Positions 1 to 62,601 of a stretch of 62,601 nucleotides of DNA are shown here, one piece after another; position 1 is the first letter of the stretch; the number at the start of each line of letters is the position of its first letter. Below the pieces are notes generated by a model. That model searched no databases. It saw only the letters and a program-made list of their open reading frames with translations, and was not told the origin of the DNA. The translations under genes were made by a program, and so were the position numbers. The DNA lies in NCBI GenBank assembly GCA_002898315.1, contig BEHV01000011.1, forward strand, positions 1-62,601, read 5' to 3'. The stretch comes from a bacterium HR19 (GTDB lineage Bacteria; Calescibacteriota; Calescibacteriia; Calescibacteriales; Calescibacteriaceae).

Positions 1-70
1 ACTGGAACTTTGACGCAATTTTTTGAGGAGATTGCTCTGGAGCCCTTGATTTTATTAGGAAGTTTTTGCA

Positions 71-114
71 GTTGCAATGTACCAAAGTGGAATTTAAACA
101 AGCGGGATTTAAAC
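71..114 (-). repeat. Possible degenerate CRISPR-like repeat
   Basis: Read on the minus strand, positions 99-71 start with GTTTAAATTCC and end with CATTGCAAC. This 29-base shape (GTTTnnA... ending in TTGnAAC) is that of many CRISPR repeats, though the internal palindrome is weak. A second partial copy of the first 14 bases lies at 114-101 (12 of 14 matching) and a weaker one at 14-1 (10 of 14). There is no regularly spaced array here. It could be the decayed edge of an array lying left of the window, or chance in AT-rich DNA. Confidence 0.2.
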
Positions 115-184
115 TAAAATCATACTTGATAATTTCAAATTCTTTTTCAGGGCATTTTAAACTTTATCTTTGGTGTTTTTAACT

Positions 185-271
185 GCCGAGGTGGCGGAAT
201 AAGGTAGACGCGTCGGACTTAGGATCCGATGGGTTTCAAAGCCCGTGCGGGTTCAAGTCCCGCCCTCGGCA
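185..271 (+). tRNA. tRNA-Leu (anticodon UAG)
   Basis: The cloverleaf can be drawn by hand. The acceptor stem GCCGAGG (185-191) pairs with CCTCGGC (264-270) and A271 is the discriminator. The anticodon stem TCGGA/TCCGA (213-217/225-229) encloses a 7-base loop with TAG at 220-222. A long variable arm follows, as expected for class II leucine tRNA, and then a GCGGG-TTCAAGT-CCCGC T-arm (247-263). The 3' CCA is not encoded (bases 272-274 are CCC). The next gene probably starts only 11 bases after the tRNA end. No clear promoter was identified in the 70 bases upstream. Confidence 0.96.
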
Positions 272-282
272 CCCAAATTCCC

Positions 283-1233
283 TTGAAATACACAAAGCTC
301 GGAAAAAGCGACCTTCAAGTATCTCGCCTGTGCCTCGGATGCTGGCAAGCAGGAAAATTCGGCTGGGGTGATGTCAAAGATGACCAAATAATATCAGCAA
401 TACAAAAAGCATACGAACTCGGCATAAACTTCATAGATACCGCAGATATATACGGATTCGGCTACTCCGAAATCCTCATCGGAAAAGCCATAAAAGGCAA
501 AAGAACACAATTTATAATCGCTACAAAGGTCGGACTATCCTGGCCAAGAGAAAAAACCAACCCAACAGAAAAAGATATAAAAAGAGACCTCTCCCCCAAA
601 TATATAAAAAGAGCCGTTGAAGAAAGCTTAAAACGACTCGGAACAGATTACATAGACCTCTACCAAGCTCACTGGCCCGACCCCAAAATAAAACTTGAAG
701 ACCTCGCAGAAGTCATGGAAAAAATATGCGAAGAAGGAAAATCAAGATGGTGGGGAATATCAAACTTTACACTTGAAGATGCAAAAAAACTCGTTGAATT
801 CGGATGTAAATTCTTCACCTCAAACCAACTCCCTTTCAACCTCCTTGAAAGAGAAATAGAAAAAGATATCCCACAATACAAAAAAATAAAAATCGGCATT
901 TTAGCATACAGCCCTCTCGGAATGGGAATACTCACCGGAAAATACAAAGAACCCCCAAATTTCAACGGATTTGATTGGAGACAAAACTATGATTTCTTCA
1001 GAGAAGAAAAATTCTTCAAAGTAAAAAAAGCAATAGAGAAGACAGAACACATAGCAAAAGAAAAGAACTCAAAGTTCTCCCAAATCGCAATAGCATATAT
1101 TCTCAAAAAAGATATAGATGTCGTTATATTCGGATTCAAAAACCCCCATCAAGTTGAAGAAAATGCAAAATCAGTGTATATTGACCTTTCAGAGGAAGAA
1201 ATGAAAGAACTTGAATCTGCTTTCTCATTATGA
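283..1233 (+). CDS. Aldo/keto reductase family oxidoreductase
   Basis: NAD(P)H-dependent aldo/keto reductase, 316 residues, expected cytosolic TIM barrel. The four catalytic residues of the family are visible: Asp52 (FIDTAD), Tyr57 (DIYG), Lys82 (IATK) and His130 (YQAHWPD). The open frame extends back to an ATG at 229, but that lies inside tRNA-Leu. Starting at the TTG at 283 gives MKYTKLGKSDLQVSRL, exactly the usual family N-terminus, so TTG is chosen. There is no ribosome-binding site; the preceding bases are the tRNA 3' end. It heads a run of same-strand genes. The substrate cannot be predicted. Confidence 0.9.
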   Translation: MKYTKLGKSDLQVSRLCLGCWQAGKFGWGDVKDDQIISAIQKAYELGINFIDTADIYGFGYSEILIGKAIKGKRTQFIIATKVGLSWPREKTNPTEKDIKRDLSPKYIKRAVEESLKRLGTDYIDLYQAHWPDPKIKLEDLAEVMEKICEEGKSRWWGISNFTLEDAKKLVEFGCKFFTSNQLPFNLLEREIEKDIPQYKKIKIGILAYSPLGMGILTGKYKEPPNFNGFDWRQNYDFFREEKFFKVKKAIEKTEHIAKEKNSKFSQIAIAYILKKDIDVVIFGFKNPHQVEENAKSVYIDLSEEEMKELESAFSL

Positions 1234-1298
1234 AAAATCAAAATCCTAAAAAATTAAAATAAAAGAAAAGATTGAAAAACACAGAAAATTAGTTCAAG

Positions 1299-2078
1299 AT
1301 GACAGAGATTTTTGAAAGCAGAGTTGTGAGGAAAATTGAGCTGGCACCACAGGTCTTTCTCTTTGAACTTGAAAGGAAAATCAACTTTGAACCCGGACAG
1401 TTCGCAATGATAGGTCTGATAGACGAAATATCTGTAATACCAAAACCCTTTTCTATACTTTATTCAAAAGATGAAAGCTTCGCAATACTTTTTAAGGTCT
1501 TCGGAGATTGGACCGCGAGATTCTCTAAAATAAGCGAAAAATCACGAGTGAGAGTTTTTGCACCATGCGGAACCGGCTTCATTTCCGCAATAAAAAGGTA
1601 TAAACTCAAAAACCCCCAGAAAATCCTCTTTATAGCAGGAGGGCTCGGTATAGCATCACTATACCCCGCAATAGATTTCTTCTCAAATGGAAAAAATACT
1701 CTCATATTCGGAGGCAGAACTTCACAAGATATAATAATAAAAGACATGCTCAAAAACAAAGCCGAAATCCTGATAACAACAGAAGATGGCTCCGAAGGTA
1801 AAAAAGGGCTCGTCACAAACCTTATAAAAACAGCAGAAGGAGTAGACCCAGATGATTTTGATGTCGCTATGACATGCGGACCGACACCTATGCTCAAAGC
1901 TCTCGTAAAATTCTGGAAAGAAAAAAACATAAAAGCTCCTCTCCTTCTCGCTATGGAAGAAAAAATGGCTTGCGGTCTTGGAATCTGTTTTTCCTGCTCA
2001 ATAAAAACACAAAACGGACCTAAACTCTGTTGCCAATACGGACCTATTTTCATAAACAAAGAACTCCAGATTTTTTAA
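1299..2078 (+). CDS. pyrK: PyrK-like FAD/NAD(P)/2Fe-2S electron transfer protein
   Basis: 259-residue flavoprotein of the ferredoxin-reductase superfamily, most like the electron transfer subunit of dihydroorotate dehydrogenase (PyrK), which passes electrons from PyrD to NAD+ in pyrimidine synthesis. The FAD barrel carries PGQF (32-35) and PFSILYS (50-56), and a Rossmann NAD domain carries IAGGLG near residue 110. The C-terminal iron-sulfur motif has Cys225, Cys230, Cys233 and Cys245 with the PyrK spacing C-x4-C-x2-C-x11-C. No pyrD is in the window, though pyrB lies at 61370-62338. It could instead be a sulfhydrogenase-gamma or NfnA-type subunit, which share this architecture. There is no SD. 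Confidence 0.72.
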   Translation: MTEIFESRVVRKIELAPQVFLFELERKINFEPGQFAMIGLIDEISVIPKPFSILYSKDESFAILFKVFGDWTARFSKISEKSRVRVFAPCGTGFISAIKRYKLKNPQKILFIAGGLGIASLYPAIDFFSNGKNTLIFGGRTSQDIIIKDMLKNKAEILITTEDGSEGKKGLVTNLIKTAEGVDPDDFDVAMTCGPTPMLKALVKFWKEKNIKAPLLLAMEEKMACGLGICFSCSIKTQNGPKLCCQYGPIFINKELQIF

Positions 2079-2109
2079 CAAAAAACAAAATCAAAACTAA
2101 TTTTTTGAT

Positions 2110-3690
2110 ATGAGAACTGAAATAGTTGAAAGACCACCAATTCTGAGGAGCATAAACCCAGCCACAGGAGAAATACTCGGAGAATTCAAAAACATGGGAG
2201 AAGAAGAAGTGAAAGAAGCCGTCAAGAAAGCAAAAAAAGCACAAAAAGATTGGGGAAAAATCCCCATAAAAGAAAGAGGGAGATGGATTCTAAAACTCAA
2301 AGAACACATAAGAAAAAACATAGAAGACATAGCAGATGTCATATCAAAAGAAAAAGGCGTCTCAAGGTTTGAAGCCCTTACATCAGACGTTTTCCCAATA
2401 CTTGACCTCGCTGACTTCTACGCTAAAAACACAGAAAAAATACTCAAAAGAGAAAAAGTGAAAATAGGAGTGTGGAACATCATGGGAAGAGAAAGCTACA
2501 TAGAATACTTCCCCTACGGAGTAATAGGAATAATATCTCCATGGAACTTCCCTTTCTCAATACCTATGGGACAGATAATAATCGCTCTTATGGCAGGAAA
2601 CACTTGTGTTCTAAAACCCTCCGAATTCACCCCAAAAACAGGAATCCTTATAAAAGAACTATTCAAAGATACGGGATTTCCAGAAGGAGTATGCGAAGTT
2701 GTAACCGGAGACGGGCTCACAGGCTCATACCTTGTGAAATCAGGAGTAGATAAGATATTCTTCACCGGCTCCACACAGACAGGAAAGATAATTATGAAAA
2801 CCGCCGCTGAACATCTTGTTCCCGTAGTGATGGAACTTGGTGGGAAAGACCCGATGATCGTATTTGATGATGTTGATATAGATATAACAACAGACGCAGC
2901 GATTTTCGGCGCGTTCTTCAACACAGGGCAAGTTTGCGCATCAGTAGAAAGATTATATGTCCACAAAAAAATATACGAAGAATTCAAAAGAGCGGTCATA
3001 GAAAAAACAAAAAAGCTCAGAGTCGGATTCTCTTCATATGAACCATGGGGATATGAAATAGGAGCAGTAATATCTGAAAAACAACTTATGAAAATAAAAG
3101 AACATATTGAAGACGCAAAAGAAAATGGAGCAGAAGTAATAGGTGGAGAAATTAAAGACCTTTTCGTAAAACCAGCAGTAATACTGAATGTAGACCATTC
3201 GTTCAAAGTAGTGAGAGAAGAGACATTCGGACCAGTTCTCCCCATAATGCCTTTTGAAACAGAAGATGAAGCGATAGAACTCGCAAATGACTCGGAATAC
3301 GGGCTTACCGCATCGGTCTGGACAAAAGACATCAAAAGAGCAAAAAGAGTAGCCGAAAAACTCCAATACGCCACAGTGATGATAAACGATAACCTCATAA
3401 CACACGCCATACCACAAGTCCCATGGGGAGGAGTAAAAAACTCAGGAATAGGCAGAACTCACGGGAAAGAAGGACTTCTTGAGATGGTTCAGGTACGACA
3501 TGTCCACACAAATAAACTCGGACAAAAAATGAGAGCCCCGTGGTGGTATCCATTTTCAAAAGAAAAATATGAATTCGCATTATCTCTCACCAACCTCCTG
3601 CACAGCCCATCAATGAAAGAAAAAATCCAAGCTTTCCTGGGAATAGCCAAAAACTTCTCCAAAATATCAAAACAAAAACTAAATGAATAG
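2110..3690 (+). CDS. Aldehyde dehydrogenase (NAD(P)+-dependent)
   Basis: 526-residue ALDH-superfamily enzyme that oxidises an aldehyde to a carboxylic acid. Visible landmarks are the cofactor motif SPWNFP, FTGSTQTGK, the general base Glu242 in MELGGKDP, and the nucleophile Cys276 in GQVCAS. The C-terminal ETFGPVLP and PWGGVKNSGIGR motifs are intact. A C-terminal tail of about 45 residues extends beyond the usual end. The stop overlaps the gpsA start by 8 bases, so the two are probably cotranscribed. Specificity (succinate semialdehyde, glyceraldehyde-3-phosphate or other) cannot be read from the sequence. Confidence 0.92.
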   Translation: MRTEIVERPPILRSINPATGEILGEFKNMGEEEVKEAVKKAKKAQKDWGKIPIKERGRWILKLKEHIRKNIEDIADVISKEKGVSRFEALTSDVFPILDLADFYAKNTEKILKREKVKIGVWNIMGRESYIEYFPYGVIGIISPWNFPFSIPMGQIIIALMAGNTCVLKPSEFTPKTGILIKELFKDTGFPEGVCEVVTGDGLTGSYLVKSGVDKIFFTGSTQTGKIIMKTAAEHLVPVVMELGGKDPMIVFDDVDIDITTDAAIFGAFFNTGQVCASVERLYVHKKIYEEFKRAVIEKTKKLRVGFSSYEPWGYEIGAVISEKQLMKIKEHIEDAKENGAEVIGGEIKDLFVKPAVILNVDHSFKVVREETFGPVLPIMPFETEDEAIELANDSEYGLTASVWTKDIKRAKRVAEKLQYATVMINDNLITHAIPQVPWGGVKNSGIGRTHGKEGLLEMVQVRHVHTNKLGQKMRAPWWYPFSKEKYEFALSLTNLLHSPSMKEKIQAFLGIAKNFSKISKQKLNE

Positions 3691-4675
3691 TGTAGGGATA
3701 CTCGGGGCGGGAAGCTGGGGCTGGGCTCTCGCTCACCTAATCACAAAAAATAAACACAAAGCCGTAATATGGACAAATGACAAAGATGTAGCAGAATCAA
3801 TAAACAAAAACGGAATAAACCCAAAGAGATTTTACGAGTTCCCTCTTACAGGAAGCTACGAAGCAACAACAGAGCTAAAAGATGTGTTCTCAAAATGCGA
3901 ACTTATCTTGATAGCACTTCCAACAAAAGCAATAAGAGAAGTCATTAAAAAATCTTCAAAATACATAGAAGGAAACCACATAATAATAAACACTTCAAAA
4001 GGAATAGAGATAACAACCGGAAAAAGAATAACAGAGATAATAAAAGAAGAATCGTGCTGTAAAAAAATAGGAGTTTTATCTGGACCAAACCTTGCGAAGG
4101 AGATTTTAGAAGGTTATCCCGCCGCCGCTGTCATAGCATCAAACATAAAAGAAGTTCAAGAAAAAGCGTATTCAATATTGCACTCGGGATTTTTCAGAAT
4201 TTACCTTTCATACGACATAATTGGAGTAGAACTCGGAGGAGCCCTGAAAAACATATACGCAATAGCGTCTGGCATAGCCGATGCAATGGGATTTAAAATC
4301 AATTCCATCGCATTCCTCCTCGCAAGGTCGGTGAGTGAGATGGTGAGGTTCGGAGAAAAATTCGGAGCAAAAAAAGAAACATTTTTCGGACTTTCCGGAG
4401 TGGGAGACCTCTTCGCAACCGCACTATCTGACCTATCAAGAAATAAAAGGTTCGGAAAACTCATCGCACAAGGAAAAAAACCAGAAGAAGCATTGAAAGA
4501 AATAGGTGAAACCGTTGAAGGATATTTCACAACAAAAATAGCATACGAACTCGCACAAAAAATGGGAATAAAAATGAACATTCTCCACACTATCTATAAA
4601 ATACTTTTCTTGAACTATGAACTCCCACTCGCATTACGAGAACTACTCGCATCAGAAATAAAAGAAGAATTCTGA
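3683..4675 (+). CDS. gpsA: Glycerol-3-phosphate dehydrogenase [NAD(P)+]
   Basis: 330 residues, the normal family length. It reduces dihydroxyacetone phosphate to sn-glycerol-3-phosphate for phospholipid synthesis in the cytosol. The N-terminal GAGSWGWALA is the GxGxxG nucleotide-binding motif. SGPNLAKEI and the catalytic Lys189 in ALKNIYAIASG are present, followed by the GLSGVGDLFATALSDLSRN signature. The start overlaps the preceding aldehyde dehydrogenase by 8 bases (AATGAATAG), suggesting translational coupling. Confidence 0.96.
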   Translation: MNSVGILGAGSWGWALAHLITKNKHKAVIWTNDKDVAESINKNGINPKRFYEFPLTGSYEATTELKDVFSKCELILIALPTKAIREVIKKSSKYIEGNHIIINTSKGIEITTGKRITEIIKEESCCKKIGVLSGPNLAKEILEGYPAAAVIASNIKEVQEKAYSILHSGFFRIYLSYDIIGVELGGALKNIYAIASGIADAMGFKINSIAFLLARSVSEMVRFGEKFGAKKETFFGLSGVGDLFATALSDLSRNKRFGKLIAQGKKPEEALKEIGETVEGYFTTKIAYELAQKMGIKMNILHTIYKILFLNYELPLALRELLASEIKEEF

Positions 4676-4706
4676 TACAAACAAAATCTGCAAACTCCTG
4701 AAAAAT

Positions 4707-4712
4707 TATAAA
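4707..4712 (+). promoter_or_regulatory. Candidate -10 box for a near-leaderless mRNA
   Basis: TATAAA (continuing as TATAAAAT) ends 11 bases before the ATG at 4724. There is no SD in the intervening ACAAAGCAG region. A transcript starting about 7 bases after this box would have a leader of only about five bases. No convincing -35 box is visible. Confidence 0.35.
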
Positions 4713-4723
4713 ATACAAAGCAG

Positions 4724-6187
4724 ATGACAAAATATAAAAAGATCTTCCTTTTTCTCTTCACTATATGGTCTTTATATGTTGTCGCACTGCTCATAAGACA
4801 AAATGAAATATATGGGATTGAAACAACCGACTCTTACTTTTATCTCAAAATCGCAGAAAACTCAGCGTTCAAAAATAAATTCACACACCCTGTATATTCT
4901 CCTGGATACTCATATTTTATCTCCGCCCTGATATATCTTGGAATTGAAACCGAACTCGCAGGAAGAATAATTTCGTTCATCTTCGGAGCGGGAACAGTTA
5001 TCCTCACTTTTATATTTCTGAACATTCTCCTTGTAGTCCCGAATGAAAAAAATCACGAAAGAGAATCAGTAGCTTTATTTTCATTTATGTTTTTAGCAAC
5101 AAATCCGAAGTTCGTCTGGGCGTGCTACTCAACCTTACCCTACACAACATCAACTTTTTTCATGTGGCTATCTATAACCCTCTCGCTCATTTTAATGAAA
5201 AACAGAGGCAAAAACATAAGCTCAAAGAAAGATTTTTTAATCTCTATAACTTGCGGGTTCCTCGGCGGAATATCATATGTGGTAAGACCCGAAATGCTCA
5301 TAATTATTTTCATCTTTCTTGCGATAACAAAAAAACCAAAACTTATCTTCCCATTTCTCATAGGATACATCATATCATCACTACCCTATCACATCATCTC
5401 ATACATAGAAGGAAATCCCCCATCTTTTCTATCAAAGCTGATACTTTACAAAGGTGGAAGTCTAAAAGAAAGCAGTAGTATATCACACAAAGATAACATA
5501 GAAAAAATACTTTCACTTCAAGGATACATCAAGAATTTCATCTTCAACTTCCACCTATCTCATAAATACGCAATACCGGGAATAATTACAGCTTCCGAAC
5601 TCATATTCATAGGAATGGGAATAAACAAGATTTTGAAGGAGTCAAAAGAATCAGCGAAACTCTCTTTGCTCATCATAATTATCTGGTGTCTATTTACTTT
5701 CCCGATAGCCATATCTGCTGACTACTTCTACATTCCTGTTTTACCTTCAATCTCAATTTTTGGCGGATATGGTTTGCTCCAGCTTTGGGATTCAAAAAAT
5801 AAATACGCAAAGCTTGCGATTCTGGCTTTCTTTATAGCTCTGAACACAGCAATTTTTTCACAACCACTCTATAAAGATGAAGGAAGAAAAATCTACAAGA
5901 TAGCGGGAAAATGGATAAAAGAAAATTTCGGAAGTGAGAATATTTTGATTTTTGAACCTTTTCCTTTTGCTACATTTTATGCTGGCGGTGAATGGACGAC
6001 TTCTCCGTCAAAAGCGAAAATATGGGTGATAAGCTCATTAGATTATCTTTCATCAAGAGGCAAACCCGAACTTATGATACTTGATATGACAAAGATAAAG
6101 GAACTCTCTTTTGCAGAACCAATAACAGAGATAAATTATAGAGGAATAAGGTTGCGAATCTTCAAACCCCCAGAAAACACAAGGTAG
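4724..6187 (+). CDS. GT-C (PMT_2/ArnT-like) membrane glycosyltransferase
   Basis: 487-residue polytopic inner membrane protein with about ten hydrophobic segments and a short soluble C-terminal region. Near the N-terminus, ETTDSYFYLKIAEN matches the acidic first-loop motif of GT-C enzymes (glycosyltransferase family 39, dolichyl-phosphate-mannose transferases and ArnT), and is followed by the typical PVYSPGYSYFISALIYLG. Such proteins move a sugar from a polyprenyl-phosphate donor to lipid A, protein or another lipid. There is no SD; a -10-like box is close to the ATG. The acceptor is unknown and the family call rests on the first loop and the topology. Confidence 0.7.
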   Translation: MTKYKKIFLFLFTIWSLYVVALLIRQNEIYGIETTDSYFYLKIAENSAFKNKFTHPVYSPGYSYFISALIYLGIETELAGRIISFIFGAGTVILTFIFLNILLVVPNEKNHERESVALFSFMFLATNPKFVWACYSTLPYTTSTFFMWLSITLSLILMKNRGKNISSKKDFLISITCGFLGGISYVVRPEMLIIIFIFLAITKKPKLIFPFLIGYIISSLPYHIISYIEGNPPSFLSKLILYKGGSLKESSSISHKDNIEKILSLQGYIKNFIFNFHLSHKYAIPGIITASELIFIGMGINKILKESKESAKLSLLIIIIWCLFTFPIAISADYFYIPVLPSISIFGGYGLLQLWDSKNKYAKLAILAFFIALNTAIFSQPLYKDEGRKIYKIAGKWIKENFGSENILIFEPFPFATFYAGGEWTTSPSKAKIWVISSLDYLSSRGKPELMILDMTKIKELSFAEPITEINYRGIRLRIFKPPENTR

Positions 6188-6204
6188 CAAAGCAGTAATC
6201 ACTT

Positions 6205-6618
6205 TCAGTGAAGCAAAACATTATCTGTTTTATCTTTTGAGGTGCTCTCAATCTTTTTGAGTATCTCCCTTGCATCTTTGAGATGAGAAGATAAAAGAGC
6301 AAGCGTCTGAACAGTATAAACAACAAAAGAGAAAAACCAATACGAAATCATAAAGGTTATGAGTCCAACAGAAAAAGCCAAAAGATTGCTGAAACCAAGA
6401 AACTTCCATAGGAGATAAGGCAAAAAAACAGAGAGCAGGAAACTCGCAAAAGCAATAAATAAATCACCAAAAAGCATAACAAAAGTCATAACAAAAAGAA
6501 AATCACGCAAAAGATGAAAAGAGAAAAAATATTTGAACCTGAACAACCTCAAAATGGTATAAAAAAAAGAGTAGAAAGGATAGAGAAAAAACGAAATTAT
6601 CATAAAGAAAACAGCCAT
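6205..6618 (-). CDS. Small polytopic membrane protein, unknown function
   Basis: 137 residues, very rich in Phe and Leu, with three to four likely membrane segments and a charged C-terminal tail (LKDAREILKKIESTSKDK). I recognise no family. It lies 15 bases downstream of the amidotransferase-like gene on the same strand, so the two are probably cotranscribed. Its stop faces the convergent GT-C gene with a gap of 17 bases. There is no SD before the ATG. Confidence 0.6.
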   Translation of the reverse strand: MAVFFMIISFFLYPFYSFFYTILRLFRFKYFFSFHLLRDFLFVMTFVMLFGDLFIAFASFLLSVFLPYLLWKFLGFSNLLAFSVGLITFMISYWFFSFVVYTVQTLALLSSHLKDAREILKKIESTSKDKTDNVLLH

Positions 6619-6633
6619 CTCAATAAAATAAAT

Positions 6634-7335
6634 CTACTTGGTTGATATTTTCAAGAAATTCAAAATTTTCCGAGAACTTTCTCTTGCAACTTCGTCACCG
6701 TAAAGAAGGTTTCTTTCAGGATGCCACTGAACGCCAAAAACCACTTTCTCCCTATGAAAAATACCTTCAACTATTTTATCTTGCTCGGAAACAGCAAAAA
6801 CCAAAAACGAACTCGCAACTTCTTTTATCGCCTGATGATGATAACTCGCAACATAAAAAACATCTCCCTTATCAAAAATAGGATTCCTCTCAACCACCCT
6901 CACACTATGATATATGTCTTCTCTTATAACACAAAAGTTATTGGGACTTTTCCCCTTGTAATACCTGTGAATAAAACTCCCCAAATCAGAAGGAATATCC
7001 TGATATAACGTCCCCCCGAAAAAAACATTTATGACTTGAACTCCCCTGCATATACCGAAAATAACTTTGTCGGAACTGAAAAACTTATCAATCGCTTCAA
7101 ACTCGTATTCATCACGAGAATCGTCAATCTTGTTTTTACCAGGATAAGCGTTCCTCTCCCCGTATCTTTTTGGATTCACATCTTCTCCGCCAACAAGGAT
7201 TAAACCTGAGTAATCTCCCTCATCAAATTTTTCTCCCACAATTTTCACTTCAAAATCTATACCTCCGGAAGAGAGAAATTCGGTGTAATCTTTTATCTTT
7301 CCGATGTTCTTCGCTATTATAAGGAACTTTCCCAC
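6634..7335 (-). CDS. Class I glutamine amidotransferase-like hydrolase (peptidase C26)
   Basis: 233 residues, close to the PuuD family that hydrolyses gamma-glutamyl amides such as gamma-glutamyl-GABA. The diagnostic series is in order: GLILVGGEDVNPKRYGE, then RDEYEFEAI, then the nucleophile elbow GICRGVQVIN with its Cys, then GGTLYQDI, and finally VQWHPE carrying the catalytic His and Glu. The start is a GTG (no ATG is available nearby) with only a weak GAGG upstream. The gamma-glutamyl substrate is not predictable. Confidence 0.85.
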   Translation of the reverse strand: MGKFLIIAKNIGKIKDYTEFLSSGGIDFEVKIVGEKFDEGDYSGLILVGGEDVNPKRYGERNAYPGKNKIDDSRDEYEFEAIDKFFSSDKVIFGICRGVQVINVFFGGTLYQDIPSDLGSFIHRYYKGKSPNNFCVIREDIYHSVRVVERNPIFDKGDVFYVASYHHQAIKEVASSFLVFAVSEQDKIVEGIFHREKVVFGVQWHPERNLLYGDEVARESSRKILNFLKISTK

Positions 7336-7406
7336 AGTACCTCAAAAACTTAAAGTAAAAATTTTTGAAAAAACTTTTTCCTCACAAAAAATGATTATCT
7401 TATATT

Positions 7407-7436
7407 TTGACTTTATTCCTTGCTTACTTCCATAAG
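7407..7436 (+). promoter_or_regulatory. Candidate groES-groEL promoter
   Basis: TTGACT (7407-7412) is followed 18 bases later by CATAAG (7431-7436), a fair sigma-70-type match about 50 bases before the groES start. No CIRCE inverted repeat (TTAGCACTC-N9-GAGTGCTAA) is present, so HrcA control is not indicated. Confidence 0.45.
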
Positions 7437-7467
7437 CTTTTTTGTTGATTTTTTATAAATTCCTACG

Positions 7468-7480
7468 AAAGGAGGTGATC
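7468..7480 (+). promoter_or_regulatory. Very strong ribosome-binding site of groES
   Basis: AAAGGAGGTGATC matches 13 consecutive bases of the usual complement of the 16S rRNA 3' end, ten bases from GGAGG to the ATG. groEL has a nearly equal site, AAAGGAGGTGAGA, at 7867-7879. These stand out because many other genes here have no SD. Confidence 0.9.
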
Positions 7481-7485
7481 AAAAT

Positions 7486-7800
7486 ATGGCAAAGAAGGAT
7501 TCCAAAGTAAAAATTACTCCTTTGAGAGATAAGGTTGTTGTCAAAAGGGTTGAAGAAGAAGAACAGAAAACTCCGGGTGGAATAATAATTCCCGATACCG
7601 CAAAAGAAAAACCACAAATAGGAGAAGTAGTAGCGGTCGGTAAAGGAAAAATTCTTCAAGATGGTAAAGTTATTCCACCGGAAGTAAAGGTGGGAGATAG
7701 GGTTCTTTTTGCAAAATACGCCGGTACGGAAATTAAAATAGAAGGAGAGGAATACCTTATAATGTCAGAAGATGAAATACTTGGTATTATAGAAAAATAA
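7486..7800 (+). CDS. groES: Co-chaperonin GroES
   Basis: 104 residues. It forms the seven-membered lid of the GroEL folding chamber. The N-terminal [14 protein letters not shown], the mobile-loop segment [24 protein letters not shown], and [24 protein letters not shown] are all standard. About seven extra residues precede the usual start, but the very strong SD fixes the ATG at 7486. It is followed after 83 bases by groEL in the usual operon order. Confidence 0.98.
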
Positions 7801-7883
7801 AGTAGCTTTTTAAATTATTTTTACCTTTTAAATTATTTTTTGCTTTTTTGATTTTTTATTTCAAAGAAAGGAGGTGAGAAGTT

Positions 7884-9527
7884 ATGGCAGCAAAAGAGGT
7901 ACTCTTTGACGTAGAGGCAAGAGAAAAAATATTAAGAGGAGTTGAAAAAATAGCAAGTGCGGTCAGAGTAACACTTGGACCTGGCGGAAGAAACGTGATA
8001 CTTGAGAAAACATTTGGAGCCCCAACGGTAACAAGAGACGGTGTTACAGTAGCAAAAGAGATAGAGCTTGAAGATAAGTTTGAAAACCTCGGTGCGCAGC
8101 TCGTAAGAGAGGTATGCTCAAAAACAAATGATGTGGCAGGAGATGGGACAACAACTTCGGCAGTCCTCGCCCATGCGATATTCACAAAAGGTCTCAAACT
8201 CATCTCCGCAGGTGCTAACCCCGTAAACCTCAAAAAAGGAATAGAAATAGCAGTAGAAAAATGTGTAGAAGAACTCAAAAAAATGGCAAAAGAAATCAAA
8301 TCAAGGTCTGAAATAGAAAACGTAGCTAAAATCGCTTCAAACCAAGACCAAGAAATAGGCAAGATAGTTGCAGACGCAATAGAAAAAGTAGGGAAAGAAG
8401 GAGTGATAACAATAGAAGAAGCGAAAGGAACAGAAACAACATGGGAAGCAGTAGAGGGAATGCAGTTTGATAGGGGATACCTCTCTCCCTACTTTATAAC
8501 AGACCCAGATAGAATGGAATGCGTGCTTGAAGACCCTTACATACTGATATACGAGAAGAAAATATCATCTGTAAAAGACCTTGTCCCACTCCTTGAGCAG
8601 ATTGTAAGAGATGGGAAACCCCTCCTTGTAATCTCCGAAGATGTAGAAGGAGAGGCACTCTCAACACTCGTTGTCAACAAATTAAGAGGGGTTTTAAAAT
8701 GCTGTGTGGTAAAGGCACCGGGGTTCGGAGAGAGAAGAAAAGCTATGATGGAAGACATAGCAATACTCACAGGTGGAAGGTTCATTGCAGAAGAGCTTGG
8801 AATCAAACTTGAAAATGTTCAACTTTCCGACCTCGGTAGAGCAAAGAAAGTAGTGGTAGATAAAGAACACACAACAATAATAGGTGGAGCGGGTAAAAAA
8901 TCAGAAATAGAAGCGAGAATAAACCAGATAAGAAAGGCGATTCAAGAGACAACTTCTGACTATGATAGAGAGAAGTTGCAAGAGAGGCTCGCAAAGCTCG
9001 CCGGCGGAGTCGCTATAATATATGTAGGAGCTCCAACAGAACCCGCTATGAAAGAAAAGAAGATGAGAGTTGAAGATGCGGTAAACGCTACACGCGCAGC
9101 TGTTGAAGAGGGAATAGTCCCCGGAGGCGGAGTTGCCCTCATAAAATGCATTCCAGCACTTGAAAAACTCCTTGAAGAAGAGAAAAACGATGATGTAAAA
9201 CTCGGCATAAAAATAGTGAAAGAAGCAATAGAAGAACCCCTGAGATGGATAGCAAGAAACGCAGGATACGAAGGTTCAATAATAGTTGAGAAAATAAAAG
9301 ATAAGATAAGACAAGACCCGAAATCTAATCCGGGTTTTGATGCTCTTCAAGGTAGATTCGTTGATGATATGCTCTCGGCAGGAATAATAGACCCTGTGAA
9401 GGTGACAAGGTCAGCACTCCAGAACGCAGCTTCGGTTGCTTCGCTCCTCCTCATCACAGAAGCACTTGTAGCAGAAAAACCAAAGAAAGAGGAGAAATTC
9501 CCAGCTACACCACCTCCTGAAATATAA
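7884..9527 (+). CDS. groEL: Chaperonin GroEL
   Basis: 547-residue 60 kDa chaperonin subunit. The ATP site motifs [21 protein letters not shown] and [12 protein letters not shown] are conserved, as are GYLSPYF and the C-terminal equatorial GGGVALI. The tail ends in [14 protein letters not shown] and lacks the Gly-Gly-Met repeats common in proteobacterial GroEL. The ATG follows a strong SD. The 83-base groES-groEL gap is AT-rich, with a direct repeat TTTTTAAATTATTTTT/TTTTAAATTATTTTTT at about 7807-7840. Confidence 0.99.
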
Positions 9528-9536
9528 AAAAATAAA

Positions 9537-10592
9537 ATGAGCGCCTTCCTCCCTCTGATTCCCGTTATATTAGCAGGTGGAGGAGGAAGGCGCCTTTTTC
9601 CTATCTCAACCCAAAAAAATCCCAAATACCTCCTCAAAGTAAATTCCTCAAAATCTCTCATAGAAGAAACAATAGAAAGAGCAATACTTTGCCAGAGAGA
9701 AATAAACAAATCAGAAAATTATCCTGTCTTCATCGTAACCAACATAAAACATAAAAACAAGATAAAAAAAATAGTTCAGGTTTTCAGAAGAAATGATAAG
9801 GTGGAGATAGAATATGTTTTTGAACCGCTCATGAAAAACACTGCTCCCGCAATATGCTACTCTGCCCTGAAAATCCAAGAGAAGTTCAAAGACGCCGTAA
9901 TGCTCATTTTACCATCTGACCACAAAATCCAAGACAACGACAAATTCAAAAAGTCCATAAAATCAGCTTATGAGATAGCAAAAGAAAAATTCATCGTGAC
10001 ACTCGGTATTACCCCAGAATACCCAGAAACAGGATATGGATACATAAAAATATCAGAGAAAAAATTGAAAGATGATGTCTTTGAAGTTGAGAAATTTACA
10101 GAAAAACCATCAAAAGAGAAAGCAGAGGAGTTTGTGAGGTCAGGAAAGTATTTCTGGAACGCGGGAATATTTGTAACCAGAACTTCTACTATACTTGAAG
10201 AACTGGCGAAGTATACAGAAATTCCGAAAGTTATGGAAGAGCACGATATAAAAAAGGCATACGAAATTGTGCCGGAAATCTCAATAGATTATGCGGTCTG
10301 CGAGAGGTCAAACAAAATGGCTTGCGTTATCGCAGATTTCAAATGGTCAGATGTCGGCTCCTTCAAAGCAATAAAAGAACTCCTCAAAAACGATGAATAC
10401 GGAAACGCAGGTGATGCCGACTTCATAGAATCTAAAAACTCATTCGTCATCTCACAAAATAACAGAATAAAAAAAATAATCCTCTTCGGAGTTGAAAATT
10501 TAGTAGTGGCAGAAGGAGAGGACTTCCTACTTATAACCTCTCTTGAAAAGAGTCAGGACATCAAAAAAGTATCTCAAAAATACGATAAATAA
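9537..10592 (+). CDS. manC: Mannose-1-phosphate guanylyltransferase
   Basis: 351 residues. It makes GDP-mannose from mannose-1-phosphate and GTP for glycan and LPS synthesis. The nucleotidyltransferase signature ILAGGGGRRLFPIST with Lys in NPKYL is at the N-terminus. LPSDHKI, PETGYGYIKI, FTEKPSKEKA, YFWNAGIFV and FKWSDVGSF follow in the family order. It lacks the C-terminal isomerase domain of bifunctional ManC/AlgA. It starts only 9 bases after groEL without an SD. Confidence 0.93.
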   Translation: MSAFLPLIPVILAGGGGRRLFPISTQKNPKYLLKVNSSKSLIEETIERAILCQREINKSENYPVFIVTNIKHKNKIKKIVQVFRRNDKVEIEYVFEPLMKNTAPAICYSALKIQEKFKDAVMLILPSDHKIQDNDKFKKSIKSAYEIAKEKFIVTLGITPEYPETGYGYIKISEKKLKDDVFEVEKFTEKPSKEKAEEFVRSGKYFWNAGIFVTRTSTILEELAKYTEIPKVMEEHDIKKAYEIVPEISIDYAVCERSNKMACVIADFKWSDVGSFKAIKELLKNDEYGNAGDADFIESKNSFVISQNNRIKKIILFGVENLVVAEGEDFLLITSLEKSQDIKKVSQKYDK

Positions 10593-10625
10593 TTCAGAAA
10601 AAAATTGCGATAATAAATCAACAAG

Positions 10626-11579
10626 ATGCAGAAATTTTTATATTTCGTAATTTACTCCCCAGGATTTTCGGGAAGCTTATTTTTATCAAAGGTTATCAAC
10701 TCCCACAAAGATGTCATCTGCCTGCATGAAACAGAAATGTTTGAAGCATTAAAAATCCACAACGATGGAAAAATAGAAACGAAATTTTTCTTTGAACTCA
10801 ACGAAATAAATAAGTTCAGCAGACACCTTTTCTTTATGACCCCATTCCTCCATCACTACTTTAATGCATATAAAGCAGTAGGAACAGTTGAAACAGGAAG
10901 AGTAAATATAGAATTCTCTTTGAATATCCTTGAGCATTATAGAAGGTTTCAAGAAGAATCGGGAAAAAATGTTGAACTCAAAATCGGATTTCTTATAAGG
11001 TCTCCGATAAAAGTTATAAACTCCCTTTTCAGAGAATTTTCAAAGATATTTTATCTTATCCAGAGTCGGGATGAAAAAATTTCAGCACTTGAAAGGTATT
11101 TTTCAGCAATAGCCGAATACACGGTTTCAAAAAACTACATCAAAAAAGATAAATTAGAGGGAATATTAGAGATGTCAAGAAAATCAGGAGAGATACTATT
11201 TCTTGGCTCAACTATTATCGTTTTCTCATTTTCAAAAGAAATATCAAACCTCATGAAAGAAAACCCAAAATACACACTCTTCAAACTTGAGGAGATAACA
11301 AAAGATAAAACGATTTTTGAGAAAAAACTCAAAGAGATAACAGAACAAGAGTATAATCTGAGCGAATCTATATTGAAAGAGAAAGTAAATCAAAAGCATA
11401 ATTCCGAAGATGAAACAGGCGTTATAAAAAGCTGGAACAGATACCAAAGGGAAATTTTTCTCTCGGTATTTGAAAACTGTGAAGAAGAACTGAATCTACT
11501 GGGCTACGGTTATATTTTAGAATACTTCTCTCCACAGCAAATAAGAGCCAGAAAAGTTCATTATTATTTTCTTACATAA
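10626..11579 (+). CDS. Sulfotransferase-like protein
   Basis: 317 residues. The N-terminal IYSPGFSGSLFLSKVINSH looks like the phosphosulfate-binding loop of sulfotransferases (normally PRSGSTLLxxLL), and it is followed by the usual CLHETEMF-type segment. LIRSPIKVINSLFREF at about residues 122-137 resembles the 3'-phosphate motif RDPxxVxxSxxR. Members transfer sulfate from PAPS to sugars or lipids. The loop lacks the usual Lys/Arg-Ser-Gly-Thr, so activity is uncertain. The neighbour manC suggests a sugar context, but this is inference. A GATAAT box lies 11 bases before the ATG with no SD. Confidence 0.5.
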   Translation: MQKFLYFVIYSPGFSGSLFLSKVINSHKDVICLHETEMFEALKIHNDGKIETKFFFELNEINKFSRHLFFMTPFLHHYFNAYKAVGTVETGRVNIEFSLNILEHYRRFQEESGKNVELKIGFLIRSPIKVINSLFREFSKIFYLIQSRDEKISALERYFSAIAEYTVSKNYIKKDKLEGILEMSRKSGEILFLGSTIIVFSFSKEISNLMKENPKYTLFKLEEITKDKTIFEKKLKEITEQEYNLSESILKEKVNQKHNSEDETGVIKSWNRYQREIFLSVFENCEEELNLLGYGYILEYFSPQQIRARKVHYYFLT

Positions 11580-11616
11580 GCTCAAAATTAAAAATTCGCA
11601 TTAGATTTTATATGCT

Positions 11617-12993
11617 GTGGAAGAGGGAGCAAATCTTTTATATAAAATTATTGATGACCTTGAATTTATTCGCTCTGCTCTTCCTGAAATGGGTTCGATA
11701 TATGAGGCAGAAGAACTTAAAGAAAAAGCGAAAAAATTCATAAAAGAGAGCAGAGATAAGATAGAAATTTTTGAAAGCAAAGCAGAAGAAAATCCATCAT
11801 ACTTTGATTGGGATATAGCAAAAATCGGGACGAAATTTGGATTTCTTTCTCTTGTAATACCCAAAGAGTTCGGTGGCGGAGGAACGAAAGCGCTTCCCTA
11901 TTCTGTTTTCATAGAAGAACTTTGTTCAGAGTCAGCAGGGATTGGAAATGTTTTTGGAGCTCACGCTCTTGGTCTGACTCCAATACTCCTTTCACCGTAC
12001 CTCTTTTCATTCACACACATAATAAAAGAGGTTGTAGAGAGAGAAAAGAAAGGCGAACCCATTTTATTTGCGTTTGGATTAACTGAACCAACAGGAGGTT
12101 CAGATGTCCAGCAAGATGAAAAGTGGCTCAAAAAAGCAAAAATGACAACAAAAGCACAGAAAGTAAAAGGTGGATACATACTGAATGGCAGAAAGGTGTT
12201 CATATCCAACGGTTCTGTTGCAAAATACATAACAGTTTTCGCTCAAACCTCATCACCAGAAAAAATGATGTGTCTTCTCGTAAATTCAGAAATGAAAGGT
12301 TTTTCTATTGGAAGAGTTGAAGATAAGATGGGACAGAAAACATGCCACGCAGCAGAACTCATATTTGAAGACGTATTCATACCAGATGACATGGTCGTAA
12401 TTCCAGAAGGCAACGCACCGCTGATAAACCGTGTGATACTCTCAACAACAAGAGCACCAGTAGGAGCAATAGCAACAGGAATAGCAAAAGGAGCAATAAA
12501 AAAAGTAATAGAAATCGCAGAAGATAAAGACGAACAATTCGCACTGAAAATATCAGAAGCAATATCAAAGCTCTTTATGGCAAGAATGCTGTGGATAACC
12601 TCATGCACAATAATAGATAAAGAAGGTTCAATGAAACTCAGCCAGAACATCATCGTAAAACTCATAGCCAAAATATTTTCAAAAATAAACTCGTTAGACC
12701 AAAACCTCACAAGAAAGCTCGGAAGGAAATTAGGAGATAGAATAAAAGATGTTTTCTTTGGTGTCCTGAGCAGGAACCTCAAAAAGATAGAATCACTATC
12801 TTCAATCGCAAAATTCTCCTCAACCCAACTTAGCTTTGAAGTATGCAATATATGTATGGAGATTCTTGGGGAAAAATCAGTTGATAAATCTCTGAAAATA
12901 GAGAGATTTCTGCGCGATGTGAGATTGACACAAATTTACGAAACGACAAATGAAGTGAATAAAATTATCTTGTGGAAAAACCTGTTCGCCTGA
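11617..12993 (+). CDS. Acyl-CoA dehydrogenase family protein
   Basis: 458-residue FAD enzyme introducing an alpha-beta double bond into an acyl-CoA. Visible are the helical N-terminal domain with IPKEFGGGG, the flavin motif FGLTEPTGGSD, YILNGRKVFISNG in the beta domain, and the C-terminal QIYETTNEVNKIIL, which contains the position of the catalytic Glu in medium-chain enzymes. It is about 70 residues longer than usual because of a Lys-rich insertion between the first C-terminal helices (about residues 335-385). The start is a GTG at 11617 without an SD. It sits 18 bases ahead of the MmgE/PrpD gene and may belong to a CoA-ester pathway with 17154-18691. Confidence 0.87.
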   Translation: MEEGANLLYKIIDDLEFIRSALPEMGSIYEAEELKEKAKKFIKESRDKIEIFESKAEENPSYFDWDIAKIGTKFGFLSLVIPKEFGGGGTKALPYSVFIEELCSESAGIGNVFGAHALGLTPILLSPYLFSFTHIIKEVVEREKKGEPILFAFGLTEPTGGSDVQQDEKWLKKAKMTTKAQKVKGGYILNGRKVFISNGSVAKYITVFAQTSSPEKMMCLLVNSEMKGFSIGRVEDKMGQKTCHAAELIFEDVFIPDDMVVIPEGNAPLINRVILSTTRAPVGAIATGIAKGAIKKVIEIAEDKDEQFALKISEAISKLFMARMLWITSCTIIDKEGSMKLSQNIIVKLIAKIFSKINSLDQNLTRKLGRKLGDRIKDVFFGVLSRNLKKIESLSSIAKFSSTQLSFEVCNICMEILGEKSVDKSLKIERFLRDVRLTQIYETTNEVNKIILWKNLFA

Positions 12994-13011
12994 CCAAAAT
13001 TTTTTAACGCG

Positions 13012-14412
13012 ATGATTTTAGAAATTACAAGAGACCTTGTAAAAGAGCTTTCAAAAATTGAGATTCCCAAAGATATAAAAAAAGCAGTATTTTTACAGGT
13101 AGAGAACCTGAAACTATCTGCTGAGATAGGAAAAAAGAAGCTCAAATTTTCAGAAGAAAAGGCAGAGAAATTAGGAATAAAACCCCCCTTGCTTCAAATC
13201 GCCCTGAACTCATCTGCTTCTATGATGTATGATTGGGATGATTACCTTTTTGCTGGACATACAGGACACTCAGCGGTCTTCACCGCTCTCGCATTAGGAG
13301 AAGAATTCAAAATCCCAGAAGGAAAAATAATGAGAGCAATCTTTATAGGCAACGAGATCGGAGGAAGATTTGGAATACTGACCCTGATAGGACCTCTGAA
13401 CGGGCAGATGATGACCCATATTCACGGAATAATATCAGCAACCATCACCGAGTATCTTATAGGAAAAATAGACAACATTCCAAAAAGAATATGCTCCTAC
13501 ATATCAAATCCGCACTTCATACATTTTGAAGGATTTATGGGAGGTGAAACAAAAGTATTTACCGCATCTTTCCCGATAGTTCAGGGAGTCATTTCATCTT
13601 TGTTTGATGTCAGAGAAAATCAATACTCCGAGGAAGGTTTTATGCGTATTTTCTCGTGGAACGATTTTTCAGAAGATACAATTAAAACCATTTTTTCTCC
13701 TGATTTTTTCCTCACAAGAACGCTGATGATAAAAAAGTATCCGGGATGCGCTTATGTTCTCCCACAGATTGAATGTGCTCTCAAAATAAAAAGGAAAATA
13801 GAAGAGAATTTTGAGAGATTTGACATAGATTGCATAAAAGAGATTGAGGTAGAGTATTCTATAATACCTGCTCTGCTTGATGTTATTTCATCTCGCTATC
13901 TTGATTTTTCAAGCCATATCCCAGCTCAGTTTTCAACGTATGGAGCGGTAGCGCTTGCTCTTTGCGATAAAAATTTCACCCCGGAAACCTACGAGAAAGT
14001 TCGCTCACACAAAAACTCCATACTCAAAATAATATCAAAAATAAAAACAAAACACAATACAAAATACACAAGAAAAATCCTTGAAAAAGTTTCTGATAGT
14101 TTCCCTTTTCTTTATGGAGAAAAACCACCATCGGTAAAAAACATATTGAAAGCTATATCACACTCCCACATAAAAATATCTCATCTTTTGAAGGAAGGAG
14201 TTTTTATTATTCCCGCACTGATCACAAACAGAATCAAAACAGAGAGAAAAATCAAAGATGATTTCGAATTCATCTTTCCTGCAAAGGTCAAAATTCAATA
14301 CAAAGACCTTTTACTTGAAGAAGAAGCAATATCACATTCAGCCCCCGCAATATCAGAAGATGCAGAAAAAAACATTCAAGAGAAAAGAGAAATAGTAATT
14401 GAGAAAGCTTAA
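13012..14412 (+). CDS. MmgE/PrpD family protein
   Basis: 466 residues. The family includes 2-methylcitrate dehydratase, cis-aconitate decarboxylase and iminodisuccinate epimerase. The typical segment YDWDDYLFAGHTGHSAVFTA (residues ~75-95) followed by AIFIGNEIGGRFG is present, as is a middle region with GGETKVFTASFPIVQG. The C-terminal small domain is longer and more Lys-rich than usual. It follows an acyl-CoA dehydrogenase gene by 18 bases, suggesting the pair act on related carboxylates or CoA esters. The exact reaction is unknown. Confidence 0.75.
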   Translation: MILEITRDLVKELSKIEIPKDIKKAVFLQVENLKLSAEIGKKKLKFSEEKAEKLGIKPPLLQIALNSSASMMYDWDDYLFAGHTGHSAVFTALALGEEFKIPEGKIMRAIFIGNEIGGRFGILTLIGPLNGQMMTHIHGIISATITEYLIGKIDNIPKRICSYISNPHFIHFEGFMGGETKVFTASFPIVQGVISSLFDVRENQYSEEGFMRIFSWNDFSEDTIKTIFSPDFFLTRTLMIKKYPGCAYVLPQIECALKIKRKIEENFERFDIDCIKEIEVEYSIIPALLDVISSRYLDFSSHIPAQFSTYGAVALALCDKNFTPETYEKVRSHKNSILKIISKIKTKHNTKYTRKILEKVSDSFPFLYGEKPPSVKNILKAISHSHIKISHLLKEGVFIIPALITNRIKTERKIKDDFEFIFPAKVKIQYKDLLLEEEAISHSAPAISEDAEKNIQEKREIVIEKA

Positions 14413-14438
14413 AATCTTTTGTGAGATCAAAATTTAAA

Positions 14439-14723
14439 ATGAAAGAAAAAAGAAAAATAAACAGGTTAAAGAGAAAGATTTTCAAATTGACTCTGCTCTC
14501 TCTGCCGTTAATCACCTCTATCTCTCCTGTATCAAAAGTTCAAGCCCAAACACCACCTCCTCCCCCGGGAGGTCTACCTTCACCACGAATATATGAATCT
14601 ATAAAGAAAAAGAAGGAGAGAGAAAAAGAGGAAGAAAAAAAAGGGAAGATAAGAAGAATTTTCCCCAAAAAGAAAAAATCTATATTTGAAGAAGAAGAGG
14701 AGAAAACAGATTATCCGGATTGA
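14439..14723 (+). CDS. Small exported protein, proline-rich then Lys/Glu-rich
   Basis: 94 residues. A basic N-terminus (KEKRKINRLKRKIFK) and a hydrophobic core (LTLLSLPLITSISPV) end at a likely signal peptidase site, VQA-Q. A TPPPPPGG stretch follows and then a long mixed-charge tail (IKKKKEREKEEEKKGK). No family recognised; the tail could be disordered or coiled coil in the periplasm. An in-frame GTG at 14421 would add six residues, but the ATG gives a more normal signal peptide. Confidence 0.5.
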   Translation: MKEKRKINRLKRKIFKLTLLSLPLITSISPVSKVQAQTPPPPPGGLPSPRIYESIKKKKEREKEEEKKGKIRRIFPKKKKSIFEEEEEKTDYPD

Positions 14724-14732
14724 GCGGATTTT
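14713..14732 (+). terminator. Weak terminator-like hairpin
   Basis: ATCCG (14713-14717) can pair with CGGAT (14725-14729) over a 7-base loop, followed by TTTT (14729-14732). It overlaps the stop codon of the small exported protein and lies between convergent genes. Five base pairs is short for a terminator. Confidence 0.3.
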
Positions 14733-14749
14733 ACAAGAAATTGAAACTC

Positions 14750-16111
14750 TCAAAACTCCCTTTTTTTCCTCGCTTTATAAAAGTAGTTTCTAAAACCTTT
14801 CCAAACATTTAAAATCCTCAGGGTAAGTTCAACTTTATCTCCAACTGAAAACCTCTCACCGTCTTCAAGCTCTATTCCTTGAACATAAACTCTTGCTCCG
14901 TTTTCTGTTCTTACAACAAGCATAGGTAAAGGCGGAAAAATATCTGCATAAGTTGTGAGGTAATCTTCGGTAAATGTGAAGACCTCTCCTTCTCTTGACA
15001 TTTTCTCTTTTGAGAGGTTTTTACCTCCACAGATCTGACAGTAGTTCTGAACAGGAAAAATAGAGTTTCCGCAGTCAGAACATTTCAATCCGTAAAAAGA
15101 GAGATTCTGCTCTCTTTCTCTCCACAGAAGAGAAATAGATGATTCATCTTCGGGGAAACCGACAATATCTTTTACCTTCATGTAATCTCCGAACTTCATT
15201 TTTTTTCTTCTCTCAAAGACCTTTATGATTTCTCTGTGAGGTGAAGAATTTCCCTCAAATGTTAAAATTACACCTTTGACTCCATTTCCGAGTCCCAGAA
15301 CTGCGAGCTTATCTCCCTTTTTCAACATACCGGTGGAATAAGCAAGAGATATAGGTATTTGGGAGTTGCCAAAGCTCCCGAATGCAGAGAAAACATCATC
15401 TTTGAGTTTAAAAGTTCTCATAACCTGCAAAGCAATACCAAAAGTCGGAGATGAGAACACAACCTTGAGGTCAGGCGAAACAACTTTTTTTATCAAAAAA
15501 GAATATACCTCTGTTGCAATAAATCTCTCATCTACACATATGATTTTTCCATCTTCGGAAGAGATGGAGGGAGTTTCCTCACTTATGTGAAAGAAATCGT
15601 ACACCGAAAAAATGCCTTGTTCGTTTTCTGATGCAGGAGTTATAAAAATCGCTCCACCTCCGTCGCTGAGCCCAAAATCAATATCCCACTCTGCTCCCCT
15701 TCTTCTCTCACCAGTAGCAATCAGTACACAATCTGAAAGATGAGATTTCAAGAGCGAGTAAGCAAACTCAAAAGCGCTTACTATGCTCTCCGTTCCCCCA
15801 CTGATTGAAATCGTAGCAGTAGAAATCGGAAGGTCAAGAGCCCGCGAAAGTGTAACAGAAGGATTTTTCTCAAGCCAATGGTTGAAAGAAGAAGAGACAA
15901 AAATAAGAGCTAACCTTTTATCTTTTAAGTAATGGCTGTACTTTCTCACAATTTTGTAAGACGCTTCATAAGATAGAGTAAGAGGGTCTTCATCATAAGA
16001 GCAGAACGCCTTCTCGTTCGGAGCCCTCACACCTGTCTGATTCCTTATCTCCTCCCCGCTCAACCTGAAAAAAGGAACATAACCTTCAATATCCTTTATA
16101 ACTATCTTCAT
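14750..16111 (-). CDS. HMG-CoA synthase-like / DUF35 OB-fold fusion protein
   Basis: 453 residues in two parts. Residues ~1-320 resemble the thiolase-fold HMG-CoA synthase/KAS III group (FGNSQIPISLAYS, GLGNGVKGVILTFEG). Residues ~335-450 are a DUF35 domain with a Cys4 zinc ribbon (CSDCG ... CQICGG) and an OB fold (EGEVFTFTEDYLTTY). Such pairs handle acyl-CoA transfer in mevalonate and other condensation systems. Unusually, the stretch where the nucleophilic Cys is expected reads TATISISGGTES (98-109) with no Cys, and the usual catalytic His region reads VVFSSPTFG. It may be inactive or use other chemistry. It is transcribed opposite to the nearby CoA-ester genes. TAATCT lies nine bases before the ATG and there is no SD. 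Confidence 0.72.
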   Translation of the reverse strand: MKIVIKDIEGYVPFFRLSGEEIRNQTGVRAPNEKAFCSYDEDPLTLSYEASYKIVRKYSHYLKDKRLALIFVSSSFNHWLEKNPSVTLSRALDLPISTATISISGGTESIVSAFEFAYSLLKSHLSDCVLIATGERRRGAEWDIDFGLSDGGGAIFITPASENEQGIFSVYDFFHISEETPSISSEDGKIICVDERFIATEVYSFLIKKVVSPDLKVVFSSPTFGIALQVMRTFKLKDDVFSAFGSFGNSQIPISLAYSTGMLKKGDKLAVLGLGNGVKGVILTFEGNSSPHREIIKVFERRKKMKFGDYMKVKDIVGFPEDESSISLLWREREQNLSFYGLKCSDCGNSIFPVQNYCQICGGKNLSKEKMSREGEVFTFTEDYLTTYADIFPPLPMLVVRTENGARVYVQGIELEDGERFSVGDKVELTLRILNVWKGFRNYFYKARKKREF

Positions 16112-16176
16112 TTCTCTTTTAGATTATTCAGTTCAAAAACAATTTTTAAACTTCCGAAAACTCTTAAATGCCGAAA

Positions 16177-16182
16177 TAAAAT
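16177..16182 (+). promoter_or_regulatory. Candidate -10 box for leaderless nadC mRNA
   Basis: TAAAAT (five of six matches to TATAAT) ends nine bases before the nadC ATG at 16192. The bases between (TGAAAAATT) contain no SD. The predicted transcript start is two or three bases before the ATG. Confidence 0.4.
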
Positions 16183-16191
16183 TGAAAAATT

Positions 16192-17133
16192 ATGGAGCCA
16201 AAGATATTGAAAGAAGCGAGACAAAAAGCAAAAGCTGAAATATATCAGTGCATAAAAAAGTGGTTCTCCGAAGACGAAATAAAAAAAGACATAACGACCG
16301 AGTTCCTCGGAATAGGAGAAAAAAGAGGCAAGCTGATTTTATTCTCAAAGAACGCGGAGGATTTCATAGTCGCTGGTGTTGATTTTTTGAAAATTCTTTT
16401 TGAAGAGGTACAGAAAATTCTTTTCAAGAATTCAAGAGAAAAAATAAAGTTCCGCAAGCTCAAAAGTGATGGAGATATAGTGAAAAGTGGAGAAAAAATC
16501 GCTGAGATAGAAGGAAGAATGAAGGTTCTGTTTGCTACAGAGAGGCTGAACATAAATCTTCTCTCACGGCTCTGCGGAATAGCTACTGAAACCGCAAAAC
16601 TTGTGAGCGAAGCGAAAAAATACGGAATAGAGGTCTGCGCTACAAGAAAAACAACACCGGGACTCCGATTTTTAGAAAAATACGCAGTCGCAGTGGGAGG
16701 CGGAAATCCTTACAGATTCTCCCTCTCATCAGCAATAATGATAAAAGATAACCATATAATAGCATGTGGGGGAATTGAAAAAATAAGAGAGATAATAACA
16801 AAAAACAGAAAAAAATCAGAAAAACTGAGAGATGTTATAATAGAGGTTCAAAAAATGATAGATTTAGAAGAAGTTCTGAAAATAGCAAAGGAGCTGAAAA
16901 ATATATCGGTAATGCTTGATAACTTTCCGAGAGATTCTATTGGAGAAGCGATAAAGAAGATAAGGGAGTTTTCACACAGAGAAAATTTGAAAGTTCTCAT
17001 TGAAATCTCGGGAGGTATAAAACCTGAAAAACTTCCTGATATAGCAGAACTAAAACCAGATAGAATTTCAGCAGGATACATAACATCAAGCCCGAAAATT
17101 CCCGATATTTCAGCAGATATAATTGCTCTATAA
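16192..17133 (+). CDS. nadC: Nicotinate-nucleotide pyrophosphorylase (quinolinate phosphoribosyltransferase)
   Basis: 313 residues. It converts quinolinate and PRPP to nicotinate mononucleotide in NAD synthesis. DITTEFLG, ERLNINLLSRLCGIAT, ATRKTTPGLR, KYAVAVGGG and IMIKDNHI are the family landmarks in order. At the GGGxxHR motif, which contributes to the substrate site, it reads GGGNPYR, with Tyr in place of His. It is slightly longer than the usual 280 residues. No SD; see the -10 box at 16177. Confidence 0.93.
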   Translation: MEPKILKEARQKAKAEIYQCIKKWFSEDEIKKDITTEFLGIGEKRGKLILFSKNAEDFIVAGVDFLKILFEEVQKILFKNSREKIKFRKLKSDGDIVKSGEKIAEIEGRMKVLFATERLNINLLSRLCGIATETAKLVSEAKKYGIEVCATRKTTPGLRFLEKYAVAVGGGNPYRFSLSSAIMIKDNHIIACGGIEKIREIITKNRKKSEKLRDVIIEVQKMIDLEEVLKIAKELKNISVMLDNFPRDSIGEAIKKIREFSHRENLKVLIEISGGIKPEKLPDIAELKPDRISAGYITSSPKIPDISADIIAL

Positions 17134-17153
17134 AAGATTTTTACTTTCTTAAT

Positions 17154-17939
17154 ATGCAATTTGAAGACATAATATACCAGAAAGATAAAGGAATTGCAAC
17201 GCTGATAATAAATAGACCAGAAGTCCTCAATGCATTTAGGACGAAAACAATTGAAGAACTCTCTTCCGCCCTTGAAGATGCGGGAAATGACAGAAAAGTA
17301 GGAGTAATAGTGATAAAAGGAGCCGGTGAAAAAGCGTTCTGCGTAGGAGGAGATATTCAAGAGATGAAAAATTTTGACTACTGGTCCGGAAGAAACTTCC
17401 TTTTAAAATTCCTCAATTTCCTCCTGCTCATAAGAAAAGTTCCAAAGCCAGTGATATGCGCAGTAAAAGGATACTGCCTTGGAGGAGGAAATGAAATAAA
17501 TATATCTTGCGACCTCACAATAGCAACAGAGGATTCAATCTTCGGACAAGTTGGACCAAAGGTTGGTTCAGTACCGGTAATAGGGGGAACCCAATTCCTT
17601 CCGAGAATAGTCGGAGAGAAGAAAGCAAGAGAAATGGTGTTCTTATGTAATCAGTATTCGGCTTATGAGGCATTACAGATGGGATTGATAAATAAGGTTG
17701 TTCCAAGAGAAAAGTTTGATGAGGAAGTAAATTTGTGGTGCCAGAGGATTTTGGAACTAAGTCCTCAAGCTTTGAGGATAGCCAAACTCTCTTTCAATTT
17801 TGAAAGCGACCAACTTTACCCTTCGTTCCTCCACGCGGTTGAAATCCTCTCACAAATATATGATACAGAGGAATTCAAAGAAGGTATGAACAGCTTTCTG
17901 GAAAAAAGGAAACCAGATTTCTCAAAATTCAGGAGGTAA
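17154..17939 (+). CDS. BadI/MenB-like crotonase (2-ketocyclohexanecarboxyl-CoA hydrolase-like)
   Basis: 261-residue enoyl-CoA hydratase superfamily protein. The N-terminus MQFEDIIY and the C-terminal EGMNSFLEKRKPDFSKF closely resemble what I recall of BadI, which opens the ring of 2-ketocyclohexanecarboxyl-CoA to pimelyl-CoA. The related MenB (dihydroxynaphthoyl-CoA synthase) shares GQVGPKVGS and VGEKKAREM. The oxyanion motif GYCLGGGNE is intact. The segment 138-145 reads GSVPVIGG where BadI/MenB have GSxD..YG, so the conserved Asp is replaced by Pro141; the reaction may differ. The next gene is BadH-like, supporting a ring-cleavage role. No SD before the ATG. Confidence 0.7.
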   Translation: MQFEDIIYQKDKGIATLIINRPEVLNAFRTKTIEELSSALEDAGNDRKVGVIVIKGAGEKAFCVGGDIQEMKNFDYWSGRNFLLKFLNFLLLIRKVPKPVICAVKGYCLGGGNEINISCDLTIATEDSIFGQVGPKVGSVPVIGGTQFLPRIVGEKKAREMVFLCNQYSAYEALQMGLINKVVPREKFDEEVNLWCQRILELSPQALRIAKLSFNFESDQLYPSFLHAVEILSQIYDTEEFKEGMNSFLEKRKPDFSKFRR

Positions 17940-17941
17940 TT

Positions 17942-18691
17942 ATGATAAGCTTAAAGAACAAGGTGGTGATAGTAACCGGCGGAGCATCGGGAATAGGAAG
18001 AGCTATATCAACACTATTTGTCCAACTTTCGGCAAAAGTTGTAATAGCAGACATAAATACCAAAGAGGGAGAAAATTTATCAAAGGAGATAAACGCTTTG
18101 TTTGAACACACAGATATAACCCAGCTTGAAAGCGTAAGAGAAACGACAAAAAAAGTAAAAGAAAAGTTAGGGAAAATAGATGTTCTTGTAAACAGCGCTG
18201 GATGGGATGAGATAAAACCTTTTTTAGAAACTACCCCAGAATTTTGGGAAAAAGTAATATCTATAAACTTCAAGGGAGTGATAAATACTACCTACTGTGT
18301 TCTTCCATATATGATAGAGGCAAAAAATGGTGTGATAATTAATATATCGTCAGATGCGGGAAGAGTTGGAAGTAGCGGGGAAGCGGTGTACTCAGGTTGC
18401 AAAGCCGGAATCATAGGGTTTAGCAAAGCGATAGCAAGAGAGTATGCAAAAGACGGGATAAGAGTAAATATAATATGTCCTGGGCCAACGCGAACGCCCC
18501 TTCTTGAAAGCATCACAAAAGACCAACTGGGAGCAAAAATAATTTCAGCTATGGAAAAATACATACCTTTGGGAAGACTGGGTAGTCCAGAAGATATAGC
18601 GCCAGCGGTAGCATTTCTTGCATCTGATTATGCTTCTTATATAACGGGGCAGGTCATAAGCATAAGCGGTGGGCTCACTATGGTCGGATAA
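17942..18691 (+). CDS. BadH-like short-chain dehydrogenase/reductase
   Basis: 249 residues. The classical SDR features are present: TGGASGIG (12-19), NSAG (84-87), Ser136/137, Tyr150 and Lys154 (YSGCK). The stretch NSAGWDEIKPF and the run SSDAGRVGSSGEAVYSGC resemble BadH, the NAD-dependent 2-hydroxycyclohexanecarboxyl-CoA dehydrogenase, and the C-terminal GQVISISGGLTM fits too. It would make the 2-keto substrate for a BadI-type hydrolase, whose gene lies immediately upstream. The SD AGGAGGT (17931-17937) overlaps the upstream stop codon, so translation is probably coupled. A general 3-hydroxyacyl-CoA or 3-oxoacyl-ACP reductase is the alternative. Confidence 0.75.
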   Translation: MISLKNKVVIVTGGASGIGRAISTLFVQLSAKVVIADINTKEGENLSKEINALFEHTDITQLESVRETTKKVKEKLGKIDVLVNSAGWDEIKPFLETTPEFWEKVISINFKGVINTTYCVLPYMIEAKNGVIINISSDAGRVGSSGEAVYSGCKAGIIGFSKAIAREYAKDGIRVNIICPGPTRTPLLESITKDQLGAKIISAMEKYIPLGRLGSPEDIAPAVAFLASDYASYITGQVISISGGLTMVG

Positions 18692-18782
18692 AATCGTAAT
18701 TGCTTTTTTCTAAAATTCTTCCCGAATCATTAAAATTATATGTATCTAATTTGTTAAGGTATCTGTTTTTATTTCCATAACA

Positions 18783-18797
18783 CCTTATGCAATAAGG
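18783..18797 (+). promoter_or_regulatory. Palindrome before gyrB
   Basis: CCTTAT-GCA-ATAAGG is a perfect six-base inverted repeat, ending 23 bases before the gyrB ATG and just ahead of the SD (AAAGGAGGGA). It could be an operator or a small mRNA hairpin. The surrounding 129-base gap also contains TTGTTA (18751-18756), but no well-spaced -10 box. Confidence 0.35.
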
Positions 18798-18820
18798 CAT
18801 TATAAAAGGAGGGAGAAAAA

Positions 18821-20890
18821 ATGGGAGAAAAAGCAAAAGTAAAAGAAATAGAAAAAGAAAGAGAAGATTACTCAGCGGAAAAAATAAAAATCCTCAAAGA
18901 CCTTGAAGCAGTCAGAAAAAGACCCGCAATGTATATCGGCTCAACGGGAATTCAAGGTCTCCACCACCTCGTGTGGGAAATAGTAGATAACTCTGTTGAC
19001 GAAGCTCTCGCTGGCTACTGCAACAAAATCATAGTCAGAATACTTGAAGATGGCTCGTGTGAGGTAGAAGACAACGGCAGGGGTATCCCAATAGACATAC
19101 ACCCCGAAACAGGAACTCCGGCGCTTGAGGTTGTCTTCACAAAACTTCACGCAGGTGGCAAATTTGAAAAAGGAGTTTATAAGGTATCGGGAGGACTGCA
19201 CGGAGTCGGAGCATCTGTTGTAAACGCCCTATCAGAAGAGTTTGAAGTTTGGGTCAAAAGAGACGGAAAACTCGCCTACCAGAAATTTAAAAGAGGGAAG
19301 CCCGTTATACCGATGAAAATAAAACAGGAAAGCGGAGTTGAAGAAACGGGAACAAGAGTCAGATTTAAACCAGACCCAGAAATATTTGAAACAACAGAAT
19401 TCTCATACGACATAATAAAAGAGAGATTGAAAGAAATATCCCACATAATCCCCGGTTTAAAAATAATACTTCACGACAAAAGACAAGATAAGAAAGAAAC
19501 TTTCCTCTCCGAATCTGGAATTTCTGAACTCGTAAAGGAATTATCTGAAAACTCAAATGTCCTTTTCAAAAATCCAATATACATAGAGGGTGAAAAAGAA
19601 AACATCAAACTCTCAGCAGCACTTCTTTACAGGGAAGAAAGAGATGAAATTTTACTTTCTTTTGCAAACACAATAAAGACCGTAGATGGCGGAACGCATG
19701 TGACAGGATTCAAAACAGCTCTCTCAAAAGCAATAAACCAGTTCGCGTCAAAAATCCTCAAAAAAGATGTGCTTTTCTCAGGCGAAGATATAAGGGAGGG
19801 ATTGGTATGTGCTATTTCTGTTTTCCTGCCAGACCCACAGTTTGAGGGGCAAACAAAATCAAAGCTGGGGAACACGAAGGTAAAAAGCATCGTTGAATCA
19901 CTCGCTTATGAAAAACTTGTCAAACACTTTGAAGAAAACCCAAAGATAATAGAGGGGATTGTAAAGAGAGTATGGGAGACGCATCTTGAAAAAGAAGCTG
20001 AAAAAAAAGCAAGAGACCTTGTCAGAAAAAGAGCAAGAGAAGAGGTAATTTTACCCGGGAAGCTTGCTGATTGCCAGCTGAAAGACCCTGAAAAAACAGA
20101 AATATTCATCGTAGAGGGAGAGAGCGCAGGGGGAAGTGCAAAACAAGCAAGAGATAGAAAATTCCAAGCTATCTTACCCCTCAGAGGGAAAATTCTCAAT
20201 GTTGAAAAGGCATCTTTGATAAAGATGCTCAATCACGAAGAAATACAAGCGATTGTCTCTGCTCTTGGTTGCGGAATAGGCAAAGAATGCTCGCCAGAAA
20301 AACTTAGATACCACAAAATAATCCTTCTTTCAGATGCAGATATTGATGGCTCTCACATAAAAACACTTCTCCTCACATTCTTCTGGCGTTATATGAGACC
20401 TATTATAGAAAATGGACACATCTTCATAGCTCAGCCACCACTTTACAGAGTAAGGGAAAAATCCCAAGATATATATCTCAAAGACGATAGAGAACTCAAA
20501 GAGTTCATAATAAAAAGAGGGCTCAAAAAAATTCTCAAAGAAGATAGCATAAAGCAAAATGAGATAGACAACATCGTAAAAGCCATAATGAAAGATAAAA
20601 AAGAAGAACTCAAAAAATTCTTCAAAGACCCCGAAGAAATTATAAAATCTGCGGAGGAAAAAGGGAAAGAAAACCTCATAATACAGAGGTTCAAAGGATT
20701 GGGAGAGATGAACCCATCTCAGCTGTGGGAGACAACAATGAACCCTGCGACAAGAGTTCTCAAAAAGATAACGGTGAAAGATGCCGAAGAAGCAGATGAG
20801 CTTTTTTCAATCCTTATGGGAGAAAGAGTTGAGCCAAGGAGGGAATTTATAATAAAGCACGCCCTTGAAACAGAAACGCTTGATATATAA
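18821..20890 (+). CDS. gyrB: DNA gyrase subunit B
   Basis: 689-residue ATPase subunit of gyrase. The GHKL ATPase motifs EIVDNSVDEALAG, DNGRGIPIDIH and GGLHGVGASVVNALS are followed by the transducer domain, the TOPRIM motifs EGESAGGSAKQARDR and DADIDGSHI, and the C-terminal QRFKGLGEMNPSQLWETTM. About 20 charged residues precede the usual start; the SD AAAGGAGGGA fixes the ATG. GyrB and ParE are hard to separate by eye; the QRFKGLGEMNP form favours GyrB. No dnaA, recF or gyrA is adjacent. The stop is 12 bases from that of the convergent proA. Confidence 0.95.
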   Translation: MGEKAKVKEIEKEREDYSAEKIKILKDLEAVRKRPAMYIGSTGIQGLHHLVWEIVDNSVDEALAGYCNKIIVRILEDGSCEVEDNGRGIPIDIHPETGTPALEVVFTKLHAGGKFEKGVYKVSGGLHGVGASVVNALSEEFEVWVKRDGKLAYQKFKRGKPVIPMKIKQESGVEETGTRVRFKPDPEIFETTEFSYDIIKERLKEISHIIPGLKIILHDKRQDKKETFLSESGISELVKELSENSNVLFKNPIYIEGEKENIKLSAALLYREERDEILLSFANTIKTVDGGTHVTGFKTALSKAINQFASKILKKDVLFSGEDIREGLVCAISVFLPDPQFEGQTKSKLGNTKVKSIVESLAYEKLVKHFEENPKIIEGIVKRVWETHLEKEAEKKARDLVRKRAREEVILPGKLADCQLKDPEKTEIFIVEGESAGGSAKQARDRKFQAILPLRGKILNVEKASLIKMLNHEEIQAIVSALGCGIGKECSPEKLRYHKIILLSDADIDGSHIKTLLLTFFWRYMRPIIENGHIFIAQPPLYRVREKSQDIYLKDDRELKEFIIKRGLKKILKEDSIKQNEIDNIVKAIMKDKKEELKKFFKDPEEIIKSAEEKGKENLIIQRFKGLGEMNPSQLWETTMNPATRVLKKITVKDAEEADELFSILMGERVEPRREFIIKHALETETLDI

Positions 20891-20902
20891 AGCTTTTTCT
20901 TC

Positions 20903-22150
20903 TCACTCCCTTATATGTCCGTTTCCGAAAAGTATCCATTTTAGCGTCGTCAGCCCTTCAAGTCCCATAGGTCCGTACGCGTGAATTTTTGTTGTTGAAA
21001 TACCGACTTCTGCTCCGAGTCCGTACTCGTATCCATCTGCAAGACGCGTTGAGGCATTAACCATAACAGAAGATGAGTCAACCTCCCTTATGAACTTCAT
21101 AGCGTTGCTGTAATTTTCTGTTATGATGGACTCCGTATGAGAAGAGCCATACTTCCTTATGTGTTCTATCGCCTCGTCAAGAGAGCCGACAACTCTGACA
21201 GCAAGAATAAGGTCAAGATATTCAGCATACCAGTCATCCTCCGTAGCGGGTTTAGCGTATGGGAGAATCTTTCTTGTTATTTCACATCCTCTTATCTCAA
21301 CCCCATTTTCTCTGAAAAGCTCTCCCATTTTCGGCAAGAACTTTTCAGCTATGTTCTTGTGGACAAGAAGAGTTTCCATAGCGTTGCATACAGAAGGTCT
21401 CTGAACCTTTGCGTTCAGACAAATCTTATACGCCTTCTCTAAATCAGCGTATTCATCAACAAAAATATGGCAGACACCCTTATAATGTTTGAGAACAGGG
21501 ACACGCGAGTTTTCAGAAATAGCCCTTATCAGTTTTTCTCCACCACGAGGGATCACAAGGTCTATCATATCTTCAAGTTTTATGAGTTCAAGAACAAGCT
21601 CATACGATGGGTTATCTACAAAGACCACCACATCTGGATTTATACCTTCGCTCGCTATCGCTTCTCTGATGATTTTTGCGAGGATTGAATTTGTTCTTAT
21701 GGCTTCTGATCCGCCTCTCAAAATCACAGCGTTTCCAGATTTTATGCAAAGCGAAGCTATATCAACCGTCACGTTTGGTCTTGCCTCGTAGATAGCGAAA
21801 ACGACGCCAAGCGGTATTCTCATTCGTCCAACAAGCATTCCATTAGGTCGCCTCCGCATCTCAACTATTTCACCGACAGGGTCAGGTAATTTGATCACCT
21901 CTTCCACCGAGTTTATCAGCCCTTTTATTCTTTTTTCATCAAGTTTGAGCCTATCTAACAGAGCTTTTGATATACCGTTTTTCTCCGCGTTTTCAAGGTC
22001 TTGCTTATTTGCGTAAATTATCTCTTCTTTTCTGGTTTCAAGAAGTTGAGAAATTTTTGAGAGTATCTTGTTTTTAGTAATTGTATCTGCCCTTGCGATT
22101 TCAGATTTTGCTTCCTTAGCTCTTAATGCTATCTCTATTGCCGAACTCAT
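20903..22150 (-). CDS. proA: Gamma-glutamyl phosphate reductase
   Basis: 415 residues from the chosen start. It reduces gamma-glutamyl phosphate to glutamate semialdehyde, the second step of proline synthesis. It is ALDH-like, with the catalytic Cys in RPSVCNAMETLLV; the motifs VIPRGGEKLI and VPVLKHYKGVCHIFVDEYAD are typical. The frame is open upstream to a TTG at 22195, but the family N-terminus MSSAIEIALRAKEA begins at the ATG at 22150. No proB is in the window. Confidence 0.95.
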   Translation of the reverse strand: MSSAIEIALRAKEAKSEIARADTITKNKILSKISQLLETRKEEIIYANKQDLENAEKNGISKALLDRLKLDEKRIKGLINSVEEVIKLPDPVGEIVEMRRRPNGMLVGRMRIPLGVVFAIYEARPNVTVDIASLCIKSGNAVILRGGSEAIRTNSILAKIIREAIASEGINPDVVVFVDNPSYELVLELIKLEDMIDLVIPRGGEKLIRAISENSRVPVLKHYKGVCHIFVDEYADLEKAYKICLNAKVQRPSVCNAMETLLVHKNIAEKFLPKMGELFRENGVEIRGCEITRKILPYAKPATEDDWYAEYLDLILAVRVVGSLDEAIEHIRKYGSSHTESIITENYSNAMKFIREVDSSSVMVNASTRLADGYEYGLGAEVGISTTKIHAYGPMGLEGLTTLKWILFGNGHIRE

Positions 22151-22205
22151 AAAGAACCTTTTAAAGATTTTTACCGCCCTGAAAAAGATTTGCAAGAAGA
22201 ATTAT

Positions 22206-23501
22206 CTATGTGATTGAAAAAGCTCTATCGCGAGTTTTTGAATCAAGATAAAACAAAAGTAAAACAGAAAAAATGAAGAAAATAAAATCAAGAGAAAAAC
22301 CCGAAATATAATTGAGCTTCAATCTGGCTAAAATCAACGCAAGAAAAGATAAAAAACAGGAAGAAAAATATATAAATAAAACAGCACCCTGATGACTTTT
22401 CAGAAGAAACATCAACCTGTGGTGGATATGGTCTTTGCCTGTAAAAGCAATCCAATCGGAGAAAGATTTCACAAATCTGTACTTTATTCTGAAAATTGTT
22501 ATCTGAATCATATCAAAAAGCAGAAACCACATAATAATTGCTGGGAGTAAAAAAGCTTTCCAGTATTCTCCGGGAGAAGCCCATGCGACATCTGCGGTAA
22601 GTGAAGCGAGAACAAAACCACAAAACTGCGCTCCTATATCTCCGAGAAAAATCCACGCAGGAAAAAAGTTGAAGATCAAAAACCCCAAAAGAGCACCGCA
22701 GAGCGGTAAAGATAGAAGAAAAACTTCATAAGAGCCGTTAATGAGCGATATAAACGAAGAAGAGAGGGCTATTATTATTCCAAGACCACCTGCAAGTCCG
22801 TCAAGTCCATCTATAAAGTTATATGCGTTCGTAAAACCTATAATCCATATCAATGTCAAAATCTCGTTCAATCCTCTACCCCACTCTTCACTGACAGGAA
22901 AGAGCCGGAGAGATATTCCGTTATCTATGACCCATATTGCAAGGAAAAACTGAGCGAGCAATCTGAGCTTTGCGGGAATACCGAAAATATCGTCAAGGAG
23001 TCCCACAAAAGCAAGTATTGCACCCGCTACCATCACTATCTTATATTTGTGCGGGAAGGAGTTTTCAGAGAGGATTATCGCTCCCGCAAAAGCCAGAGCG
23101 ACAGCCAGACCGCCTAACCTCCCTACTTCTCCGAAGTGAATTTTTCTCGGGGAATCTGACCTATCTACTATGCCCAAAATGCGCGAGAGTTCAAGCATTG
23201 AAGGAGTAAAAACCGAAGAGAGAATGAACGAAGATATGAACAAAAATACGGTTTGTGGGACTCCGAATTTTTCCCAGAAAGAATTCATAAAAAAAAGCAA
23301 GAAAAAAAGCAAGATAAAGCCCTGAGGGTTTTTCAAAAATAACCTTATTCTGTTGAGAAGCGGTGAAATTTTGACCCGGTCAGAAAACTCATTTTTTGAT
23401 TCTTCTTTCCCTGGAAAATCTTTTTTTTCTTTTTCTTCGGCACCACCTTCTTTTTTCTCTTCTGTTTCTTTATCTTTCTCGCGAAAAACCGCTGTATTCA
23501 T
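22206..23501 (-). CDS. WecA/MraY-family undecaprenyl-phosphate glycosyl-1-phosphate transferase
   Basis: 431 residues with about ten membrane segments. It transfers a sugar-1-phosphate (GlcNAc-1-P in WecA/TagO) from UDP-sugar to undecaprenyl phosphate, starting an O-antigen or other surface glycan. Diagnostic motifs are NAYNFIDGLDGLAGG, IFLGDIGAQFCGF and the WecA-type GKDHIHHRLM, which MraY lacks. The first ~65 residues are a Lys/Glu-rich extension (EKDKETEEKKEGGAEEKEK) not typical of the family. GGAGGAGA before the ATG is a good SD. Confidence 0.88.
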   Translation of the reverse strand: MNTAVFREKDKETEEKKEGGAEEKEKKDFPGKEESKNEFSDRVKISPLLNRIRLFLKNPQGFILLFFLLFFMNSFWEKFGVPQTVFLFISSFILSSVFTPSMLELSRILGIVDRSDSPRKIHFGEVGRLGGLAVALAFAGAIILSENSFPHKYKIVMVAGAILAFVGLLDDIFGIPAKLRLLAQFFLAIWVIDNGISLRLFPVSEEWGRGLNEILTLIWIIGFTNAYNFIDGLDGLAGGLGIIIALSSSFISLINGSYEVFLLSLPLCGALLGFLIFNFFPAWIFLGDIGAQFCGFVLASLTADVAWASPGEYWKAFLLPAIIMWFLLFDMIQITIFRIKYRFVKSFSDWIAFTGKDHIHHRLMFLLKSHQGAVLFIYFSSCFLSFLALILARLKLNYISGFSLDFIFFIFSVLLLFYLDSKTRDRAFSIT

Positions 23502-23532
23502 TCTGTATCTCCTCCGCTCCTCATTTCACTTT

Positions 23533-24216
23533 TCAATCAGAATTATTTGTTTTTTTATTTTTAATTTTGTCATTTGTTCCGTTGAGTATCTGGAGTATTT
23601 CAAGGAACTGGAATCTATACGGTTGGAATCCTTCGGCGTATCTGCATCTTGCTTGGATACCTCTGAAATTAGCTGTGCTTTTTGCAACCTGAATTATATC
23701 AAGGTCAGATATATTGACCTTATCTACCTGCGATGCGTGGGCTAAAAGGAGCTTCATCTTTTCTTCAAGCACATCTGTTATATCTGTGAATATATCTGGC
23801 TTGAAGCTCGCAGATGTACTTGGGACTTCATAAAAAAGAACATTTCTTGAATACCTTGTAGCAGTTATAGTAGATTTTGAAAGAGCATAGTGGTCTTGAT
23901 GTGTATCTTCATAAAAATTTACAAATATTATAGATGGTTGGACCCTGTTTATGACTTCTTCTATTTTCGTTATAAGTTCTCGGGAGTAAGATAAGAATGT
24001 ATCTTTGAACCTGCCGAAGATGATTTCTGCTTTTAAAATCTCTGCTGATTTTTCTGCCTCTTTCACTCTGACTTCGGGGTCTCCTCCATACTCACCCGAG
24101 GTAGCGACGAACAAAAATATTTTTGCTCCAAGGTTTCTCAGTTTCAAAAGAGTGCCTCCGCATCCGAACTCTATGTCATCTGGATGAGCTCCTATTGCGA
24201 GAACGCTCAGCGCCAT
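23533..24216 (-). CDS. PIG-L/LmbE family deacetylase (BshB-like)
   Basis: 227-residue zinc-dependent N-deacetylase. The zinc motif AHPDDIE lies at residues 10-16, with a second His cluster in THQDHYALS. The family includes BshB (GlcNAc-malate deacetylase in bacillithiol synthesis) and GlcNAc-PI deacetylases. TSGEYGGDPEVRVKEAEKSA and FRGIQARCRYAEGF match the BshB type, but no bshA or bshC is nearby. The upstream neighbour on this strand is the RND operon, 217 bases away. Confidence 0.85.
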   Translation of the reverse strand: MALSVLAIGAHPDDIEFGCGGTLLKLRNLGAKIFLFVATSGEYGGDPEVRVKEAEKSAEILKAEIIFGRFKDTFLSYSRELITKIEEVINRVQPSIIFVNFYEDTHQDHYALSKSTITATRYSRNVLFYEVPSTSASFKPDIFTDITDVLEEKMKLLLAHASQVDKVNISDLDIIQVAKSTANFRGIQARCRYAEGFQPYRFQFLEILQILNGTNDKIKNKKTNNSD

Positions 24217-24401
24217 CTTTATCCTACACCTCTTTAAACAAAAATTTTAAAAATCCCTCTTAAAATAAACCTTCAAAGCAGTGATAAATTAAACTTTAAG
24301 AGAGAAAAAATAAAATAATAGAAAAGCTAAAAATTTTGTGCTTTTTCCTTGAAAATTTCGGTAATAATTTAGAAAAATAGAAGAATCTGAAAATCAAGTA
24401 A

Positions 24402-24429
24402 ATAGCAAAACTTATTTATTTGATGCTAT
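24402..24429 (-). terminator. Weak terminator candidate after the RND operon
   Basis: On the minus strand ATAGCA (24429-24424) can pair with TGCTAT (24407-24402) just after the RND pump stop codon, followed by a T-rich TTTACTTGATTTTC. The stem is only six base pairs with a 16-base loop. The rest of the 24217-24433 gap is AT-rich and holds nothing I recognise. Confidence 0.25.
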
Positions 24430-24433
24430 CGCA

Positions 24434-27400
24434 TTATCCTCCCTCAACATATATATACTTCAAAAGTGCGGGAATTACAAGAAGTATGAGCAATCCTGAT
24501 ATGAACATACCACCTACGACCACAACAGCAAGAGGTTTTTGTATCTGACTTCCAACACCTTTTGAGAGAGTTGTAGGTAAAAGACCCAGAGAAGCGGTAA
24601 AACTGCTCAGAAGAACCGCTCTGAATTTTTCTGATGCTGATCTTCTTGCAGATTCTTCGGGAGAAAGACCATTTAAAATATGCTCTTTATATGCTGACAT
24701 CATAAAAGATATGTTGAGCACAGATATACCAATTATAGAAACGAAACCGACCATTGCAGATAAACTCAAAGGGGAACCGACAACAAACAAACTTATAGCA
24801 CCACCGAAAAGAGAAAAAAGAATTCCGGTCATGGCAATCAGCGTGTTCTTAACAGAGCGGTTAAGTATATATAAAAATGTGAAGAGAGCGACTATCGATA
24901 AACTGCCGGAAAAAGAAAGGCGTCTGAGGGCTTCAACAAGACTTTTGAACTGCCCGCTCCACTCCATAAAATATCCTTCGGGAAGCGGAACATCTTTTAC
25001 TTCATCTTGCGCCTTCTTAACCGTACCCGCAAGGTCTTTTGAAACCACCGAAAACTTTATAGGTATATACCTTTTGTAGTTCTCTCTATATATAAACGAA
25101 GCTCCGGTGCTAAAATATATCTTCGCCAGAGAAGAGAGATTTACATAAGAACCGTTAGGCAGGATAACCGGAATCTCCCCTATCTTTGAAGGGTTCTGCC
25201 TCAAATCCTCCGGGAGGATAACCAAAAGAGAGAATCTTTTATCGCCTTCTATCACTTGTGTTGCTTCCTTCCCTCCCAGAGCGGCGGAAACAGTATCCAT
25301 AAGCTGTTCCACACTAAGTCCGTAAGCAGCAAGCGTATCTCTATCTGCTTCTATCACAAGGTTCGGCTGTCCTACCTCTCTGAAAACACCAACATCTTCA
25401 ATTCCTTTCACCTTCTTTATTCTTTCCTCTAACTGATTTGCTAATTTATCTAAAATGTAAATGTCATCTCCGAAAATTTTGACAGCGTTCTCTCCTTTAA
25501 CTCCTGTCATAACTTCATCAAGATTATCTTGTATATATTGAGATATGTTCACATCAACATGAGGGAAAATCTCTCTCACCTTTTTTCTTATAGCTTTTTC
25601 CAGTTCTTTTTTATCTTTAAATCTTTTCCACTGCGAGTACGGTTTTAGGTCAACAAAGTATTCGGTGTTAAAAGGTCCCGTCGGGTCTGTGCCATCTTCT
25701 GGTCTTCCCACTTTGAAATTAACAGTTTTTATCTCCGGGAAACTCAAAAGAATATCTCTAACTTTCTTCGCATTTTCGTATGCTTCGGATAGAGAAATAG
25801 AGTATGGGAATATGATACGCATATATATGTTGCCTTCATCCATTTTTGGTATGAATTCAAGACCGAGATTTTTAAGAATAAGTATGCTCAGAACTGCAAG
25901 AGCGGTAAGTTGCAAAACCACCCATCTACCCTTTAATTTGACGAGTTTATTCAAAACTCTGCTATATAGTTTTTCCAAAATTCTGACAATTGGTGTTTCT
26001 TCTTTTTTTGGTTTTACAAAAAGCGTAAGAACAGAGATGAGAAACGTAAAGGTTATAGCTATGCAGGCACCTATGGCGTAAAGATATGTCTTAACCATAG
26101 GAGCAAATATTCTCTTTTCTGCTCCCTCCATCAAAAACACGGGAATAAAGCTTATACCTAAAAGAATTATAGACAGCACAAGAAGTCCTCCTACCTCCTG
26201 AGTAGATTGAATAAGGGCTCGCTTACCCGGACCATACGACCTTGTGTTTGTGAAATAATTTTCCACAAAGAGAAGAGAAATATCAGCAATTATTCCAAAG
26301 TCTATAGCAGCTATGGAGAGGAAGTTAGCAGATTCACCTCGAACAGCCATTATACCCAACGCTATAATCAACGACATAGGAACAACGAGTCCCACAAAAA
26401 AAGCTGTTTTTATATCCCCGAGAAACAAAAAGATAGAAAAAAGCACCAGAGTTATACCTAAAAGTGCTATTTCAGATACTTTGTGAATAACTGTATCCAC
26501 AAGCTTTCCTCTTTCGTAAAAAGGGACTATTTTGACATCTTTTGGAAGTATAAGAGAGTTCAGCTCTTTTATTTTTTGTTTTATTGACTTTATAGAAGGT
26601 ATGCTTTTTGCATCTCTACGCAGAACTACAACTCCCATCACTATGTCATCGTCTTTGTTCAGACCCACTATTCCGGTTCTCGGCACATTATCAATTCTGA
26701 CTTCTCCTATATCTCTTATGAGAATAGGGGTTCCGTTCTTATAAGCTACAACAACATTTTCTATATCTTTGAGGTTTCTTATAAGTCCAAGTCCTCTTAT
26801 GAGGAAGTATTGGGAGCCGAAATCTATGGCTCTTCCTCCCGCATTCACATTAGAGTTTGAAAGCGCATCTATTATGTTTGAAAGAGATAACCTGTACTTT
26901 ATGAGATTTTCCGGCTTTACCTCAACAACATATGCCTTTATGAATCCTCCGTAGCTTGGCACATCTTCAACACCTTCTGCAGTCCTGAGGTACCTTGCAA
27001 TCACCCAGTCCTGAATCGTTCTGAGTTCCATAAGGTCTCTATTTCCCACCACAGCATAGCGCATAACCTCTCCAATAGGGTTAGGTATTATTCTGGGGGA
27101 AGCGTTATCTGGCAAACTCACAATAGATATTCTGTTTATCACCTCTTGTCTCGCTTGCATGTAAGAGACATCATAAGAGAAAGTGCATTTTATATCAGAA
27201 AGACCGTAGAGTGATATAGAGTTTATTCTTCGGAGACCTCTCATACCTGCGAGTGCTATCTCCAACGGAATTGTTATCTGCCTTTCCACCTCTTCGGCTG
27301 ACCTACCGGGATATAAAGTCACTATCTCTATTACCGGGGGAGAAGGGTCTGGGAAAGCTTCAACATTTAGATTTCTCAAAAAAAGTGCGCAGGAGACAGA

Positions 27401-27466
27401 AAAAGCTATACCGAAAATCAAAAACAGCAAAGCATTATCAGATACAAAAATAATCCACCTTTTCAC
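24434..27466 (-). CDS. CzcA/CusA-type heavy-metal RND efflux pump
   Basis: 1010-residue inner membrane proton antiporter with 12 expected membrane segments and two large periplasmic loops. The N-terminal LNVEAFPDPSPPVIEIVT followed by YPGRSAEEVERQITIPLE is the HME-RND signature. In the fourth membrane segment, DFGIIADISLLFVEN keeps the Asp, Asp and Glu of the CzcA-type DFGxxxDxxxxxxEN motif, favouring divalent cations (Zn, Co, Cd, Ni) over Cu/Ag. The GTG start is preceded by GGAGGTATCACC and overlaps the membrane-fusion gene stop by four bases (GTGA), so translation is coupled. It exports metal together with the two upstream genes. Confidence 0.9.
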   Translation of the reverse strand: MKRWIIFVSDNALLFLIFGIAFSVSCALFLRNLNVEAFPDPSPPVIEIVTLYPGRSAEEVERQITIPLEIALAGMRGLRRINSISLYGLSDIKCTFSYDVSYMQARQEVINRISIVSLPDNASPRIIPNPIGEVMRYAVVGNRDLMELRTIQDWVIARYLRTAEGVEDVPSYGGFIKAYVVEVKPENLIKYRLSLSNIIDALSNSNVNAGGRAIDFGSQYFLIRGLGLIRNLKDIENVVVAYKNGTPILIRDIGEVRIDNVPRTGIVGLNKDDDIVMGVVVLRRDAKSIPSIKSIKQKIKELNSLILPKDVKIVPFYERGKLVDTVIHKVSEIALLGITLVLFSIFLFLGDIKTAFFVGLVVPMSLIIALGIMAVRGESANFLSIAAIDFGIIADISLLFVENYFTNTRSYGPGKRALIQSTQEVGGLLVLSIILLGISFIPVFLMEGAEKRIFAPMVKTYLYAIGACIAITFTFLISVLTLFVKPKKEETPIVRILEKLYSRVLNKLVKLKGRWVVLQLTALAVLSILILKNLGLEFIPKMDEGNIYMRIIFPYSISLSEAYENAKKVRDILLSFPEIKTVNFKVGRPEDGTDPTGPFNTEYFVDLKPYSQWKRFKDKKELEKAIRKKVREIFPHVDVNISQYIQDNLDEVMTGVKGENAVKIFGDDIYILDKLANQLEERIKKVKGIEDVGVFREVGQPNLVIEADRDTLAAYGLSVEQLMDTVSAALGGKEATQVIEGDKRFSLLVILPEDLRQNPSKIGEIPVILPNGSYVNLSSLAKIYFSTGASFIYRENYKRYIPIKFSVVSKDLAGTVKKAQDEVKDVPLPEGYFMEWSGQFKSLVEALRRLSFSGSLSIVALFTFLYILNRSVKNTLIAMTGILFSLFGGAISLFVVGSPLSLSAMVGFVSIIGISVLNISFMMSAYKEHILNGLSPEESARRSASEKFRAVLLSSFTASLGLLPTTLSKGVGSQIQKPLAVVVVGGMFISGLLILLVIPALLKYIYVEGG

Positions 27467-28497
27467 GGTGATACCTCCAGGATAGGATTGGAGATCACTT
27501 TTTGTCCTTCTTGAACACCAATCAGAGCAACTCTTCCGTCTTCCAACTCTTTTACAAAAGTCACCTCTTTCTTTTCAATTCTGCCATCTTCAAGAAGGAA
27601 GACATAGAACTTGCCATTTTGATAGAGCAAAGCTCTTTTTGGGATCACCGCATAACGTCCCTTACCCACAAGTATATTTATATTGAAAAACATGTTTATT
27701 TTGAATGGTTCTTTCTCCGAAGGTTCTATATAAACCTTTGCTCTGTGAGTTTCAGGGTCAAGAACATCGCTAACATACTTGACTTTTCCCTCAAATTTCA
27801 TCTGCTGATATGTGCTTACAAAGAACTCCACTTCGTCTCCTACTTTTATTTTTGGAAGGTCTCTATCGGCAATAAGTGCGGTGATGACGATTTTGAGTGG
27901 ATTTGCTATGCTCAAAATTTCGGTTGTCTGATCTACCGGGTCTCCTATATGAGCGAGTATTTGATAGACAACGCCATCTATTGGAGATATAATATTGCTT
28001 ATGCCTAAGCCGCCGCCCAGTATTTTGAGTCGCTCCTCAACGCCTTTTAGCTGAGCTTTTAAGACCTCGTAGTTGGTTTCTGCCTCAATAAGTTCGCTCT
28101 TTGGTATAGCTCCTATCTCGTAAAGTTCTCTTTTGATTTTGAGAAACTTTTCCGCCTGAGATAGTTGTGCAGAAAGGGAGAGTTTTTGAGCGTACAAATC
28201 AGTAGTATCTGGTGCCTTCACCACAGCCAGAATCTGCCCTGCTCTTACATGTTCTCCCACACGAACTTTTATACTTTGAAGAGTTCCCGAAGTGCGCGAG
28301 GTTACCTTAACTACACCCTCTTTATCTGGCTGGACAAATCCTGTCGCTTCTACGAAATCTGGTATATCTTCAAAAACCACTTTTTCCACCTGGATTTTCT
28401 GTGAATTTTCGTTTTCGCGTACTTTTTCTCCACCCCCCTTAGAGCATGAGAAAATGATAAATAAAAAGGTCAAAATCGTTATGAGTTTAGTTTTCAT
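27463..28497 (-). CDS. RND efflux periplasmic adaptor (membrane fusion lipoprotein)
   Basis: 344 residues. The lipoprotein signal ends in LFIIFSC, so it is expected to be anchored in the inner membrane. SGTLQSIKVRVGEHVRAGQILAVV is the first half-lipoyl motif, the coiled-coil hairpin follows, and SPIDGVVYQILAHIGDPVD is the second half. It links the inner-membrane pump to the TolC-like channel. The ORF also has an ATG at 28503, but the purine-rich GGGGGA is nine bases from the ATG at 28497 and only three from the other, so the shorter start is chosen. It overlaps the channel gene upstream. Confidence 0.88.
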   Translation of the reverse strand: MKTKLITILTFLFIIFSCSKGGGEKVRENENSQKIQVEKVVFEDIPDFVEATGFVQPDKEGVVKVTSRTSGTLQSIKVRVGEHVRAGQILAVVKAPDTTDLYAQKLSLSAQLSQAEKFLKIKRELYEIGAIPKSELIEAETNYEVLKAQLKGVEERLKILGGGLGISNIISPIDGVVYQILAHIGDPVDQTTEILSIANPLKIVITALIADRDLPKIKVGDEVEFFVSTYQQMKFEGKVKYVSDVLDPETHRAKVYIEPSEKEPFKINMFFNINILVGKGRYAVIPKRALLYQNGKFYVFLLEDGRIEKKEVTFVKELEDGRVALIGVQEGQKVISNPILEVSP

Positions 28498-29701
28498 AAT
28501 CATCTTCCCCCGCGAGAATTTTCAATCTATAATAATTTTGGATATATAAATAGCGAGCTTGCAAAAAGGCGTTCATAAAACTCCTGTGAGTACGCAAAGT
28601 ATCAAGAAAATCAAGCGTTGAGATACCGCCCAAAAGATAAGCTTTTTTTGTCCTTTCCAAAAGGTCGTCCATAACAACTCTTCTCTCAAGGTAAGATTGA
28701 AAAATCTGCTTGCTCGCTTCGTAATCTTCAAAAGCCACAGAAATCTCTTTCTTTATACTTGCTTCCTCCCTTTTCAGAGATACAAGGAGCTGTTCTTTTG
28801 TAGCAAGAGCTGTTATAAGGTCACCCTGTCTCACATTAAAAACCGGAAGCAAAAGAGAAAGTCCAAAACCTATACCAGGTTTGTAGTTAACACCAAAGGA
28901 GTCATACTCCAATCCCACAGATATATCTGGAAATCTGTAAGCTCTTATAAGTTTGACCTCATAATCTAACGATTTGATCTGCTCCTGAATGGCTTTGATG
29001 CTTTCGCGTCTTTGTATAGATTTCTCTATAAGTTCATCAAGTTTTACTTCTTCCGGAATTTTCTCAGTATCTGCTGGCTGGTATTCACCCCCACCTAAGT
29101 AAAAGTTGAACTCCTCAAGGTCTCTTTTATAGGTAGCGGAAGCCTGGGTGAGAGCTTTTTTAAGTTCAAGTTCATAAAGCTGTAGCTTCAGAAAATCTAT
29201 AACACTTATAAGTCCAGATTTCTGCTTCTGCTCCTGGATAGCTAATATCTTTCCAAAGTCCTCAAGGTCTTTTTGAAGGTATTCAAGATAAGCTCTATCG
29301 GCAAGTGCCTGAAAGTAAGCATAAATAAGTCCCAAACTCAAAAATCTGATAAAGCTCCCTTTCAGGTATTCCGTAGTTCTCAATTGATATAATGCAGATA
29401 GTTTTCTGTATCTTCTTTTATTTCCGAGCTCTATGGGTTGATCTATTCTCACCGAAAACAGCGTATTAGAATGGTCATAAACTATATGTTTCCCGCCGAA
29501 AGTAAGTCCCGTGTAATTCACTGAAAGAACAGGATTTTGAAAAAGTGCGGACTGAATATATTCTCCCTCGCTCTTTTTTACCTCATACTCAAACATTTTT
29601 GCGTCATAGTTTTTTTCTTTAAGGAGTTTCAGAGCTTCTCTCAACCCTATCTCTCCACCCAAAGGTAAAACCGCAATAATAAAGATAAAAAAAAAGTCCA
29701 T
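28487..29701 (-). CDS. TolC-family outer membrane efflux protein
   Basis: 404 residues, of the outer-membrane efflux protein family that forms the exit duct of tripartite pumps. A short signal peptide (FFFIFIIAVLPLGGE) is followed by LREALKLLKEKNYD and two structurally repeated halves with long amphipathic helices (for example AYFQALADRAYLEYLQKDL). The pattern LGGISTLDFLDTLRTHRSF near the end is typical of CusC/CzcC proteins. It is the first gene of the efflux operon. The ATG is used rather than the TTG just before it. Confidence 0.85.
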   Translation of the reverse strand: MDFFFIFIIAVLPLGGEIGLREALKLLKEKNYDAKMFEYEVKKSEGEYIQSALFQNPVLSVNYTGLTFGGKHIVYDHSNTLFSVRIDQPIELGNKRRYRKLSALYQLRTTEYLKGSFIRFLSLGLIYAYFQALADRAYLEYLQKDLEDFGKILAIQEQKQKSGLISVIDFLKLQLYELELKKALTQASATYKRDLEEFNFYLGGGEYQPADTEKIPEEVKLDELIEKSIQRRESIKAIQEQIKSLDYEVKLIRAYRFPDISVGLEYDSFGVNYKPGIGFGLSLLLPVFNVRQGDLITALATKEQLLVSLKREEASIKKEISVAFEDYEASKQIFQSYLERRVVMDDLLERTKKAYLLGGISTLDFLDTLRTHRSFMNAFLQARYLYIQNYYRLKILAGEDDYEN

Positions 29702-29920
29702 CAATAAATCTCTTTTAATTTACCTAAATGAAACAAGATATTTTTCAAAACCTTTTCGGGAAACTTGAAAAAAAAGAAAAATCAGAACAAAAAAAATGAT
29801 TGAAAAATAAAAAATTTCAAAAAATAAGGGAAATAGCTCCGAAATTATCAAAGGAGAGGTTATCGAAAAAATCAAAAAAATAAAATAAAAAGTAGAGCAA
29901 AAGCATAAACTCTTAACTTT

Positions 29921-32629
29921 ATGATAAATCTCCTCTCAACCTTAATCATTTTGATGAGAAGCTTTGCATTTCAATTTGAATCAGAAAAATTTCTGACTGC
30001 AAAAGTAAAAGATATAAAAATATATTACGAAGAAGCGCTCTCACCGGTCATACCCTATATTTATGAAAATCTAAAATCCGCGGTTGAATATGCAGAAGAA
30101 AAGTTCGGGAAAGAGAGAATAAATTTCAAACTTGTTATATCATTCAAAGAAGATGAGTTCACAGTAGAAAGGTTCTTCACACCTTCACCCATAATATACA
30201 TAAACTATGGCGGTACAAGAATAGATAAAGACCCGTTCTTAATCTCGCTCGCTTCAAAAACGAAAAAAGCGGTCTTCATGTCCGCAGTAGGAGATATCCC
30301 ACATTTCCTCCCAAAATACGCAAGAGTTATTCAAGGAGATTTCTTTCTCTCACCTGAAATCATCTCGGCATTCGGAGAATACGGAGTTATTGACCAGAAC
30401 TTTCCTCAATATCCCTTTTTCGGCTCAAACTTAGCTCAAACCATAAAGTTCATTGAGTTAAAATACGGACAAAAAGAAGTAAACAGCATATTTTTAGAAG
30501 GCAAAATTTTTCCCAACACACTGAAAAATTATGAAAAAGAGTTCAGAGAATGGAAGAGAAAGAGAATTGAAGAGATAAACAGGGCAAAATCCGCATTTGG
30601 AGTCAAAATAGCAAATCCCGAAAATGTCTTTGATTTCCCCTCAATAGGAGTAGTCATCTTCCCTCCCGATGAGATTATAACAACAAAGATGAACGGCGAG
30701 ATATTCTCTTCAAAAAAAGGAGTTATATTCAAAAGAAACGGAGGGTATCTCATAAACGGGAGACAAAACATCATTGTTTTTGATTCAAAAGATAAAGACG
30801 GATTTTTCAGAACATTTATCATAGACGAAAAAGGAAAAGCTCACAAATTAGAAGAAAAAAGAGCGTGGTATCCAGATATATATCTTTCAGAAGGAGGAAA
30901 AAACGGAAAGATCTTTTTTGTGAAGAAAAATTTAACTTATGATGAACTATGCTTTGTAGAGTTTCAGAGAAAAGAAGATAATTTCTTCTTTGGAGAGAAA
31001 ATATGTCCTCTGAAATCAGAAGTGGCGGAAGAGTTTTTAACACCATCTATATCAGAAGACGGAAGATTTATCGCTTTTTCTGTCATAAGAAGAAATGGTT
31101 TTTGCGATATAGCAGTTCTTGACAGCTTCTCAAATTCTTTAAGCTACATAACGCAAGATGAAGAGCCGGACCTCTTCCCTTCGTGGTATGAAGGGAAATT
31201 GGTATTCTCATCGTTCAGAGAAGGAAAGTTCAGCATATACTCGTTTGATGGCAAAGAATTTTCAAAAATACTTGAAGGAGAAGAAAACATACTTTTCGCA
31301 AAAATCAAAGATAACGAAATCTACTCTGTTTTTGAAGAAGAAGGAAAGTTCTTTATCTCAAAAAACAAGATTGAAACAAATGAAAAAGCAGACATCAAAA
31401 GAAGGTCGGTTGTTTTATTCTCACCATCTTCACCCAACTCGGAAAAAGAAGGTATAAAATTTGAGAGGTTCGGAATAAGTCAGCCGAAAATCTTTTTTTC
31501 AAGCGGAGGTTTTCTTGCAGGAAGCTTCAACTTGTTTTTATCTGACTCAATTTTTACAAATCCCCTATACCTTCAGGTAAATATAAGAACAAATATTTTC
31601 AGGTCGCCAGATTCTATATCTTTTGGCTCAGAACCAGCAAATATCTACTTTCAAGACAGAGGAAACTTCTTCGGACTTTCTTTCTACACCTTCATAAGAA
31701 AATTCCAACCGAATTTATTTTTCAGGGTATCTTATGAACCATCTGGCATATTCATAAGGAGGGTTTCTGAAAAATCAAATAACGAATACGAGTTCATTCC
31801 CGAAAGTATATTTTCATCTCAACTTATTTTCTTCCATAAAATCGGGATGACGTTTTTGCTCTTTGGCGGAAATGGAGGAAATATAAGCGGTAAAATTCCC
31901 GAAATAAACTCGGCTTTCTGGGATTCTGTAAGAGATGAGTATAGGAAATTCGGTTCAGGGACTTTTTTCAATATTGAAGGCGGGGGAGTTGTGAGAACCG
32001 CAAGAAGAACCTTTACTCTTGAAGATGGAGCAGACCTGAAAATATTTTTCGGGTTATCAAAATTTTTTAACGATCCATCAATATCTCCCTTCTCTGAGTT
32101 CTCGTTTTCTTATTTTTCTCCCAGGTTCAGCTTTCTTGTTCTCTCTGCAAACATAAACGGGTTTTTCGGACCAAAACTCAAAACACGAGCTATGGAAACA
32201 ATTGGCTCAAAAGATATACCTTACTACTTTGACCCACCTTATAATCTCAGCCCGCTTTTGAAGTTCGGACTTTACCAGTTCCTACCAGAAGACCTGAAAT
32301 ACGACATAGGAGTAATAAGAGGAGTGAGAATAAGGAGAGGACAGTTTTTCGCTGTATCAAGCATTTACCCCGTGATAAACATTCTTTACAGAGAAGATAT
32401 AAGTTCAGTCATATCTATAAACTCTCTGAATTTTATACCCTTTTCATCTTTTGCGATTTTAAAAGATATACTTGGAAGAATAGAAAGTTTAATAAGTTTC
32501 GGCTCTGAAATTGAGATAAACTCTGTTTTATTCTTCTCTGTACCAACCACATTCAAACTTGGCTTTGCAAATGGTGAGGTTAAAGAGTTTTACTTTCTTA
32601 TATTCATCACCCCGGGAGCTACAAGATAG
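29921..32629 (+). CDS. Large exported protein: TolB-like propeller segment and probable outer membrane barrel
   Basis: 902 residues, no confident family. An N-terminal hydrophobic segment (INLLSTLIILMRSFAF) suggests export. Residues ~20-230 resemble in outline the peptidase-MA-like (gluzincin) domain that precedes TolB-like propellers, but no HExxH is present. Residues ~370-460 contain PD40/WD40-like repeats: PSISEDGRFIAFSVIRR followed by DIAVLDS, and SWYEGKLVFSSFREGKFSIY. From ~residue 515 to the end, alternating aromatic and polar strands (LFFRVSYEPSGIFIRR, FSFSYFSPRFSFLVLSA) look like an outer membrane beta barrel. Function unknown; surface protein processing or assembly is possible. No SD; the divergent 219-base upstream gap is A-rich without a clear promoter. 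Confidence 0.6.
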   Translation: MINLLSTLIILMRSFAFQFESEKFLTAKVKDIKIYYEEALSPVIPYIYENLKSAVEYAEEKFGKERINFKLVISFKEDEFTVERFFTPSPIIYINYGGTRIDKDPFLISLASKTKKAVFMSAVGDIPHFLPKYARVIQGDFFLSPEIISAFGEYGVIDQNFPQYPFFGSNLAQTIKFIELKYGQKEVNSIFLEGKIFPNTLKNYEKEFREWKRKRIEEINRAKSAFGVKIANPENVFDFPSIGVVIFPPDEIITTKMNGEIFSSKKGVIFKRNGGYLINGRQNIIVFDSKDKDGFFRTFIIDEKGKAHKLEEKRAWYPDIYLSEGGKNGKIFFVKKNLTYDELCFVEFQRKEDNFFFGEKICPLKSEVAEEFLTPSISEDGRFIAFSVIRRNGFCDIAVLDSFSNSLSYITQDEEPDLFPSWYEGKLVFSSFREGKFSIYSFDGKEFSKILEGEENILFAKIKDNEIYSVFEEEGKFFISKNKIETNEKADIKRRSVVLFSPSSPNSEKEGIKFERFGISQPKIFFSSGGFLAGSFNLFLSDSIFTNPLYLQVNIRTNIFRSPDSISFGSEPANIYFQDRGNFFGLSFYTFIRKFQPNLFFRVSYEPSGIFIRRVSEKSNNEYEFIPESIFSSQLIFFHKIGMTFLLFGGNGGNISGKIPEINSAFWDSVRDEYRKFGSGTFFNIEGGGVVRTARRTFTLEDGADLKIFFGLSKFFNDPSISPFSEFSFSYFSPRFSFLVLSANINGFFGPKLKTRAMETIGSKDIPYYFDPPYNLSPLLKFGLYQFLPEDLKYDIGVIRGVRIRRGQFFAVSSIYPVINILYREDISSVISINSLNFIPFSSFAILKDILGRIESLISFGSEIEINSVLFFSVPTTFKLGFANGEVKEFYFLIFITPGATR

Positions 32630-32710
32630 CAGGAGCCCTAACCCAAGATAAGTGAAAAGTGATACAAAAATTACGAAAAAATGTTTTTAATGACTAAATT
32701 ATTTTAATAC

Positions 32711-32719
32711 TGCTATAAA
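32711..32719 (+). promoter_or_regulatory. Extended -10 promoter of the GGDEF/EAL gene
   Basis: TGCTATAAA matches the extended -10 TGnTATAAT in all but the last base. ATGACT lies 18 bases upstream of TATAAA as a fair -35. The predicted start is about five bases before the ATG at 32731, although AAGGA (32718-32722) could serve as a weak SD. Confidence 0.5.
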
Positions 32720-32730
32720 GGACGGGGATT

Positions 32731-34419
32731 ATGAAACGGGGTGGAAATATCGCAAGAGAAAAGATAGCCAGAGAAAAAGAGAAAGCAAAAGCTCCCGAAA
32801 TATATGAATCAGAAAAAACAGAGCCAAATGGCAAAGCTACAAAAGAAGAGAACTTAAACCGGGAAAACAATGAAGAACTGAAAATTTTCATTTCAGAAAA
32901 AATTTCAAAAAAAAACAGAGCAAAAATTTTGAACGAGCTTTCAAATTTCTTCTCAATATACGAAACAAAAATAATAGACCGCTCTGACATAGCCATACTA
33001 TCTGAAAAAGAGATTGACAAAGTAAAAGAAAATACACCATCAATACTCCTTATCAGCGAAAAAACAAGAAAAATTAATCCAGAACTGGCAGAAAAAGGCA
33101 TATTTGATGTCATAACTTCAAGAGACATTCTGAAAAAACTATCATTTTCTGTGAAATCTCTGATAAAATCTTTGAAAAAGCAAAATTCAGTATCAGAGGG
33201 CAGAATAGATACCCTGCTCAAAGTAGAAGAAGAGATTGAAAAAAACAGAAACTCAACATATATTCTCCTTGCAGTACAAATCTGCAATTTTGATTCAATT
33301 GTGATTCTTTTTGGGGAGAAAATGTCTCAAAGGATTTCAAACTACACAGAAAAAATACTGAAAGATATTGGAGGAGAAAAGCTAATAGGAAAAATCTCCG
33401 AAAGAAAATTTGTATTGCTCAAAAAAGCGGAAAAACAAGATTATGAATCGGCTTTGAAAGAAGCAGAATCATTAGCGAAAAGAATAATAAAAAATTTTGA
33501 AGACATTCAGAAAGCTTATGAAAAGGAAATAAATATTCCCCTAAACATAGGAGTAGCGATATACCCTTACGATAGTGATAAGGCGGAAGAACTCATCCAT
33601 CTCGTAGAAGAACTGATAATAAAAGATACGAGCGAGTCAAAAATAAGTTTTGTATCAGATGAGATGAAAAACAGAAAATATATTAAGGTTAAAATTTTGA
33701 ATCAGCTATCGCGTGCAATAGAAGAAAAAAGATTACTTTTTGCATTTCAGCCAGTTTATGAAGCAAAAACGATGAAATTAAAAATGCTTGAAGTTCTCCT
33801 CAGATGGAAAGGAGAAGAAATAAATCCAGAAGACATTCTTGAAGCAACACATATATCTGGACTTGAGAAAAAACTAATAGAATACGTGTTCGTGAACTTA
33901 TGCGAGATTTTCCAGAAGATAAAAAAGTATGATTTTTCAGTAAATCTTCACATGAGAAACCTCACAAAAGGAGTAGTATATAAGATTATGAATATACTTT
34001 CATATTACGGGGTTCCACCTACGAATATATGTATTGAGATAAGTGAAAAGAGCAAACAAGATGAAATAATTGAAAATAAACCAAACCTCATTATGCTCAA
34101 AAACATAGGAATGAAAATAGCTATTGATGACTTTGGTTCAAAAGAAAGCTCTATATTCCAACTACGAGAGATACCAGCAGATATAGTGAAGGTAGATAGA
34201 GAAATCGTAAAATTTCTGACATCTGATGAAGAAGAAAAAAGAAAATTCGCCGAATCTGTATTCCTTATGCTGAAAGGAACGGGTAAAAAAATAGTAGTAG
34301 AAGGTATTGAGAAAGAAGAAGAGCTTAAAGAATCAATAAGGTTGGGAGCAGATTTCGTTCAGGGGTTCTTACTTTCCCACCCTATCGGAGAGGAAGAACT
34401 ACTTTCTATGATAACATAA
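32731..34419 (+). CDS. Cyclic-di-GMP phosphodiesterase, EAL with degenerate GGDEF
   Basis: 562 residues. A charged ~45-residue N-terminus leads into a region (~50-140) with receiver-like alternation but no clear phospho-acceptor. A GGDEF-like domain (~165-300) has KISERKF in place of the GGDEF signature, so it is unlikely to make c-di-GMP. The EAL domain (~318-562) keeps the catalytic set: EVLLRW, Asn in SVNLHMRNL, Glu in CIEISEK, DDFGSKESS, VKVDREIV, VVEGIEKEEEL and VQGFLLSHP. It is therefore probably an active phosphodiesterase, with the GGDEF part sensing GTP or serving as scaffold. No membrane segment is visible. Confidence 0.85.
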   Translation: MKRGGNIAREKIAREKEKAKAPEIYESEKTEPNGKATKEENLNRENNEELKIFISEKISKKNRAKILNELSNFFSIYETKIIDRSDIAILSEKEIDKVKENTPSILLISEKTRKINPELAEKGIFDVITSRDILKKLSFSVKSLIKSLKKQNSVSEGRIDTLLKVEEEIEKNRNSTYILLAVQICNFDSIVILFGEKMSQRISNYTEKILKDIGGEKLIGKISERKFVLLKKAEKQDYESALKEAESLAKRIIKNFEDIQKAYEKEINIPLNIGVAIYPYDSDKAEELIHLVEELIIKDTSESKISFVSDEMKNRKYIKVKILNQLSRAIEEKRLLFAFQPVYEAKTMKLKMLEVLLRWKGEEINPEDILEATHISGLEKKLIEYVFVNLCEIFQKIKKYDFSVNLHMRNLTKGVVYKIMNILSYYGVPPTNICIEISEKSKQDEIIENKPNLIMLKNIGMKIAIDDFGSKESSIFQLREIPADIVKVDREIVKFLTSDEEEKRKFAESVFLMLKGTGKKIVVEGIEKEEELKESIRLGADFVQGFLLSHPIGEEELLSMIT

Positions 34420-34433
34420 TTGAATTTGCGCAA

Positions 34434-35384
34434 TCAGGGAGAAAGTATATCTCCGATTTTCATTCGCAGACCGTTTATGAAATCTCTGCCAGAAACTATG
34501 GAACGACCGGGTCTTTGAACTTTGCTGAGTCCAATCTGACTCCCATCACCACAGATAACCCAAACTATATCTCCTTCAATATCAACGATTTTTCCCGGTT
34601 CTCCTTCTGAAACCTTTTTGTTCTTGAAAAAAAGCTCGTGGATTTTGATGATTTCACCATTTATTTTTGTGTATATTTTTGGCCAGCGACAGAAAGCTCT
34701 CATCTTACGCCATATATACTCGGCTCTATCTTTGAAAGAAAAAAAACCGTCTTCTTTTTTTATGGCTCTTGCCCAGCTTGCCATTGATTCATCTTGCTCT
34801 GTCAAAGTGAAATTCCCATATTCCACCATCTCTATCGCTCTACATATAAGGTCAGAACCTAAACCAAAAAGCTTCTCTGAAAGATAACAGAAATCCTCAT
34901 CTCCCGAAAGCTTTATTTTCTCCTGAACCAGTATGTATCCTGAATCAACTTTTTTTTCAAGAGTGCATATTGTGCAACCTGCCTCTTCATCTCCGCTCAG
35001 TATAGTCCACTGCACAGGAGCTGGACCTCTCCACCTTGGCAAAAGTGAAGGATGAACATTCAACCTTCTTTCAGAAGGCAAAAGAGAAAGAATTCTTTCT
35101 GGAATTATCTTACCATAAGAAGCTACGACAAAAAAATCGGGAGAAAAACTTTGAATTTCAGTTTTCACAATCTCCCAGTTTTCATCTTCAAAAAAAAGAA
35201 TTTTGTTCTCAACACAGAACTTTTTGACATCGTTTGGCAAAAGTTGAAGTCCCCTACCCTTTGGTTTATCGGGAGAAGTTATAACAAGAACAGAAAATCC
35301 TTCATAGATGAGCTTTTTGAGAACAATCAAAGATAAATCTGAATTCCCAAAAAAAACCACTCTCTTTTTTCTTTCAGAACTCAT
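34434..35384 (-). CDS. fmt: Methionyl-tRNA formyltransferase
   Basis: 316 residues. It formylates initiator Met-tRNA. FFGNSDLSLIVLKKL opens the formyltransferase domain, and LNVHPSLLPRWRGPAPVQWT with KVDSG supplies the catalytic Asn, His and Asp. The C-terminal OB-like tRNA-binding domain is present. A TTG at 35396 would add four residues; the ATG giving MSSERKKRVVFFGN is preferred. It lies 28 bases downstream of the P1 peptidase start on the same strand. Confidence 0.95.
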   Translation of the reverse strand: MSSERKKRVVFFGNSDLSLIVLKKLIYEGFSVLVITSPDKPKGRGLQLLPNDVKKFCVENKILFFEDENWEIVKTEIQSFSPDFFVVASYGKIIPERILSLLPSERRLNVHPSLLPRWRGPAPVQWTILSGDEEAGCTICTLEKKVDSGYILVQEKIKLSGDEDFCYLSEKLFGLGSDLICRAIEMVEYGNFTLTEQDESMASWARAIKKEDGFFSFKDRAEYIWRKMRAFCRWPKIYTKINGEIIKIHELFFKNKKVSEGEPGKIVDIEGDIVWVICGDGSQIGLSKVQRPGRSIVSGRDFINGLRMKIGDILSP

Positions 35385-35412
35385 AAATAAAAACAAAAAT
35401 CAAAATTATTAG

Positions 35413-36372
35413 CTACTTGTGGATATCTTTGTAAGATGGGACTCCTCCGAGTGATTCAGCATATTTTACAGCGTTCAAAATTGCTTTTTTTGCTAACCTG
35501 TAGAACTCACCGAATACATCAAATAAACTCACTCCCGTTTTCATTCCGCAGGATACCGCAAAGGATATATCGCCGTCAAAAGGGGTATGAGCGGGCTTTA
35601 CGGTATGTGAAACAGCAGAACTCAGAGCTTGGGCGAGAATCCAGAGTTCAGGAGCAGAAAAAACGCCCTCTGAAAAACCAACAACAATAACAGTAGATGA
35701 GGAAAAATACTCTTCGGGATACTTCGGAGGATGGAAAAACCCTTCTTCAACAAAGTCAAATAATCTTCCGTCCTTTCTCACTCCTGCGATTATTTTGCCG
35801 TCTTCAACTATGTTTCCGAAGGCATTTACGACAGTGAAGACCGCGTTTTTTACATCAACTCCGCCAAAATTTCTTTCAGACCAAGCTATACCCAACCCTC
35901 CTTTTGTTGCGTTTGGGACACCGAAAAGCTTTCCGACCGTTGCTCCTGTTCCCGCTCCAACACTTCCCTGCTCGTTTTCATCTATTGCGTATGAAAGAGA
36001 AAGACAAGCTTTATAAATTTGTTCAGGAGAAGGGGGGACTGGATTTCCTATCGTCAGGTCAAATATACACGCAGACGGCACTCTGGGGACTTTGAACTTT
36101 CCGAAACCGAAACCGACACCTCTTTCTTTCAGGAACTCAACAACTCCGCTCGCTGAGTTCAACCCGAAAGCGCTCCCTCCACTTAAAAACAGGGCGTCTA
36201 CTCCCAAAGATATATGAGGGTGAAGAAGGGAATCTATCTGCCGTGTTGTTTGTGCTCCGCCTCTTTTATCTGCTGAACACAAAAGCGGCTCATCAAAAAC
36301 AAAAATTGTCGCACCCGTTATGTTCTCTTTATCTGTGAAGTTAGCAAACCTTACCTTTGGTATTGAAAACAT
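35413..36372 (-). CDS. P1 (S58/DmpA) family peptidase
   Basis: 319 residues. The family comprises self-cleaving N-terminal-nucleophile aminopeptidases such as DmpA and beta-peptidyl aminopeptidase. GSAFGLNSASGVVEFL, GSVGAGTGATVGK, and HTPFDGDISFAVS are diagnostic and in order. The expected autocleavage site lies before SSTVIVVG (about residue 225), where Ser or Thr would become the nucleophile. No signal peptide is visible, so it should be cytosolic. The natural substrate is unknown. Confidence 0.85.
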   Translation of the reverse strand: MFSIPKVRFANFTDKENITGATIFVFDEPLLCSADKRGGAQTTRQIDSLLHPHISLGVDALFLSGGSAFGLNSASGVVEFLKERGVGFGFGKFKVPRVPSACIFDLTIGNPVPPSPEQIYKACLSLSYAIDENEQGSVGAGTGATVGKLFGVPNATKGGLGIAWSERNFGGVDVKNAVFTVVNAFGNIVEDGKIIAGVRKDGRLFDFVEEGFFHPPKYPEEYFSSSTVIVVGFSEGVFSAPELWILAQALSSAVSHTVKPAHTPFDGDISFAVSCGMKTGVSLFDVFGEFYRLAKKAILNAVKYAESLGGVPSYKDIHK

Positions 36373-36479
36373 AAATCAATCCGAAGCAAAAATACACTTC
36401 CCATCAAATCATTAAAAGATTATTAAAATAAAAAATTTTTGCTTAATTTGACAAACTTTTTTAAAGGTTTTGCTTTCTT

Positions 36480-38405
36480 GTGAAAAAAATGACCCCAACT
36501 CAAAAAAGTTTGATTTACATAGGTATATCTCTTTTATCTTTTCAGGTTTCAAGGCTAACTCTCTTTTTCCTTTACTTCAAGGGTAAAAATGTAAGCTTTC
36601 TTCCGTTCGTTGATGGAATAAGATTTGACTTTTTCGTCATCTCAACATTCTGGTCAGTTCCCCTTGCTATCGTGAACCTTCCCATCTGGAAACCAAAAAG
36701 AACGAATCTGTATAAATCTGTATTTTTGATATGCTCTGCTTTTATGTATGTATCGCTTATTATAATGCTTGCCCTAAACGCATCTGACATAGTATTTTTC
36801 GGATACTCCGGAAAACACATCTCAACAGAAATACTTTCTATATCAGAAGATCTCGGCTTTATAACACATCTTATAACAAAGCAATACCTGATGCACTTTG
36901 GAATATTTTTGCTCTTTTCAGCTCTCTTACTCGTGATATGGATAAAAATCGCAAGAGCTGATGTAAAATTTCCAGATATTCACAAACAGCTTATAAACTT
37001 CATTTTACTTTCAGGAACAATCTTAATCGGAATGAGAGGGACTCTATCAAGGAAACCAATCCATATCGTTGACGCATTCACAAAGGGAAGAGATTGGGGG
37101 AACTTATCTTTAAACGGTGCTTTCACGATTTACAGAACGCTTTACTCAAATCTGAAAAATTTGAGAAAAATCAGAGCTTTAAATCTCATGCAAGAAAAAG
37201 AAGCGGTTGAAATTCTGGGATTGAAAAATCAAGATTATCCTTTCAAAAAAACCAACCTCTGCAAAGATAAAAAAAGAGAAAAACAAAATCTGAACATAAT
37301 TGTTTTCATACTTGAAAGCTGGAACCCGGAGTTCATTGATAGTTTATCAGGAAGAGAAGAGAAAATGGGGCTGACTCCAAACTTTGATAAAATAGCAGGT
37401 CAAGGAATAGTATTTGAGAGAGCTTATTCAGCAGGCACAAGAAGTATATTCGGAATTCAAGCTATACTGACAGGAGTTCCGGTCCTACCGCTACTTCCAC
37501 CGATGGGATTTGGACTTGACAACATAAAATTTTCAGGTATAGGGGAGATTTTAAAAAGGAAGGGGTATAAGACCATATTTATTCAGAGTTCGCACAGACG
37601 CTCTTACAGGTTGGACTCAATCGCAAAATCAAGCGGATTTGACCATGTTTTTGGAATGGAAGATATTCATGAAAAAATCGGTGTTCTTCTTGATTATCCT
37701 GACCCAAAAGCTCCCCCCTTCGGGTGGGACTACGAAACACTAATGTTCTTAAAAAAACAGATAGATAGATTTGGAGAGCCATTTTCAGCATTTGTTTTCA
37801 CAGGAACGACACACCCGGATTTTCCTCCGCTTCCGAAGAGATTTTTGAAATACCCGCATTCACCCAAGGGATTAGGAGGATACCTCAACACACTTTTTTA
37901 TTCTGATTGGAGTATAGGAGAATTTATGAATTCAGCCGAAAGTTCAAGCTGGTTCCAAAGAACGATTTTCATATTCACAGCAGACCACCCTGCTTATGTG
38001 AGAGAAAACAGGTTTGATAAAATGTTTCATATTCCTTTTGTTATATTCGCCCCGAGAATCTTCCAGCCAAAAAGAATAAAAAACATAGTCGTTCCACACT
38101 ACGATATTATCCCGACGATATTAGATATTCTCTGTGTTGAATCAGAATATTCATCAATAGGTAAATCGGTTTTTTCAAAATCTGAGGAGGACTTCGCATT
38201 CGTGAGCGATGGGGAAATCATAGGAATAATATCTCCGAAAGGGTATCTTGTTCATGACACAAAGCACAGAATATCGGCTGAAAAATTTCAAGGTTCGGAA
38301 CCGAGTACAGAAGACAACACATTTTTTGATACTCTTGAAAAAAAGCTTTTGGCATTAACGCAACTTGAATTTACAGCTATACAGAAAAACAGATGGGCAG
38401 AATGA
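36480..38405 (+). CDS. LTA synthase-like sulfatase/phosphoglycerol transferase membrane protein
   Basis: 641 residues. Five membrane segments occupy residues 1-180, followed by an extracytoplasmic alkaline-phosphatase-fold domain. NIIVFILESWNPEF carries the metal-binding Glu, SAGTRSIFGIQ the catalytic Thr, and FTADHPAY the metal-binding Asp-His. The architecture is that of LtaS and OpgB-type transferases, which move phosphoglycerol or phosphoethanolamine from phospholipids onto glycans; in a Gram-negative cell an LPS or glucan acceptor is more likely than teichoic acid. The GTG start is used; an ATG three codons later is possible. TTGACA lies at 36448-36453, but the -10 is unclear. Confidence 0.82.
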   Translation: MKKMTPTQKSLIYIGISLLSFQVSRLTLFFLYFKGKNVSFLPFVDGIRFDFFVISTFWSVPLAIVNLPIWKPKRTNLYKSVFLICSAFMYVSLIIMLALNASDIVFFGYSGKHISTEILSISEDLGFITHLITKQYLMHFGIFLLFSALLLVIWIKIARADVKFPDIHKQLINFILLSGTILIGMRGTLSRKPIHIVDAFTKGRDWGNLSLNGAFTIYRTLYSNLKNLRKIRALNLMQEKEAVEILGLKNQDYPFKKTNLCKDKKREKQNLNIIVFILESWNPEFIDSLSGREEKMGLTPNFDKIAGQGIVFERAYSAGTRSIFGIQAILTGVPVLPLLPPMGFGLDNIKFSGIGEILKRKGYKTIFIQSSHRRSYRLDSIAKSSGFDHVFGMEDIHEKIGVLLDYPDPKAPPFGWDYETLMFLKKQIDRFGEPFSAFVFTGTTHPDFPPLPKRFLKYPHSPKGLGGYLNTLFYSDWSIGEFMNSAESSSWFQRTIFIFTADHPAYVRENRFDKMFHIPFVIFAPRIFQPKRIKNIVVPHYDIIPTILDILCVESEYSSIGKSVFSKSEEDFAFVSDGEIIGIISPKGYLVHDTKHRISAEKFQGSEPSTEDNTFFDTLEKKLLALTQLEFTAIQKNRWAE

Positions 38406-38444
38406 GAAAAGTTTTTTATAATTTATTATTTATTGTTATTAGAG

Positions 38445-39446
38445 ATGCTTGGGAAAATAAGCGGATTTGCAATCTTATTTTTTGTGGTTTTCGGTGGAGT
38501 TGTAGAAGCTCAAAAAGAGTTCATTTCGAAATTCGGAACATTAGCTCCATCTGGCTCAGCATGGGTAGATGCTATGATGAAATTCAAACAAGCTGTTGAA
38601 TCTCAAACAAAAGTAAAAGTAGTAATATACCCCGGAGGGGTTTTAGGAGATGAAAGTGAGATGGTCAGAAAACTCAAAGAAGGGAAAATTCAAGGCGGAG
38701 CATTCATAGTAAAAGCAATGAAAGAAATCTCCCCCGAACTTGATTTTCTTGATGTTCCTTTCCTCTTTGAAAGCTATGATGAGGTGAGATATATATACGA
38801 AAATATGAGAAGTGATTTTGAACAATTATTAGATAGAAACGGCTTTGTGCTTGTTGAAATGAGCCATCACGGATTCGTAAAATTTTTCTCAGTAAAACCA
38901 ATCAAATCTTTCTATGAACTTAAAAATATGAGAACATGGGCATGGTATGGAGAACCAATGATAACAAACTTTCTTAACTTACTTGACTTACTTGAAGTAA
39001 AACCCGTATTCGTAGAAGTTACGGAACTTTTGAATGCGTTATCTAACGGACTAGTTGAAGCTTTTCAAACAACCCCTCTCGGTTGTCTCTCTATGCAGTG
39101 GTGCAAAATAGCAAAGTATGTTCTTGACTACAATTATAGGTATGAGCCGGGGATAGTTGTTATATCAAAGAGCTTTTTCAACTCACTGGGTAAAAACGAA
39201 AGAGATATAATTATTTCAGAAGCGAGAAAAACCGCAAAAGAAATAAACACTGAGATAGAAATAATTCAAAAAGAAGCTGAATCAAAACTCATCCAGATGG
39301 GATTTAGATTCTCAAAGCCCCCTCAATCTGAAATATCAGAACTAAAAGATAAGGTTCAACAGATGAGCAAAAATAAAATAAAAGGATACGAATACTACTC
39401 AAAAGTCATAAGATTACTTGAAGCATACAGAAAGAAGAAAAATTGA
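38445..39446 (+). CDS. TRAP transporter solute-binding protein (DctP family), orphan
   Basis: 333 residues. A signal peptide (MLGKISGFAILFFVVFGGVVEAQ) precedes the mature start KEFISKFGTLAPSGSAW. VIYPGGVLGDESEMVRKLKEGKIQGG, LDFLDVPFLFESYDEV and KNMRTWAWYGEP are the typical DctP landmarks. The ligand-binding Arg expected in the NMRxW-like motif is present. No DctQ or DctM membrane gene is adjacent, so it is an orphan binding protein. The frame opens at a TTG at 38433, but the ATG gives a cleaner signal peptide. No SD. Confidence 0.85.
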   Translation: MLGKISGFAILFFVVFGGVVEAQKEFISKFGTLAPSGSAWVDAMMKFKQAVESQTKVKVVIYPGGVLGDESEMVRKLKEGKIQGGAFIVKAMKEISPELDFLDVPFLFESYDEVRYIYENMRSDFEQLLDRNGFVLVEMSHHGFVKFFSVKPIKSFYELKNMRTWAWYGEPMITNFLNLLDLLEVKPVFVEVTELLNALSNGLVEAFQTTPLGCLSMQWCKIAKYVLDYNYRYEPGIVVISKSFFNSLGKNERDIIISEARKTAKEINTEIEIIQKEAESKLIQMGFRFSKPPQSEISELKDKVQQMSKNKIKGYEYYSKVIRLLEAYRKKKN

Positions 39447-39479
39447 AATCAATCAGAAAACAAAATTAATTTTTTCATT

Positions 39480-40454
39480 ATGTTCCCAACAAGGAGATTG
39501 AGAAGATATAGAAAGAGCGAGGGAATAAGAAAGCTTCTATCTGAAACCGAGGTTCTTCCCTCTGATCTTATGTATCCCATATTTGTGTGGGATGGGAGAA
39601 CAGAAGAGATAAAAGGTTTTCCTGACCAGAAAAGATGGAACATAGATGACCCGAAACTTTTTAAATTTCTTGAAAAGCTTTTTGAAAGGGGGCTTTTGAG
39701 CGTTCTGGTTTTTGGGGTCGCAACAGAAAAAGATGAGATTGGCTCCGAAGGATGGAAAGATGACGGAGCGGTTCAAAAATTCGTAAAAAAAATGAAAAAA
39801 ACCTTCCCAGAAATCGTCGTCGCAACCGATGTGTGTCTCTGCACATGGAAAAAAGATGGACACTGCGGAGTCGTAGAAAACGGCGAAATCATCAACGATA
39901 AAACCCTTGAATACCTCGCAAAAATAGCTCTCTCTCACGCTTCTGCGGGAGCAGACATAGTCGCCCCATCTGATATGATGGACGGCAGAGTAAAATACAT
40001 AAGAGAAAAACTTGACGAAAACAAATTCTTCAACACCCTCATTATGTCATACTCCGCAAAATACTCATCTTCATTATATGGACCTTTCAGGTCCGCCGCC
40101 GAATCTGCCCCCGCTTTCGGAGATAGAAGCACATACCAGATGAAAATCACTCAATCAAAAGAGGCATTACTTGAAGCATATCTTGATTACGAAGAGGGAG
40201 CAGATATAATAATGGTTAAACCAGCTCTCTTTTACCTTGACATAATAAAAACACTCAAAGAAAAATTTCTGATTCCTGTCTCCGCTTTCAATGTATCAGG
40301 AGAATACTCAATGATAAAACTCGGAATAAAAAGCGAAATCTTTGACGAGAAAAGAATAATTTATGAGACCCTCACAGCCATAAAAAGAGCAGGAGCAGAT
40401 ATAATAATAACATACTTCGTCCCGGAGTTTTTGGAAGTGAAAATTTTCTCATAA
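39480..40454 (+). CDS. hemB: Delta-aminolevulinic acid dehydratase (porphobilinogen synthase)
   Basis: 324 residues. It condenses two 5-aminolevulinate molecules to porphobilinogen in tetrapyrrole synthesis. RRLRRYRKSEGIRKL and LMYPIFVWDG start the protein. DVCLCTWKKDGHCGV holds the three zinc Cys, indicating the zinc-dependent class. The Schiff-base lysines are in YSAKYSSSLYGPF and MVKPALFYLD. The stop overlaps that of the convergent ispF by six bases. No other heme gene is present. Confidence 0.97.
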   Translation: MFPTRRLRRYRKSEGIRKLLSETEVLPSDLMYPIFVWDGRTEEIKGFPDQKRWNIDDPKLFKFLEKLFERGLLSVLVFGVATEKDEIGSEGWKDDGAVQKFVKKMKKTFPEIVVATDVCLCTWKKDGHCGVVENGEIINDKTLEYLAKIALSHASAGADIVAPSDMMDGRVKYIREKLDENKFFNTLIMSYSAKYSSSLYGPFRSAAESAPAFGDRSTYQMKITQSKEALLEAYLDYEEGADIIMVKPALFYLDIIKTLKEKFLIPVSAFNVSGEYSMIKLGIKSEIFDEKRIIYETLTAIKRAGADIIITYFVPEFLEVKIFS

Positions 40455-40949
40455 TTTTGTTTTCGGTTTGAGGAGAGCGACAGATATAGCAGATATACCT
40501 TTTCCTTTTCCTATGTCTCCGATGTGCTCTGGGCTTTTCACTCTGATATTCACATCACAAGAAAAAAGCTCTGATAGTTTTTTTTTCATCTCTGGAATAA
40601 AAACGCCAAGCTTTGGTTTTTGTGCAACAATAACGCAATCTATATTCACTATCTTATATTTTCTGCTCACAATTTCTATAACTTTTTCAGCTATCTTTTT
40701 TGATGTTATTCCTTTTGAGCTTTCAGGAGGAAAGAGAGTTCCTATGTCTGCTTCACCAGCAGCACCCAAAATGGCATCACATATTGAGTGTAGGACAACA
40801 TCTGCATCAGAAGCTCCTTCAAGCCCCCTGTAATCTATCTCAACCTGACCCAAAACGAGTTTTCTTCCGCGTGATTTTGAAAACCTGTGAATGTCAAAGC
40901 CAATTCCGACTCTCAAATCAGAAAATCTTCTTTTCTCGCACTTTGGCAT
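40449..40949 (-). CDS. ispF: 2-C-methyl-D-erythritol 2,4-cyclodiphosphate synthase
   Basis: 166 residues, MEP isoprenoid pathway. The metal ligands Asp19, His21 (GIGFDIHRF) and His54 (VVLHSI) are present, as are DAILGAAGEADIGTLFPP and VIVAQKPKL. Two usual motifs are altered: the substrate-contacting His of GHSDAD is Ala46 (GASDAD), and the C-terminal TTExLGFxGRGEG region reads SPEHIGDIGKGKG. The fold and zinc site look intact, so a working but divergent enzyme is likely. About 12 residues precede the normal start. Confidence 0.92.
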   Translation of the reverse strand: MPKCEKRRFSDLRVGIGFDIHRFSKSRGRKLVLGQVEIDYRGLEGASDADVVLHSICDAILGAAGEADIGTLFPPESSKGITSKKIAEKVIEIVSRKYKIVNIDCVIVAQKPKLGVFIPEMKKKLSELFSCDVNIRVKSPEHIGDIGKGKGISAISVALLKPKTKL

Positions 40950-40961
40950 CTGACCTAAAAA

Positions 40962-41513
40962 TCAATCTATTCTCACTCCTCTTTTGATGTATATTTCTCT
41001 TTTTATCTTTTCTCCTATATTTTCTTCGTAAATTGCGGGAAAATTTTCTTTCAGGATTTTTTCTGTTTTGTTTATGATGGTTTTGTAGAAGTTCTCGTCA
41101 AACTTCAAAAAGATTTTGCAATATAAGACCTGATTGACTTCATCTGCATATGACTCAACCATTTCTGCTTTGAAAGAGAGTTCTTTTGCGGTATCTTCTG
41201 CGAGCTTTCTCAAAAATTCTTTTTTCATATTCTCATCTTTGAGGTTTATTGTTTTGAATATATCTTGGAGTTCTGCTTGGATAAGATTTTTGAGTTTTTG
41301 TCTTCCTTGCGTCTCACATTTTAGCTGTGCGAGTGTTTTTAACGGATAAAGCCCTACGACTTCAACAATAAATCCACCTCGCTGAGCGGTATCTATGAAC
41401 TGCTCAGAATTTATCCACAGAGGTGGCGACTTTTTGCAGTGAGTAAAAAGAAAAATCGTAAAGCTCAAAAGAGTAAGAAAAGTACCGCATTTTTTTGTTA
41501 TATGCGAAAACAC
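40962..41513 (-). CDS. Small lipoprotein, LPP20-like
   Basis: 183 residues. A signal peptide with TFLTLLSFTIFLFTHC leads to a likely lipidated Cys (the -1 His is unusual). PPLWINSEQF followed by a region rich in Leu, Lys and Glu (LKCETQGRQKLKNLIQAELQDIF) resembles LPP20 lipoproteins. The GTG start follows an AT-rich region with TTGACT-N17-TATTGT very close to the GTG. It lies just upstream of ispF (12 bases). Function unknown. Confidence 0.55.
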   Translation of the reverse strand: MFSHITKKCGTFLTLLSFTIFLFTHCKKSPPLWINSEQFIDTAQRGGFIVEVVGLYPLKTLAQLKCETQGRQKLKNLIQAELQDIFKTINLKDENMKKEFLRKLAEDTAKELSFKAEMVESYADEVNQVLYCKIFLKFDENFYKTIINKTEKILKENFPAIYEENIGEKIKREIYIKRGVRID

Positions 41514-41654
41514 TCACAATATAAATTTTATTTTCGTAAGTCAAACCCTTTTTCTTTCGGGGAAACACAGATTTAACATAAACGATAGCATCCCGCTAGG
41601 AAATTTTTACTTCAAAGTAGTTGAAACTCAAAATGAGCTTTGTATTAAATAATT

Positions 41655-44030
41655 TTACTTAACATTTGATGCAGCTATTCCAAATAAGCCCAAGCCCAAA
41701 AGGTCGTTTACAAGTTGATTCATTTGAACAATGTCAGTAAAGATTCTGAATTGATTTGGCTGAGGAGCTGATATTCCTGTTGGTTTGTTATCAGTGTAAG
41801 CTATGACATTACAATTTCCCCACACATTTGTTCTTCCTTCTTCTTGCGCATAGATAAGAGAATAGAATATGTATTCAATAGCTCCTTTTACTTTTTGATC
41901 ATTTGTTGTAGTGTATCTATCATATAATCCTTTTGCCACCGTGTAAAAGACACTGCATACATCTAATTCCAAAGACGAGTTGAAAGACGGGTCTTTGAAA
42001 AGAACATAAATCAGGAACTTCATACCAATATCGCTAAGTATCGCTCCGAGAGATGATACAACATCTTCCGGGTAGTTCGAATTCCACTTGAAAGCATAAA
42101 CAAAAGTCGTAAGTGGTTCAACAAAATCCTGCTTTAATTCAAGAGAATTTCCGTTTTGGTTTTTGACTTTTTCAAATCTATTTCCATCTCCACGAGCAAC
42201 ATAATCACCTTTTACCCATTTTTTCGGAGCTATCACCGCAACAGTATTAAAAGTAAGACCTGGTGGTAAGAAATCATTAGGTTGCAAAAGAGGAACAAAA
42301 GTAATGAAATTAGCAAATATATGGTCTATACCATTTGGGACTTGAATAACATAGAAAGTTATACCTATACCATTATAAGTTGTTGTTGCTGAAACAAAAA
42401 TTTCTGTGGTATTAGAAGAATAATCTGCTGTTGCTGGTGGTTGATATGGCAGAGTTGGAACAGTCGGCTCACCAACGAAATTCAACCATGGATTAAACCA
42501 CGGGTGATTTGTCACAATGTATAGATTGCCAAGACCAACACTTGTGAGTTCAGCTTTATATATCGCTCCTCCCAGTGTTAGTGCTTTGAGATAGAAGTTT
42601 TTGCTCGCTTCAACTTCAATTGCAAACTGAACTCCTGTGTTCGCCAAGGTGTAAGTTCCATCATTATTCGGGTTCACCTCAACAGGGAAAAGAAGGTCTC
42701 GTATAGGTTTCGGTTGAGTCATTTTCGCTCCAAAAAGTTTGCAGACATCTATGCGTGCGAAGTTAGGAAGAGCGACAGATATAGAAAATCCCTGAATCAA
42801 ACTTCCGACCGCGTTCACAACCTTCTGAATATCAAATTCGGTTGGTCCACCTACTACACTTATTACATTATTATCTTTTGAGCAGTTAAACTTATCTCCT
42901 CCGTTTTTGAGAATCGCAACAAGTGCCTGGTCCGTTTGGTCAGAAAACCCGCCTTTAAGGAGTGTGAGAACACCAGTTGCTTTGTTTCCCATGAATTTGT
43001 TTTCCTTCGTAGTATCAAGGTTAAACCTTATTTCAAGAGATGTTGCTCCCCTCTGCCAGCAAGCTAAAGCCGGGTCGTTATCTTTACACGGGTTAGCAAA
43101 GAAATATTCTAAACCTTGCCCAGCCCATGTCAGCGCATTTGATATATTTCCGGGTATCTGCTCCCAAATTCTATCTCCATCCTGCTTGAACCTGAGGAAG
43201 TCTGGAGCTTTATGAATTCCTAATGTTTCGGGAATACGCCTTATAAATCCAGCGGGGTCATTACTTAAATCACCCAGAAGCTTTGATACATTAGATATTA
43301 TTCCACCTATATCAAGGTTCCAGTCGTGAGAGTTTATAGTATTGAAAACAGCAAGGACAAGCTGAGCGACCGCTCCGAGTATGTTTATGTGGTCCCACCT
43401 TACCTGAGTTCCCGGCTTGAACCAGACATTTATCAGGTTTCCAACCTTGACATCAAACGGAACAGTTATCTCAAAAACAAAATTTTGGTCTCCCCTTTTA
43501 ATGTAGTTTTCAGTAGCGATTGCAACTTCTGTCATAAGCTGGGTTATCTCATCTCTTTTCAGTCCGACGAAGTTGAGAAGAGTATCAATCACATCTGTTT
43601 GTTTTGGGGTTATGCTTACCTTTTGGTACGGAGCAGAAGATGATGGACAGATTGAACCAAGATTGCTACCCGCAAGCCCACAGATAGTTGAAAGAGCAGA
43701 ATCTAATCTCTTGAAAAGTATCATTATATTCATTACCGTGACATAAGCGTTTATAGTTGGTTCGTTTGCGTAGGTCTTGAGTTCGTCTGAACAACCATTT
43801 GTTCCACAGACATTTTTTCTCAGGTCTTCAAATTTTCCTTGCTGAATAAGAGAAGAGGCATCGGCACCGGGTTGAGCTATTGTTTTGCCATCTTGCTGAA
43901 TCGCTTTTATTCCGTAATCTGGCACATGTTTTTCTTCTTTCGCGCACGCAAAAAGGGCACCGAGAGCGAGAGAGAAAGCCAAAAGCCCTGTTTTCAATAT
44001 GCTGACTTTTGCTATACCTTTTTCTGCCAT
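41655..44030 (-). CDS. Large Cys-containing lipoprotein of unknown function
   Basis: 791 residues from the chosen start. The signal ends in LALGALFAC, a good lipobox. I recognise no family. Composition differs from the neighbours: rich in Asn, Thr, Gly, Val and Tyr, and poorer in Lys/Glu. About a dozen Cys occur, several as close pairs (VCGTNGC, PCKDNDPALAC), suggesting disulfides outside the cytoplasm. The SD AAGGAGG is nine bases from the ATG at 44030 and only three from one at 44036, so the former is chosen. The strong SD suggests abundant expression. The 141 bases after its stop contain only a four-base-pair hairpin and no clear terminator. Confidence 0.7.
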   Translation of the reverse strand: MAEKGIAKVSILKTGLLAFSLALGALFACAKEEKHVPDYGIKAIQQDGKTIAQPGADASSLIQQGKFEDLRKNVCGTNGCSDELKTYANEPTINAYVTVMNIMILFKRLDSALSTICGLAGSNLGSICPSSSAPYQKVSITPKQTDVIDTLLNFVGLKRDEITQLMTEVAIATENYIKRGDQNFVFEITVPFDVKVGNLINVWFKPGTQVRWDHINILGAVAQLVLAVFNTINSHDWNLDIGGIISNVSKLLGDLSNDPAGFIRRIPETLGIHKAPDFLRFKQDGDRIWEQIPGNISNALTWAGQGLEYFFANPCKDNDPALACWQRGATSLEIRFNLDTTKENKFMGNKATGVLTLLKGGFSDQTDQALVAILKNGGDKFNCSKDNNVISVVGGPTEFDIQKVVNAVGSLIQGFSISVALPNFARIDVCKLFGAKMTQPKPIRDLLFPVEVNPNNDGTYTLANTGVQFAIEVEASKNFYLKALTLGGAIYKAELTSVGLGNLYIVTNHPWFNPWLNFVGEPTVPTLPYQPPATADYSSNTTEIFVSATTTYNGIGITFYVIQVPNGIDHIFANFITFVPLLQPNDFLPPGLTFNTVAVIAPKKWVKGDYVARGDGNRFEKVKNQNGNSLELKQDFVEPLTTFVYAFKWNSNYPEDVVSSLGAILSDIGMKFLIYVLFKDPSFNSSLELDVCSVFYTVAKGLYDRYTTTNDQKVKGAIEYIFYSLIYAQEEGRTNVWGNCNVIAYTDNKPTGISAPQPNQFRIFTDIVQMNQLVNDLLGLGLFGIAASNVK

Positions 44031-44183
44031 TTTCATATTCCTCCTTACGCTTTTATTTTACTATTTTCTGTTTTTACTTTTGTTTTATTTTAGCAATTTT
44101 TCAATTTTTTTGTTCTATTTTGTGTTTTTACAATTTCATCACACTCTTTAAAAAAAATTTTCAGGAAATTTCTGATTCAGACA

Positions 44184-44570
44184 CTATGAGTTTGAATTTT
44201 TGAGTTTATAGACTTCTGAACCTGGGGATAACTTTTTGATAAGCGCTTTTATTATCATTTTCATAGCAAGCTCTCTTGCATAAGGAATTTTTTCAATCTG
44301 GCTTGCTATTTTTATTGTCTCATCTTCGTCGTATCCGATTATGTGAAGTGCCTCATGCCAGAATGTGTTCAGAAGCTCATTTATATCTCCCTTATGCCTT
44401 TTGAGGTTCAATATTATTTCTCTTTCTTCCGGGTCAGAAAATCCGTATCCTTTTATTCTGTTGTCAAATTTCAGGTTTATTCTCTCAAGCTTGCGAACTA
44501 TCTCGTTTATTTTCTGCTCGTCTATCTGCTGGTTAGAAGACAAAGCATCTTTGGTTTTGAGTTCATTCAC
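44184..44570 (-). CDS. Small cytosolic HExxH protein, putative minimal metallopeptidase
   Basis: 128 residues with no signal peptide. FWHEALHIIGYDEDE contains a zinc-binding HExxH at residues 72-76, with Gly79 and acidic residues (Asp81-Glu84) downstream that could supply a third ligand. The rest is charged helix. It resembles the metal site of minimal zincins, but I cannot name a family. It lies 45 bases downstream of rplS on the same strand. TAATTT sits four bases and TAAAAT 11 bases before the ATG, and there is no SD. Confidence 0.6.
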   Translation of the reverse strand: MNELKTKDALSSNQQIDEQKINEIVRKLERINLKFDNRIKGYGFSDPEEREIILNLKRHKGDINELLNTFWHEALHIIGYDEDETIKIASQIEKIPYARELAMKMIIKALIKKLSPGSEVYKLKNSNS

Positions 44571-44615
44571 AAATTAAATTTTACGAAAAATCTGAGAATT
44601 TTGTAAAAATCAAAC

Positions 44616-44966
44616 TCACTCTTTGAAAAGTTCGGATTGCTTTCTTTCCCTGAGATAGTATAGCTTTGCTCTCCTCACAGGTATTTTTCTTATTATCTCT
44701 ATTTTTTCTATGTATGGTGAATGATATGGGAAAATTCTTTCAACACCGACACCACTCATAACATTTCTAACTGTGAATGTTCTTCCTGTACCGCTTCCTC
44801 TGACAGAAATGACTATTCCCTCAAATGCGCTGAGTCGCTCTTTATCTTTTTCTCTGACTTTCGTCCAGACCTTCACAACATATCCCGGTCTGATTTCCGG
44901 GAGGTCACTTCTCAAAAAATTCTTCTCTATATTGATGATGTATTTTTTGTCTTTGAGAGAAGGCAT
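44616..44966 (-). CDS. rplS: 50S ribosomal protein L19
   Basis: 116 residues, normal length. [65 protein letters not shown] and [11 protein letters not shown] are the L19 landmarks. It is a component of the 50S subunit at the 30S interface. It is separated from the usual rpsP-rimM-trmD partners. There is no SD before the ATG, which is notable for a ribosomal protein gene. Confidence 0.97.
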
Positions 44967-45065
44967 AGTTTTGAAATATACTTGAAAACTTTTTCTCTTT
45001 TTGATTTTTCAAAAATTTTCAAGCACTCACAAAATATAAAGGAATGAACTAAATTATCTCAAAGA

Positions 45066-46106
45066 ATGCTCAACAAAGCCCCTTCATTCTGGTATAAGTC
45101 AAAATACAATTTCCCGAATCCGTTTTTTATTCCCATTTCTGAAATCGTTGGACTGCTTCTTTTCATAAGAAAAGTGATAAAAAGAAAAATATTTATTGAT
45201 TTTCCTTCGGTAGGGGTAGGAAGCTTGGCATTAGGAGGAGCACACAAAACGACAATTTCTCTCACAATAGCAGAAAAAATAAGAGAGAACAAAAAAAGAG
45301 TCGGAGTGGTTGTATCTGGATACGGCGGGAAATTTCAAGGCACACTTATACCCCAAGAGAAAAACACAAATCAAAACCTGAAAGATATTTCAGATGAGGC
45401 CCTGCTCTATCTCAAAAATAACTTCCCGGTATCAATAAACAAGAACAGAAAAAAAGGAGCAGATGAATTGAAAGGTATGGCAGACCTCGTGATACTTGAT
45501 GACTTCTTCTCATCTTTATATGAGCCGTGGATAAAAATCATCAGCATAACAAAAAATAGCATGGGAAACGAACTAATTCAGCCGTTCGGTCCCCTCAGAG
45601 AGCCAATAATATCTCTCCTCTGGTCAGATATGATACTTCTTGAAGAAAATATCAGAAACTCAAAATACGAGAGAAAGATAAGAAGAATTTTCCCGAGAAA
45701 AAAAGATGTTTTTTACTTTTCAGTAGATGTAAAGGAGATACTGCATTTTGATGGCGAAGCTATACGGGAGTTAGATCAAGAGCAAATCAGGAACAAAAAA
45801 GCAATATGCATTTCTGCTGTCGCAATACCTAAAAACTTTGAAGAAACGCTCAAAAAAATAGGAGTTAGAGTTTATGAACATTTCAAGTTAAAAGACCACT
45901 CAAAAATTCCCCGGAAAATTTTAGATAAAGCCGAGGAAAAATTGAAAAAAAAAGATGCAGATATAATAATAACAACCGAAAAAGATTTCTGGAAGATAAT
46001 AGAGAGCATCAAAAATCCGCCAGAGATACTTGGAGTTAAGATAAGAGCAAAGATGGGTGATGATTTCTTCAAAAAAATTGAATGCATGCTGAACCAGAGC
46101 AGATGA
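45066..46106 (+). CDS. lpxK: Tetraacyldisaccharide 4'-kinase (LpxK), divergent
   Basis: 346 residues. LpxK phosphorylates the lipid A precursor at the inner membrane. FWYKSKYNFPNPFFIP and an N-terminal hydrophobic helix, VSGYGGKFQG, ISDEALLYL, and PFGPLREP with SDMILLEEN mark the family. The P-loop region normally VGNxxVGGTGKTP reads VGSLALGGAHKTT (Ser53, His60, Lys61, Thr62), and the DDGFQH motif reads DDFFSS (145-150). Loss of the Gly, Gln and His at these sites may lower or change activity. It supports a Gram-negative envelope. No other lpx gene is present. Confidence 0.82.
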   Translation: MLNKAPSFWYKSKYNFPNPFFIPISEIVGLLLFIRKVIKRKIFIDFPSVGVGSLALGGAHKTTISLTIAEKIRENKKRVGVVVSGYGGKFQGTLIPQEKNTNQNLKDISDEALLYLKNNFPVSINKNRKKGADELKGMADLVILDDFFSSLYEPWIKIISITKNSMGNELIQPFGPLREPIISLLWSDMILLEENIRNSKYERKIRRIFPRKKDVFYFSVDVKEILHFDGEAIRELDQEQIRNKKAICISAVAIPKNFEETLKKIGVRVYEHFKLKDHSKIPRKILDKAEEKLKKKDADIIITTEKDFWKIIESIKNPPEILGVKIRAKMGDDFFKKIECMLNQSR

Positions 46107-46190
46107 AAACAAATTTCACAAAAAATTAAAAAAGTTCGCACCAATTCCTGAAAAAACTAAAATAAATCTTCGCATAAAAAAAATCAAGAT

Positions 46191-47549
46191 ATGGAAGTAA
46201 GAGAGAAAGAGCCGAAAATAGAAAGAGTTCCAGAAAGAGAACTTGTAAAAGAGCTTTACTATTTATCAAAGATAAACTGGGGGGTTGATGACGGATTTTA
46301 CCCTCTTGGCTCATGCACGATGAAATATAACCCACGAATAAACGAAAAAATCGCCTCTCAGAAAGAGTTTTTGTTTCTCCACCCGGCTTTCCCCGAGCTT
46401 GCCCAGGGAGCGCTTGAAATTATGTATGAGTTAGAAGAAATGCTCTGCAAAATAACGGGTATGGATGCGTTCTCCCTCATGCCGTCTGCCGGAGCTCACG
46501 GAGAATTCCTCGCACTGAAAATAGCAAAAAAGTTCTTCATAGATAAAAAAGAGTATCAGAGAAAATATGTCCTCATACCAGATTCTGCTCACGGAACAAA
46601 TCCAGCATCTGCGTCAATGTGCAAATTCCAAACCAGAGAGATAAAAAGCGACCCGAGAGGAAACATAGATATAGATGACCTCAAAAGAAAAGTCGGAGAC
46701 GACATAGTGGCTCTGATGATAACTTATCCGAACACACTCGGACTCGCCGATGAAAACATAGAAGAAGTAATAAAAATAATCCACGACGCAGGTGGTCTTG
46801 TATATTTAGACGGAGCAAACATGAACGCAATTTCGGGAATAGTAAGACCCGGAGATATGGGATTTGATTTCGTACATCTCAACCTGCACAAAACATTTTC
46901 CACTCCACACGGCGGAGGAGGTCCAGCAGCAGGACCACTTGGCGTCAAAAAAGAACTTGCAGAATACCTACCATACCCGAGAGTAAAAAAAGAAGACGGT
47001 AAATTCACTCTTGATTACTCAAACAGAGAAAAGTCAGTAGGAAAAATAGAGTCGTTTTACGGGAACTTCCCGGTTCTGCTCAGAGCGTGGGCATACATAA
47101 AAATGCTCGGAGAAGAAGGAATCAGAAAGAACTCACAAATAGCAGTCCTCAACGCAAACTACCTTATGAAAAAACTTTCTCAAAAGTATGACCTGCCGTT
47201 CAAGAGAAAATGTAAGCACGAGTTTGTACTGAGCGAAAAGGGATTAGGAGTGAGAACAGAAGACCTCGCAAAAGCACTCCAAGATGAAGGTTTCCACCCA
47301 CCTACGATATACTTCCCTCTCATAGTAAAAGGAGCTATTATGATAGAGCCAACAGAAACAGAGACCAAAAAAACGCTTGACGATTTCGCGGAAAGCATGC
47401 TCAAACTCTTTGACCTATCAAATCAAAATCCAGAATACTTCGCAAAAGCACCATACAAACAGAAAGTCAAAAGAGTTGATATGGTAAAAGCGAACACCCA
47501 AATAATCCCCGCAGAAAGATGGGAGAGAAAAACAGACGAAAAAGAATAA
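46191..47549 (+). CDS. gcvPB: Glycine dehydrogenase (decarboxylating) subunit 2
   Basis: 452 residues. It is the C-terminal half of the PLP-dependent P-protein of the glycine cleavage system, in organisms with split GcvPA/GcvPB. DDGFYPLGSCTMKYNPRINEK, PSAGAHGEFLALKIA, and VHLNLHKTFSTPHGGGGPAAG with the PLP-binding Lys are diagnostic. GcvPA, GcvH and GcvT are not in the window. The 84-base gap to lpxK contains no SD and no glycine riboswitch-like structure. Confidence 0.97.
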   Translation: MEVREKEPKIERVPERELVKELYYLSKINWGVDDGFYPLGSCTMKYNPRINEKIASQKEFLFLHPAFPELAQGALEIMYELEEMLCKITGMDAFSLMPSAGAHGEFLALKIAKKFFIDKKEYQRKYVLIPDSAHGTNPASASMCKFQTREIKSDPRGNIDIDDLKRKVGDDIVALMITYPNTLGLADENIEEVIKIIHDAGGLVYLDGANMNAISGIVRPGDMGFDFVHLNLHKTFSTPHGGGGPAAGPLGVKKELAEYLPYPRVKKEDGKFTLDYSNREKSVGKIESFYGNFPVLLRAWAYIKMLGEEGIRKNSQIAVLNANYLMKKLSQKYDLPFKRKCKHEFVLSEKGLGVRTEDLAKALQDEGFHPPTIYFPLIVKGAIMIEPTETETKKTLDDFAESMLKLFDLSNQNPEYFAKAPYKQKVKRVDMVKANTQIIPAERWERKTDEKE

Positions 47550-47567
47550 AACTTTTGCTTTATTGAT

Positions 47568-47978
47568 TTATTTTCTGTCAAGAACGTGTCTATCAAGAAC
47601 AACACACAAAAATTTTCCTTCAAAAACCTTTTCATCAGTTCCTTTTTTGAACACCTCAACGAAAACCTCTTTTTTTGAACCGTCTTCTGATATAACCTGT
47701 GCACGGGCAAGAAGTGTATCTCCAAGAACAACCGGCTTTATGAACTTCACATCTGCTTTATATAAAACAACATATGGGTGATTTACAGCGAGCATAGCGG
47801 AGTAATCTGCAAGAGAAAAAGTAAATCCGCCATGAACAAGTCCCCTCTCATCAACAACCATCGTCTTTTTTGTCTTCAGTTCAACAGAAGAGGATTTCTC
47901 TGAAATACTTATTACTTTTCCACAGTATGACCTGCTTGCCAAAAGATGAGTCCTCTGATCAACCTTTCTTTTCCCCAT
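47568..47978 (-). CDS. Hotdog-fold acyl-CoA thioesterase-like protein
   Basis: 136 residues. LVHGGFTFSLADYSAMLAV is the central hotdog helix motif of the PaaI/4HBT family, followed by ADVKFIKPVVLGDTLLARAQV. Members hydrolyse acyl-CoA thioesters, and some (FapR) sense malonyl-CoA. The usual catalytic Asp/Glu could be the Asp of ADYSAM. No DNA-binding domain is present. TATTTT lies eight bases before the ATG with no SD. Confidence 0.8.
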   Translation of the reverse strand: MGKRKVDQRTHLLASRSYCGKVISISEKSSSVELKTKKTMVVDERGLVHGGFTFSLADYSAMLAVNHPYVVLYKADVKFIKPVVLGDTLLARAQVISEDGSKKEVFVEVFKKGTDEKVFEGKFLCVVLDRHVLDRK

Positions 47979-47986
47979 AATAGTTC

Positions 47987-47992
47987 AAAATA
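47987..47992 (-). promoter_or_regulatory. Candidate -10 box for leaderless hotdog gene mRNA
   Basis: TATTTT on the minus strand ends eight bases before the ATG at 47978; the bases between (GAACTATT) have no SD. The predicted transcript start is within two bases of the start codon. Confidence 0.4.
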
Positions 47993-48029
47993 TCGGCGTT
48001 CCTGAAAGATTATCTAAATATCTTGAAAA

Positions 48030-48058
48030 TTGCGAAAAGCATTACCAATTTTTAAAAT
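48030..48058 (+). promoter_or_regulatory. Promoter of the DUF4398-like lipoprotein
   Basis: TTGCGA (48030-48035), exactly 17 bases, then TAAAAT (48053-48058). The predicted start at about 48065 leaves a leader of about 28 bases that includes AAGGAGGT at 48077-48084. This is a conventional SD-bearing gene. Confidence 0.5.
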
Positions 48059-48092
48059 TAAATTCAATTTTTTATTAAGGAGGTAAAAACCT

Positions 48093-48494
48093 ATGATTTC
48101 ACGCAGAAATCAAAAACTAATAGGTATAGGAACAGGAATAATATTATCGGCAGTTCTTGCATTATCTTCATGTGCAAGGAAACCCGAAAAAGAACTTCAG
48201 GACGCAAGGAACGCGTTGAAAGAAGTTGAAGACCTTGAGGCACCGAAATACACCCCCGATGAGTGGAACTCGCTTCAATCAAAGCTCAAAGATGCTGAAA
48301 CCAAAATAGAGGAGAAAAAATACAAAGAAGCAAAGGAAATACTCCTTCAAATCATATCAGAAGCTCAGGCGCTGAAACCTAAAATAGGAGAGGCAAAGAA
48401 GAAAGCAGTGGAAGAAGCGGCAAAACAGCAGCAGGCACAAGAGGGAGCTACCGCTCCGGCAGGAGCTACCCAACCTCAACCGCCAGCTCAGTAA
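48093..48494 (+). CDS. Small lipoprotein with DUF4398-like helical domain
   Basis: 133 residues. The signal peptide IGIGTGIILSAVLALSSC ends in a good lipobox (Cys27). Two helical hairpins follow, with the pattern ALKEVEDLEAPKYTPDEWNS and KKYKEAKEILLQIISEAQAL, as in DUF4398 envelope proteins. The C-terminal ~25 residues are rich in Ala, Gln and Pro. A strong SD (AAGGAGGT, eight bases from the ATG) and a clear promoter suggest abundant expression, as for Lpp- or Pal-like structural lipoproteins, but the role is unknown. Confidence 0.8.
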   Translation: MISRRNQKLIGIGTGIILSAVLALSSCARKPEKELQDARNALKEVEDLEAPKYTPDEWNSLQSKLKDAETKIEEKKYKEAKEILLQIISEAQALKPKIGEAKKKAVEEAAKQQQAQEGATAPAGATQPQPPAQ

Positions 48495-48507
48495 TTATCT
48501 TTAAAAA

Positions 48508-48538
48508 AGCCCCCTTATCCTTTCGCGGTAAGGGGGCT
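48508..48538 (-). terminator. Intrinsic terminator between convergent genes
   Basis: AGCCCCCTTA (48508-48517) pairs perfectly with TAAGGGGGCT (48529-48538) over an 11-base loop. On the minus strand the hairpin is followed by TTTTTTAAAG, so it should end ligA-nagZ transcripts. On the plus strand it follows the lipoprotein stop by 13 bases but has only ATCTCTTCC after it, so it works less well in that direction. It is the only convincing terminator in the window. Confidence 0.85.
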
Positions 48539-48559
48539 ATCTCTTCCACTTATTATTTA

Positions 48560-49540
48560 TTATATTGAACTTTTCCTCGCAAAACTTCTCTTGAACCTCA
48601 AAAAAGCAACCCTTTGGACAGAATCTCTTATTCTCCCCTCGCTGACCCTTTTCTTTACATCTTTTGAAAACTTCTCAAAAACATCCGCAAGAAGATTGTA
48701 ATCTGGCTTACATATCAAAATAGCATCGCACCCCGCTTCAAACGATAAAAGAGCAACATCACCAATAGAACCAAAACCTTTTAAAGCATCCATAGTCAGG
48801 TCATCTGTTATAACACAACCCCTGAAAAAACTTTTCAGCTCTGCAATACACCTTCTTGAAATAGTGCATGGAAGGGAATCTAAATTTTTCAAAACTATGT
48901 GAGCGGTCATAATTCCATATACATCATCAGAGACCATCTTGAAAGGTAATATATGTTTTTTTATCTCTTCCTCATCACAATATGAAACCGGAAGCTCCTT
49001 GTGGGAGTCCTGAAGAACAAGCCCGTGTCCCGGGAAGTGTTTAGCCACTGGAAGAACTCCACCAGATTTCATACCTTTTGCGAACGCCCTCGCTATTTTC
49101 CCAAGAGTTAGCGGATCAGAAGAAAAAGCTCTATCTCCTATCACAGAAAAGTTGTATCCGTATAAATCCACTACGGGAGCGAAATTAACATCAACGCCAC
49201 AAGATGCAAGGAAAGAACCAAGTTTTTCTCCAAGCTCAAAAATATCTTCATCTGAAATCATTCCTTTTTCATACATCTCACCTATCTGTCTCGCCGGGGG
49301 GAGTTCAAAAGGTGTCTTTATTCTCATCACTCTGCCTCCCTCTTCATCTACACAGAAAAAAAAGTTATACCCAACCTTGCCCTTCAAAGAATACAAGAAC
49401 TCTCGCAGTTCATCAACACTATCTGGTATGTTATACGAGAACAAAATAACCCCGGAGGGCTTAAATGTTTTCAAAAAGTCCACTGTCTCCTGATCTGCTT
49501 CTTTACCCTTTATGGCAACTATGAAAAAACCACCAAGCAT
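48560..49540 (-). CDS. nagZ: Beta-N-acetylhexosaminidase, glycoside hydrolase family 3
   Basis: 326 residues. It removes GlcNAc from muropeptides during peptidoglycan recycling. CVDEEGGRVMRIKTPF, VNFAPVVDL, KHFPGHG with DSH (catalytic His loop), TAHIVLKNLD and the nucleophile Asp in VITDDLTMDAL are all present. The N-terminus MLGGFFIVAIKG matches the family start at the ATG at 49540; an upstream TTG at 49564 would add eight residues. No signal peptide beyond this, consistent with a cytosolic NagZ. Confidence 0.92.
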   Translation of the reverse strand: MLGGFFIVAIKGKEADQETVDFLKTFKPSGVILFSYNIPDSVDELREFLYSLKGKVGYNFFFCVDEEGGRVMRIKTPFELPPARQIGEMYEKGMISDEDIFELGEKLGSFLASCGVDVNFAPVVDLYGYNFSVIGDRAFSSDPLTLGKIARAFAKGMKSGGVLPVAKHFPGHGLVLQDSHKELPVSYCDEEEIKKHILPFKMVSDDVYGIMTAHIVLKNLDSLPCTISRRCIAELKSFFRGCVITDDLTMDALKGFGSIGDVALLSFEAGCDAILICKPDYNLLADVFEKFSKDVKKRVSEGRIRDSVQRVAFLRFKRSFARKSSI

Positions 49541-49547
49541 AGAAAAA

Positions 49548-49553
49548 AGTATA
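49548..49553 (-). promoter_or_regulatory. Candidate -10 box for leaderless nagZ mRNA
   Basis: TATACT on the minus strand (49553-49548, five of six consensus) ends seven bases before the nagZ ATG, placing the transcript start on or next to the ATG. No SD and no clear -35 are visible. It lies just beyond the ligA stop. Confidence 0.4.
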
Positions 49554-49566
49554 TAAAAATTCAATT

Positions 49567-51708
<2,142 letters not shown>

Positions 51709-51723
51709 TTAAATTGACACCTT

Positions 51724-53922
51724 ATGAAGAATTTTTTGATACCAAAAAATTATCTTGCACACTTTCTTGTTTTTGCTATCAATTTTTTTCTCGCATTGCT
51801 CGTTTTTTCATGCTCAAAGAAAAAGAGTTTTGAATTTGCCCTGAAATTTGAAGATATAAAAGAAGAGTTTGAAGGAAAATTTGAGAAAGCAGATGAAACA
51901 CTCCCGATAAAATTAGAAGACATATTTGAAAACTGTCTTATACCTCTTTTTCCTACTGACTCCACATACATATTATCAATACCGAAGAAAGATAAGGCAC
52001 CTTTTACTTTTCACCTTGAAAAATTCGGATTTGATTTAGCCGAGTCGTTCTTCCTCTCTCATTTTTTAGAAGAATGTCAAGCCAACTCCTGCCAGCTCGC
52101 AAAAGATAAAACAAACTACGATGTAAAAGAAGAAAGAAAAAAATTACAAGAAGGATATGAAAAAAGCAAAATTGAAATAAACAGCCAGAGAGGTAATATA
52201 ATAGCTGAGGTATTCTACCCACCTATACCAACTCAAGTTGCCTCAATAATCTCCATAGAATCAGCATCAGAAAAGAAAGTAAGCTTTAAATTCGCTTCGT
52301 CTATCACTCTTGGAAGCCTCTCCGCTAATATTGTAGAACTTGAAAGCGTGGTCATATACCAGCCCGAAGGAGAAGGAGAAAAAAAGCTCTCATGCTACTC
52401 AAAAACAAAAATAACAGGAGATACAAGAAATATGGAGATAAAGCTTGTAAAAGACAACAAAAAAAATTTTGTTCAAGGATATATAAAATATCAAAAGGAC
52501 TGCCCGCAAAAACCATTTATATATCTCAGCTCAAAAGAAGAAATATTCGCATCAGAACCAGAAATCTACTGCGACTCATTTTTGCCCACATCTTCTCTTG
52601 AAACTCTCGCCCTGAAAATAAAAGAGAAAGCAGAAGAAGATAACGCATACCTTGACATACTTGAAAAAATATCTGATAAATTTCAGGTGATGCAGAACGA
52701 ACTCAACTTCATAAAAATCTCAAACAACATAAACGAGATTTTTCGCAACCTATCAATAATAAGAATGCTCTTTGATGATGAATACTTTGACTCAATAACC
52801 CAGAAGATATATATCACACAAGAGATGCTCAAAAGAGCGAATTTCTCCATACATTCCAAAATCAAAATCCAACTTTCCGAAAATTTTTCAATAAATATAA
52901 CCTATCCTGTAAATCACTCAACAATAATGTTTTTTGATTTGCTTTTTCGGCTTCTCACATCAGTGGTAGATTACATCTCATCTCTTGAAAGATATTTGCC
53001 AGAAAACACAAAAAATCTGATAGTTCAGAGAATAAGGGATGGGAATCTGACGAAGAAAGAGATGATGGAGATTTTGGTAAGCGCTCTTAACGCCAGCAGT
53101 TCGTTTTTGAGGACAAAAGACGAAGAAAAAAGAAAAAAGGCGCTTTACGAGCTGGAAAATGCCACAAGCAGAATCACCGACTTTATATACCAAGCCCAAA
53201 AAGAAAAAGTTGGATTGATAAAAGCAAAAGGCAACTCGGTCTTTATTGGAGATAAAATACTCATAAGCTCAGGAACTTCAAACTACCTTTTCAAAACACC
53301 TATCACAGAAATTTTTCACAACTTCGTAGAACACAAAGACCTGTACCCTTTCCTACTCCTCATACAAGATGTGATTTATGGATTGATGTCGGAAAAGAAT
53401 AAAAACCCACTGATTTTAGACATAGCAGAAAAGATATACCAAAAATCATCTTACAATACTTTCAGAATAAACCTTGGAAAAATTATTCTTGCAGACCTCA
53501 GAGAAATTCTGCCAGCGTGGACAAAAGATGGATACTTCGCTATGGAATGGGAGTGCAAGATACCAAACTTCTCACCTCCGCTCACAGCAAAAAACTTCTT
53601 CCCAGAAAACATAACTTGTGAAGGAGAAATTGAAGATTCTCCACACTTTACAGAAAACTTTGAATTTTCAGAAAAGATTACAGATTCAATAACTCAAAAC
53701 CCGTTTTTACCTCAACTTCAAAAAGATAATATCATCACAAGGTATCCCTACATAATTTTCAGAGAACCGAGTTTTTTCGGAGGATTAGAGCTGAATGTAT
53801 CGGCTCTCCCAAACCCATATTTTTGCCAGAACGAAACCACAAAAAATTTTTTCTTTCTCCCGCAAGGAAAAGAAGGAATATGCTATCTTATATACACACT
53901 TTCTTTTTTGCTTTCAGAGTAA
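51724..53922 (+). CDS. Large lipoprotein of unknown function
   Basis: 732 residues. The signal peptide (FLVFAINFFLALLVFSC) ends in a lipobox with Cys about residue 36. I recognise no domain. The mature part is Lys/Glu-rich with long helical stretches in the middle (residues ~300-500) and beta-rich ends, and about a dozen Cys including ECQANSC. It has no SD. Its stop directly abuts that of the convergent periplasmic protein at 53923 with no gap. It may be a lineage-specific envelope protein. Confidence 0.65.
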   Translation: MKNFLIPKNYLAHFLVFAINFFLALLVFSCSKKKSFEFALKFEDIKEEFEGKFEKADETLPIKLEDIFENCLIPLFPTDSTYILSIPKKDKAPFTFHLEKFGFDLAESFFLSHFLEECQANSCQLAKDKTNYDVKEERKKLQEGYEKSKIEINSQRGNIIAEVFYPPIPTQVASIISIESASEKKVSFKFASSITLGSLSANIVELESVVIYQPEGEGEKKLSCYSKTKITGDTRNMEIKLVKDNKKNFVQGYIKYQKDCPQKPFIYLSSKEEIFASEPEIYCDSFLPTSSLETLALKIKEKAEEDNAYLDILEKISDKFQVMQNELNFIKISNNINEIFRNLSIIRMLFDDEYFDSITQKIYITQEMLKRANFSIHSKIKIQLSENFSINITYPVNHSTIMFFDLLFRLLTSVVDYISSLERYLPENTKNLIVQRIRDGNLTKKEMMEILVSALNASSSFLRTKDEEKRKKALYELENATSRITDFIYQAQKEKVGLIKAKGNSVFIGDKILISSGTSNYLFKTPITEIFHNFVEHKDLYPFLLLIQDVIYGLMSEKNKNPLILDIAEKIYQKSSYNTFRINLGKIILADLREILPAWTKDGYFAMEWECKIPNFSPPLTAKNFFPENITCEGEIEDSPHFTENFEFSEKITDSITQNPFLPQLQKDNIITRYPYIIFREPSFFGGLELNVSALPNPYFCQNETTKNFFFLPQGKEGICYLIYTLSFLLSE

Positions 53923-55209
53923 TCAGAACCAGAACTTATCAACGAGTTTATCGGCAACAAACTCAAAGACCTTCTCTACCTTCTCATCAACCCTATATAC
54001 TTGAATATCTCTTATTATGAATCCAGAAGAAGAGAGCAAGATGTCAGAATATTTCCCCTGTATTTTTGTCATCTTTGAGAATCTGTACATTTCTCCTATG
54101 TATCTTAAAGTGTCTGCTATTTTTTTGAGCTCGTAGATGTAAAAGCTTGTTCTATCTTCTTCATACGGTACTATATCGGCATAAAAAACCTTTGAATAAT
54201 ATCTTTTTTCAAGGTATGATTTTATTCCAGACCACATAAAACCGAAGACAAGAAATTTTCTTGCTCCTGCAAAAGTAAGCTGAGGTATGATAGCTGCTGA
54301 ATTTTTTGAGTTATCTAAAATTACAACACAACCTGAACTATCAACTTCTTCTCCCACAACGCTGAGGAGTTCTTTATCAGATTTATAACTTATATTTTTT
54401 TTCTTTGCGATAGTTTTTGCTCTGCTCACAAGAGATGGAATAATATCTATTCCCGAGTACTCTAATGAGAATGATACAGAAACTCCGCTTGCCCAAGAAA
54501 TACTCAACAGAATATCTTTATACTTTTCGGTATCTTTTCTGTAAAGTATTATCGGGGAGCAACCGACCTCTCTTTTTATGTATTGCAGAAGAGTCCAACC
54601 AAAATGTGAAAAATGCGGAAGAAAGAAAATATGGTTTTCCTGAGGATACGAAACAGGAACAGAGAAATCAATAAAAAAGTAATTTCGCTCAACATAAAAA
54701 TCATCTTTTGCGAAGTTCAGAACAACTGAAAACGCCCTGCTCGGTGGGAAGAAATAAAAATAGTCAAAGTTTGTATCAAATGCTATATAAAAACTGTCAA
54801 AAAAATCAAATATGTAATCAAAAAAAATGTCAAAGGCAGAACTCTTACCTTCATCATAAGGGAAAAAGAAAATCGTCCTCCCCTCAACATCATCTCTACT
54901 ATAATGTGATAACTCTTTCTCAATCATCAAGATGACATCTGATATTTCAAGAGGATAGAAAAAAGTCAAAAGGTTTGGAAATGATTCCTTGAGAACCTTT
55001 TCATCACGAAAAAAATCCTGCCCAAGATATTGTCTGAGCTCATCGTAATTTTCCATCGCAACCGCAAAATTCCCACTCTTCAAAGAATATATAATATCAA
55101 GGAGTTTCCTTTCGTACTGGTTGAAATCATCTGCAAAAGTAGAATATGAAAAAGAGAGAAGAAACAACAAAAAAAAGAAAAAAGAAAAAACCTTTTTCAA
55201 CCTCGCCAT
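53923..55209 (-). CDS. Exported protein, possibly LpoA/periplasmic-binding-protein-like
   Basis: 428 residues with a signal peptide (MARLKKVFSFFFFLLFLLSFSYSTFA). Very rich in Phe, Tyr and Ser. The C-terminal half has alternating beta-alpha segments; GCVVILDNSKNSAAIIPQLTFAGARKFLVFGFMWSG resembles the second lobe of type 1 periplasmic binding proteins, as in penicillin-binding-protein activators of the LpoA/LppC type, though this is only a pattern match. It overlaps the end of the upstream acyltransferase by 13 bases, so the two are coupled. Confidence 0.5.
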   Translation of the reverse strand: MARLKKVFSFFFFLLFLLSFSYSTFADDFNQYERKLLDIIYSLKSGNFAVAMENYDELRQYLGQDFFRDEKVLKESFPNLLTFFYPLEISDVILMIEKELSHYSRDDVEGRTIFFFPYDEGKSSAFDIFFDYIFDFFDSFYIAFDTNFDYFYFFPPSRAFSVVLNFAKDDFYVERNYFFIDFSVPVSYPQENHIFFLPHFSHFGWTLLQYIKREVGCSPIILYRKDTEKYKDILLSISWASGVSVSFSLEYSGIDIIPSLVSRAKTIAKKKNISYKSDKELLSVVGEEVDSSGCVVILDNSKNSAAIIPQLTFAGARKFLVFGFMWSGIKSYLEKRYYSKVFYADIVPYEEDRTSFYIYELKKIADTLRYIGEMYRFSKMTKIQGKYSDILLSSSGFIIRDIQVYRVDEKVEKVFEFVADKLVDKFWF

Positions 55210-56258
55210 ATGCTTTTTCTCTTTGAAAGAAGTTCTGAAATAATATCTTCAATCCTGTGCCTGACTTCCTGAGAAATCTGATTCACAAGTATGTCATCTT
55301 CAGCCGCCTCTGGTGGATACTCTGTCACATCTATAATTTTTCCGAACTTTATATACCATTTTGAAGGGAAAGGAATAAAACCGAAAGGACCTAAAAGAAG
55401 CATATTCAGAACAATAGGGAAAGTAGGTAGATTAAAAAGTTTTCCGAGCGAGTCAATTTTAAATATGATAGGATATATTTCTTCTGCTCCAACAACACCA
55501 ACAGGGAGAATCGGACTTCTTGTTCTTATAGCGAGTTTGACAAATCCTCCCCTGCCGAACCGCTGGAGCTTATACCTCATATAAAACGGTTTCACAATAC
55601 CTTTGACACCTTCCGGAAAAACAATAACCGCCTCATCTCTCATCAGAAGTATCTGAGCGTTTTCTTGACAAGCCCTCACTCCCCCAACCCTGTTCATTAT
55701 TGTCCCAGCAAAAGGTAGGTAATAGACAAAGTTTTCAGCAAGAGGTCTGACATCTCTGTGAGCAGGATGAACCTCTCTCATATAATACTTTATCATAGCA
55801 CCATCAAAAGGCAAAGTTCCCGAGTGATTTGCGACAAGAAGAATCCTTCCTTTCGGGGGAATATTCTCACCACCTTCAACCTCTACTCTCCACCACTTCT
55901 CATAAAGGAATTTGAAAATTGGTTTTATAAAGTCCTCAAATTTTGGGTCATAGCCGAACTCATCTACGACATCTGAATAAATGAGCATCTGATAAGCCCT
56001 TATTATTTTTCCGAAGGAATTCATGTAAAGAGCTGAAAAAACTGGTCTTATCTTCTCTATGTATTTTCTGATTATTTGAGCTGCTTCTTCAAAAGAGAGT
56101 TCTTCTCTACCCGAAGCATCTTCTATTTCTTTGACTGCCTCTTGCAGAATTTTTCCGGCATCTTTGAAGAGGGAAGATATATTCTTTTTCTCAAAACTCG
56201 CTTTCTGAAAGCCCTCAACTATATCCTTTTTCTCCTGATGTTCTATTTCTGTTCTCAT
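55197..56258 (-). CDS. PlsC-like lysophospholipid acyltransferase family protein
   Basis: 353 residues. The acyltransferase site NHSGTLPFDGAMI carries the His and Asp (H-x6-D spacing seen in DGAT/WS-like members), and VIVFPEGVKGIVKPFY and SPILPVGVVGAEEIYP are the later motifs. A helical N-terminal domain of ~110 residues precedes it. It probably acylates a glycerolipid or alcohol at the inner membrane. It is cotranscribed with the exported protein at 53923. TAAATT ends six bases before the ATG with no SD. Confidence 0.82.
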   Translation of the reverse strand: MRTEIEHQEKKDIVEGFQKASFEKKNISSLFKDAGKILQEAVKEIEDASGREELSFEEAAQIIRKYIEKIRPVFSALYMNSFGKIIRAYQMLIYSDVVDEFGYDPKFEDFIKPIFKFLYEKWWRVEVEGGENIPPKGRILLVANHSGTLPFDGAMIKYYMREVHPAHRDVRPLAENFVYYLPFAGTIMNRVGGVRACQENAQILLMRDEAVIVFPEGVKGIVKPFYMRYKLQRFGRGGFVKLAIRTRSPILPVGVVGAEEIYPIIFKIDSLGKLFNLPTFPIVLNMLLLGPFGFIPFPSKWYIKFGKIIDVTEYPPEAAEDDILVNQISQEVRHRIEDIISELLSKRKSIWRG

Positions 56259-56264
56259 ATCTAT

Positions 56265-56270
56265 AATTTA
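56265..56270 (-). promoter_or_regulatory. Candidate -10 box for leaderless acyltransferase mRNA
   Basis: TAAATT on the minus strand (56270-56265) ends six bases before the ATG at 56258; ATAGAT lies between and there is no SD. Confidence 0.35.
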
Positions 56271-56362
56271 TTACGGAAGAAAAAATTTTGTTCTGTTTTT
56301 GCAGATAGAAAAAATAAAGAGAAAAATCAAATAATTAATTTTTGAGAGCAAATTTTCATATT

Positions 56363-57220
56363 ATGCCTTTTTGTGTATCACACGATGGAGCAAAAATACA
56401 CTATGAGATTACTGGAAACGGTGAAAAAGAGCTGTTTTTTATAATGGGGCTTGGTGTAGATAAAAGGGGCTGGCTCTTTCAGGTACCATACTTTTCAGAA
56501 AAATACAGGGTTTTTTTAGTAGATAACAGAGGGGTAGGAAAAAGCGATGTGCCAGAAGGATTCTTCTCAACAGAAGACATGGCAAAAGATATACTGTGCA
56601 TTATGGATAAGGAAGGAGTTGAGAAAGCTTATTTTGTAGGTGCATCTATGGGAGGAATGATACTACAAAAACTCGGTGCAATAGCTCCCGAAAGAGTTGA
56701 AAAATTGGTCCTCGCCTGTACGCTTGCAAAACTTGATGAACACGAAAAAGAACTGATGAAAAAAGGTCTCAAATTCGTAAAAGACATAGACGTAGACAAA
56801 ATAGACGAAAGCAACATAAAAGAATATATAAAACTCGTCATTGAGTCAGACGCAGAAAGAATATTCAGTTTCCTTTCAAAAAACATATTCTCTCCACAAT
56901 TCCTTGAACAGAACAAAGAACTGATACTTGATTTTTTCAGAAATTATCTCAACGACGGATTTAAAGTCAAGGGATTTGCAAAACAACTATACGCTATTTT
57001 GAATCACGATTCAACAGAAGACCTTGAAAAAATAAAATCCAAAACACTGGTGATAACAGGAGATAAAGATAAGATGGTTCCGAAAGAAAAATCAATTTTC
57101 ATCGCAAGGAGAATCAAAAATTCAATACTGAAAATAGTAGAAAATGGTTCACACGCATTTATGTTTGAGATGCCCGATGTCTTCAATAAAGAAGTTGATA
57201 AATTCCTATCTGAAAATTGA
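56363..57220 (+). CDS. Alpha/beta hydrolase
   Basis: 285 residues. The nucleophile Ser95 lies in VGASMGGM, the acid Asp in TGDKDKMVP, and the His in NGSHAFMFEMP; the oxyanion segment is IMGLGVDKRGW. The fold suits esterases, thioesterases and lactonases; the substrate is unknown. The frame opens at a TTG at 56342, but the ATG giving MPFCVSHDGAKIHYE fits the family. It converges on rpoD with a 13-base gap. Confidence 0.88.
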   Translation: MPFCVSHDGAKIHYEITGNGEKELFFIMGLGVDKRGWLFQVPYFSEKYRVFLVDNRGVGKSDVPEGFFSTEDMAKDILCIMDKEGVEKAYFVGASMGGMILQKLGAIAPERVEKLVLACTLAKLDEHEKELMKKGLKFVKDIDVDKIDESNIKEYIKLVIESDAERIFSFLSKNIFSPQFLEQNKELILDFFRNYLNDGFKVKGFAKQLYAILNHDSTEDLEKIKSKTLVITGDKDKMVPKEKSIFIARRIKNSILKIVENGSHAFMFEMPDVFNKEVDKFLSEN

Positions 57221-57233
57221 AACATATACCAAC

Positions 57234-58610
57234 TCACGCTTTCCCGTTTTTATTTTTCCCATCAAAACCATTTCGGATTTTGCCGAATATAAGAGGCTTT
57301 ATGTTTTGAAGTGCTTTTTTCAGCTTTTTCATCGCCCTGCTCTCTATCTGCCTCACTCTTTCACGAGTCATACTCATAAGCTCACTCACCTCATCAAGCG
57401 TCGCTTCCCTCCCGTTCAAAAATCCACACCTCAATTCAATAATCTTCCTCTCCTTCGGAGAAAGAGCAGTGTTTATCACCTCTCTTATCTTTTTTATTAT
57501 ATCGTATCTTTCAAGGGAATCAAAAACCTCATCTGAATAAATCCAATCCTGAGGTATGCAATCTACAACCTTTGTGTTATCATCATTATCCTGAGTATTC
57601 TCCTCAAACGGTATGGGTTCTTTCACAAGTTTCATAACAACCTCAACTTTTTCTGGGTCAACCTTCAAAATCTTCGCTATCTCAAAAGTAGATGGGTCTC
57701 TTCCGTTCTCCTGAAAAAAATTTCTCATGACTTTGTTTATTTTGTTGAGAAGCTCAACAATGTGCCCCGGCATTCTGACATAATGTATGCTATCGTTCAT
57801 AGTTCGCATTATCGCCTGTCTCAACCAGGGGACAGCATAAGTTGAAAATTTCGTTCCCCTCCGCCAGTCAAATTTCTCTATCGCCTTGGCAAGAACCATA
57901 TTCCCCTCCTGAATAAACTCCATAAGGTCCATATTCTTCATATGATATCTTTTCGCAATAGTGACAGCAAGACGCAAATTAGATGAATAAATACGATTGG
58001 TTTCCTCTCTCATCTTAGCGCTTATATCATTCACCTTGTCAAGAACGCTCCTTATTTTTCTCAGTTCTTCGTTTTTCAAAACCATCTCAGGATTTTTGGA
58101 CTTTGCTGAATTATACACCCGCTGAATATGCATCTTGATATGATGAATAAGCTCAAGAGTAATTCCTATACTTTCCCTGAGCTTAGCTATTTTATCAAAG
58201 TATTCTCTTGATTTTCTTGTATTACCTGCCTGGAGAAAGACATTTGAAATCTTGTAGTAATTCACCATCTTTGCTATCGTCATCTTTATCTTTGACGCTA
58301 ATTCTTTCCTTCTTTTGAAGTTTGATTTTTTTTCAAGGTCTTCGTAATCTGCCTTTGTTATATCAAAAAACTCAGTAGGAAAAACAGCTGTCTCTATCAT
58401 CTCATCTAAAATCCTCTCTATCTCCTTCCACGACTCATCTAAGGTCATCAGCTCACAAAATATCGTGAGAATATACTCCTCATTTTTCCTGAAAAGCTCT
58501 TTTTCCTCCTTGGCAGAAAGGAGGTCAGATTTTTTCAGGAAGAAAAAATAAGAGTTCAACATCTCCAACCTATCTTCTTTTGATTCAGAGTATCTTTCTC
58601 TTCTCGCCAT
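57234..58610 (-). CDS. rpoD: RNA polymerase sigma-70 family factor, probable RpoD
   Basis: 458 residues from the ATG at 58610. The frame extends to a TTG at 58634, but that extension encodes the SD GAGGAGGT, which points to the ATG. Region 1.2-like LNSYFFFLKKSDLLSAKEE, region 2 NLRLAVTIAKRYHMKNMDLM and RRGTKFSTYAVPWLRQAI, region 3 PSTFEIAKILKVD, and region 4 LSPKERKIIELRCG with TRERVRQIESRAMKKL are present. In region 2.4 the usual WWIRQAI is PWLRQAI, so it is divergent. Its place after dnaG matches the classic dnaG-rpoD order and supports the housekeeping role. Confidence 0.88.
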   Translation of the reverse strand: MARRERYSESKEDRLEMLNSYFFFLKKSDLLSAKEEKELFRKNEEYILTIFCELMTLDESWKEIERILDEMIETAVFPTEFFDITKADYEDLEKKSNFKRRKELASKIKMTIAKMVNYYKISNVFLQAGNTRKSREYFDKIAKLRESIGITLELIHHIKMHIQRVYNSAKSKNPEMVLKNEELRKIRSVLDKVNDISAKMREETNRIYSSNLRLAVTIAKRYHMKNMDLMEFIQEGNMVLAKAIEKFDWRRGTKFSTYAVPWLRQAIMRTMNDSIHYVRMPGHIVELLNKINKVMRNFFQENGRDPSTFEIAKILKVDPEKVEVVMKLVKEPIPFEENTQDNDDNTKVVDCIPQDWIYSDEVFDSLERYDIIKKIREVINTALSPKERKIIELRCGFLNGREATLDEVSELMSMTRERVRQIESRAMKKLKKALQNIKPLIFGKIRNGFDGKNKNGKA

Positions 58611-58688
58611 AGCCCGATAACCTCCTCTGCTCAAGAATTCTTTTTCTGTATGTTCCTAACCACACATGCCAAAAAGCCCCGTTTATTT

Positions 58689-60422
58689 TCAAAATTTTCT
58701 TGTTCTGCGGGAACTTCTGCTCCTCACACCTTCAAGAACAGAGAGCTTTTTGAGAAGGAGAAGGTATTTCTGCTTTTTCGCAGGGTCTTCTGTTGCGGTC
58801 TTGCTGATAGCAGATAACTCCCTCCTTATTCCCTCTATCGCAACCCTTCTCAATATGCTTTCAAGAAGCTCCTCCCAACCGAATTCAGGATACTCCTTAT
58901 CTTCAAGAAGTATGTCTATCATCAGCTTTTTAGATTGTTCATCAGCAAAAAGCAGTGCTAACTCCACACTTGAAGATGTAGATAAAAGCAAGTTCAGAAC
59001 ATCTTTCACTTCCTTGCTCGTTATGTAATCTATATAATCTTTTATGTATTTGAGCGACTCTTTCTTGTTGAGAGCAAACCTCAAAATTTCAAGCTCATAC
59101 TCAGGTATATTTATATCTATTTTCCTCTTCAACGTGTATGGCTTCGTAAGGCGTTTTACATCTGCCTTGAAAGATGAGTAAGATAGCCCCACCCTTTCGC
59201 AGATTTCTTTTATATATATTTCCGCCTGAGTTTGAGATTCATGACTTATTATTGATATAAGCTCTTGAACTTTGAGGATGGACTTTGCGAGCTGGACCGA
59301 ATCTTTTTGCTCTTTCGCAGGAAGTATCAAGCTCTCACTTGCATATATAATTCCATCCTTCACTTCAAGGTCAGAGATTGAACCACCTTTTGCGAGAAAA
59401 GAATCAGGGTCTTCACCATAAGGGAGGACACAAACTTTCGGAATGATTCCAGCTCTCAAAAAGGTTTCAAGGTTTTTCAAAATCGCCTTCTTTCCCGCAT
59501 CATCTCCATCAAACATAAAAATCACATCGCCACAAATTCTTTTCAAAAATGCGATGTGAGATTGAGTTATAGCTGTTCCAAGACAACTTATTGCATATTT
59601 TACACCTGCCTGATGTAGAGCTATAACATCAAAGTATCCTTCAACGATAACACACCTCCCGTATAATCTCATCTCGTCTATGGCTTGAAGGATACCGAAA
59701 AAGCTCTCTCTTTTTTTGAAAACAGGACTTTCAGCAGAGTTTATATATTTCGGAGAGAGATTCTCGTCAAGAACTCTTCCTCCAAAAGCTATGACTTCTC
59801 CCTTTGAGTTAACTATTGGGAAGACAAGCTTTTTTCTGAAAATGAAGATAAGAGATTTATCAGCTTTTCTTATGCTTCCTGTCATGCAAAGAGTATCTGG
59901 GTCAAATCCTTCTTTGAGGAGTGTAGATGGTATAATGAAAGGGTCTTCGGGAGCAAAACCAAGAGAGAATATTCCCCACATATCTTCTTTTATTTTGCGT
60001 TGTTTGAGATACTCACGAGCATAACTTCCCTCTTTTGAGTTGAAAAATTTTCTGAGGAGGAAAAGTATATGAGCGTTGGCTTGAATAATTTTTCTTGTGC
60101 TCTCCCAGTTCTCTTTGGAAATGTCTGGTATGACAACGGGGTAGTATTTTTCTGCAAGGTAAGAGATAGCTTCCTGAAAAGAGATGTTTTTTACTCGTGA
60201 GATGAAGGAGATGACATTACCACCGACACCACAACCGAAGCAGTTGAAAACCTTTTTATCTTCTCTGACGCGCAGAGATGGTTTTGTGTCTGGATGGAAA
60301 GGACAGAGCCCATACCAATCTTTTCCCACTTTTTTGAGTGAGACATATTCAGATATAACTTCAACTATATCAACTCTTTCAAGGAGCTCTCTTACGATTT
60401 CTTTTTTTTCTTGGTAGCTCAT
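58689..60422 (-). CDS. dnaG: DNA primase
   Basis: 577 residues. The zinc-binding domain has CPFHPDTKPSLRV and FNCFGCGVGGNVISF (CHC2-type ligands). The TOPRIM core has VIVEGYFDVIALHQAG, SCLGTAITQSHIAFLKR and MFDGDDAGKKA. The C-terminal ~150 residues should bind the DnaB helicase. It synthesises RNA primers at the replication fork. It is 78 bases upstream of rpoD on the same strand. TAAACA lies six bases before the ATG with no SD. Confidence 0.97.
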   Translation of the reverse strand: MSYQEKKEIVRELLERVDIVEVISEYVSLKKVGKDWYGLCPFHPDTKPSLRVREDKKVFNCFGCGVGGNVISFISRVKNISFQEAISYLAEKYYPVVIPDISKENWESTRKIIQANAHILFLLRKFFNSKEGSYAREYLKQRKIKEDMWGIFSLGFAPEDPFIIPSTLLKEGFDPDTLCMTGSIRKADKSLIFIFRKKLVFPIVNSKGEVIAFGGRVLDENLSPKYINSAESPVFKKRESFFGILQAIDEMRLYGRCVIVEGYFDVIALHQAGVKYAISCLGTAITQSHIAFLKRICGDVIFMFDGDDAGKKAILKNLETFLRAGIIPKVCVLPYGEDPDSFLAKGGSISDLEVKDGIIYASESLILPAKEQKDSVQLAKSILKVQELISIISHESQTQAEIYIKEICERVGLSYSSFKADVKRLTKPYTLKRKIDINIPEYELEILRFALNKKESLKYIKDYIDYITSKEVKDVLNLLLSTSSSVELALLFADEQSKKLMIDILLEDKEYPEFGWEELLESILRRVAIEGIRRELSAISKTATEDPAKKQKYLLLLKKLSVLEGVRSRSSRRTRKF

Positions 60423-60530
60423 ATTTTTTGTTTAGGCGATAAGTTAGTAAAATTTTTTTCTCTTAAATTTACTTTTGGAGTTTTGCATTTGCACTTTTTC
60501 TCAAAAAAGGGAAGTTCAATTTCAATTTTC

Positions 60531-60597
60531 CAACACATGTTGAAAAGTAGCAAAACTAAAATTAACAACTTGAAGATAAATTTTCAACTTTTTTGAA
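60531..60597. repeat. Two short inverted repeats upstream of dnaG
   Basis: The 221-base gap between dnaG and the MgtC gene is AT-rich and holds CAACA-CA-TGTTG (60531-60542) and TTCAA-CTTTT-TTGAA (60583-60597). They could be operators or chance in low-complexity DNA. Nothing else recognisable is in the gap. Confidence 0.25.
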
Positions 60598-60643
60598 CAA
60601 CTTTCCCCTTTGAAACCAAGAAGAAAATAATAGAAACCACAGC

Positions 60644-61345
60644 TTACTCATAACGAACAGAAGTTGCCGACCTTAAAATAGGTATATCCTTCGTGTGAAA
60701 AGAACAATACTCAATATACAAATCTATCCCCGAGCTATCGCTCTGACCAGATGACAAAACACCACGATTCAAAACCAACTTATAAGGAATATTCCTGCAA
60801 TCAGAAGAAAAACTGGAAACAAAAGATGAAATCTGCTCCCTCATATCAGAAGGAAAATGAGCAAAAACCGCTTTCCTCTTACACCGTCTCTCCAAAATAA
60901 AAGTCCTCTCCAAAAATTCAAGGGTTTTGAGAAAAAGGAATCCCCCAAAAGAAGCCGCTATTCCGAGAACAAAGTACCCCGCACCTATAAGTATTCCGAG
61001 AGCTCCACAGAACCACACCAAAGACGCGGTCGTCAACCCTTCAACAAACTGTCCCCTTCTTATTATTGAACCCGCTCCCAAAAAACCAATCCCCGTTGCT
61101 ATATTTGCAGAAATCCTTGTCGGGTCTCCCCCGAGAAATTTTGAAAGTTCAAAAGATAAAAAAGCAAAAAGAGAAGAGCCAACAGTCACAAATACCAGTG
61201 TTTTCAATCCAGCCGGCTTTGCGAGAAGTTCTCTTTCTACCCCAAGTATTCCACCAGCTACTGTGGCGGAAAAAAGGCATAAAAAGAACCTCAAAATCCA
61301 TTCCAAACTCAATTTTATCTCAGGGAAAAATGCGGAAAAATCCAT
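60644..61345 (-). CDS. MgtC/SapB family membrane protein
   Basis: 233 residues. GILGVERELLAKPAGLKTLV, DPTRISANIATGIGFLGAGSIIRRG and VEGLTTASLVW are the MgtC signatures, with four to five membrane segments in the first ~150 residues and a soluble C-terminal domain. Members are linked to growth in low magnesium and in some cases modulate the F-ATPase. It lies 24 bases upstream of pyrB's stop on the same strand and may be cotranscribed. No magnesium riboswitch is visible. Confidence 0.9.
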   Translation of the reverse strand: MDFSAFFPEIKLSLEWILRFFLCLFSATVAGGILGVERELLAKPAGLKTLVFVTVGSSLFAFLSFELSKFLGGDPTRISANIATGIGFLGAGSIIRRGQFVEGLTTASLVWFCGALGILIGAGYFVLGIAASFGGFLFLKTLEFLERTFILERRCKRKAVFAHFPSDMREQISSFVSSFSSDCRNIPYKLVLNRGVLSSGQSDSSGIDLYIEYCSFHTKDIPILRSATSVRYE

Positions 61346-61369
61346 AAAAAATAAAAATTAATCAACCTG

Positions 61370-62338
61370 TCACAAGGATTCTCGTTTTGCGTTTTTCGTA
61401 AAGAGGTAGTAAAACACAGCCATTCTGACCGCAACCCCATTCCTGACCTGCTCAAATATAGCAGAAGAATCAGAATAAGCAACAGCTGGCTCTATCTCAA
61501 TCCCAAGGTTCATCGGTCCAGGATGCATTATTATAACACTATCTTTTTTTCTTTTTTTTATCTCATCTAAAAATCTCTGGTTAAGTCCCCAGAACTCGTT
61601 ATACTCCTCGTCTGATGGTATTATGAAATTTCCGTGTCTTTCTTTTTGCAGTCGCAGAGCCATTATGAAATCAGAAGAAAAAACCTCATCATCAAAAAAA
61701 TTCTTGATTTTTACTCCGTAAAATTTTTCTATATCTTTTGGCAAAGTCGTGTGAGATGATATGACTATAACATTCAAGCCAACCTTTGAGAAGAGTTTTA
61801 TTCCACTTCTTGCCACTCTGCTGTGCATTATATCTCCAACAATAGAAATAGTAGCCCCTTTGATTTCGCTCAGCTTCCTCAATCCTTTTTTGAGCATCAT
61901 AGTGAGAAGGTCTAAAAGCGCCTGTGTTGGGTGTTCGTTCTTCCCATCTCCTCCGTTTATTGTTGGTATCTTCGCAATATCTGCTATAAGATGAGGGAAT
62001 CCTTCCCCTTTATGTCTCACTACTATGAAATCTGCTCCGAGCGATTTTATTGTCTTTATAGTATCTACCAATGATTCACCTTTTTCTATTGATGAACCTT
62101 TATCAGAGAGGTTTATTGTGTCTGCTGAAAGCGTTTTCGCTGCAAGTTCAAAGGAAACCCTGGTGCGAGTTGAAGGTTCAAAAAACATAAGAAAAACAGT
62201 CCGACCACGCAAGGTAGGAACTTTTTTTATATCCCTTTGCAAAATCTCAAGCATTGAAAAAGATAAGTCAATTATGTTCTCAACATCGGAAAAACTTATG
62301 TCATCTATTGATAGAAGATGATGCATACCAAAAAACAC
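61370..62338 (-). CDS. pyrB: Aspartate carbamoyltransferase catalytic subunit
   Basis: 322 residues from the chosen start. It condenses carbamoyl phosphate and aspartate in pyrimidine synthesis. FFEPSTRTRVSFE is the carbamoyl-phosphate site, with NGGDGKNEHPTQALLDLLT and MHPGPMN following (the usual NRG is NLG here). Start choice: GAGGAG (62351-62346) is seven bases before a GTG at 62338, so this is preferred over the ATG at 62326, which is too far from the SD. No pyrI is visible. Confidence 0.95.
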   Translation of the reverse strand: MFFGMHHLLSIDDISFSDVENIIDLSFSMLEILQRDIKKVPTLRGRTVFLMFFEPSTRTRVSFELAAKTLSADTINLSDKGSSIEKGESLVDTIKTIKSLGADFIVVRHKGEGFPHLIADIAKIPTINGGDGKNEHPTQALLDLLTMMLKKGLRKLSEIKGATISIVGDIMHSRVARSGIKLFSKVGLNVIVISSHTTLPKDIEKFYGVKIKNFFDDEVFSSDFIMALRLQKERHGNFIIPSDEEYNEFWGLNQRFLDEIKKRKKDSVIIMHPGPMNLGIEIEPAVAYSDSSAIFEQVRNGVAVRMAVFYYLFTKNAKRESL

Positions 62339-62387
62339 TTTAATTCTCCTCGTTGCTATTTCAAAATTTCCATACAAAATGAAAAGC

Positions 62388-62414
62388 TAAACAAAAACTT
62401 GAAAATTCCGAAAT
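62388..62414 (+). promoter_or_regulatory. Candidate sigma-28 (FliA) flagellar promoter
   Basis: TAAA (62388-62391), exactly 15 bases, then TCCGAAAT (62407-62414), close to the FliA consensus TAAA-N15-GCCGATAA (all four of the -35 and five of eight of the -10). It lies about 90 bases before the flagellin start. This is the spacing and sequence expected for a late flagellar gene. Confidence 0.55.
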
Positions 62415-62432
62415 AGATGATTAGATTATAAA

Positions 62433-62465
62433 TTGTCTCTCCCTCTCAATATGGGGGAGGGGCAA
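62433..62465 (+). other. Stem-loop in the flagellin leader
   Basis: TTGTCTCTCCCTC (62433-62445) pairs with GGGGGAGGGGCAA (62453-62465) over a seven-base loop, 13 pairs including three G-U. It has no T tract after it, so it is not a terminator. It ends 21 bases before the SD, leaving the SD free. It may stabilise the mRNA 5' end or be a target for regulation. Confidence 0.6.
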
Positions 62466-62502
62466 GGAAGCCAAAAAATAAAAAGCAAGGAGGTAAAAGA
62501 AA

Positions 62503-62601
62503 ATGGCAACACCAGTCAGAACAAACCCAGCAGGTATTGTAGCAGCAGAAGACCTAAGGCGTATCACCATTGAACTTGGAGGCACTATGAAACGCCTCCA
62601 A
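62503..62601 (+). CDS. Flagellin N-terminus (cut by window end)
   Basis: Only the first 33 codons are in the window. VRTNPAGIVAAEDLRRI followed by LGGTMKRLQ lines up with the conserved flagellin N-terminus (VNTNxxSLxAQRNLxxT ... LxxSxxRLSSG) at the Val, Thr-Asn, Ala, Leu and Arg-Leu positions. The strong SD AAGGAGGT (62487-62494), the sigma-28-like promoter and the leader hairpin all fit flagellin. Hook-associated FlgL or another D0-domain protein is possible. Confidence 0.62.
   Translation, partial: MATPVRTNPAGIVAAEDLRRITIELGGTMKRLQ

Follow-up and report, generated by a model that had tools for sequence, protein, structure and literature searches.

Contig BEHV01000011.1 of bacterium HR19, whose 62,601 nucleotides form the window analyzed here, raises the question of whether a loose set of CoA-ester genes constitutes an acyl-CoA route and, as the preliminary description had suggested, one that cleaves alicyclic rings through BadH and BadI. 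All five genes named in that description were found as reading frames. Their family names were correct at the superfamily level but not below it, as the BadI, MenB, and BadH cut-offs were missed. The features are as follows.

11617..12993, + strand: acyl-CoA dehydrogenase (ACAD) of 458 aa (Pfam Acyl-CoA_dh_N/M/1 above cut-offs; aligned to 1UKW)
13012..14412, + strand: divergent MmgE/PrpD-like protein (MmgE_PrpD_C above cut-off; profile matches to IDS epimerase/IRG1 structures)
14421..14723, + strand: Lys/Pro-rich ORF of 100 aa without a confident family (reading frame)
14750..16111, − strand: fusion of a Cys-less HMGS-like domain and a zinc-ribbon/OB-fold (DUF35/ChsH2-type) domain (profile matches to 6ESQ_I and 6ESQ_E)
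16192..17133, + strand: nadC, quinolinate phosphoribosyltransferase (TIGR00078, 228.5 against a cut-off of 198.4)
17154..17939, + strand: crotonase-fold protein whose subfamily is distinct from both MenB and BadI (scores, alignment, phylogeny)
17942..18691, + strand: SDR of the BadH-type clade, likely a 3-hydroxyacyl-CoA dehydrogenase (scores, phylogeny, signature SSDAGRVGSSGE)

The five-gene set is interrupted by the 100-aa ORF, which starts 8 bp downstream of the MmgE-like gene and is 89% identical in the nearest species, and by nadC, which lies 20 bp upstream of the crotonase gene. nadC does not adjoin the crotonase gene in a second genome of the genus, and it is outside the acyl-CoA gene set.

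The explanation that we prefer, and to which we give an about even chance, is that the five genes are dispersed parts of a β-oxidation-type acyl-CoA toolkit, organized as separate small modules, and not the bad-ali pathway. The ACAD would produce the enoyl-CoA, the crotonase would most likely hydrate it, the BadH-type SDR would oxidize the 3-hydroxyacyl-CoA, and a thiolase complex would cleave the 3-ketoacyl-CoA. The HMGS-like/OB-fold fusion would be the scaffold half of this complex, and the thiolase encoded at G000:C4:91585-92733 (G000 being the present genome) its catalytic subunit. The MmgE-like protein, paired with the ACAD, would most likely epimerize an acid at the α carbon, allowing the ACAD to use both stereoisomers. 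We infer every one of these reactions, the substrates (perhaps α-branched acids), and a single route for all five genes; what was observed are the families and gene pairs, the changed residues, the phylogenetic placements, the distribution, and the presence of the thiolase. The wider proposal of an acyl-CoA route was supported because the relatives of every member occur in CoA-ester catabolic clusters elsewhere, whereas the alicyclic BadH/BadI reading was not, as its score, its phylogenetic position, and its catalytic residue all set the crotonase apart from BadI.

The crotonase scored 282.6 bits against the BadI NCBIfam (TIGR03210; cut-off of 467.6, which is strict because 0 of 232 genomes reach it) and 274.9 bits against that of MenB (cut-off of 342.7). 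Its subfamily carries the motif GGGNE..SxP..GTQ, with GTQxLPR kept. In rat enoyl-CoA hydratase (ECH), Glu144 and Glu164 are the two catalytic Glu positions; in the alignment to the ECH row, the first is kept as Glu114 of GGGNE and the second is occupied by Gly134, which departs from the classical two-Glu pattern. Pro141 replaces the catalytic Asp of the VGSxD motif common to BadI and MenB, whose aligned rows read SVD/SFD, and the corresponding Asp-163 is essential in E. coli MenB (PMC3637252). In the phylogeny, the crotonase branches outside a clade, supported at 100/99, that consists of MenB, BadI, and a third group. Judged by these scores, alignments, and tree, the supposed BadI is neither BadI nor MenB; its activity would most likely be that of a hydratase, although the replacement of the second ECH Glu counts against this chemistry. 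Members of the subfamily adjoin 3-hydroxyacyl-CoA dehydrogenases (HBD) at seven loci, which come from Deltaproteobacteria, Chloroflexota, Actinomycetota, Jordarchaeia, and unnamed MAGs. One of these loci (L080) reads ACAD-crotonase-HBD, with the crotonase as the sole hydratase-type gene seen there, and another (L075) additionally has a thiolase, an OB-fold protein, a ligase, and ACADs.

The SDR gene starts 2 bp downstream of the crotonase gene. Its product scored 287.7 bits against the BadH NCBIfam (TIGR03206), below the cut-off of 431.2; in the phylogeny, it falls within a BadH-type clade supported at 98/97, with the signature SSDAGRVGSSGE, and outside the FabG-like paralogues. Other members of this clade are located in CoA-ester clusters.

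The fusion consists of an HMGS-like domain (residues 1–300, approximately) and a zinc-ribbon/OB-fold domain (approximately 329–435), both of which were confirmed by profile matches to 6ESQ chain I (4.2e-61) and chain E (4e-26). The HMGS Cys and Glu (Cys114 and Glu82 of 6ESQ HMGCS) are absent in 15 of 15 rows of the fusion family, which speaks against an identity as HMG-CoA synthase. At 23 of the 24 loci examined outside the family, a PRK06157-type thiolase is encoded next to the fusion; inside the family, a thiolase of this type (56–59% identical) occurs in all five genomes compared, encoded away from the fusion, and the copy in the present genome has the catalytic Cys. At the level of genes, homologous HMGS-like and OB-fold parts and a partner thiolase with its Cys are present, as in 6ESQ and PhlACB, and the fusion appears to be a thiolase-complex scaffold and not an HMG-CoA synthase.

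The ACAD is a long form with a C-domain insert, and its QIYE(G/T)TNE motif retains the Glu that acts as the base. For the MmgE-like protein, the C-terminal Pfam domain alone exceeded its cut-off (43.1 versus 32.1 bits), and a PF03972 search of its own genome returned nothing above the threshold because the MmgE N-domain is too divergent. The single sequence matched no solved structure; a profile was required, and the family profile matched MmgE/PrpD structures with a best E of 2.3e-17. The protein belongs to the DxDDY-GHTGHS subfamily. In the alignment, it keeps Asp74, His86, Lys181, and Lys241 (read against the residues named in PMC12290011) and lacks equivalents of the carboxylate-binding His88 and His152 of Msi. 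Membership in the subfamily of the P. caribensis MmgE was rejected, the match being short and only 35% identical. An MmgE gene beside an ACAD gene is also the arrangement in methylsuccinate utilization, where the two products are a proven isomerase and dehydrogenase pair (PMC12290011).

The family comparison covered five draft genomes of 82–86% completeness: the present one, G001 of the same genus, G002 of the nearest species, and G003 and G004 of other genera. The five-gene order is whole only in the nearest species (91–97% identity). In G001, three contigs share the set between them, one with ACAD-MmgE, one with crotonase-SDR, and one with only the fusion, and it is split further in G003 and G004. 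The preliminary description had tied its reading to conservation of the set in relatives and to a placement of the crotonase and SDR apart from MenB and FabG; the outcome was mixed, as both proteins fall apart from MenB and FabG while conservation of the set ends with the nearest species. The crotonase-SDR pair was absent from both other-genus genomes when these were searched and, within the family, occurs only in the genus. ACAD orthologues were found in G001, G002, and G004 and not in G003 (four of the five genomes carry the gene), while the MmgE-like gene and the fusion are present in all five. This uneven distribution argues against one fixed pathway. The ACAD and MmgE-like genes, 18 bp apart here, are also adjacent in G001 and G002; no consistent neighbor of the fusion was seen across the family.

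The split set, together with 14 ACAD-, six crotonase-, and 10 SDR-type matches scattered in the present genome, would also agree with a chance neighborhood, that is, two unrelated pairs and a lone gene in an acyl-CoA-rich genome with non-operonic pathways. We consider this rather unlikely: the families co-cluster outside this phylum (RHA1, P. caribensis, QY30, and g40 genomes), and the MmgE subfamily and the fusion co-occur in four of four outside genomes versus nine of 55 overall (P 3.7e-4, without correction for relatedness or lifestyle).

A variant ring cleavage is unlikely in our judgment. The SDR would act as BadH on a 2-hydroxycycloalkane-carboxyl-CoA, the crotonase with its rearranged active site would hydrolyze the cyclic β-ketoacyl-CoA, and the thiolase complex would shorten the product. 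Consistent with this, the SDR is 51–55% identical to several BadH-type SDRs that share its signature and are encoded beside BadI or BadI-like crotonases, the crotonase is 47–53% identical to BadI-clade proteins, and their genes adjoin as in bad clusters. On plasmid QY30, an ali/bad cluster holds AliB, BadI, BadH, an HMGS-OB fusion, and a thiolase together, and the Rhodococcus pRHL3 cluster holds a thiolase, an OB-fold protein, an ACAD, a hydratase, a crotonase of the same subfamily, and a BadH-type SDR adjoining it. These two clusters hold most of the families of the set, and it is this recurrence that keeps the variant route under consideration. However, the crotonase, with Glu114 and Pro141 and without the Asp, lies outside BadI, and members of its subfamily stand beside plain HBD more often than beside BadH-type SDRs. 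The AliB homologue that the alicyclic reading called for was not recovered among the ACADs tested: the window ACAD and seven paralogues in the same genome all scored below the AliB and cyclohexanecarbonyl-CoA dehydrogenase cut-offs (TIGR03207/NF043006). Neither an HGD-D gene (class I benzoyl-CoA reductase type) in the five genomes nor AliA, BadK, or BadR beside the set was found.

It is very improbable that the crotonase serves menaquinone synthesis as a MenB and that the SDR is a FabG; MenB structures are the best solved relatives of the crotonase, but its score, position, and missing Asp speak against this, as do the placement of the SDR and the lack of any menD above the cut-off in the five genomes (best 61 bits versus 244.2). 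A supply of pimelyl-CoA for biotin, suggested by this compound being known as the BadI product (PMC9795900), is scarcely credible, since the crotonase is not BadI and the sole strong bioF-like match in the genome scored 388.9 against a cut-off of 426.5 and is surrounded by MotA/B-like genes; its neighborhood showed no biotin genes.

Returning to the dispersed toolkit, a bolder extension would be an as yet undescribed catabolic route, widespread among uncultured bacteria and present in some archaea. In it, branched or alicyclic acyl-CoAs would be oxidized by a crotonase whose active site is a MenB/hydratase hybrid, a BadH-type SDR or HBD, a long-form ACAD together with an MmgE/PrpD acid isomerase, and a thiolase complex of two chains (Cys-less HMGS-OB fusion and PRK06157-type thiolase); we regard it as unlikely. 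The claim for a pathway is modest, extending to acyl-CoA catabolism in a lineage about which little is known. The results define two protein families, the HMGS-OB fusion and a subfamily of crotonases whose active site is unusual, and they correct a likely misannotation (as BadI, MenB, or HMG-CoA synthase) that affects many genomes.

The closest known systems each match the locus in part. The bad-ali cyclohexanecarboxylate pathway (PMC9795900) shares the ACAD, BadH-type SDR, and BadI-like crotonase families; unlike that pathway, the set here has no AliA, BadK, or BadR around it, no AliB above the cut-off, and a crotonase that is not BadI, and it is split in a congener. BadI itself belongs to the same crotonase superfamily branch and likewise adjoins a BadH-type SDR, whereas the window crotonase has Pro for the catalytic Asp and an extra Glu in GGGNE. 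BadH and the window SDR share a clade and the signature, but the equivalog score was missed and the clade also includes SDRs of clusters in which no BadI was seen. As in the Msi/Mcd pair (methylsuccinate isomerase of the MmgE/PrpD type and methylsuccinyl-CoA dehydrogenase; PMC12290011), an MmgE/PrpD gene directly adjoins an ACAD gene, and the catalytic His and both Lys are kept; unlike that pair, the window protein is of the DxDDY-GHTGHS subfamily with two carboxylate-binding His equivalents lost, and no itaconate CoA-transferase cluster surrounds the genes. The acetoacetyl-CoA thiolase/HMGCS/DUF35 complex (6ESQ) and PpATase PhlA-PhlB-PhlC (5M3K) likewise combine HMGS-like, OB-fold, and SCP2-type thiolase parts. 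The Cys and Glu missing from the fusion are also missing from PhlA of PpATase, in which PhlC carries out the chemistry (PMC6392133). The present version differs from both complexes in that the HMGS-like and OB-fold parts form one chain, the thiolase is unlinked in this family, and the relatives of the fusion stand in catabolic contexts.

The five genes that the preliminary description had grouped as an acyl-CoA set were confirmed as real reading frames at the positions given there, flanked by groEL and manC on the left and by gyrB and proA on the right.

From 11617, plus strand: acyl-CoA dehydrogenase (ACAD)
From 13012, plus strand: MmgE/PrpD-like protein
From 14421, plus strand: 100-aa ORF
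14750-16111, minus strand: HMGS-like/OB-fold (DUF35) fusion
From 16192, plus strand: nadC
From 17154, plus strand: crotonase
From 17942, plus strand: SDR

ACAD and MmgE are separated by 18 bp, nadC and crotonase by 20 bp, and crotonase and SDR by 2 bp, and the fusion gene lies on the strand opposite to the other members. Operons are possible only for ACAD-MmgE and crotonase-SDR, the latter with or without nadC. The ManC-like protein (9537-10592, plus strand; 351 aa) aligns with the first 344 of the 467 positions in the GMP_PMI model (288 bits; cut-off of 373) and lacks the final part of the bifunctional protein. A 317-aa ORF without a Pfam or NCBIfam match (10626-11579, plus strand) separates manC from ACAD; because only ~250 bp lie between these genes in the nearest species (L038/L074), it appears to have been gained or lost recently.

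The window makes up a single contig of a draft genome of 1.88 Mb at 82% completeness, and the family comparison covered five genomes, all drafts with a completeness of 82-86%. Conservation of the set held in part: gene order was intact in G002, the nearest species, at 91-97% identity, whereas in G001, of the same genus, ACAD-MmgE, crotonase-SDR, and the fusion were located on contigs C4, C23, and C31, respectively. As a linked set, the genes are confined to the window's genome and G002. The MmgE-like gene and the fusion were present in all five genomes, but no crotonase or SDR orthologues were found in the two other genera (G003 and G004; top matches ≤37%), and ACAD was found in G004 and not in G003. 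These three distributions divide the set into two conserved pairs plus a single gene. An acetoacetate-decarboxylase-like protein, whose Pfam match is weak and under the cut-off, adjoins ACAD in G001 and G004 (L036:11531-12298 and L192:9534-10307, both minus strand), is present and unlinked to ACAD in G002 and the window's own genome (G000:C6:16066-16818), and is absent, as is ACAD, from G003.

Across phyla, the families belong together loosely. Judged by similarity to annotated relatives, a single cluster on plasmid QY30 holds AliB, BadI, BadH, and the fusion with its thiolase. Rhodococcus pRHL3 combines thiolase, OB-fold, ACAD, hydratase, window-type crotonase, and SDR; Paraburkholderia caribensis combines MmgE/PrpD, CoA-transferase, and window-type crotonase; and genus g40 combines two ACADs, a BadI-side crotonase, the fusion, thiolase, and CoA-transferase-type genes. 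The fusion occurred in 4/4 outside genomes with a clear MmgE-subfamily match and in 9/55 overall (P = 3.7e-4, uncorrected for lifestyle or relatedness and with a presence threshold set by eye).

The crotonase had been described as BadI/MenB-like; the protein itself is neither BadI nor MenB. It scored 282.6 bits against BadI (cut-off of 467.6) and 274.9 bits against MenB (cut-off of 342.7); as proteins of divergent lineages do not easily reach the strict NCBIfam equivalog cut-offs, the tree and residues outweigh these scores. In the maximum-likelihood tree, the crotonase and its relatives branch outside the 100/99 clade of MenB, BadI, and a third group. These relatives (49-66% identity), retrieved by a genome-collection scan, belong to Deltaproteobacteria, Chloroflexota, Actinomycetota, Symbiobacteriaceae, and Jordarchaeia, and none of those tested reached either cut-off. 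In alignments, the crotonase carries GGGNE and FGQVGPKVGSVP..GTQFLPR where BadI and MenB carry GGGxV and VGS(V/F)D, the Asp of which (Asp-163 in E. coli MenB) is essential for catalysis (PMC3637252). In type I MenB, bicarbonate sits where other crotonases have the catalytic base (PMC3637252). The subfamily is adjoined by an HBD-type 3-hydroxyacyl-CoA dehydrogenase at six loci (L075, L078, L079, L080, L081, and L082) and in genome G018; in the window genus and pRHL3, the neighbor is a BadH-type SDR. ACAD lies nearby in L075, L080, L082, L083, and pRHL3, and L075, L084, and pRHL3 hold a thiolase together with OB-fold or HMGS-like proteins. The recurrence of a 3-hydroxyacyl-CoA dehydrogenase from either of two families fits a hydratase role, although a classical hydratase mechanism is disfavored, as Glu114 occupies the first enoyl-CoA hydratase glutamate position and Gly134 the second. 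The actinobacterial branch is an exception to this neighbor pattern, its crotonases immediately preceding cofG/cofH of F420 synthesis (L085:10001-12006 and L274:7959-11865). At L195:7397-9186 (minus strand), another crotonase overlaps a KAS III-like gene by 4 bases.

The SDR, which carries SSDAGRVGSSGE, falls in a 98/97 clade with SDRs adjoining BadI and not with the FabG-like paralogues that its own genome encodes, which argues against FabG. Its BadH-like character thus stood at the level of the clade, but not of the score (287.7 bits; BadH cut-off of 431.2). Other clade members lie in CoA-ester clusters, with no BadI annotated in the stretches read, and thus the clade is wider than BadH; the SDR is likely a 3-hydroxyacyl-CoA dehydrogenase.

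With a crotonase that is not BadI, and with the window ACAD and seven paralogues all below the AliB and cyclohexanecarbonyl-CoA dehydrogenase cut-offs, the proposed alicyclic BadH-BadI route was not supported. Neither was biotin supply, as the bioF/kbl-like gene (L229:8742-10022, plus strand) adjoins MotA/MotB-like genes and not biotin genes. The broader acyl-CoA reading, a catabolic toolkit, is well supported, with related families in catabolic CoA-ester clusters elsewhere. The set as such is not what is new; the new elements are two uncharacterized subfamilies and a probable misannotation.

The fusion family profile matches the HMGS (4.2e-61) and DUF35 (4e-26) proteins of the thiolase/HMGCS/DUF35 complex 6ESQ, and PhlA and PhlB of the PhlA-PhlB-PhlC complex PpATase. 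None of the 15 aligned fusion rows has Cys or Glu at the HMGS Cys/Glu columns. PhlA likewise lacks both residues, and its complex operates through the thiolase-like PhlC (PMC6392133). A PRK06157-type thiolase lies directly beside the fusion in 17/18 genes outside the window family and in 6/6 plasmid loci. Given the residue loss, the PhlA parallel, and this adjacency, the "HMG-CoA synthase" is most likely a scaffold that forms one half of a thiolase complex, with its partner gene unlinked here. All five family genomes encode a thiolase 56-59% identical to one fusion partner on a contig other than that of the fusion; that of the window's genome still has the thiolase Cys and gave its best alignment with the thiolase of 6ESQ. 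Several of the plasmid-borne clusters around the fusion have a catabolic make-up (ACAD, HBD, hydratase, ligase, and ring dioxygenases). The Cys-less fusion with an adjacent PRK06157-type thiolase occurs in many unrelated bacteria and one haloarchaeon (fusion-thiolase loci L240, L246-L253, L255, L256, L200, L203, L204, and L283-L288), and fusion homologues are annotated as OB-fold or KAS III C-terminal proteins.

ACAD retains the catalytic Glu motif, and the MmgE-like protein shares DxDDY-GHTGHS with the rest of its subfamily. A family profile matched IRG1-like and IDS-epimerase structures, and the protein keeps the catalytic His and two Lys equivalents and lacks two carboxylate-binding His. 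By analogy, the MmgE-like protein would epimerize an acid and ACAD would dehydrogenate its CoA ester. An alkylsuccinate synthase cluster also includes an MmgE/PrpD gene (PMC7180275). The same adjacency as in the window is found in the characterized pair of MmgE/PrpD methylsuccinate isomerase and methylsuccinyl-CoA dehydrogenase, an ACAD (PMC12290011); however, the binding residues of the MmgE-like protein are changed, and its substrate is therefore probably different from that of the methylsuccinate system.
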